35,032 bases of DNA from Flavobacteriaceae bacterium (GTDB taxonomy: Bacteria; Bacteroidota; Bacteroidia; Flavobacteriales; Flavobacteriaceae). Within the stretch, counting starts at the first letter, position 1. Each line of letters opens with the position of its first letter. Positions 1 to 35,032 of the stretch are shown piece after piece. The position numbers were made by a program, and so were the translations under genes. The notes under the pieces were generated by a model. That model was not told the origin of the DNA. It saw only the letters and a program-made list of their open reading frames with translations, and did not search any database. The stretch spans positions 1 to 35,032 of the forward strand of contig JAKMGK010000089.1 of NCBI GenBank assembly GCA_022424955.1, given 5' to 3'.

Positions 1-453
1 AGTAAAGAGAATAAAACAAAGGTCGGCCTCCCGTCGTATATTAAAGGATTAGCCATTTTTGCATTGATTTTAACCTTAGTTCAAATTGCCATGGGAACTC
101 AAGTAAGACAGTTTGTAGACGAACAAATTGATCTTTTAGGCGAAGGAACTCAGGCCTTATGGCTGGATCCTGCACCCATTTTATTTTATGTGCATCGCAG
201 TTTTTCCCTTTTAGTCACTGGACTCAATATTTGGCTTTTTCTACGATTGAGAAAGCTAGGTTTCCCCACCCAACACATGCAACAAGTTTTAGCCTTAATT
301 GGACTAGAAATCATAACTGGGATATTGATGTATTACTTCGATTTTCCATTTAGCAGTCAACCCCTACATTTACTCTTTGCTTCCGTACTTTTTGGGGCAC
401 AGAGCTATTTATTATTCCACTTATTTCAACCCACACAATCCACTTCCAAATGA
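1..453 (+). CDS. ctaA: Heme A synthase (COX15/CtaA family), C-terminal part, cut by window start
   Basis: The reading frame is open from base 1, so the ATG/TTG start listed in the ORF track (64) is internal; the true start lies upstream of the window. The visible part is a hydrophobic membrane protein with about four transmembrane segments. It carries GTQVRQ after a membrane helix, then a loop, then a helix with VHRSF, and a final helix with HLLFA. Paired histidines in helices are the heme-binding pattern of CtaA/COX15, which converts heme O to heme A for the aa3-type cytochrome oxidase; GTQVR is typical of the Bacteroidetes version. The stop overlaps the next gene's start (ATGA), suggesting translational coupling. 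The family call is from recognition of these motifs, not a search. Confidence 0.8.
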   Translation, partial: SKENKTKVGLPSYIKGLAIFALILTLVQIAMGTQVRQFVDEQIDLLGEGTQALWLDPAPILFYVHRSFSLLVTGLNIWLFLRLRKLGFPTQHMQQVLALIGLEIITGILMYYFDFPFSSQPLHLLFASVLFGAQSYLLFHLFQPTQSTSK

Positions 454-941
454 TTTTTCGTTTCCGTATTATTTTAGACGCCCCTGGAGATATTTTTCGT
501 GACTTAGAAATTGAAGCTACCGCTAGCTTAGAAGATTTTCATTATGCTATCGCTCAAGCCTTTGGTTTTGGAGGTAGCGAAATGGCTTCTTTTTACACCA
601 CTAATGATGAATGGGAACAAGGAGAAGAATTACCGCTTTTAGATATGGGAGAAGGTACTACCCCTATGGCAGGGAAGAGCTTAGATAAATTCTTTAGTGC
701 AGATAATCACCACTTGATTTATGTCTATGACTTTTTAGCCATGTGGACCTTTTTTGTTGAATTAATGGAAATAGGAGAAGCTGTTCCCGCTATGGGATAT
801 CCCAATCTTGTTTTTGCGCAAGGGGAAGTTCCAGAAGAAGCTCCAGAAAAAGAATTTAGTAGTGAAGAAAGCGCAGAAGACTTTAATGATAACGATCAAG
901 AAGAAGGCCTTCTTGACTATGACGATGCCGACTTTTATTAA
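450..941 (+). CDS. pRiA4b ORF-3-like / IS1096 passenger TnpR-like fold protein
   Basis: A 163-residue protein starting FRFRIILDAP and containing SLEDFHYAIAQAFGF, the usual signature of the plasmid pRiA4b ORF-3 family (PF07929). Members are often misnamed IS1096 passenger protein TnpR. They are small alpha/beta proteins of unclear function, widespread as ordinary chromosomal genes, and nothing nearby looks like a transposon. From about residue 126 the protein becomes a very acidic tail (many E and D, ending DDADFY), probably disordered. The start overlaps the heme A synthase stop by four bases, and the stop overlaps the stop of the convergent gene by four bases. Family assignment is fairly sure; function is unknown. 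Confidence 0.75.
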   Translation: MIFRFRIILDAPGDIFRDLEIEATASLEDFHYAIAQAFGFGGSEMASFYTTNDEWEQGEELPLLDMGEGTTPMAGKSLDKFFSADNHHLIYVYDFLAMWTFFVELMEIGEAVPAMGYPNLVFAQGEVPEEAPEKEFSSEESAEDFNDNDQEEGLLDYDDADFY

Positions 942-2008
942 GAGGACTGAATCAATTTTGTCATATTGAGATTTTCATAATGCCTGCGAACATAATCCAA
1001 AGAAGCTTCCATGATATCTCCAGCACTTTTAGCTAACTTAAAGGTATCATCTTTTGTAAACTTAAAGATTTCTGCCCTTAAATTTTTCAAGTAGTCTGGC
1101 TGAGTCAAATGGTCTTGTTTCATAATGGTCACTAAATTATCTAGACGCACACCCGAACTAATGATTCGTTTTGCTAAGATCGAACGCTCTTCTATTTTAT
1201 ATTGATTGACAGAATCTAGCGTAAGCTTGTCTTTAACAATAGATACCATGGGGTAATTCTCTATAAAGAATTGCGGGCGATATACTTTTAGCTTTCCTTC
1301 ATAACACTGTTGATCAAAATCAATGGCGCGTATTTTATAAATTACCTGATCAAAATCATGGGTAGGAATCACCACATAATTATAAGCGCGCATATCTCCT
1401 AACAAACGAATCATACAACGTTCATTAAACTTGACATACTCCTTAGCGATTTGCGCCTGTTGCGCTGGGGTGCAGTCGGCTAAAAAGTCTTCGATAAAAA
1501 TATCTCCAGGGATGCCAGCAATATGCTCTTCGATCAAGGTAGTATCGTTGACTAAAAAGTTAAGGTTATGAGGAGATAACATATGTTCAAACTCTAGGCC
1601 ATAGACCCTTGAAGCGTCGGTGCGCTTTACATAGAAATAGGTAAAGTTGTCATTCAAAACATTTCTAATCTTAATGCGAAAGGGCTTTGAATTCCCAAAG
1701 GTGCAATAGTCTATAGCATCGACATTGAGGTAAGGAATGGATGCTTCATTTCCATCAGAATGCAATATCGCATAGACCTTTTTGAGATTGTAATCAATAT
1801 CTTCTCTTTCACTATCGGTATAATATACCCGTACCCAGAGGGTGTCCTCGTCGTTTTCGTCATAAACTACAATGGAACCAGAAAAACGCAACAAGTCTTC
1901 ATAAAAGATAGGCGTAAAGACCCAGCGATTATACTGCTTCAAGTAAGCATTAAGCTCTGAAGTAATCGGGAAAAAAGGTTTTTTCTGGGAGATGAGTTTC
2001 TCTTCCAT
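938..2008 (-). CDS. Unnamed conserved-looking protein with kinase-fold-like motifs
   Basis: I do not recognise a named family for this 356-residue cytosolic protein (no signal peptide or membrane helix). Residues 124-161 read like a small beta-rich lobe with a lysine (YFYVKR, K128) and later acidic residues. LGDMRAYNYVV (203-213) aligns position by position with the HGDLHPGNILV-type catalytic loop of aminoglycoside-phosphotransferase/HipA-type kinases, with D205 and N210 in place. AIDFDQQ (229-235) follows where the metal-binding DFG/DFD would be. A helical C-terminal region follows. The gene has its own Bacteroidetes-type promoter and converges on the pRiA4b-like gene with a 4-base stop overlap. 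It is divergent from uvrB. The kinase-like fold is my inference; substrate unknown. Start ATG is the first one after the promoter. Confidence 0.8.
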   Translation of the reverse strand: MEEKLISQKKPFFPITSELNAYLKQYNRWVFTPIFYEDLLRFSGSIVVYDENDEDTLWVRVYYTDSEREDIDYNLKKVYAILHSDGNEASIPYLNVDAIDYCTFGNSKPFRIKIRNVLNDNFTYFYVKRTDASRVYGLEFEHMLSPHNLNFLVNDTTLIEEHIAGIPGDIFIEDFLADCTPAQQAQIAKEYVKFNERCMIRLLGDMRAYNYVVIPTHDFDQVIYKIRAIDFDQQCYEGKLKVYRPQFFIENYPMVSIVKDKLTLDSVNQYKIEERSILAKRIISSGVRLDNLVTIMKQDHLTQPDYLKNLRAEIFKFTKDDTFKLAKSAGDIMEASLDYVRRHYENLNMTKLIQSS

Positions 2009-2022
2009 AACAAGGCTTTTCT

Positions 2023-2054
2023 CAAAGGTAGGGTCTTTTTTAAAATATCGTCAA
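2023..2054 (-). promoter_or_regulatory. Bacteroidetes-type promoter for the 356-residue protein gene
   Basis: On the minus strand TTG (2052-2054), a 21-base spacer and TACCTTTG (2023-2030) match the Bacteroidetes -33/-7 consensus (TTG, about 19-21 bases, TAnnTTTG). The predicted start of transcription is about 10 bases before the ATG at 2008, giving a very short leader, as with other genes here. Confidence 0.6.
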
Positions 2055-2118
2055 GATTTCTAAAAGAACCCCTGAAAATGAAGGAATAATGGTTAATTTT
2101 AAAGTTCGAAAATAAGCT

Positions 2119-4107
2119 ATGTCGTTCCAATTAGAATCAGAATTTTCTCCCACGGGAGATCAACCAGAAGCCATCAAACAACTTTGTGATGGCTTTGACG
2201 GGCAAGAAAAATTTATGACTCTGCAGGGAGTCACAGGCTCTGGGAAAACCTTTACCGTGGCAAATGTTGTTAAAAATCTGCAACGCCCTACCCTAGTGCT
2301 TGCCCACAACAAAACCCTCGCGGCGCAGTTATATTCTGAATTCAAGCAATTCTTCCCCAATAATGCGGTGGAATATTTTGTCTCTTATTACGACTACTAT
2401 CAGCCCGAAGCCTATATCCCTGTTTCTGGTACCTATATCGAAAAAGATCTTTCGATCAATGAAGAGATTGAAAAGTTGCGATTGAGTACCACCTCTTCCC
2501 TGCTTTCTGGACGCAGAGATGTTTTAGTCGTCGCCTCTGTTTCTTGCTTATATGGAATAGGAAACCCGGTGGAATTTCAAAAAAACGTCATTACCATCGA
2601 ACAAGATCAAGTGATCTCGCGTACCAAACTTTTACACCAACTGGTACAAAGTTTATACTCCCGTACCACCGCAGATTTTAACCATGGAAACTTTAGGGTA
2701 AAGGGAGATGTAGTGGACATTTTCCCGAGTTATGCAGATACCGCTTTTCGCGTACACTTTTTTGGAGATGAAATTGAAGAAATTGAAGCTTTTGATCCCA
2801 TTAGCAATCAATCCATTGAAAAATATGAGCGTTTAAATATCTACCCAGCCAATATGTTTGTGACTTCTCCAGATATTCTTCAAAACGCTATTCACCAAAT
2901 TCAAGATGACCTGGTCAAACAAATCGACTTTTTTAGAGAAGTGGGGAAACCACTAGAAGCAAAACGCTTAGAAGAACGTACCAATTTTGATCTGGAAATG
3001 ATACGGGAATTGGGGTATTGTTCTGGGATAGAAAACTATTCGCGCTATCTGGACGGGCGTGCTCCGGGTACTCGTCCTTTCTGTTTACTAGATTATTTCC
3101 CCGACGATTATTTAATGGTGATAGACGAAAGTCACGTGACTGTTTCTCAAGTTCATGCCATGTATGGCGGAGACCGAAGTAGGAAAGAAAATCTGGTGGA
3201 ATACGGCTTTAGATTACCCGCAGCAATGGACAACCGCCCCTTGAAGTTTGAAGAATTTGAAGGCTTGCAAAACCAAGTCATGTATGTTAGTGCTACTCCA
3301 GCAGATTATGAATTAGAAAAATCTGAAGGGATTTTTGTCGAGCAAATTATCCGTCCCACTGGTTTATTAGACCCTGTAATTGAGGTGCGTCACAGTGAGA
3401 ATCAAATCGATGATTTAATTGAAGAAATCCAACAGAGGGTAGAAAAAGATGAACGCACCCTAGTCACTACTTTGACCAAACGTATGGCCGAAGAGTTGAC
3501 TAAATACATGAGTCGCATTCAAATTCGATGTCGCTACATTCACAGTGATGTCGATACCCTAGAACGGGTAGAGATCATGCAAGACCTGCGGAAGGGAATT
3601 TTTGATGTTTTAATTGGGGTCAATCTCTTGCGAGAAGGCTTAGACTTACCCGAGGTTTCCTTAGTGGCCATTCTCGATGCGGACAAAGAAGGTTTCTTGC
3701 GTTCTAATCGTTCCCTAACACAAACCGTGGGCCGTGCCGCTCGAAACATCAACGGCCTCGCCATTATGTATGCCGATAAAATCACCCGCTCCATGCAAGA
3801 AACCATCGATGGGACTAACTATAGACGGGAAAAACAAATGGCGTATAACAAAGAGCACAATCAAGTACCCAAAGCTTTGAATAAGTCACTAGACAATGCT
3901 TTATCGACCAATTCTGTCGCTACTTATGCCCAAGAAAAAGCAGAACGAAAAGCCGCAGAAGAGGCGACCCGTTTCTTGACCAAACCGCAGATTGAACAAC
4001 GCGTTCGTGATGTGAGAAAGGCCATGGAAAAAGCAGCCAAAGAATTAGACTTTATTGAAGCGGCAAGACTGAGAGACGAAATCAAAGCCTTACAGGAGCA
4101 GTTGTAA
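2119..4107 (+). CDS. uvrB: Excinuclease ABC subunit UvrB
   Basis: UvrB is the damage-verifying helicase-like subunit of nucleotide excision repair; it is loaded by UvrA and recruits UvrC. The 662-residue length is normal. Visible motifs are Walker A GVTGSGKT (37-44), the beta-hairpin YYDYYQPEAYIP that inserts between DNA strands, the Walker B-type DESH (336-339), and motif VI QTVGRAARN. A C-terminal UVR coiled-coil motif (FIEAARLRDEI) contacts UvrA or UvrC. All are intact. The ATG at 2119 gives the standard N-terminus, FxLxSxFSPTGDQPEAI. The next gene starts 44 bases downstream on the same strand and may be read from the same transcript. No convincing promoter box was found upstream. Confidence 0.98.
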   Translation: MSFQLESEFSPTGDQPEAIKQLCDGFDGQEKFMTLQGVTGSGKTFTVANVVKNLQRPTLVLAHNKTLAAQLYSEFKQFFPNNAVEYFVSYYDYYQPEAYIPVSGTYIEKDLSINEEIEKLRLSTTSSLLSGRRDVLVVASVSCLYGIGNPVEFQKNVITIEQDQVISRTKLLHQLVQSLYSRTTADFNHGNFRVKGDVVDIFPSYADTAFRVHFFGDEIEEIEAFDPISNQSIEKYERLNIYPANMFVTSPDILQNAIHQIQDDLVKQIDFFREVGKPLEAKRLEERTNFDLEMIRELGYCSGIENYSRYLDGRAPGTRPFCLLDYFPDDYLMVIDESHVTVSQVHAMYGGDRSRKENLVEYGFRLPAAMDNRPLKFEEFEGLQNQVMYVSATPADYELEKSEGIFVEQIIRPTGLLDPVIEVRHSENQIDDLIEEIQQRVEKDERTLVTTLTKRMAEELTKYMSRIQIRCRYIHSDVDTLERVEIMQDLRKGIFDVLIGVNLLREGLDLPEVSLVAILDADKEGFLRSNRSLTQTVGRAARNINGLAIMYADKITRSMQETIDGTNYRREKQMAYNKEHNQVPKALNKSLDNALSTNSVATYAQEKAERKAAEEATRFLTKPQIEQRVRDVRKAMEKAAKELDFIEAARLRDEIKALQEQL

Positions 4108-4151
4108 CAAAATAAGAGATTTATCGACCCATTAACAAGAAGATAAGCTAG

Positions 4152-5651
4152 ATGAATTTTCGCCTTTTTATTGTATTGACTTTAATCAATTATAGTTTGC
4201 TTGCTCAAGAGATTAACCTACAATTACGGGACAGTTTAAGTGGCGAACCCATTCCATTTGCGACGGTGATGACCAACTTTGGCGAAAATGCCATTAGCAA
4301 TGAAGAAGGGGTTTTCCGCTTGATTAGAGAAACTTCATTTGTTCCAGAAGATTCCCTTTTTATATCATGTATGGGTTTTAAACCCTTTGGCGAAGCCATT
4401 CAACAATTATCAGATTCGTTATTATTACTATCCCCAAAAGCCATTAAGCTCAATGCAGTTATTCTATCTCAAAACAATTTAAGTGCAATAGAAGTAATCA
4501 AAAAAGCAAGGGAGCGGGTGAAAGATAAATATGATTTATCCATAACCAAAAAGACTTTTTTCTTGAGAGAATCTTTTGACCAACGCTGGGTTCAAAGAGA
4601 TTTAAAAGTCAAAAAAGCGACCATCAAAGAATTCAAACAAGCTTTTTGGGATTCACTGTTTAAGAGTATTCCTGTAAAAGACGACTGGCATACAGAATCC
4701 TATGGAGCACTCTATGGTGACTGGTCAGACGAGCGACAAAAATTAGTCCTCAAAAGAGCTGTTGAACTGGCAGATACTATCAACGAAAAAGGCTATGATC
4801 AAATTGAAAATAAGATTACTTCTGTACTAGATGAAAATGTAAAAGAAAACTCCTACTTCAAATTTAAATCAGGAATTTTTAGCACCAAGGTTGATCGAAA
4901 TGAAGTGATTGAACAAGAAAGTGACAGTACAAGTATAAACATAAAAAAAGAAAAAGAGGAAAAAGAATTTCCAGAAGAAGAGGCATTTCATCGTGGAAGA
5001 AAAAACCGTCTTAAAGAGCTGTTTAATTCTCTCATCAAAAGAGATCGGCTGGATATCACTATACTCAATAAGAGCCATTTATACGACTATGAAATTATCA
5101 ACTTCACCTATGTAGCGGGAGTAGCTGTTTATATTATTCGCTTTCAGCCTAATGGTAAAAAAGGGAAATACAAAGGCAAGCTTTATATCGAAGCAGAGCA
5201 GTACAGTCTGATTCAAATGGAGTATGAGAATGTAAGATCGATTAGAGACTTTTCTTTATTGGGTTTATCCTTTAATGCCTATGGGAGAAAACTTCAATTA
5301 AAGTTTGATCGCTTTCAAGGGGACAAATACCAATTACAATACTTAAATATCGAAACTAAGTTTCGCACTGGAATCGACCGTCCAGTTAAAATAATCGAGA
5401 AGAATAAATTTGTCAAAGGGCGCCGTAAACAAAACGAACTGAGTGGTAAAATTCACTTTAAATTAGACCAAAAGAGCAGTGTGACCTTAGTCGTTTTTGA
5501 CAGTGAAAAAGTAAATGAAAAAGCTTTTGAATCGCTTCAAGAAACAAAAGTCTTTACCCCTGCTAAAAGAGATAGTTATGACCCAAACTTTTGGGAGGGA
5601 TATACCATTATGGAACCCAACAAAGCGATTAAGGCCTTTAGTGCTAATTAA
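4152..5651 (+). CDS. Exported CarboxypepD_reg-like domain protein
   Basis: A 499-residue protein with an N-terminal signal peptide (about residues 1-18, ending LLAQ). It is followed by a carboxypeptidase-regulatory-like beta-sandwich (about 20-95) with the usual LSGEPIPFATV, NEEGVFRL and FISCMGFK pattern (PF13715 type). The long remainder resembles other Bacteroidetes envelope proteins with this domain, but I cannot name it. It includes a highly charged stretch near 260-290 (KKEKEEKEF), then a beta-rich segment (YKGKLYIEAEQYSLIQME) like those in outer-membrane-associated proteins. There is no TonB plug or barrel of the SusC type. A role at the cell envelope is inferred from the signal peptide. 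It overlaps the convergent S10 peptidase gene by four bases at the stops. Confidence 0.8.
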   Translation: MNFRLFIVLTLINYSLLAQEINLQLRDSLSGEPIPFATVMTNFGENAISNEEGVFRLIRETSFVPEDSLFISCMGFKPFGEAIQQLSDSLLLLSPKAIKLNAVILSQNNLSAIEVIKKARERVKDKYDLSITKKTFFLRESFDQRWVQRDLKVKKATIKEFKQAFWDSLFKSIPVKDDWHTESYGALYGDWSDERQKLVLKRAVELADTINEKGYDQIENKITSVLDENVKENSYFKFKSGIFSTKVDRNEVIEQESDSTSINIKKEKEEKEFPEEEAFHRGRKNRLKELFNSLIKRDRLDITILNKSHLYDYEIINFTYVAGVAVYIIRFQPNGKKGKYKGKLYIEAEQYSLIQMEYENVRSIRDFSLLGLSFNAYGRKLQLKFDRFQGDKYQLQYLNIETKFRTGIDRPVKIIEKNKFVKGRRKQNELSGKIHFKLDQKSSVTLVVFDSEKVNEKAFESLQETKVFTPAKRDSYDPNFWEGYTIMEPNKAIKAFSAN

Positions 5652-7138
5652 TATTTCGCTGGCTTTCCGTTGGGATTGGATTGCTTTAAAAAGACTCTAA
5701 TATCCTCATTAGCCTTTTCTAGGTCTGCACGACGTAAATACATCATATGCCCACTGCGATATCCCTTAAAAGAGAAACGATCTCTCAGCTTTCCACTAGG
5801 GTCCATTTGCCACTGGGAATATTTTGCTGCAAAATAAGTTGTTGCACCATCATAATAGCCCGACTGTGTCATCACGTGTAAATATGGATTTTGTGACATG
5901 GCTTGACGTAAATTATCGCGGGTATTATCATTTTCATTATTCCACGGGCGAACAGGGCCAAACATATTGTATTTAATATCAGTTTTAAATTTAAGCTCTT
6001 GACGGATATAATGATTTATCGCCGGAGTGAAAGAGTGTAGCCAAGAGGTTAACTCTGCACTGTAATCTGGTGCATCGCCAGTTTCTCTTTTATCTATCCC
6101 TAAATAGCGAGAATCCAAACGACCGATATTTTTCCCTTCATGACGCAAGAGTTCTTTCCAAAAATAGCGGGTAGGTAAATCGAGGTTGTGCTGCAATAAA
6201 ACGCTGGCATCAATACCAGAATAATAGGCCATTTTTTCTGCAATGGCTTCTTTTTCTTTTAGGGGTAAAAAACCCCCTTTCGCCATGGCAGGAATCAATT
6301 CATTAATGGCAAAATCTTCTGCTTCTGGAAGAACATCTAACAAATCTTTCGATTGCAGTGCTGCGGGTAATTGCTTGTGGTACCAGGCTGCTGCCGCAAA
6401 ATAAGGAAGGTTTAAAGAGGATCCCACAGGACCACCAGTCTCTAAAGTTTTATAATCTGCTGGAGATACCATGATCACTCCATTGAGATACATCCATTGT
6501 TGATTTTGGAGCGCTAGCGATAATCCCATCACGCGCGTACCACCGTAGCTTTCTCCTATCAAATACTTAGGCGCTTCCCAGCGCTGCTTTCGACTAACAA
6601 AGGTGGTCATCCACTCTGCTAAATACTTAATGTCTGCATTAATTCCAAAGAATTGTTCTCTGTCGGGCATTTTTCCCTCTACTTCGATCATTCTTGAATA
6701 AGCTGTATTAACAGGGTTGATAAATACAATATCTGCAACATCGAGAATGGAATAGGGATTTTCTTTAAATCCGTAAGGTTGCACGGGATAGCCTTCATCA
6801 TCAATATTTAAAATACGAGGTCCAGTATAGGCTACATGCATCCATACAGAAGCAGAACCAGGGCCACCGTTAAAAGAGAAAATCAAGGGACGTTCCTGCC
6901 CTCTATTCACGTTTGTTCTTCGGTAATAAGTATAAAACAAAGAGGCGATGGGTTGCCCTTTTTCATTCCAAACGGGTTGTGTTCCTGTTTCTGCACGATA
7001 GCTTACACTTTGCCCCTTGATGGTGGTTTTATGGTTGGTAACAGCCAAAGTATCTACGGGTAAATCTCTGTTTTGTGCAGTGGCACTTAAAAAGGTGAAA
7101 AAAGAAAATAAACTAATATAAATAATGTTGCTTTTCAT
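5648..7138 (-). CDS. Secreted S10 family serine carboxypeptidase
   Basis: A 496-residue S10 peptidase with a cleavable signal peptide (about 1-22, ending SATAQ). It probably acts in the periplasm or outside the cell to remove C-terminal amino acids from peptides. The oxyanion-hole motif NGGPGS, nucleophile GESYGG (S197), an aspartate in YYDGAT (D430) and histidine in SGHMMYL (H464) make a complete Ser-Asp-His triad in the right order for this alpha/beta-hydrolase family. Length is typical. It lies tail-to-tail with the CarboxypepD_reg-like gene (TTAA overlap) and is divergent from the broken hydrolase. I saw no clear TAnnTTTG box in its upstream region. Confidence 0.93.
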   Translation of the reverse strand: MKSNIIYISLFSFFTFLSATAQNRDLPVDTLAVTNHKTTIKGQSVSYRAETGTQPVWNEKGQPIASLFYTYYRRTNVNRGQERPLIFSFNGGPGSASVWMHVAYTGPRILNIDDEGYPVQPYGFKENPYSILDVADIVFINPVNTAYSRMIEVEGKMPDREQFFGINADIKYLAEWMTTFVSRKQRWEAPKYLIGESYGGTRVMGLSLALQNQQWMYLNGVIMVSPADYKTLETGGPVGSSLNLPYFAAAAWYHKQLPAALQSKDLLDVLPEAEDFAINELIPAMAKGGFLPLKEKEAIAEKMAYYSGIDASVLLQHNLDLPTRYFWKELLRHEGKNIGRLDSRYLGIDKRETGDAPDYSAELTSWLHSFTPAINHYIRQELKFKTDIKYNMFGPVRPWNNENDNTRDNLRQAMSQNPYLHVMTQSGYYDGATTYFAAKYSQWQMDPSGKLRDRFSFKGYRSGHMMYLRRADLEKANEDIRVFLKQSNPNGKPAKY

Positions 7139-7222
7139 GCTGAACGATATTTATCTCAATGTACGTAAATCATCTTTGTGTAAAAAATTCTTTACTTTAG
7201 TTATACCTAAAATCTTATTATC

Positions 7223-8082
7223 ATGAAAAAAATAATCTAAGCCTATTATTAAGCCTGATTTTACTAGTGGTAATCACCTCTTCTTGTGAACAAAAAAAGG
7301 CGAAATCTCAAAAGGAAAAAACAACGATCATACTGGTCCATTCTGCATGGTTGGGGGGCTGGCAATGGAAAGAAACAATTGCTAATTTAAAACACGAACA
7401 CCTCAATGTGATTGCACCCGACCTAGTGGGGCATGGTGATGACAAAACACCTCCAGGTGAGATCACCATGGACGATTATGTAAACCAGCTTGTCGCACTC
7501 ATTGATGCAGAAGAAAAACCCGTGGTCTTAGTGGGCCATAGTTTTAATGGAATCACCATTAGTAGAGTAGCAGAATTACGTCCTAAAAAGGTTAAAAAAT
7601 TAATTTATCTCACAGCTTTCTTAGTCCCAAACGGAACCTTTTTTTTTAGTGCCGTAAAAGGGGTAGAGGGCTCAAAAGCGGTAGAAAATTTTTACCTCTC
7701 AGAAGACAAAAGTTATGCGCTAGTAAACCAAGAAGCCATGCATGAAGCATTCGCACATGACATTCCACTAGAGAATTTTGTTGCGGCAAAGCACTACATA
7801 GTGTCAGAGCTTGCTGCCCCCCTAAACTATGCATTAGAGGTAAGCGACGAAAACTTTGGATAAATACCAAAATACTATATCGAATGTACAGAAGATAGGG
7901 CTATTCCCATTGAAGTTCAAAGAGCCACGTACAAAGGGAAGGTGAAGAAACACCTCAGCTTAAACGCGAGTCACACCCCTAATTTTTCGAAACCAGATTC
8001 TTTGGCTTATTTACTCAAGAAGATCGTCTTACAAATAAAAAATCGGCTCCCTTGGGAGCCGATTTCCAACAAAAACAAATAA
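7223..8082 (+). pseudogene. Broken alpha/beta-hydrolase lipoprotein (salicylate-esterase-like)
   Basis: The ORF track shows only a 198-residue piece starting at an internal GTG (7267). Reading by eye, ATG at 7223 begins a lipoprotein signal (MKKII) that hits TAA at 7238. Restoring one missing base there (TTA for TA) joins it to SLLLSLILLVVITSSC, a complete lipoprotein signal with a lipobox cysteine. The body is a clear alpha/beta hydrolase: HSAWLGGWQW, APDLVGHGDDKT, nucleophile GHSFNG (Ser codon 7540). At 7861 an in-frame TAA (an AAA codon would fit the family) interrupts it. Reading on gives IPKYYIECTEDRAIP and SHTPNFSKP, which carry the acidic and histidine parts of the triad. So the truncated ORF lacks the catalytic His. 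The coding resemblance fades near 8034. Two independent lesions argue for a pseudogene rather than one sequencing error. Confidence 0.85.
8031..8064 (-). terminator. Intrinsic terminator downstream of hsp20
   Basis: A perfect inverted repeat AATCGGCTCCC / GGGAGCCGATT (8041-8051 and 8054-8064) is followed on the minus strand by ATTTTTTATTTG, a good U-tract. It ends hsp20 transcription 26 bases after the stop. On the plus strand the run after the hairpin is only TTTCC, so termination of the pseudogene transcript would be weaker. Confidence 0.85.
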
Positions 8083-8089
8083 TTAATCC

Positions 8090-8515
8090 TTATTCTATAG
8101 CAATTCTTTTTGTTGGTTGAGGCAATGCCTCTTTTCTTTTAGGAAGATGGATCGATAAAATCCCTTCCTTGTATTGGGCTTTAATCTTCGCTGTATTTAC
8201 ACTCTCTGGGAGGGTGAATGAACGCTTAAACGATTGATAATTAAATTCCTTTCGGGTAAATAAATCATCGTACTCTGTATTAGTCTCCTTAGCGAGAGCG
8301 CTAACAGAAAGTACTTCTTTGTCTACCTCAATTTCAAAATCGGACTTACTTTTTCCAGGTACAGCGAAAGAAAGTAAAAAGTCTTTCTCCCGTTCTTGCA
8401 CATTTACAGCAGGTATAGAAGTAGTAAAATCTTGACTTCTATTAGGCCACTGTGATGAAAAAAAGTCATCTAAGAAAGAATACATTGGACGTTGTGAAAA
8501 TTTAACTAAACTCAT
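8090..8515 (-). CDS. Hsp20/alpha-crystallin small heat-shock protein
   Basis: An ATP-independent holdase chaperone of 141 residues, which forms oligomers and keeps unfolding proteins soluble in the cytoplasm. It has a short N-terminal arm with FLDDFFS, an alpha-crystallin domain from about residue 33 (PAVNVQE, FAVPGKSKSDFEIEV), the conserved SFKRSFTLPE strand, and the YKEGILSIHLPK loop (A/G-x-L signature). The C-terminal IAIE fits the I-x-I/V anchor that packs neighbouring subunits. The gene is monocistronic, with a strong terminator after it and 107 bases before it to the sucC stop. No perfect TAnnTTTG box was seen upstream; TATAACCTTTA is the nearest candidate. Confidence 0.93.
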   Translation of the reverse strand: MSLVKFSQRPMYSFLDDFFSSQWPNRSQDFTTSIPAVNVQEREKDFLLSFAVPGKSKSDFEIEVDKEVLSVSALAKETNTEYDDLFTRKEFNYQSFKRSFTLPESVNTAKIKAQYKEGILSIHLPKRKEALPQPTKRIAIE

Positions 8516-8622
8516 AATAAAAATTTTAAAGGTTATACACTTACCTAAAAGGCAAATGTTATACCAATGAAATTAAAATGCCATTATGTCATTAAATTGA
8601 AGAAAAATACTGACGTTTTGTC

Positions 8623-9816
8623 TTAACCTACAGCTTGCTGCACTTTATCGGCTGCTTCTTGGAAAGCAGTGGCAGATTGAACATCAAGTCCAGAATTGTC
8701 GATTAACTCTTTAGCGATATCTGCATTAGTCCCCTGTAAACGCACAATAATAGGCACCTTGATGGCATCGCCCATATTTTTATAAGCATCTACAATTCCT
8801 TGTGCAACACGGTCACAACGGACAATTCCGCCGAAGATATTCACTAAGATAGCCTCTACCCCTGGATCTTTTAAGATAATACGAAAAGCTGTTTCAACAC
8901 GAGCAGCATCTGCAGTACCTCCTACATCAAGGAAGTTCGCTGGAGAACCACCGGCTTGTTTAATCAAATCCATGGTTGCCATAGCAAGACCTGCGCCATT
9001 TACCATACAACCTACATTTCCGTCTAAGTCAACATAGTTTAATCCTACTTCGCCAGCTTCAACTTCGATAGGGTTTTCTTCTCGCTTGTCTCTTAGCTTA
9101 GCATAGTCTTTGTGGCGATATAAAGCGTTATCATCTATGGTAACTTTTGCATCTACCGCGATAATACGATCATCTGAGGTCTTTAGAACTGGATTGATTT
9201 CAAATAAAGATGAATCAGAAGACACATAAGCATTGTAAAGGGAAGTGATGAATTTTGTCATCTCCTTAAATGCCTTTCCGCTTAAGCCTAAGTTAAAGGC
9301 TACTTTACGGGCTTGAAATCCTTGCATTCCTATAGCAGGATCGATTTGTTCTGTAAAGATTAAATGCGGTGTTTCTTCTGCTACTGTTTCGATATCCATT
9401 CCACCTTCGGTAGAATACATAATCATATTTTTACCTGCGGCACGGTTTAGTAACACAGAGACATAGAATTCGCTAGGCTCTGTTTCCCCCGGGTAATACA
9501 CATCTTCTGCCACTAACACTTGGTGTACTGGCTTTCCTGCTGATGGAGTTTGTGGGGTAATCAATTGCATTCCAATAATTTGGTCTGCGATATCTTTAAC
9601 TTCATCAAGGTTTTTGGCTAGTTTAACACCGCCACCTTTTCCGCGTCCACCTGCGTGGATTTGGGCTTTGATCACATGCCATCCGGTACCGGTTGTTTCT
9701 GTTAAAGACTTTGCAGCGGCAACCGCTTCACCGGCAGTTTGTGCCACTATACCGCGTTGGATCCCAACTCCAAAGCTGGCTAAAATTTCTTTTCCTTGAT
9801 ATTCGTGTAAATTCAT
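8623..9816 (-). CDS. sucC: Succinyl-CoA synthetase (ADP-forming) beta subunit
   Basis: The beta subunit of the TCA-cycle enzyme that converts succinyl-CoA to succinate with ATP or GTP formation. The 397 residues have the N-terminal ATP-grasp start NLHEYQGKEILASFGV, the nucleotide-binding KAQIHAGGRGKGGG, the central FEINPV, and the C-terminal ligase domain FLDVGGTADAARV and NIFGGIVRCDRVA. All are intact and of normal length. The partner gene sucD is not next to it in this window, as is common in Bacteroidetes. It is divergent from lysA across a 166-base region with a -7-like box on each strand. Confidence 0.97.
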   Translation of the reverse strand: MNLHEYQGKEILASFGVGIQRGIVAQTAGEAVAAAKSLTETTGTGWHVIKAQIHAGGRGKGGGVKLAKNLDEVKDIADQIIGMQLITPQTPSAGKPVHQVLVAEDVYYPGETEPSEFYVSVLLNRAAGKNMIMYSTEGGMDIETVAEETPHLIFTEQIDPAIGMQGFQARKVAFNLGLSGKAFKEMTKFITSLYNAYVSSDSSLFEINPVLKTSDDRIIAVDAKVTIDDNALYRHKDYAKLRDKREENPIEVEAGEVGLNYVDLDGNVGCMVNGAGLAMATMDLIKQAGGSPANFLDVGGTADAARVETAFRIILKDPGVEAILVNIFGGIVRCDRVAQGIVDAYKNMGDAIKVPIIVRLQGTNADIAKELIDNSGLDVQSATAFQEAADKVQQAVG

Positions 9817-9836
9817 TTTTGGTTGTTTTCGTTGAG

Positions 9837-9844
9837 CAAAAATA
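9837..9844 (-). promoter_or_regulatory. Probable sucC promoter -7 box
   Basis: TATTTTTG on the minus strand matches the Bacteroidetes -7 consensus TAnnTTTG, with its edge 20 bases before the sucC ATG. No clear TTG was seen at the -33 distance, so only the -7 element is supported. Confidence 0.45.
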
Positions 9845-9960
9845 AAAAAAGAATGTTGAGTTACCTATAGCATTAAAAAAAAGCTTTTGTTTTATTTGTA
9901 ACATTTTTTGATATTTTTAATTTAAACTGAAGCAAGGCTTATTTATTAAGTTTAAGTTAT

Positions 9961-9968
9961 TACTTTTG
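9961..9968 (+). promoter_or_regulatory. Probable lysA promoter -7 box
   Basis: TACTTTTG matches TAnnTTTG and ends 14 bases before the lysA ATG. The -33 position has no clear TTG. The ATG is directly preceded by TTAAGGA, a purine-rich stretch that is too close to act as a normal Shine-Dalgarno site. Confidence 0.45.
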
Positions 9969-9982
9969 GGAAAAATTAAGGA

Positions 9983-11218
9983 ATGGAAAATGCCGCTTTA
10001 CTTCAAATTGCACAACAGGCCGAAGGTCCTGTTTATGTCTATGATGCCAATAGAATAAAAGCACAATATGAACGCTTGACAAACGCTTTTAGCGGTGTTA
10101 ATCAACTACGCTTTCATTATGCTACAAAAGCTTTGAACAATATTTCCATCTTAAAATACATCCAATCTTTGGGGGCTGGCTTAGATACGGTTTCTATTCA
10201 AGAAGTTCAACTAGGTTTAGCCGCTGGATTTGATCCTTCTACCATTATCTTCACCCCTAATGGTGTGTCTTTGAACGAAATTGAGGAAGTGGCAAAACTA
10301 GGCGTTCAAATCAATATCGATAACTTATCTATTCTAGAACAGTTTGGAAGTAAGTATCCTGAAGTCCCAGTATGTATCCGTATCAACCCTCATGTGATGG
10401 CAGGAGGAAATAGCAATATTTCTGTTGGCCATATCGATTCTAAATTTGGGATTTCAATTCATCAAATTCCGCATTTATTGCGCATTACTGAAAACACCAA
10501 TATGCGTATCAACGGGATTCATATGCATACAGGAAGTGATATTTTAGACATTGATGTTTTCTTACACGCTACCGAAATTTTATTTGAAACGGCGAAAAAT
10601 TTCAAAAATCTCTCTTTTATTGACTTTGGTTCTGGATTTAAAGTTCCTTATACCCCTGGAGACATAGAAACTAATATTGAAGAACTAGGAGAAAAACTCA
10701 CAGAGAAATTCAATAGTTTTTGTCAAGAATACGGTCGTGAACTGACCTTAGCCTTTGAACCAGGAAAATTTCTAGTGAGTCAAGCAGGGTATTTTTTAAC
10801 CAAAGTAAATGTTGTCAAACAGACTACCTCAACAGTTTTTGCACAAGTGGACAGTGGCTTTAACCACCTCATTCGTCCAATGCTTTATGGTTCTCACCAT
10901 GAAATCGTAAACATTTCTAACCCTGACGGCAGGGAACGTTTTTATTCTGTTGTGGGATATATTTGCGAGACAGACACTTTTGGGAGTAATCGCAAGATTG
11001 CAGAAATAAGCGAAGGAGAATATTTAGCGTTTAAAAATGCAGGTGCCTATTGTCAAACTATGGCGAGTAACTACAACTCGCGTTATCGTCCTGCTGAAAT
11101 TTTTTGGATCAATAATGAAGCGCATCTTATTCGCAAGCAAGAAAACTTTGAGGATATCTTGAGAAATCAAATCGAATTAGACACAGCGGTGATCAAGGGA
11201 GCAGCAGTTTCAGCCTAA
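9983..11218 (+). CDS. lysA: Diaminopimelate decarboxylase
   Basis: Catalyses the last step of lysine synthesis: PLP-dependent decarboxylation of meso-diaminopimelate. The 411-residue fold-type III enzyme has the PLP lysine in YATKALNN (K49), [15 protein letters not shown], the phosphate-binding [13 protein letters not shown] region and EPGKFLV. At the C-terminal dimer interface it has ICETD (catalytic cysteine followed by acid) and [14 protein letters not shown]. This is the normal set, with the GSD and GK variants seen in Bacteroidetes. It overlaps convergent mnmA at the stop (CTAA). A related decarboxylase such as carboxynorspermidine decarboxylase is less likely because of the SNYN and RPAE motifs and the length. 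Confidence 0.93.
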
Positions 11219-12405
11219 GAAATAACCCCTGAACCCAGGAGTTCTTCTCCTTGATGCCATGCCACAAATTGTCCCTCTGCAATAGCAGATTGAGGATGGT
11301 CAAATAGCACAAACAAACCTTCTTTTTCTCTAAAAAGGGTAGCTTTTTCTAGGGGCTGTCGATAACGAATTCTCGCCATTACCTCCATCTGTTCCCCAAC
11401 AGCTAATTGTAAATCTTCTCTAACCCAATGGATATCATTCGTTTTTACTAATAGACCTCTTCGATATAGGCCTGGATGTTGTTTTCCCTGTCCTGTATAG
11501 ATGATATTTTCTTTTACATCTGTATCAATTACAAAGAGAGGCTCTACTGTTCCTCCTACGCCTAATCCTTTGCGCTGCCCTTTTGTAAAATAATGTGCCC
11601 CGTCGTGCTCTCCCACAACCTGGCCGTCTGTTGCAGTATAGTGTGTTTTTGCAGCATGGTAATGCAACATCGCTATGGTGCTATCAAAAGCTTCTGGAGC
11701 GCTAGCGTAGGCATTAAAATCGTTTGGAATTTCAACAATACTACCCTTTTTAGGAGCGAGTTGTTGCTGTAAAAAATCGGGTAGGCGTACTTTTCCTATA
11801 AAGCAAAGTCCTTGAGAATCCTTTTTATCTGCAGTGATTAAATCTAGACTAGCTGCAATTTCACGCACTGCTGATTTTTGCAAATGACCAATAGGGAACA
11901 AAACCTTTGATAATTGCGCTTGTGTTAATTGACACAAGAAATAAGATTGATCCTTGTTGGGATCTGCACCCGCAAGAAGTTGGTGTATTTCCTTATTATT
12001 AATAGTCGTTGTTTCTCGCTGACAATAATGGCCAGTAGCAACAAAATCTGCTCCTAAAGAAAGAGCGATTTCTAAAAAGACATCGAATTTTATTTCTCGA
12101 TTACAGAGCACATCTGGATTAGGCGTCCTTCCCTGTTTGTATTCTTCAAACATATAATCGACAATGCGCGATTTGTATTGCTCGCTTAAGTCAACTGTTT
12201 GAAAAGGAATTCCTAATTTTTCTGCCACGATAAGGGCATCGTTGCTGTCTTCTAACCAAGGACATTCTGCAGAAATGGTAACACTTTCGTCATGCCAATT
12301 CTTCATAAAAAGACCTATCACATTGTACCCCTGCTCTTTTAGCAGGTATGCAGCGACACTAGAATCTACTCCTCCAGAAAGTCCAACAATGACGGTTTTT
12401 GCCAT
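11215..12405 (-). CDS. mnmA: tRNA-specific 2-thiouridylase MnmA
   Basis: Adds sulfur to C2 of the wobble uridine (U34) of tRNA for Lys, Glu and Gln. The 396-residue protein starts with the PP-loop ATP pyrophosphatase motif GLSGGVDSS (about 8-16). The two cysteines are C101 in LCNREIKF and C201 in GLCFIGKV. The central domain has [14 protein letters not shown], followed by a C-terminal beta-barrel (MARIRYRQ). Its start is 36 bases after the yidC stop on the same strand, so it may be the last gene of a pyrG-yidC-mnmA transcript. Its TAG stop overlaps the lysA stop. Confidence 0.96.
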
Positions 12406-12441
12406 AGGGCAAAGGTAGCAAATGTTTCTTTTGAATTCACC

Positions 12442-14268
12442 TTAGCGCTTGCCCTTTTGCTTCGCCTTTTGTTGCTTTTCGGCTTCTTCCATTGCTTTTT
12501 GTAGACGTGCAGTAAAGCCTCCAGCCTTTTTAGGTTTCTTCTTATTCTCTTCTATTTGTGTAAAAATTTTCTCCTCGCTAATCACAAAGTTCTTGATCAC
12601 TAGCATCAAGATTATGGTAAGCAAATTAGAAACAAAATAATAGAGACTTAAACCACTAGCATAGTTATTAAAGAAGAACAACATCATTAAAGGCATTAAA
12701 TACATGATAAACTTCATATTAGGCATCCCAGGCTGTTGCGTTGCTTGTTGCTGCCCCATGGTCATCATGGTATAGAAAAAGATGGCTACAGAAGCTAAAA
12801 TGGGAAATAAACTAATATGATCCCCATAAAATGGAATATTGAAGGGTAACTCATAAACTGAATCATAAGACGATAAATCGTCTGCCCACATGAAACTTTT
12901 TTGACGCAAGGCAAAAGCGACAGGGAAGAAACTAAATAAGGCATAAAAAACAGGAAGCTGTAACAATGCAGGTAAACAACCCGACATTGGGTTAGCACCA
13001 GCTTTATTGTACAATGCCATGGTTTCTTGTTGGCGTTTTACAGCATCATCCTTGTGTTTCTTAGTAATTTCGTCTACTTCTGGCTTAAGTACCTTCATCT
13101 TGATTTGAGACACATAAGACTTATAGGTCACCGGTGACATGGCTAAACGCACGATAATCGTCATAATGATAATAGCTATCCCAAAGGGTAAGAAAGAACT
13201 TAAAAAACCAAACAGCGGAATAAAAATAGATTTGTTAATCCAACCAAATATCCCCCAACCAAAGTTGATGCTTTTTTCAATCCCTAAGTCATATTGCGCC
13301 AAAGTCTTGTATTCTGAAGGGCCAAAGTACCACTGAAAAGAATGTGCTAATTCACCATTACTTTTAAGCGGAATGAGGGCGTGGTAATTCTTTGTATATC
13401 GCTGTGCTTTATCTTCTGACTCAACTAAACTCTCTGAGCTTAAATCAACTTTTTCAATCCCATAAGCTGGAATCAAAATAGAATTAAAGAAATGTTGCTT
13501 GTACCCTATCCACTGAACATCTTCTACTTGCTCTTCGTCTTCTCCAGCAATCGATAGTTCATTGACTTTTTCACCTTCATAACCATAAGTCAACTCTGTA
13601 TAGCGATTTTCGTATTCTACACTTCTAGAGTTGCGTAAAGCTTTTAGATCCCAGCTAAGGCTTTGGGCATTATTGGGGTTGATGACCCCTTGCATTCCCT
13701 CTGAAAGAATAGAGAAGTCCAACATAAAATCGTTAGGAGATAAAGCATATCGAAAAGCAATCCATTGATTTTCGCTCAAAGCAGCTTTTAGGGTCAATAC
13801 TTTTTCATTATTAACCTCAGTCAATTCTGGCGTAAAATATAGATCAGCGGTATTTAAATTTCTTCCATCTAAAGTGGAAAAGTTAAAATTAACGCTTTGA
13901 TTATCTTCAACTAAATTTAAAGGCTCCCCAAGATAGTTGGTATACCCTTTTAAGTGTGCTTTATTGATCTGCCCTCCTTTATTCGAGAAAACAAAAGATA
14001 GGACTTCATTTTCTAGGGCAATCTCACTTGCTTCTCGCTCTTGTACAAGATCTACAAACGAACCAAAGTTATTTTGGAGCTGAACACGCTGGATAGAGTC
14101 ATTCTTCTCTACCGCAACCTCTTGAACAGTTTCTGCTTGGGTTTCGGTTTCAGTTACCGCATCAGTTCCTTCTTCGACTGGTTGTTGATTCATCAACATC
14201 CAGGTCATAATTAAAGCAATAAGGACAAAACCTATAAACTGATAAGGGTCAAATTTTTTCTCTTCCAT
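12442..14268 (-). CDS. yidC: Membrane protein insertase YidC
   Basis: Inserts and folds inner-membrane proteins, alone or with SecYEG. The 608 residues have the Gram-negative layout: an N-terminal membrane helix (about 10-27), a large periplasmic beta-sandwich domain (about 60-340), then the conserved five-helix core. The core starts FGWGIFGWINKSIFIPL and contains RLAMSPVTYKS (the hydrophilic-groove arginine), NPMSGCLPALLQLPVFYALF and FNNYASGLSLYYFVSN. The C-terminus is lysine-rich (KKKPKKAGG, KQKGKR), as expected for ribosome contact. It starts six bases after the pyrG stop, so the two are almost certainly cotranscribed. Confidence 0.97.
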   Translation of the reverse strand: MEEKKFDPYQFIGFVLIALIMTWMLMNQQPVEEGTDAVTETETQAETVQEVAVEKNDSIQRVQLQNNFGSFVDLVQEREASEIALENEVLSFVFSNKGGQINKAHLKGYTNYLGEPLNLVEDNQSVNFNFSTLDGRNLNTADLYFTPELTEVNNEKVLTLKAALSENQWIAFRYALSPNDFMLDFSILSEGMQGVINPNNAQSLSWDLKALRNSRSVEYENRYTELTYGYEGEKVNELSIAGEDEEQVEDVQWIGYKQHFFNSILIPAYGIEKVDLSSESLVESEDKAQRYTKNYHALIPLKSNGELAHSFQWYFGPSEYKTLAQYDLGIEKSINFGWGIFGWINKSIFIPLFGFLSSFLPFGIAIIIMTIIVRLAMSPVTYKSYVSQIKMKVLKPEVDEITKKHKDDAVKRQQETMALYNKAGANPMSGCLPALLQLPVFYALFSFFPVAFALRQKSFMWADDLSSYDSVYELPFNIPFYGDHISLFPILASVAIFFYTMMTMGQQQATQQPGMPNMKFIMYLMPLMMLFFFNNYASGLSLYYFVSNLLTIILMLVIKNFVISEEKIFTQIEENKKKPKKAGGFTARLQKAMEEAEKQQKAKQKGKR

Positions 14269-14274
14269 AAATTT

Positions 14275-15934
<1,660 letters not shown>

Positions 15935-15967
15935 CAAAAAGTATTCGTTTTTTTGGAGCCCCAATGG

Positions 15968-17692
15968 CTATTTCTTAATTTCTATAATATCGTATCCTTG
16001 ATGCTGTAGCAAATAGAATCCCACATTTTGATATCCTGCTTGGGATGCTTTTTCATAAAAGAACCTGTTTTCAATATAATCTGTTTCCCCAATGGAAGGG
16101 AGGTAGATCTCTTCTTTATAAGCCAATCGAAGAATAATATCAAGAGTTATATCATAGGCTCTAAATGCTTCTTTAGAGGGGAAATCCCCAAAACGCTTTT
16201 GGTAAGTATTTTTAAATAACGTTCTTCTTTCGCTCTTCATAGGATGGTTCCCACTGAGGTAAGTAAAGCGCAAATTTCCTAAGTGTTTCCTAGAAATATT
16301 GTCATTTTCATAGATAGACGTGCGAAGGGTTGTAAATAATTGTACATCTCTTTCTTTAGACACTTGAGAATTCAATAATGAAATCACGTTAGCAGCCAAA
16401 TTTAAATCTTGAGATTCAAAAACAACTTTATTAGGCAAGGAATCAATTAAAAGAGAATCAATCAAGTCGGGTAAAACAAAGCCTCCTTCTTCTGGTCTTA
16501 CACGGTGCGCATAAGGATACTTTTCTTCAAAGCCCTTTGCAAAAGCTGCATTAAGGGTATCTGCGATAATCATAACATTTTGGGTAGTGTCAATCATTTT
16601 ATCCAGATAAGCCACCATCTTATTTCGCAAGCTTGCTAAGGGGCTAACAGATTGATAAACATGCTTAGCTTGATTAATCTTTTTAGAAGAAAGGGGCGAC
16701 ACCATGGGCACCTTCTTTAAAACAGGAAGCTGGGCTGCATAATCAAAGTTAGCAGTAATTAAGGGGCCTATCAAGCCTTGAACGTCTGACCAGTCAATGG
16801 CTTCAACTTGCTCGCTTATACTTTGCTTTTTATTTTGAGAGTCGAGTACATTGAGCTTTACCGAAATACCCAGAGCATCTGCCTTTTCTACTGCGAGGAC
16901 CATACCCATATAAAAATCTAACGCAATGGTATGGAGGTTACGTTTTTTTAACAAAGCTGTAGTTTTTTCAATAGAATCAAATTCAATTGAAGCCGATTTA
17001 AAGGGCAAAAAAGCCACTAGTTTGATGTCAGTGTTTGAAAGCACAGAATCTTCTAGACGCACCTTTTCAATCAACAAACCATCTTCTACCTTAAGATCAC
17101 CTGTATTTTGAAAACCAATTTTAAGGATCATTCCCTCTTGTAAACCGGTTTCTGGAAGGGTGGGATTAAGCGCGATTAAGTCTGCTTCTGTAACACCAAG
17201 CTTTTTTTCAAGGCGATAAAATCCTTCTTTTGGTTTTACCTTATAATAGTTAAAAGCTTCTTCTAAGGCCTTTGTTTCTTCTACTGTTCTCTTTGGGATA
17301 ACAATCTCTTGCCCAATCTTAAGACCGTCTTTTATTTGAGGATTGAGCTGCTCTAATTCTTGAATGGTAATTCCATAACGATAAGCTAAACGCCATTTTG
17401 TTTCTTTGGGCTGAACCAAATACTTTTCCAATCCTTCTTTCAACGGCACAGCCTTGGGCGCTTCAATAATAGGATAAACTGGAATCTTAAGCTGCATGCG
17501 CTTTTTGAGCCCAATCTTGTCAATTAAAGGGTTGAATTCTTTAATTTGTTCGATACTAACACTGTATTTACGCGCTAGCCCATAAAGGGTTTCTTTTTTC
17601 TTCACCTTGTGCGTAAGGAATCTTTCAGGGTTGTTTTGACCAAAGGTCGAAACAACAAAAAGAAAACTAAAAATAAATACAAGCGCTCTCAT
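15968..17692 (-). CDS. Exported protein with three LysM domains and a type 1 periplasmic-binding-protein-like domain
   Basis: A 574-residue protein with a signal peptide (1-19, ending STFGQ). Three LysM peptidoglycan-binding repeats follow: 28-71 (HKVKKKETLYGLARKY...IP), 91-133 (YLVQPKETKWRLAYRYG...IP) and 150-193 (YKVKPKEGFYRLEKKLG...KI). The rest (about 218-574) looks like the Leu/Ile/Val-binding type periplasmic binding fold used by amino-acid ABC transporters (LVAFLPFKS, GMVLAVEKADALG, VQGLIGPL, VPMVSPLSS). In Bacteroidetes such fusions are not linked to transporter genes, and none is present here, so it more likely has a cell-wall-anchored sensory or structural role; that is inference. 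It starts 20 bases after the guaA stop on the same strand. Confidence 0.88.
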   Translation of the reverse strand: MRALVFIFSFLFVVSTFGQNNPERFLTHKVKKKETLYGLARKYSVSIEQIKEFNPLIDKIGLKKRMQLKIPVYPIIEAPKAVPLKEGLEKYLVQPKETKWRLAYRYGITIQELEQLNPQIKDGLKIGQEIVIPKRTVEETKALEEAFNYYKVKPKEGFYRLEKKLGVTEADLIALNPTLPETGLQEGMILKIGFQNTGDLKVEDGLLIEKVRLEDSVLSNTDIKLVAFLPFKSASIEFDSIEKTTALLKKRNLHTIALDFYMGMVLAVEKADALGISVKLNVLDSQNKKQSISEQVEAIDWSDVQGLIGPLITANFDYAAQLPVLKKVPMVSPLSSKKINQAKHVYQSVSPLASLRNKMVAYLDKMIDTTQNVMIIADTLNAAFAKGFEEKYPYAHRVRPEEGGFVLPDLIDSLLIDSLPNKVVFESQDLNLAANVISLLNSQVSKERDVQLFTTLRTSIYENDNISRKHLGNLRFTYLSGNHPMKSERRTLFKNTYQKRFGDFPSKEAFRAYDITLDIILRLAYKEEIYLPSIGETDYIENRFFYEKASQAGYQNVGFYLLQHQGYDIIEIKK

Positions 17693-17712
17693 AACTTATG
17701 CAATATCAACAA

Positions 17713-19242
17713 TTATTCCCATTCTATGGTTGCAGGTGGCTTTGAACTGATATCATAAACCACACGATTAACGCCTTTTACCTTATTGATGATATCATTA
17801 GAGGTTTTTTGCAAAAAGGCATAGGGTAGGTTGACCCAGTCTGCAGTCATCCCATCGGTTGATGTTACTGCACGCAAGGCAACACATTTTTCATAGGTGC
17901 GTTCGTCTCCCATTACCCCTACACTATTCACTGGTAAGAGAATTGCTCCCGCTTGCCAAACGTCGTTGTATAAACCAGCATCTTTAAGACCTTGAACATA
18001 AATTGCATCTACCTCTTGCAACATCGCCACTTTTTCTGGGGTGATATCCCCTAAAATTCGAATGGCTAGTCCTGGTCCAGGAAATGGATGTCTCCCGATT
18101 AATTCTTGATCAATCCCAAGGCTTTTCCCTACTCTTCGCACTTCGTCTTTAAAGAGCATACGCAATGGCTCTACAATTTTAAGTTGCATATAGTCTGGTA
18201 AGCCCCCTACATTATGATGTGACTTTATGGTAGCTGAAGGACCGTTAACAGAGATAGACTCGATTACATCGGGGTAAATGGTTCCTTGAGCTAACCAAGT
18301 CGCTCCCTCTATTTTCTTTGATTCATCGTCAAAGACCTCGATAAAGGTATTGCCTATTACTTTACGCTTTTTTTCAGGGTCTGAAACCCCAGCGAGTTTA
18401 GATAAAAACAATTCGCTTGCATCTACTCCTTTTACATTGAGTCCCATGCCATTGTATTGCTCTAGAACACTAGAAAATTCATTTTTTCGCAATAAGCCGT
18501 TATTGACAAAAATACAGGTGAGTTGATCCCCAATCGCCTGGTGTAATAAGACTGCAGCAACGGTAGAATCGACTCCTCCAGAAAGACCCAGGATAACCTT
18601 TTCTTCGCCTATTTGCGCTTTTAAATTCTCAATGGTCATTGAAACAAAAGAATCTGGTGTCCAGTCTTGTTTGACCTCAGCAATATGAACTAAAAAGTTT
18701 TCTAATAGTTGTTTTCCGTCTGTCGAGTGATAGACTTCTGGATGAAATTGAATGGCATAAGTCTCTTCGCCATCAATACGGTAAGCAGCATTTTCAACGT
18801 CAGAGGTACTGGCTAATTTCACCCCATTCGTGGGAAGTTCTTTAATAGTATCACTATGACTCATCCATACTTGACTCCCAACTTCAATCCCAGCAAACAA
18901 ACCATTGACTTCTTCAATAGAAGAGAGATTTGCTCTCCCGTATTCTCTTGTGGCAGATGGACTCACCTTTCCACCCGAAAAATGGGCTAAATATTGTGCT
19001 CCATAACAAACTGCCAACAAAGGCTTTTTTTGTCTAATCTGGTCAAGGGCTGGATGTGGTGCATCTTCTGCTCTTACAGAGTAAGGTGATCCAGAAAGAA
19101 TCACTGCCTTAAAAGGTGTAATATCTTTTGGAGGATTATTGTAAGGGTGTATTTCGCAATAAATAAAAAGCTCGCGAACACGGCGGGCGATTAATTGGGT
19201 GTATTGTGATCCAAAGTCTAGGATCAGTACTTTTTCTTCCAT
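17713..19242 (-). CDS. guaA: GMP synthase (glutamine-hydrolysing)
   Basis: Converts XMP to GMP using glutamine and ATP. It has an N-terminal class I amidotransferase domain ([28 protein letters not shown] with C79, FHPEVYHS). The ATP-pyrophosphatase domain has PP-loop [12 protein letters not shown], and the C-terminal dimerisation domain has [13 protein letters not shown] and ends PPATIEWE. I trimmed the track start (TTG at 19248, giving MCM) to the ATG at 19242, because [14 protein letters not shown] is the family's normal N-terminus and the upstream codons overlap a -7 promoter box. It may be cotranscribed with bshC (59-base gap) as well as from its own promoter. Confidence 0.97.
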
Positions 19243-19245
19243 GCA

Positions 19246-19253
19246 CAAAAATA
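19246..19253 (-). promoter_or_regulatory. Possible guaA promoter -7 box, nearly touching the start codon
   Basis: TATTTTTG (minus strand) fits TAnnTTTG and ends only three bases before the guaA ATG. If used, transcription would begin at or beside the A of the ATG, giving a leaderless message. No TTG lies at the usual -33 distance, so a chance match in AT-rich sequence is possible. Confidence 0.3.
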
Positions 19254-19301
19254 CAACTATTCATCAGCTAGGAAAATCCCCCATCAAAAGATTTTCAACA
19301 A

Positions 19302-20912
19302 TTATTCTGGTAATTGAATCCAGCTAAATTCTAGCTTTAAGGGATCCAATTGTTCAAAAAGTAAGTGGAGTAAATCTTCGCCATGCGACAAATAAAATTC
19401 AAAGAAGTTGGACTGCCTTTCTTGGAGAGAATTGTTAGGAAAAAGCATTTCATGCAAAAGGGTAAGTCGTTGAACATGATCGACTAATTTTTTCTTTTGG
19501 GCGTTGAGTAAACGCTTTTCAAGGGCGTCTATCCCGTTAAATTGCTTTTGCTTTTGAGCTTTTACTGTCCCTTCAAAAGAAGGATCGGTTGACTGGACTA
19601 GACTTTCTAAATATTCAAATTGTTCTTCCAGTTTTTCTTTTAAAAACTGAAGATCTAAATCGATATTACTAATCTGCCTTATTTTTTTATTAATGAGCGC
19701 AGTTCGATTTAAAAATAGTTCTTCTTTATCGAGATCGAGTTGTTTGATTTTCCTTATTGTCTTTTGGGTCGCTAATACAGCAGAATTACGCAGTAATAGC
19801 AAAGGAAAAGGCACTGCTTCTTTTTTAAAAAACGCTTTGAGTTCTAACCAATAGGCAATTTCTCCCCCTCCCCCTATATAGCAAAGGTTAGGTAAAATAA
19901 CTTCTTGATACAAAGGGCGCATTAAAACATTAGGCGAAAAACGCTCTGGATGATTTTCTACTTCTGCCCAAAGTGCTTCTTTGGTAAAAGTAGTATTGCT
20001 CTCTGTTGTGGCATAAGCGGTCGGGGTCTTAACGATGCGCTCACGCAGTTTATCTGTGAGATAAAATAAGTTGATCTCTCTAGGGTTGACTTGTGGGGCA
20101 TATTGGTCAGAATAATTCGTTTGAATCTTTTCAATGGTTCCTTCAACTGCGACTTTACAATGGTGATGTTCTAGGTCATTTTTAATCTGGGAGACAAAAC
20201 AAGCCTTTAGGTCTTTTCTATCTGCATCGAGAATCACTAACCCTTCTTCCCCAAAAAAATGATGTACCAGCTTTTGGGTCGCCTCGCCTAGATTAGCGGC
20301 AGTGCGATAAGTCTTTTGTATAATTGCTTTTATCTCTTTTGCACGGTCACTATCGCCCAGTAACTTTTCAAAAATATCGAGTAAAGGGCCTAAGGAGGCT
20401 AAGGATAAACGGCCTACTGGACCCTGACTTTGTTCGTTCCATTGTAGTTTCTTTCCTTGAAAAAAGAAATAAGAAATTTCTTCAAAATCGTGATCTTCAG
20501 TCGCCATCCAATACAACGGGACAAAATCAAATTGCGGGTACTTTTGCTTGAGCTGTTTACACTGTTTAATGGTCGAAATGATTTTATAAAAAAAATAAAG
20601 CGGCCCGGTGAATAAATTAAGCTGATGCCCTGTTGTAACGGTAAAGGTGGTTTCTTTTGCTAAAAGCGAGAGTTGTGCATCAACTTTCTTAGGTGAAGAT
20701 AGTCCTTGGTATTGCGCTCTTAAAGCTTTGATCAATGTTTCCCGTGTAGATAAAGCGTAATGTTTTTGCTTTACTGCAATCTGTTTTTCAAATTCTTCTA
20801 AACGAACTGGTCCTGAAACCAAAGACTCAAGAGCAGGATGTCCTTCAATGAGGTCGCAAATTAAGGAAGAAAAATAGCCTGTATTTCGATAAGGAATACG
20901 GGTTAATGCCAT
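19302..20912 (-). CDS. bshC: Bacillithiol biosynthesis cysteine-adding enzyme BshC
   Basis: Adds cysteine to glucosaminyl-malate in the last step of bacillithiol synthesis, the low-molecular-weight thiol used by Firmicutes and many Bacteroidetes in place of glutathione. The 536-residue length is normal. Typical BshC stretches are visible: IPYRNTGYFSSL near the N-terminus, TTGHQLNLFTGPLYFFYK, PLYWMATEDHDFEEI, a central NLCYIGGGGEIAYWLELKAFF, and a long C-terminal coiled coil. bshA and bshB are not in the window. It is divergent from the M14 peptidase and upstream of guaA (59 bases). Confidence 0.96.
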   Translation of the reverse strand: MALTRIPYRNTGYFSSLICDLIEGHPALESLVSGPVRLEEFEKQIAVKQKHYALSTRETLIKALRAQYQGLSSPKKVDAQLSLLAKETTFTVTTGHQLNLFTGPLYFFYKIISTIKQCKQLKQKYPQFDFVPLYWMATEDHDFEEISYFFFQGKKLQWNEQSQGPVGRLSLASLGPLLDIFEKLLGDSDRAKEIKAIIQKTYRTAANLGEATQKLVHHFFGEEGLVILDADRKDLKACFVSQIKNDLEHHHCKVAVEGTIEKIQTNYSDQYAPQVNPREINLFYLTDKLRERIVKTPTAYATTESNTTFTKEALWAEVENHPERFSPNVLMRPLYQEVILPNLCYIGGGGEIAYWLELKAFFKKEAVPFPLLLLRNSAVLATQKTIRKIKQLDLDKEELFLNRTALINKKIRQISNIDLDLQFLKEKLEEQFEYLESLVQSTDPSFEGTVKAQKQKQFNGIDALEKRLLNAQKKKLVDHVQRLTLLHEMLFPNNSLQERQSNFFEFYLSHGEDLLHLLFEQLDPLKLEFSWIQLPE

Positions 20913-20931
20913 AGCTAGGTTTTATCCTGTT

Positions 20932-20984
20932 AAAGATATTCCATCTCTATAGAATAAAAAAGATATAGGAGAAATTATATCTTT
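20932..20984. promoter_or_regulatory. Three AAAGATAT boxes in the bshC / M14 peptidase intergenic region
   Basis: AAAGATAT occurs at 20932-20939 and 20959-20966, and inverted (ATATCTTT) at 20977-20984. The last two extend to a perfect 9-bp inverted repeat, AAAGATATA-8-TATATCTTT. The outer copies also create TATCTTTA on each strand, one mismatch from the -7 consensus, at 20931-20938 (towards bshC) and 20978-20985 (towards the peptidase). It could be an operator or simply AT-rich promoter sequence. Confidence 0.35.
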
Positions 20985-21005
20985 ACCAACCTATTAATAC
21001 ACACG

Positions 21006-23453
21006 ATGAAAAAAATACTTTCTTTACTCGCCTTACTGCTCATTTTCAATGGTCAAGCACAATTACAGTCTCCCGCCGAATTCTTAGGCTATGAATTAGG
21101 GACACAATTCACCCGTCATCACCAGGTCATAGATTATGTAAAACATGTAGCAGAAAACTCTGCTCTAGCAACAACCGCATCTTATGGAAAGACTTATGAA
21201 GGAAGAACCCTACAACTGGTTTATCTCTCTTCTGCAGAAAATTTAGAACAACTAGAGACCTTGCGTAAGGATCATTTGAGAAGTATCGGCTATGAAGCGG
21301 GCGCAAAAGAAAGTGAGAAAGACTTTAGTGTAGTATGGCTAAGTTATAATGTGCATGGTAATGAGTCAACCAGTACTGAAGCTGCGCTTAAAACCCTTCA
21401 TACCCTCGTGACAGAAAAGCAGGCATGGCTGAAAAAGCTTGTTGTCATCATGGATCCATGTATTAACCCAGATGGGAGAGACCGTTATGTCAACTGGTAC
21501 AATCAAGTAAAAAGCACTCCATTTGATATAGATCCAAACGCCAATGAACATTATGAAGACTGGCCAGGTGGGAGATACAATCACTACTACCACGACCTTA
21601 ATAGAGATTGGGCATGGTTAAGTCAAGTTGAAAGCCAGCAGCGTTTACCGCATTACCTCTCATGGATGCCACAAATTCATGTTGATTTTCACGAACAAGG
21701 GGTCGATAGTCCTTACTATTTTGCTCCAGCGGTAGAACCTTATCATGAAATTTTAACTGATTTTCAAAGGGACTTCCAGGTGACCATCGCAAAAAATCAC
21801 GCTAAATATTTCGATAAAGAAGGTTGGCTGTATTTTACAGATGATGTCTTTGACTTACTCTATCCAGGCTATGGAGATACTTATCCCATGTTTAATGGCG
21901 CCATAGGGATGACCTATGAACAAGGAGGAAGTGGTCGCGCAGGACTAGGGATTTTAAACAGTGTTGGCGACGTTTTGAGCTTAAAAGATCGCATTGCACA
22001 TCATTACACCAGTGGATTATCTACTGTTGAAGTCGCATATAATAATGTGCAAAAACTTAATCAAGAATTTCAAGACTACCACGCTAAGAAAAACAACAAG
22101 TATAAAGCTTATGTCCTTGAGGGGCAGGAAGATAAAATGGCGACCCTAACTGCATTGATGGAAGCGCACCAAATTCCTTTAAAAAAATTAACACAGCGCA
22201 CAAACGTTAAAGGAATAGAATACAGCAGTCAAAAAACAAAGAATACGGTCTTCTCTTCATCGGCAGTTGTGATAGACGGAACTGGAAAAAAGAACAACCT
22301 CGTTCAAGCTCTTTTTGAACCTAAAACCTATTATTCTGATTCTTTAACTTATGATATCACCTCATGGTCATTACCCTATGCGCATGGTTTAAAAGCAGTA
22401 GCAACAAATCAAAGTCTTAAAACTGTGGCTTTTGAAAAAGAAGCATTTGGTTCAACCATTGATCCTAATGCTTATGCCTATGCGGCGGAAAGAAAAAGCG
22501 TAGAAGACGGGAAATTATTGGCCGCTTTAATTAAGGCAGACCTCAGGGTATATTACAATCAAGAGCCTTTAAGCAATGGTGGAAAACGCTGGGATAGAGG
22601 GAGTGTTTTTGTTTTAAAAGGAGAAAACAAACACCTTCCTGATCTAGCCCAAACCCTTGAAGAAATCGTTGCAAAAACACAACAACCCATGCAGTCTCTT
22701 TCGTCTGGATTTTCTGATCAAGGTCCAGATTTAGGTTCTAATAAAATGCGCTTTATCTCCAATAAAAAAATCGGGATTTTAAAAAGCGATCGTGCAACTC
22801 CTGCGAGTTACGGAGAAATCTGGCATTTCTTTGAACAACAACTGGCTTATCCCTTAATGCAATTAAGTGAAAATCGCTTAAACGAAAGTTTCCTTCAAGA
22901 TTTAGATGTATTGATCATTCCTTCTGGTTATTATGGAAGTTTAATTGATCAAGCGGGTGAAAATGCTTTAGCGAAATGGACTCAAAAAGGAGGTAGAATT
23001 GTCGCTCTGGGTAATGCAGTGCGCAGTTTTGCAAATCACGAACAATTCTCGCTCAAGAAAAAAGCTAATCAAGATAAGGACGAAGAGGTCGCCTATGCCG
23101 ATCGTGAAAGAGAAAATATTCGCTCTTCCATTTATGGAAGCATATACAATACTACAGTAGATGCTACTCACCCACTTTCTACTGGCTTCGAGAACAGTTA
23201 CTTTACCCTTAAAACGTCTGCCACTGCTTATGAGCTACTCGATAATTTTGGAACGGCAGCATATTTAAGTAAAGGAGTCCAACCCTTTGCCGGTTTTAGT
23301 GGAGACAAAGCCATCAAGCTACAAAGCGAATCATTAATATTTGGAACAGAACGTTTTGGAAGAGGTTCTGTTGTCTATTTAGTAGACAATATACTCTATA
23401 GAAATTTTTGGGAAAATGGAAAATTGTGGCTGATCAATGCCATCTTTATGTAG
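21006..23453 (+). CDS. Secreted M14 family zinc carboxypeptidase with GATase-like C-terminal domain
   Basis: An 815-residue exported metallopeptidase with a signal peptide (about 1-19, ending NGQAQ). The M14 domain shows zinc ligands in VHGNEST (H117, E120) and VDFHEQG (H229), the substrate-carboxylate arginine in DLNRDW (R200), INPDGRDRY, and the general base in MTYEQGG (E305). The catalytic set is complete. The C-terminal third (about 590-815) contains YPLMQLSENRLNE, VLIIPSG and GGRIVALG. This resembles the class I glutamine-amidotransferase-like domain found in large Bacteroidetes M14 peptidases, without an obvious catalytic cysteine. It probably digests peptides in the periplasm or outside the cell. 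The LVIVD lipoprotein gene follows after 43 bases. Confidence 0.93.
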   Translation: MKKILSLLALLLIFNGQAQLQSPAEFLGYELGTQFTRHHQVIDYVKHVAENSALATTASYGKTYEGRTLQLVYLSSAENLEQLETLRKDHLRSIGYEAGAKESEKDFSVVWLSYNVHGNESTSTEAALKTLHTLVTEKQAWLKKLVVIMDPCINPDGRDRYVNWYNQVKSTPFDIDPNANEHYEDWPGGRYNHYYHDLNRDWAWLSQVESQQRLPHYLSWMPQIHVDFHEQGVDSPYYFAPAVEPYHEILTDFQRDFQVTIAKNHAKYFDKEGWLYFTDDVFDLLYPGYGDTYPMFNGAIGMTYEQGGSGRAGLGILNSVGDVLSLKDRIAHHYTSGLSTVEVAYNNVQKLNQEFQDYHAKKNNKYKAYVLEGQEDKMATLTALMEAHQIPLKKLTQRTNVKGIEYSSQKTKNTVFSSSAVVIDGTGKKNNLVQALFEPKTYYSDSLTYDITSWSLPYAHGLKAVATNQSLKTVAFEKEAFGSTIDPNAYAYAAERKSVEDGKLLAALIKADLRVYYNQEPLSNGGKRWDRGSVFVLKGENKHLPDLAQTLEEIVAKTQQPMQSLSSGFSDQGPDLGSNKMRFISNKKIGILKSDRATPASYGEIWHFFEQQLAYPLMQLSENRLNESFLQDLDVLIIPSGYYGSLIDQAGENALAKWTQKGGRIVALGNAVRSFANHEQFSLKKKANQDKDEEVAYADRERENIRSSIYGSIYNTTVDATHPLSTGFENSYFTLKTSATAYELLDNFGTAAYLSKGVQPFAGFSGDKAIKLQSESLIFGTERFGRGSVVYLVDNILYRNFWENGKLWLINAIFM

Positions 23454-23496
23454 TCGATGGCATAAATTTTGCATTATATTTTCAAAATAGTTCAAA

Positions 23497-24813
23497 ATGA
23501 AAAGATTTGATTTTTTGATGATTAGGGTTCTTGGTTTTTGTTTACTACTGGCCTCTTGTAGCTTATTTAAAGATGAAATCATCGATGATCGCGAAATGGT
23601 GGAGGTGGCCTATTTTGTACCACAATATGAAACCACTGCGCAATTAGCGGCAAAAGTAATAGTAGAGTCGCCAAAAGATTATGCAGAGGCAGGAAAAATA
23701 GTCACCTATCAAAATTATATTTTCATCAATAAACCTAATGAAGGAGTCCATGTGGTTGATAACAGTAATCCTGCTGCTCCTGTCAATCTTCATTTCATTA
23801 ATATCCCGGGATCTTTAGACTTGACCATTATCGATGATCATTTGTACAGTGATATGTTTTCTGCATTAGTTGTCTTTGATATTAGCGATGTGACCCAACC
23901 AGATTTGATTGAAGATTTTACAGTAGAAGAAGTATTTTATTACAATCCTTACAGAACACTTGATACCGCAATACGTCTAGGAGAAAGCTTTGCTTACACC
24001 CAATATGAGTCTATTGATGATAGCCGGGGAATTGTAACGGGCTGGGAAGTTGTGATTAGGCAAGAACCGCTGGAAGAACAAATCAGCTATTTAAGACTAG
24101 AAGATGCAACTATCGCAGAAACGGCTAGCTCTGATCAAGCGAACGAGTTTAACGAGGTTTCTACTGCAGGATCCATGACCCGCTTTTTACCCATTGGTCG
24201 CTATTTATATACCATCAATTTTAATGAATTAGTGTTGTTTTCCATTGGTGATAATTACCAACCCACTCGTTTTGCTAGATTAGACACCGGCACGCAAGCA
24301 GAAACTTTATTTCAATTAAACGACCTACTTTTTGTGGGCTCGACTACTGGAATGTTAATGTATGATGTTACCAGTCCTAGTAACCCCAATTACCTCAACA
24401 GTATCGAACATTTTAGAAGTTGTGATCCTGTAGTAGCAGACGAAAATTATGCTTATGTTACTTTAAGAGGAGGAACCAACTGTTTCACAGAAACCAATGA
24501 ATTACAGATTATCGATATCCGTACTCCCGAAGAACTTAGCGTGGTAGCAAGACAAGTGATGTTTAATCCACATGGTCTAGCTATTCACGAAGACTATTTA
24601 TTGGTCTGTGATGGTACTGCTGGGTTAAAAGTAGTAGATGTAACTAATAGAAATGAGCCCGAAATATTATCGACAGATAATATCCCTTTTGCCTATGATA
24701 TCATTGTTGACTTTCCCAGCGCTATCGTGGTAGGAGAAGGTGTTTTATATCAATACGATCTCTCTAATTTGCCAGAGATTGTCAAAACAAACGAGTTAGT
24801 ATTAACCAATTAA
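23497..24813 (+). CDS. LVIVD-repeat lipoprotein (beta-propeller-like)
   Basis: A 438-residue protein with a lipoprotein signal (LGFCLLLASCS; lipobox cysteine near residue 21). It has repeated blades of the LVIVD type: YIFINKPNEGVHVVDNSNPAAPV, LVVFDISDVTQPD, LMYDVTSPSNPNYL, LQIIDIRTPEEL, LKVVDVTNRNEPE. LVIVD repeats form a beta-propeller and occur in Bacteroidetes surface proteins; no enzymatic role is known to me. An acidic stretch follows the lipobox (KDEIIDDREM), away from position +2. It may be cotranscribed with the M14 peptidase. Its stop overlaps the rimO stop (TTAA). Confidence 0.85.
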   Translation: MKRFDFLMIRVLGFCLLLASCSLFKDEIIDDREMVEVAYFVPQYETTAQLAAKVIVESPKDYAEAGKIVTYQNYIFINKPNEGVHVVDNSNPAAPVNLHFINIPGSLDLTIIDDHLYSDMFSALVVFDISDVTQPDLIEDFTVEEVFYYNPYRTLDTAIRLGESFAYTQYESIDDSRGIVTGWEVVIRQEPLEEQISYLRLEDATIAETASSDQANEFNEVSTAGSMTRFLPIGRYLYTINFNELVLFSIGDNYQPTRFARLDTGTQAETLFQLNDLLFVGSTTGMLMYDVTSPSNPNYLNSIEHFRSCDPVVADENYAYVTLRGGTNCFTETNELQIIDIRTPEELSVVARQVMFNPHGLAIHEDYLLVCDGTAGLKVVDVTNRNEPEILSTDNIPFAYDIIVDFPSAIVVGEGVLYQYDLSNLPEIVKTNELVLTN

Positions 24814-26114
24814 CTGACTGGTTCAGCATAAAGATCAAAGTCGGCCGCTTCTGTGATTTTAAGTGTCACAAATTCACCTTGCTTGAGGTAATATTTTGAA
24901 GCATCCACTAAAACTTCATTATCCACATCTGGAGAATCCATTTCTGTTCTGCCCACAAAATAATTTCCTTCTTTGCGATCAATGATACAGCGATAAGTAT
25001 TCCCCACCTTTTCTTGATTCAATTCCCAAGAGATTTGTGATTGTACTTCCATGATCTCTGAAGAACGACGTTGCTTCTCCTCTTCTGGAATATCGTCTTC
25101 TAAATCAAAGGCATTTGTATTTTCTTCGTGAGAATAAGTAAAGCAGCCCAAGCGTTCAAAACGCATGTCTTTCACCCAGTGTTTTAATTCTTCAAAGTTG
25201 GCTTCTGTCTCCCCAGGGTAGCCTACAATTAAGCTAGTACGTAGGGTAATACCCGGGACAGCGGCTCTAAAATCTTTTAATAATTGTGTGGTTTTTTGCT
25301 TTGTCGTCCCCCTGCGCATTGATTTTAAGACGCTATCTGTAATGTGCTGTAAAGGAATATCGAGATAATTACACACTTTAGGCTCTTGTTTCATTACCTC
25401 AAGGACATCCATAGGAAAACCCGTGGGGAAGGCATAATGCATACGGATCCACTCTATTCCCTCTACCTTTACAAGGGCTTTAAGCAATTCTGCAAGATGG
25501 CGCTTTTTATAAATATCTAAACCATAATAAGTTAAATCCTGTGCAATTAAAATCAATTCTTTTACGCCATCTCTCGCCAGGTTTTCTGCTTGTTTGACGA
25601 GATCTTCAATGGGAGTAGAACGATGTTTCCCTCGCATTAGAGGAATCGCACAGAACGAGCATGGACGATCACAACCTTCAGAGATTTTAAAATAAGCATA
25701 ATTTTTTGGGGTGGTCGTAATACGTTCTCCTAGTAATTCATGCTTATAATCCGCCTCAAGTGCTTTTAGTAACTGTGGTAATTCGCTCGTGCCAAAATAT
25801 TGATCGACCTGCGGAATTTCTTCTTGAAGATCTGGCTTGTACCTTTCGCTTAAACAACCGGTAACAAAAACCTTATCGAGTTCTCCAGCTTCTTTTCTCT
25901 TGATATTATCTAAAATAGTATTGACCGATTCTTCTTTGGCATTATCTATAAAGCCACAGGTATTGATCACAACAATATTTCCTTCTTCTTCATGGACCAC
26001 CTCTTTCCCACTGGCTTTGAGTTGTCCCATCAATACTTCTGAATCGTAAATATTTTTAGAACACCCCAGGGTGATGACATTAATCTTATTCTGCTTAGTA
26101 CTTTTTGTACGCAT
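24810..26114 (-). CDS. rimO: Ribosomal protein S12 methylthiotransferase RimO
   Basis: A radical-SAM methylthiotransferase that modifies a conserved aspartate of ribosomal protein uS12 (Asp88 in E. coli). The 434 residues have the UPF0004 domain with three cysteines (C18 in TLGCSKN, C53 in NTCGFI, C87 in TGCLSERY) for one iron-sulfur cluster. The radical-SAM motif CDRPCSFC (C148, C152, C155) holds the second cluster, and a C-terminal TRAM domain follows. LGCSKN rather than the MiaB-type LGCQMN supports RimO. The start overlaps the upstream hydrolase stop by one base (TAATG), suggesting coupled translation. Confidence 0.96.
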   Translation of the reverse strand: MRTKSTKQNKINVITLGCSKNIYDSEVLMGQLKASGKEVVHEEEGNIVVINTCGFIDNAKEESVNTILDNIKRKEAGELDKVFVTGCLSERYKPDLQEEIPQVDQYFGTSELPQLLKALEADYKHELLGERITTTPKNYAYFKISEGCDRPCSFCAIPLMRGKHRSTPIEDLVKQAENLARDGVKELILIAQDLTYYGLDIYKKRHLAELLKALVKVEGIEWIRMHYAFPTGFPMDVLEVMKQEPKVCNYLDIPLQHITDSVLKSMRRGTTKQKTTQLLKDFRAAVPGITLRTSLIVGYPGETEANFEELKHWVKDMRFERLGCFTYSHEENTNAFDLEDDIPEEEKQRRSSEIMEVQSQISWELNQEKVGNTYRCIIDRKEGNYFVGRTEMDSPDVDNEVLVDASKYYLKQGEFVTLKITEAADFDLYAEPVS

Positions 26115-27100
26115 TAGTTTAAAATACGGTTTAAAAATTTCAGGGTAGCTTCTCTTACCCCCTCGTGGTTACCTGACACTAATTCACTCGCAATTTCGTG
26201 GGCTCCAGTAGCAGGAAAAGCCATTTCTTCTTTCAACTCATTAGGCGTTCCTAATTCCTTAAACATTTGTTTCATGGCAGCGACAGAAACAGTGGGGTCT
26301 TGTTCTTGCTCATTTTTATAATAAAAGCCTGAAAAAACAGGAACGGTCACTTTTACAAAGGTCTCTGGCACCATGGCTGTTTCCAATAATTTTTGCATGT
26401 GTACCACCGCTTCTAAACGATAGCGCATTGTCCAGAACTGGGCTTTTTCTGGGATACTGTTTTTCACATGATGATATTCTCCTCCTTCAACTTGTCTTAC
26501 AATTTGTAGCCCCCAAGGTAAGGTGGCGACAAAATCAAGGGGGTGATTAATTCTAATATTAGGAGCATATAGTACTAGTGCGGCTAACTCTGGGTGCTGT
26601 GCAGCTAATGCTAGTGCAAGGGTACATCCAGTAGATGTTCCCATTAAAATCACTTTTTTCCCTATTAATTTGCCTACGGCCAAAGCTTCTCTGGCAGAGT
26701 CCAGTGACTTTTCACCGTTGTAATTCGCTAAACCTTCTTGCGTGTCTAGACCGTGATCATACAATCTTGGTAAATAAATATTTGCACCTAAGACTTTAGC
26801 AACCTCTTTGTGAACTGGTGTCCCATCTGCATTGCTTCCAGAAAATCCATGAAGATAAACAATGGCATAGGCTGTTTTTTGGGGAATGGAGTCTGCAAAG
26901 ATTAACTCAGACTCATTTCCTGGCTTGATGTTAGGGAAAGTCTCGTTTTGTTCTTGTACCCACTGAGGTAAATCGTTTAAACCAATGGATAATTCTGGTA
27001 AAGGCTTATTAATGACTGGAGCTTCTACCGTGGGACCCATGATAAAAATTACCACGGCCAAAAGCAACACCCCTAACAAGGATTTAAAAAATATTTTCAT
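26114..27100 (-). CDS. Membrane-anchored alpha/beta hydrolase
   Basis: A 328-residue protein whose N-terminus is one hydrophobic helix (about 5-23, LLGVLLLAVVIFIMG) without a clear cleavage site, so it is probably anchored with the enzyme domain in the periplasm. The hydrolase core has YLHGFSGS (oxyanion region), nucleophile GTSTGC (S156), a plausible acid near D268 and histidine in TGAHEIA (H301), a complete candidate triad. GxSxGC with a short lid resembles carboxylesterase/lipase-like members, but the substrate cannot be told. It sits between ftsY (5-base gap) and rimO (1-base overlap), so it is part of the same operon. Confidence 0.85.
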   Translation of the reverse strand: MKIFFKSLLGVLLLAVVIFIMGPTVEAPVINKPLPELSIGLNDLPQWVQEQNETFPNIKPGNESELIFADSIPQKTAYAIVYLHGFSGSNADGTPVHKEVAKVLGANIYLPRLYDHGLDTQEGLANYNGEKSLDSAREALAVGKLIGKKVILMGTSTGCTLALALAAQHPELAALVLYAPNIRINHPLDFVATLPWGLQIVRQVEGGEYHHVKNSIPEKAQFWTMRYRLEAVVHMQKLLETAMVPETFVKVTVPVFSGFYYKNEQEQDPTVSVAAMKQMFKELGTPNELKEEMAFPATGAHEIASELVSGNHEGVREATLKFLNRILN

Positions 27101-27105
27101 AATGA

Positions 27106-28056
27106 CTAATTAAAAAAGGAATGGACAAAAGCAGGACTGTTGAAGATTTTTAGATCCTCTATTCCTTCTCCTACCCCAATAAATTTTACGGGAATATTAA
27201 ATTGGTCTGAAATCCCCATGACGACGCCCCCTTTAGCAGTGCCGTCTAATTTTGTGATGGCCAGTGCGGTGACTTCAGTCGCGACGGTAAATTGTTTCGC
27301 CTGTTCAAAGGCATTTTGCCCTGTTGAGCCATCTAAAACCAATAAAACTTCATGTGGAGCTTCTGGAACGATTTTATCCATAACGCGTTTCACTTTAGTT
27401 AATTCGTTCATCAAATTGACTTTATTGTGTAAACGCCCAGCGGTATCGATCAAAACTACATCTGCTTTTTGACTCACCGCAGACTGCAAGGTGTCAAAAG
27501 CAACCGAAGCTGGATCACTCCCCATTTCTTGCTTGACTAAGGAAACGTTCGTACGGTCTGCCCAAACTTGTAGTTGATCTATCGCTCCAGCGCGAAAAGT
27601 ATCTGCAGCACCTAAAACCACTTTCTTTCCCGCTTGTGTAAATTGATGGGCAAGTTTCCCAATTGTAGTTGTTTTTCCTACCCCATTGACCCCCACGACC
27701 ATAATGACATGTGGACTGTTAGGATAATTTTTGTCAAAAGAAAAATCAGTTTCTTTTTCTTGAGCAGCTAGGATGGTTAAGATTTCTTCTTGTAAAATTT
27801 TACGTAAATCTTCTGTCCCTAAATATTTGTCCTTTGCTACCCTATTTTCAATTGCTTCGATGATCTTTAAAGTAGTGGGCACGCCTACATCTGCCGTAAT
27901 CAAGACTTCTTCAAGATCGTCAAGTAAATCTACATCAACAGTGGATCTTCCAGCTATCGCAGTGCTTAACTTCGAAAAGAAAGACTTCTTGGTAGTTTCA
28001 AGTCCCTTGTCTAATTGTTCATCTTTACCAGAAAATAGTTTCCCTAAAATACTCAT
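27106..28056 (-). CDS. ftsY: Signal recognition particle receptor FtsY
   Basis: The SRP-GTPase receptor that docks ribosome-SRP complexes at the membrane for co-translational insertion. The 316-residue form lacks the long acidic A domain of E. coli FtsY, as in many Bacteroidetes. It has the helical N domain (LDDLEEVLITADVG) and the G domain with GVNGVGKT (122-129), AADTFRAGAIDQL, DTAGRLHNK and TKLDGTAKGG. It lies just downstream of the ribosomal trio, but an intrinsic terminator intervenes, so full expression needs readthrough or a promoter I could not identify. Confidence 0.97.
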   Translation of the reverse strand: MSILGKLFSGKDEQLDKGLETTKKSFFSKLSTAIAGRSTVDVDLLDDLEEVLITADVGVPTTLKIIEAIENRVAKDKYLGTEDLRKILQEEILTILAAQEKETDFSFDKNYPNSPHVIMVVGVNGVGKTTTIGKLAHQFTQAGKKVVLGAADTFRAGAIDQLQVWADRTNVSLVKQEMGSDPASVAFDTLQSAVSQKADVVLIDTAGRLHNKVNLMNELTKVKRVMDKIVPEAPHEVLLVLDGSTGQNAFEQAKQFTVATEVTALAITKLDGTAKGGVVMGISDQFNIPVKFIGVGEGIEDLKIFNSPAFVHSFFN

Positions 28057-28061
28057 ATTGT

Positions 28062-28094
28062 TGTATAAAAAAAGCTACTGTAAAAGTAGCTTTT
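28062..28094 (-). terminator. Intrinsic terminator between the DUF4295 gene and ftsY (bidirectional-looking)
   Basis: AAAAGCTACT (28070-28079) and AGTAGCTTTT (28085-28094) form a perfect 10-bp stem with a 5-base loop. On the minus strand the hairpin runs into TTTTTTTATAC. On the plus strand it is followed by CTTTTG. It separates the ribosomal-protein genes from ftsY and may reduce ftsY transcription relative to them. Confidence 0.75.
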
Positions 28095-28118
28095 CTTTTG
28101 TACTATATAAAATAGTTT

Positions 28119-28271
28119 TTATTGTTTGCTCAACCAATCTTTTGCCTTGTCTGGAGCAATGATTGTTTCGACAAAGGAGTAAGATTTTGCATCTCCTTTT
28201 TTTACCATTTTAATGGCTTTTGTTAAACGCTTTGAGCCTGTCTGTAATGATGCTACTGATTTCTTTGCCAT
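28119..28271 (-). CDS. DUF4295 small basic protein, likely Bacteroidetes-specific ribosomal protein
   Basis: Missed by the ORF track because it is only 50 residues. The minus-strand ATG at 28271 gives MAKKSVASLQTGSKRLTKAI, then a lysine-rich helix, YSFVETIIAPD, and the end WLSKQ. I recognise this as DUF4295, a very basic protein found next to rpmB-rpmG throughout the Bacteroidetes. The published Flavobacterium johnsoniae ribosome structure reported a new large-subunit protein called bL38. I believe DUF4295 is that protein, but I recall this rather than verify it. The start is two bases after the rpmG stop and an intrinsic terminator follows 24 bases downstream, so it is the last gene of a ribosomal mini-operon. 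Confidence 0.92.
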   Translation of the reverse strand: MAKKSVASLQTGSKRLTKAIKMVKKGDAKSYSFVETIIAPDKAKDWLSKQ

Positions 28272-28273
28272 AA

Positions 28274-28456
28274 CTATTTAATTTCTTTGTGAACAGTCAT
28301 TTTTTTCAAGATCGGATTGAATTTTTTAATCTCCATGCGATCTGGTGTGTTCTTTTTATTTTTTGTTGTGATGTAACGTGACGTTCCTGGCTGTCCAGAG
28401 GCTTTGTGCTCTGTACACTCTAAAATTACTTGAACGCGGTTTCCTTTCTTTGACAT
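28274..28456 (-). CDS. rpmG: 50S ribosomal protein L33 (bL33)
   Basis: A 60-residue protein with the bL33 pattern [35 protein letters not shown], and a basic C-terminus. Only one cysteine is present, so this is the C-minus paralogue that does not bind zinc. It follows rpmB after 8 bases and precedes the DUF4295 gene by 2. Confidence 0.96.
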
Positions 28457-28464
28457 GATATATA

Positions 28465-28698
28465 TTATAAAGCGCCTTGGGCTTTAGCTTCTTTTAAGAC
28501 AGCTGCAATCCCTTTACGGTTAATAGTCTTTAATACTGAAGTTGATACCTTTAGGGTGATCCACTTATCTTCTTCTGGAATGTAGAAACGCTTTTTGATT
28601 AAGTTAACCTCAAATCTACGTCTTGTTCTATTCAACGCTTTGGATACATTGTTTCCAAACTGTGCGCGTTTTCCACTTATTTCACAAACTCTTGACAT
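28465..28698 (-). CDS. rpmB: 50S ribosomal protein L28 (bL28)
   Basis: A 77-residue protein with the bL28 signature [34 protein letters not shown] and [15 protein letters not shown]. The zinc-binding cysteine pairs are missing (one cysteine only), so it is the zinc-free type. First gene of the rpmB-rpmG-DUF4295 unit, with the best promoter in the window just upstream. Confidence 0.97.
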
Positions 28699-28733
28699 AA
28701 TCGTTGTTTTTACTGCTTGTTATAAACAGGATG

Positions 28734-28763
28734 CAAATTTAATTTTTTTTATTGAGTTACAAA
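28734..28763 (-). promoter_or_regulatory. Strong Bacteroidetes-type promoter for rpmB-rpmG-DUF4295
   Basis: On the minus strand TTTG (28760-28763), an 18-base A-rich spacer and TAAATTTG (28734-28741) give near-perfect -33 and -7 elements. The predicted leader to the rpmB ATG is about 30 bases, with no Shine-Dalgarno sequence. The rest of this 190-base gap (28764-28888) shows no other clear feature. Confidence 0.75.
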
Positions 28764-28888
28764 ATACTTTATCCTAAAAATATTGTGCTTTATCACTTTC
28801 TTTTTTCTTGGGGTTCTAAACGAATTATTATCTTAGATATAGTTAATGACAAGTATTAAATGAACCCTTAAACTATCGCCTAAAAGTA

Positions 28889-29404
28889 TTGAACTATACC
28901 ATAGAAAAAAGCACCCTAGAAGATCTCCCAGAGATTTTTAAACGATACGAAGCTGCAGCAGACTTTCAACGCACTAAAAAGAAGGTCGTTGTGTGGCCCA
29001 GTTTTGACCCCGCCCTGGTCGAAAAAGAAATTCTTGAAGGGAGACAGTGGAAGTTAGTTCAAAACAACAGCATCTGCTGTGTGTGGGCCATTGCTTTTAA
29101 CGATCCACAAATATGGGAAGAACGCGACAAGGATCCTTCTGTTTACATTCATCGTATTGCAACTCATCCAGCGGCTAGAGGCCAACAAATGGTCAAAAAA
29201 ATAGTGGACTGGGCCATTCCTTATGCCAAAAAAAAGAAAAAAACTCACTTGAGATTAGACACCCTGGGCAACAATACCCGTCTCATTGAATACTATCAAA
29301 GTGCAGGTTTTGATTTTTTAGGAATGTTCCCCATAAAAAACACTAAAGGCCTGCCCGACCATTACCATACTGCCCCCGTTTGTTTATTTGAAATAAAGCT
29401 TTAA
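28889..29404 (+). CDS. GNAT family N-acetyltransferase
   Basis: A 171-residue acetyl-CoA-dependent transferase. The typical order is an N-terminal strand-helix (IEKSTLEDLPEIFKRYEAAADFQ), core strand YIHRIATHPAARGQQMVKKIVDWA with the (degenerate) acetyl-CoA loop, then LRLDTLGNNTRLIEYYQSAGFDFLG. The RGxGxA loop reads RGQQMV, a variation I believe occurs in this subfamily. No in-frame ATG precedes the conserved N-terminus, so the start is probably the TTG at 28889. The frame is open upstream to 28850 but has no better start. Substrate unknown. It is followed after 37 bases by the SRPBCC gene. Confidence 0.87.
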   Translation: MNYTIEKSTLEDLPEIFKRYEAAADFQRTKKKVVVWPSFDPALVEKEILEGRQWKLVQNNSICCVWAIAFNDPQIWEERDKDPSVYIHRIATHPAARGQQMVKKIVDWAIPYAKKKKKTHLRLDTLGNNTRLIEYYQSAGFDFLGMFPIKNTKGLPDHYHTAPVCLFEIKL

Positions 29405-29441
29405 GACTAAATTTTGTACCTTTTTACAAAAGACCTACAAA

Positions 29442-29873
29442 ATGACAACAAACACTAGTATCGTTGTGCTTCAAGAATTCAATGTTCCCCCGCCACTTTT
29501 ATGGAAGTACCTTACCCAACTTGAACATATGCAGGAATGGTTTTTCAAGGAGTTAAAATCATTTGAAACAGTTAGGGGTTTTAAAACTTCTTTTGCTTTT
29601 CTATATAACAATAAAATATTTACCCACCAGTGGGAAGTAAAAGATATACTGCCTCAAGAAAGGCTGTGTCTAGGATGGAAATACAAAGAATACTCCGGAG
29701 ATTCTGAAGCGATTTTTGAAATTTCTTCAAGTCCAAAAGGAAGTATAATAAAACTCACGGCCAATATACTTAAAAGCTTTCCAGCCATAGAAGAATTTAG
29801 CCGTGAGTCTATGCAAAGCGGTTGGACCGATTTGATTCAAACACGTTTAAAAGGGTATCTTAGTTCGCTTTAA
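29442..29873 (+). CDS. SRPBCC (AHSA1/START-like) domain protein
   Basis: A 143-residue single-domain protein with the helix-grip features of the AHSA1 branch: VPPPLLWKYLTQLEHMQEWFF, then paired strands (FAFLYNNKIFTHQWEVKDILPQERLCLGWKY), and the long C-terminal helix SMQSGWTDLIQTRLKGYL. These proteins bind hydrophobic ligands or help Hsp90-type chaperones; no ligand can be predicted. It lies directly after the GNAT gene and overlaps the convergent carbonic anhydrase stop (TTAA). A short inverted repeat, TTTTGTA-6-TACAAAA (29412-29431), lies in its leader. Confidence 0.82.
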   Translation: MTTNTSIVVLQEFNVPPPLLWKYLTQLEHMQEWFFKELKSFETVRGFKTSFAFLYNNKIFTHQWEVKDILPQERLCLGWKYKEYSGDSEAIFEISSSPKGSIIKLTANILKSFPAIEEFSRESMQSGWTDLIQTRLKGYLSSL

Positions 29874-30499
29874 AGAAAGTTAACTTTTCCAGTAGCAATA
29901 TCGTACATACCGCCAACGATTTGGATTTCTCCTGCTTGCTCCATTTCTGCTAAAACAGGGCTTTCTTCGCGAATGCGATCAATCGTCAATTCTACATTTT
30001 TAGTTCCTACCGCATTGACAAAGTCAATGTTTGCAGAAGTTCTTTCTGCAGCAGCTGTAGGTTCTACAATAGCATCAACAGCAGGCGCAATATTGTCTAA
30101 CATTCCTGTTAAATTTCCTAGCTCTGCGTGATCACATGCTCCTTTTACTGCCCCACAAGCGGTGTGGCCAAGGACCAAAATCAATTTAGTTCCCGCTAAC
30201 TTAGAAGCAAACTCCATACTTCCTAAAATATCAGCATTGACAAAGTTACCCGCAATTCGTACACTAAAAATATCCCCAATTCCTTGATCAAATACCAATT
30301 CTGCAGGGACACGAGAGTCGATACAACTCAAAACGGTTGCAAAAGGAAATTGCCCTGTACTGGTTTGTTCAACTTGAAGGTTGAGATCACGCTGAACTTG
30401 CTGTTTAGCTGTAAAACGCTGGTTTCCTTCTTTTAATAATTCCAACGCTTTCGCTGGAGAAATAGCGTCTTGAGACGCTTTAGTTTGTGCATTCATCAT
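29870..30499 (-). CDS. Beta-class carbonic anhydrase
   Basis: Interconverts CO2 and bicarbonate with a zinc ion. Ligands, numbered from my start, are C59 and D61 in SCIDSR, with R63 completing the Asp-Arg dyad, then H112 and C115 in GHTACGAVKGA. VFDQGIGDIFSVRIAGN is the usual following segment. The track start (TTG at 30517) falls inside the -7 promoter box, so I place the start at the ATG at 30499 (or the adjacent one at 30496), giving 209 residues. No signal peptide is visible from that start, so it is probably cytoplasmic. It has its own promoter inside the end of cinA and overlaps the SRPBCC gene by four bases at the stops. Confidence 0.94.
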   Translation of the reverse strand: MMNAQTKASQDAISPAKALELLKEGNQRFTAKQQVQRDLNLQVEQTSTGQFPFATVLSCIDSRVPAELVFDQGIGDIFSVRIAGNFVNADILGSMEFASKLAGTKLILVLGHTACGAVKGACDHAELGNLTGMLDNIAPAVDAIVEPTAAAERTSANIDFVNAVGTKNVELTIDRIREESPVLAEMEQAGEIQIVGGMYDIATGKVNFL

Positions 30500-30514
30500 C
30501 GTCAAATTTTTTAT

Positions 30515-30545
30515 CAAATATACTTGAGGGAAAGAAACTATGCAA
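30515..30545 (-). promoter_or_regulatory. Carbonic anhydrase promoter, overlapping the cinA 3' end
   Basis: On the minus strand TTG (30543-30545), a 20-base spacer and TATATTTG (30515-30522) match the Bacteroidetes consensus. The -33 element lies in the last codons of cinA and the -7 box just after its stop. The leader to the ATG at 30499 would be about 12 bases. Confidence 0.7.
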
Positions 30546-31779
30546 TGCTTTTATAAAGCATTTCAAAAACTTTATTGACCGCTTTTTGAATCACGCGCTC
30601 TCGGTTTTTTCCAAAACTAAATTCTTCTGAAATTACCCCATTAGGTGAGGCGATCGCAATACAAACTGTCCCTACCGCTGCCGCTGCATCTCCCTTACTA
30701 GGGCCAGCATTCCCAGTAGTGGCGACCGCATAATCTGATTGGTATTTATCTTTTGCACCCAGAGCCATGGCTTCTGCCACCTCAACACTTACCACACTTT
30801 TTTGTTGGATTAAACTGGTAGCTACCCCCAACAGGTCTGTTTTTCTCTGGCTGTGATAAACCACTGCTCCCCCTTTAAAATATTGAGAAGCCCCGGGGAT
30901 TTTTGTGATTCTCGCTGCAATCTCTCCCCCAGTACAACTCTCTGCTAGAGAAAGCGTCACCCCTTTTTGGATACATTTTTTTTGGATTTGTTCTTCTACA
31001 GAAGCTTCTTCTTCAAAACCCATAAAAATATCTTGAATCTGTGGTAAAAGGCTGGCAATTTGAGCATCAATTCTTTGATTGATTTCTGCTTCATTTGGCC
31101 CTTTCCCAGACAAACGAAGTCGCACACGACCAATGTTAGGCAAATAGGCTAGTTTAATGTCTTGGGGTAAATTATTCTCCCATGCCTCAATGCGTTCTGC
31201 GATTACACTTTCCCCTAAACCATAAGTCAAAACAGTTTTATGAACGATATAAGGGCGGGTATAATGTTGTTGTAAAGCTGGGATAACCTCTTCTGAAACC
31301 AATGCTTTCATTTCAAAAGGCACCCCGGGAAGCGAAATAATCACCTTGTCGTCTTTTTCAAACCACATCCCAGAGGCTGTACCAAATTTATTCTCTAAAA
31401 CCTTTGCCTTCGAGGGAAGTAAAGCTTGTTTTCGATTTTCGTCATTGATGGGCGTGGGGACATATTTTCGAAACATTTCTTCTATCTTTTCAAGCACCAC
31501 TTCGTTCTTGACTAAGACATCATCAAAATACTCACATAAGGTATGTTTGGTCAAATCATCTTTTGTTGGGCCCAGTCCCCCCGTTAAGATAATGACTTGT
31601 GCTCTTTTTTGGGCCTCGTCTAGGCAGTGAACAATCGCTTCTTTCTTATCTGAAATTGAAGTAATTTGGACTACTTCAATCCCTACTTTATTCAACTCTT
31701 TTGCAATAAAAACAGCATTGGTATTGATGATTTGCCCGATGAGGATTTCATCGCCTATACTAACAATTTCTGCATACAT
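30538..31779 (-). CDS. cinA: CinA family protein (nicotinamide-nucleotide amidohydrolase type)
   Basis: A 413-residue, two-domain protein. The N-terminal molybdopterin-binding-like domain (SIGDEILIGQIINTNA, ILTGGLGPTKDD, SLPGVPFEMK) is linked in the family to ADP-ribose or pyrophosphate hydrolysis. The C-terminal PncC-type domain (LSLAESCTGGEIAARIT, GGAVVYHS, ATTGNAGPSKGD) deamidates nicotinamide mononucleotide in NAD recycling. Both halves look intact and the length is typical. The 131 bases upstream hold a cluster of palindromes rather than a clear promoter. Confidence 0.95.
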   Translation of the reverse strand: MYAEIVSIGDEILIGQIINTNAVFIAKELNKVGIEVVQITSISDKKEAIVHCLDEAQKRAQVIILTGGLGPTKDDLTKHTLCEYFDDVLVKNEVVLEKIEEMFRKYVPTPINDENRKQALLPSKAKVLENKFGTASGMWFEKDDKVIISLPGVPFEMKALVSEEVIPALQQHYTRPYIVHKTVLTYGLGESVIAERIEAWENNLPQDIKLAYLPNIGRVRLRLSGKGPNEAEINQRIDAQIASLLPQIQDIFMGFEEEASVEEQIQKKCIQKGVTLSLAESCTGGEIAARITKIPGASQYFKGGAVVYHSQRKTDLLGVATSLIQQKSVVSVEVAEAMALGAKDKYQSDYAVATTGNAGPSKGDAAAAVGTVCIAIASPNGVISEEFSFGKNRERVIQKAVNKVFEMLYKSIA

Positions 31780-31830
31780 AAATTTGCGTCTATTTTATTC
31801 TATCAATAATGGGGCTTGATGAAGCGGCGG

Positions 31831-31865
31831 TGACTTAATCGATTAAAGTGATTAAGGTCACTTTA
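31831..31865. repeat. Cluster of overlapping palindromes between the Stealth gene and cinA
   Basis: A perfect 12-bp palindrome TTAATCGATTAA (31835-31846) overlaps a perfect inverted repeat TAAAGTGA-6-TCACTTTA (31844-31851 and 31858-31865). GATTAA also repeats directly with a 9-base step (31841 and 31850). It is 52 bases upstream of cinA and 46 bases past the Stealth stop, with no U-tract. It may be an operator for cinA or a hairpin that protects or ends the Stealth transcript. Confidence 0.45.
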
Positions 31866-31910
31866 GCTTGGCCAAAGATAATCATATCAAATACTTTTCA
31901 ATCGTTAAGC

Positions 31911-32885
31911 TTAGGGTTTATAGCGTTGACTTAAAAAAGGAAGGATAAAGGCTAATTTTTCTTCTGGACATTGATCTAGACTTTGCATGCACAAGAACAA
32001 TTGATTTTTCACCCCTTTTTTGAGTTTATACTTTATCCAGGCCAATGGCTTTTTATAATTTTGAAAATACACCAGTCGGAAATCTTTTGTAATTACTCCT
32101 GTATCATTTTTAATTTCAAGATGGTTCGCTAACGACTGAACTACATATTGCTCTGGATGTCTAAAGCGGTATTTAAGATTGCAATCTAAAACCGCTGGAG
32201 AATTTTTATAATATTTTTCCAATGTTGATTTTCGCATTGGAGCTGCACAATGGTCTATTCTGAGGTATTTTCTAAACCCTAAGATTTTTGCGATGGTTTG
32301 CTGTCCCAGTTTATAGCCCGCTTGTTTTTCCTTTTCCTTGTGGCGCAATGACTGAATAAAAGCTTGGAGCTTTTTGTACCATATATCCTCATAAAAAGAA
32401 GTCCACGATCCTCTAATGACTGGTTTTCCCTCAATGAAAAAATCTTCTTCCTTTACTGGATTTAATAAAAAGAAATCATCGTTAAAATAAATGAAATGCT
32501 CTGCTAATCCAGGAATTTCAGACATAAGTGATGCAATAGACCGACTATTAAAATTAGGTAAGTACTGCGGGTAATTTTTAAAAATAACTTTGTGATCGAT
32601 CACACTCACATTAGGATACTCCTTTTTAGCGCAAACTGGATCTCTTAAAAAGTCAGGAGTTTGATTATCTGTTACGATAAATATATTCCGAATAAAAGGG
32701 GCGAATTTTAAAATAGATTTCACACAATACTCAATCTCATTGATTTGACCATAACGCATTTTTATTGTCTTATTGTCCACTGCTGGTTTCTTCCCTAAAT
32801 AGGATTGCATTTTTGCTTTATGTCCAGGATCATTGCCATCTACCCAAGTAATTACTGCATCAATGGTTAGTGGCTTTTTTGACAT
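31911..32885 (-). CDS. Stealth family sugar-phosphate transferase
   Basis: A 324-residue protein with the Stealth layout: CR1 near the N-terminus (IDAVITWVDGND, 8-19), CR2 (RYGQINEIEYCVKSILKFAP, FIVTDNQTP, NFNSRSIASLMSEIPGL, HFIYFNDDFFLL), CR3 (IDHCAAPMRKSTLEKYY) and CR4-like ending RFRHPEQYVVQSLANH. Stealth enzymes transfer hexose-1-phosphate from nucleotide sugars to build phosphodiester-linked capsule or cell-wall polymers; GlcNAc-1-phosphotransferase of animals is related. There is no signal peptide or membrane helix. No other glycan gene is nearby, so its acceptor is unknown. It lies 30 bases after the FAH-family gene, in the same direction. Confidence 0.9.
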   Translation of the reverse strand: MSKKPLTIDAVITWVDGNDPGHKAKMQSYLGKKPAVDNKTIKMRYGQINEIEYCVKSILKFAPFIRNIFIVTDNQTPDFLRDPVCAKKEYPNVSVIDHKVIFKNYPQYLPNFNSRSIASLMSEIPGLAEHFIYFNDDFFLLNPVKEEDFFIEGKPVIRGSWTSFYEDIWYKKLQAFIQSLRHKEKEKQAGYKLGQQTIAKILGFRKYLRIDHCAAPMRKSTLEKYYKNSPAVLDCNLKYRFRHPEQYVVQSLANHLEIKNDTGVITKDFRLVYFQNYKKPLAWIKYKLKKGVKNQLFLCMQSLDQCPEEKLAFILPFLSQRYKP

Positions 32886-32915
32886 ATCTTAATTTTTAAG
32901 AGCAAACTCTTGTTC

Positions 32916-33527
32916 CTATTTTACTTTTATGCGGAAAAGCTCTTGATCTTCTAATCTTCCTACTAAAACATCATTAGGAGCGACGGGGCCTACACCAGCT
33001 GGGGTTCCCGTAAAAATAATATCTCCAATTTTAAGGGTAAAAAACTGGGACACATAGGAGATGAGTTCATCTATTTTCCAAAGCATTAAAGCCGTGTTGC
33101 TTGATTGCACTACAGTATTATTTTTTTCTAATTCAAAACTGAGCTGATCTACCGCTGGAAGGCTATCTTTTTTTAACCATTTCCCTACTACTGCGGCTCC
33201 ATCAAAGCCCTTTGCTTTTTCCCAGGGTAGGCCTTTCGCTTTTAATTCTCCTTGTAAATCACGGGCGGTGAAATCAATTCCTAAACCAATTTCATCATAA
33301 TATTTATGGGCAAATTTTGACTGTATGTGTTTCCCAATACGATTGATGCGCACAAGTACTTCTACCTCATGATGTACATCCTTTGAAAATTCAGGGATAA
33401 AAAAAGGCTGCCCTTTGAGTGCAATGGCAGTATCTGGTTTTAAAAAAACAACTGGATCAGTGGGTTTCTCATTAGAGAGTTCCTTTATGTGATCTGTGTA
33501 ATTACGACCGATGCAAATTATCTTCAT
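32916..33527 (-). CDS. Fumarylacetoacetate hydrolase (FAH) family enzyme
   Basis: A 203-residue, single-domain FAH protein of the YcgM/FAHD1 size class, which hydrolyses acylpyruvates or acts as an oxaloacetate tautomerase or decarboxylase. Visible are GRNYTDHIKE near the start, PVVFLKPDTAI, metal ligands in HHEVEVLVRI, IGLGIDFTARDLQ, KGFDGAAVVG and the terminal IIFTGTPAGVGPV. The metal site looks complete. The start codon overlaps the exonuclease stop by one base (TAATG), implying translational coupling. The exact substrate cannot be told. Confidence 0.92.
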   Translation of the reverse strand: MKIICIGRNYTDHIKELSNEKPTDPVVFLKPDTAIALKGQPFFIPEFSKDVHHEVEVLVRINRIGKHIQSKFAHKYYDEIGLGIDFTARDLQGELKAKGLPWEKAKGFDGAAVVGKWLKKDSLPAVDQLSFELEKNNTVVQSSNTALMLWKIDELISYVSQFFTLKIGDIIFTGTPAGVGPVAPNDVLVGRLEDQELFRIKVK

Positions 33528-34300
33528 TAACTCCCGCTATTGAGTTTGCGCAAACGAAGCGCGGTTAATACTTTTTTTGTGTACAATGGAAAGTCTGCAT
33601 TTAACAACCAACCAAAATAACCTGGCTCTTTTTCTAAGACCTCGTCAACGGTTTTCCCCTTGTGTTTTCCAAAAGAAAAAGTAGGTTGATCTTCTTTATT
33701 ATACACTATAAAACCAGCCACATCTACCGTGCGCTTGTGAGAAGAAAATTCACTTAAAAAGGCGGTGTTGTTTTCTAGCTCTTTATAGCGTTCTAGCTGT
33801 GCTAATAAAACATCACAAGTCGCTTCTGTATCTGCCATTGCAGAGTGCGCATTAATCAATTCTTTGTCACAGTAAAACTGCAATGCTGCTCCTAGGGTTC
33901 TCTTTTCCATTTTATGGAAAATCGTTTGTACATCGATGGTTTTGTGTCGCGCAAGGTCAAAATCCACTTCGGCACGCATGAATTCTTCTGCTAAAAGCGG
34001 AATATCAAAACGATCAGAATTAAATCCCGCTAAATCACATTCTTTGATGTAGTTGTAAATTTCATTCGCTAATTGATGAAACAAAGGAGCATCTACAACT
34101 TTGTCGTCTGTAATGCCATGCACATCAGAAGCACCTTTAGGAATAGGCATTCCAGGGTTGACTAACCAGGTTTTTCCCTCCTTATTTCCGTTAGGTAATA
34201 ATTTTAAAATCGCGATTTCTACAATACGATCTGAGACAACGTTAACTCCTGTCGTTTCAAGGTCAAAAAAGCAAAGTGGTCTGTGGAGTTCTAGTCCCAT
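33527..34300 (-). CDS. DnaQ-like 3'-5' exonuclease (DEDDh)
   Basis: A 257-residue exonuclease with ExoI FFDLETTG (D13, E15), ExoII GFNSDRFDIPLL and ExoIII AHSAMADTEAT, the DEDDh set of the DnaQ family. After about residue 185 a second small region contains FSFGKHKGKTVDEVLEKEPGYFGWLLNADFP. This is a C-terminal domain also seen in exodeoxyribonuclease X-type and other Bacteroidetes exonucleases. It is therefore more likely a repair or RNA/DNA trimming exonuclease than the Pol III proofreading subunit. It starts nine bases after the E2 stop and overlaps the FAH gene by one base. Confidence 0.9.
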   Translation of the reverse strand: MGLELHRPLCFFDLETTGVNVVSDRIVEIAILKLLPNGNKEGKTWLVNPGMPIPKGASDVHGITDDKVVDAPLFHQLANEIYNYIKECDLAGFNSDRFDIPLLAEEFMRAEVDFDLARHKTIDVQTIFHKMEKRTLGAALQFYCDKELINAHSAMADTEATCDVLLAQLERYKELENNTAFLSEFSSHKRTVDVAGFIVYNKEDQPTFSFGKHKGKTVDEVLEKEPGYFGWLLNADFPLYTKKVLTALRLRKLNSGS

Positions 34301-34309
34301 AAATTTGTT

Positions 34310-35032
34310 CTAAAAAGTTATTGTTGTATCCCAATTTTCTAAATAATCTGCAACTGCCTTAGCAAATTGCCCTCCCATTGCACCATTTACAACGCGGTGA
34401 TCATAGCTGTGTGAAAGGATCATTTTCTTTCTAATCCCCACAAAATCTCCTTCTGGCGTCTCAATTACAGCAGGCATTTTTCGAATCACCCCAAGGGCTA
34501 AAATCCCTAGTTGAGGCTGGTTAATAATAGGTGTTCCTGTGATGGAACCAAAATTTCCAATATTTGTCACCGTATAGGTTCCACCTTGAACCTCGTCTGG
34601 TAATAGTTGATTAGTTCGAGCACGATTAGACAAATCATTCACTGCTTTTGCTAAACCAACAAGATTGAGGTGATCTGCATTTTTAATCACTGGAACGATA
34701 AGGTTACCATCCCCCAGGGCGGTAGCCATTCCAATGTTGATTGCTTTCTTCTGGATGATTTGATCTCCTTGCAGCGAACTATTTAAAAGCGGAAATTCTT
34801 TTAAAGCATGAATAATCGCCGACATAAAGATGGGCGTAAAAGTTAACTTCTCCCCTTCTCTAGCTTGAAATTGATTTTTTACTTTTTCTCGCCAATCCCA
34901 TAGGTCAGTCACATCTGCTTCAACAAAAGATTGTACATGGACAGAAGTATTTTTACTTTCTGTCATATGATGAGAAATCATTTTCGCCATTCGGCTCATT
35001 TCGATTACTTGATCTTCTCCGCTAGTTAAAGG
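34310..35032 (-). CDS. 2-oxo acid dehydrogenase E2 (dihydrolipoamide acyltransferase), C-terminal part, cut by window end
   Basis: The frame stays open to the window edge (LTSGEDQVIEMSRM precedes the track's Met), so the N-terminal lipoyl and E3-binding domains lie outside. The visible part is the trimeric catalytic domain. It runs from RMAKMISHHMTESKNTSVHVQSFVEADVT through GMATALGDGNLIVPVIKNAD, GGTYTVTNIGNFG and the active-site SYDHRVVNGAMGG. It transfers acyl groups to CoA in a pyruvate, branched-chain or related complex; the specificity cannot be told from this piece. The catalytic motif is HxxxNG where the family consensus is HxxxDG. It is the first gene of the run into the exonuclease (nine-base gap). 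Confidence 0.93.
   Translation of the reverse strand, partial: PLTSGEDQVIEMSRMAKMISHHMTESKNTSVHVQSFVEADVTDLWDWREKVKNQFQAREGEKLTFTPIFMSAIIHALKEFPLLNSSLQGDQIIQKKAINIGMATALGDGNLIVPVIKNADHLNLVGLAKAVNDLSNRARTNQLLPDEVQGGTYTVTNIGNFGSITGTPIINQPQLGILALGVIRKMPAVIETPEGDFVGIRKKMILSHSYDHRVVNGAMGGQFAKAVADYLENWDTTITF

Follow-up and report, generated by a model that had tools for sequence, protein, structure and literature searches.

A conserved Bacteroidota gene without a family name in the libraries searched is predicted to encode a distant kinase-fold protein

The question raised by the locus described here is whether a 356 aa protein from a Flavobacteriaceae bacterium, in which the initial annotation had noticed an apparent kinase-type catalytic loop, has a kinase fold and, if so, to which family it belongs. 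The gene for this protein is part of a contig (JAKMGK010000089.1) for which a stretch of 35,032 nucleotides, referred to here as the window, was analysed. The list of open reading frames contains an open frame of 356 codons, of which the stop codon occupies positions 938–940, and one copy of the gene is present in this genome. In comparisons with three close relatives, the synonymous differences were near saturation (pS 0.79–0.87) and the non-synonymous differences were low (pN 0.06–0.10), with comparable values for the neighbouring uvrB. This frame is a real gene that is under strong purifying selection, and its coordinates and those of the features discussed below are summarized in Table 1.

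Table 1. Coordinates of the kinase-fold gene and its predicted parts, and loci where bshA lies upstream of a family member
Feature	Residues	Position in window	Strand	Basis or remark
Whole gene, predicted kinase-fold protein of an unnamed Bacteroidota family	356 aa	938..2008	(-)	ORF, single copy, relatives, purifying selection
N-terminal region before the kinase core	1–93	1730..2008	(-)	Secondary structure of the model, invariant columns
CTFGNSKPFR, loop joining N-lobe strands 1 and 2	102–111	1676..1705	(-)	Model and conservation
Candidate ATP-binding lysine on third N-lobe strand (121–129)	K128	1625..1627	(-)	K in 149/149 relatives
Helix C equivalent	132–144	1577..1615	(-)	E139 kept in 148/149 relatives; E141 in 149/149, candidate salt-bridge glutamate
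Catalytic loop LLGDMRAYNY	202–211	1376..1405	(-)	D205 candidate catalytic base, N210 candidate metal ligand
DFDQQ, candidate metal-binding DFG-equivalent	230–234	1307..1321	(-)	D230 and D232 invariant
All-helical C-terminal part without long activation segment	235–344	977..1306	(-)	Model
Loci with bshA upstream of the family member				L118, L119, L121–L125, L127, L147, L148

Relatives of the protein were detected in 100 of the 396 sampled Bacteroidota genomes, nearly always in one copy; these include 38 of the 42 genomes from the family of this organism, many more from the same class and 28 from outside of this class. The distant clades that carry the gene are probably Rhodothermia. Within the family, identity falls to about 37%. 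A genome scan yielded at least 578 confirmed relatives. Eighty of these show 63–90% identity and are labelled as Flavobacteriaceae or related Bacteroidetes, with the exception of one contig labelled Rhodospirillaceae (L037, MED667); its 67% identical copy adjoins uvrB in the same arrangement as in flavobacteria, and the contig is probably mis-binned. No relatives were found in the phages, plasmids and viral contigs that were searched, and hence there is no sign of a mobile gene, while the presence of a single copy together with a wide distribution fits a core enzyme. In one genome (G091), besides the usual family copy (at L129), a second, divergent copy was observed (L128:5219-6322), which is 37% identical and has kept the catalytic residues; it sits between a clpP-like gene (25 bases upstream) and a clpX-like gene (114 bases downstream) on the same strand.

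The initial annotation had aligned the sequence LGDMRAYNYVV with the catalytic loop of kinases and had pointed to AIDFD and to a lysine in YFYVKR as further elements of a kinase active site. These sequences were found where it had placed them, the loop at residues 203–213, D230 and D232 within AIDFD, and the lysine corresponding to K128. The conservation that it had proposed to examine for D205, N210, D230 and D232 proved to be complete, as these residues, together with K128, E141 and F231, are invariant in all 149 relatives that were compared, which extend down to about 37% identity. The spacing between N210 and D230 is 20 residues in 148 of these relatives and 19 in one. Other residues that never vary in this set are K10, R28, W58, C102, N106, P109, R111, E160, H162, G165, M206, Q233, Y243, P245, N251 and Q269. 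Position 207, which is two residues after the presumed catalytic Asp and corresponds to Lys168 of protein kinases, is occupied by R in 129 relatives and by H in 20. A strict form of the motif ([HL]GD....N followed by a hydrophobic residue, then DF[D/G/E]) was present in 150 of the 150 family members, but in none of 20000 shuffles of the protein or 1104 unrelated ORFs. However, a loose form (D....N...DxD) occurred in 3672 of the 20000 shuffles. The bare motif is thus weak evidence, because its loose form is common by chance, and it is the conservation that carries the case.

The structure of the protein was modelled using AlphaFold2. A first model, for which 39 close relatives were aligned, was of poor quality, with a pLDDT of 64, and was replaced by one based upon an alignment of 66 diverse sequences, for which the pLDDT was 91.3 and the pTM 0.88. 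In the region preceding the kinase core, the latter model shows helices at residues 17–25 and 65–84 and a beta hairpin at 44–62, and the columns for K10, R28, Y36, W58 and Y79 are invariant. The modelled N-lobe consists of strands at 94–102, 110–116 and 121–129, the last of which carries K128, and a helix at 132–144 with E139 and E141. These are followed by strands at 151–153 and 157–161, a hinge (E160-E161-H162), helices at 168–178 and 181–201, the loop 202–210 containing D205 and N210, a long hairpin (211–218/221–228), the DFD sequence at 230–232, and helices to the end. In this model, the elements follow one another as in a kinase domain whose segment after the DFG-equivalent is short and whose C-terminal part is helical. 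The loop 102–111, within which C102, N106, P109 and R111 are invariant, is a candidate nucleotide-binding loop on account of its position.

When the model was compared with the PDB using Foldseek, 80 matches were obtained at E<=0.001 (best E 2.7e-5, probability 1.00), and the best 50 of these 80 were all kinase or pseudokinase domains. Nearly all of the matches listed from the viral library are annotated protein kinases, and for the poor first model only kinases were found among the matches listed. The TM-scores for the PDB matches were just 0.2–0.4, with rmsd often 15 Å, indicating no close global superposition; the relation to known kinases is hence distant, and a stronger claim is prevented. 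We infer a bilobal fold from the order of the elements and the E-value, and not from a good global superposition, and we read the protein as belonging to a distant kinase-fold family.

When Pfam, NCBIfam, PADLOC and the PDB were searched by sequence and profile, no significant match emerged, and no paper on this family was found in the literature searched. In a Pfam scan of 66 members the matches were scattered and weak, and no kinase-clan family was among the matches listed. The family profile was also compared by means of hhalign with six kinase alignments built here (APH, HipA_C, DUF2252, ABC1, Pkinase and SelO) and ten unrelated controls, and none of the six kinase families separated from the controls. 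For both Pkinase (PF00069) and SelO (PF02696), there was no Pfam match among those listed for the 66 members and no significant hhalign similarity. Two weak candidates were rejected, viz. the PTM/DIR17 Tudor domain (PF21743), which scored 17 bits over residues 41–74 only (gathering threshold 27.2), and Csx19, for which the match was short and weak (E 0.001). The sub-threshold Tudor likeness, at 1787–1888 (-) in the window, was seen in 15 of the 66 members with a best E of 1.1e-4. These sequence comparisons leave the family unnamed in the libraries searched, which together with the model supports the suggestion of an uncharacterised kinase-fold family made in the initial annotation.

That the family is instead a divergent member of APH (PF01636), HipA (PF07804) or DUF2252 (PF10009) appears quite improbable to us. 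In distant members, the catalytic loop and the DFD region read LLGDMHSGNFVV...RAIDFDQQ, which by eye is near the HGDxHxGN of APH, where these members show a GDxHxGN-like loop, and also near the GDxHxxNFG...NDFDE of DUF2252, with which the family shares the active-site wording GDMH..NF...DFD. APH was also the best of the 16 hhalign comparisons and was aligned at the catalytic loop; however, its score of 24.8 against a control maximum of 22.8 (probability 1.5%) is non-significant and at the level of unrelated controls. No Pfam match to APH, HipA or DUF2252 was found among those listed for the 66 members, and the invariant K10, R28, W58, C102, GNSxPFR and DFDQQ are specific to the kinase-fold family, which also differs from APH in having Leu for His before GD. 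Unlike DUF2252, which is listed with flipped N- and C-lobes (PMC9758233) and gave no significant profile match, the N-lobe comes first in this family. HipA resembles it in being bacterial and having a kinase-like fold, but the HipA loop (D..H.(K/R)N) is without GD and the best hhalign match to it was out of register. Further, HipA_C was not found in the organism's own genome, and the gene neighbourhoods of the family contain no conserved small partner gene, as a HipA antitoxin would be. The likeness to aminoglycoside-phosphotransferase or HipA-like kinases that had been claimed initially holds at the level of the loop only, and no significant profile match was found by hhalign.

Alternatively, the kinase fold could be used otherwise, by a pseudokinase that acts as an ATP-sensing scaffold or by a nucleotidyl transferase like SelO. 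The best Foldseek E-values were for the JH2 pseudokinase domains of JAK2 and TYK2, and the DFDQQ motif, with its invariant Q233, and the LLGDM motif are both unusual. The JH2 domains are eukaryotic, and their TM-scores are 0.3–0.4 with an identity of only 9–15% in the structural alignment. However, all of the canonical catalytic residues are kept here without exception, whereas pseudokinases usually lose them, and no profile likeness to SelO was observed; we consider such a use of the fold unlikely. It is highly improbable that there is no kinase fold, with a coincidental motif and a misleading model or Foldseek result. Although the TM-scores are below 0.5, the PDB matches listed are exclusively kinases, the catalytic set is invariant, and the order and spacing of the elements are correct at high model confidence.

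On the reading that we favour, and regard as probable based upon the sequence and the model, the gene product adopts a protein-kinase-like fold and works as a soluble, active phosphotransferase that depends on ATP and metal; it would found a family unnamed in the libraries searched. The replacement of the HRD histidine by leucine counts against this reading. We infer that the protein binds ATP and is catalytic, with its residues in the following roles. K128, with E141 as its partner, would hold the phosphates of ATP, and the loop 102–111, in which GNSxPFR (105–111) would replace the glycine-rich loop, would cover the nucleotide. D205 would serve as the catalytic base that activates the acceptor, and the metal ions would be coordinated by N210 and D230 (and D232); D232 and Q233, which are family-specific, may bind metal or substrate. 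Together, the first 93 residues, which are conserved, and the C-terminal part, which is all-helical, would make up the substrate site.

The features that distinguish ELK from EPK kinases have been described, and in the small-molecule ELK group the post-DFG segment is short and the C-terminal part helical (PMC4702295). Our family is similar to ELK kinases in both of these respects and also in the order of the elements, the beta3 Lys, the helix C Glu, the D....N loop and the DFG-type Asp. It differs from them in showing no sequence-profile match, in the long hairpin and the spacing of 20 residues between N and D, and in its conserved extra N-terminal region. Most ELKs have an insert between helix E and the catalytic loop and are without Arg or Lys at the position two after the catalytic Asp (PMC4702295); unlike most of them, our family is without this insert. 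In two features, the short stretch that follows DFD and the C-terminal subdomain made of helices, the model is closer to small-molecule (ELK) kinases than to classical protein kinases. However, as a basic residue is present two positions after D205, a protein substrate is also possible.

The gene mostly stands by itself in flavobacteria: the neighbour from which it diverges is uvrB or an ABC transporter, and the one towards which it is convergently oriented is PRiA4_ORF3 or a different gene. This neighbourhood provided no functional clue. In the window, a protein resembling PRiA4_ORF3 (Pfam E 1.6e-17), whose C-terminal tail is very acidic, is encoded at 450–941 (+), and the end of this gene overlaps the stop of the kinase-fold gene by 4 bases, tail to tail. 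A 129 aa ORF at 64–453 (+) corresponds to the C-terminal part (239–320) of COX15-CtaA only; its start may be cut by the window edge, or it may be separate. In 10 of the 14 members from outside the class, the gene immediately upstream, on the same strand and about 2–90 bases away, is bshA (bacillithiol glycosyltransferase); NCBIfam identifies the product at L118 as BshA (574 bits, cut-off 274). A single ancestral operon may have given rise to these ten loci, which may therefore represent just one event, and bshA, the sole recurrent functional link of this gene, provides a lead only. BshC, the cysteine-adding enzyme of bacillithiol synthesis, is encoded at 19302–20912 (-) in the window (NCBIfam 428 bits, cut-off 266); as bshC is present in 385 of the 396 Bacteroidota genomes, phylogenetic co-occurrence is uninformative. 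In other branches the neighbours, as read from the sequences, are different: a small membrane protein together with a Pcm-like gene; genes for a BtuF-like protein, FBP aldolase and a cystathionine-synthase-like enzyme; or clpP and clpX. One speculation, which we deem improbable, is that a phylum-level core kinase linked to the thiol redox state uses the invariant Cys102, adjacent to the presumed nucleotide loop, as a redox or bacillithiolation switch, by which bacillithiol status would be passed on to the phosphorylation of a metabolite or protein. If true, this would explain why the gene follows bshA in one deep branch.

A single-copy gene with an intact kinase active site has been kept across much of the Bacteroidota, from flavobacteria to a separate class, and it has no name in the libraries searched. 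It likely carries a basic function that annotation has missed, and if its substrate were assigned, the kinase superfamily would gain a family.
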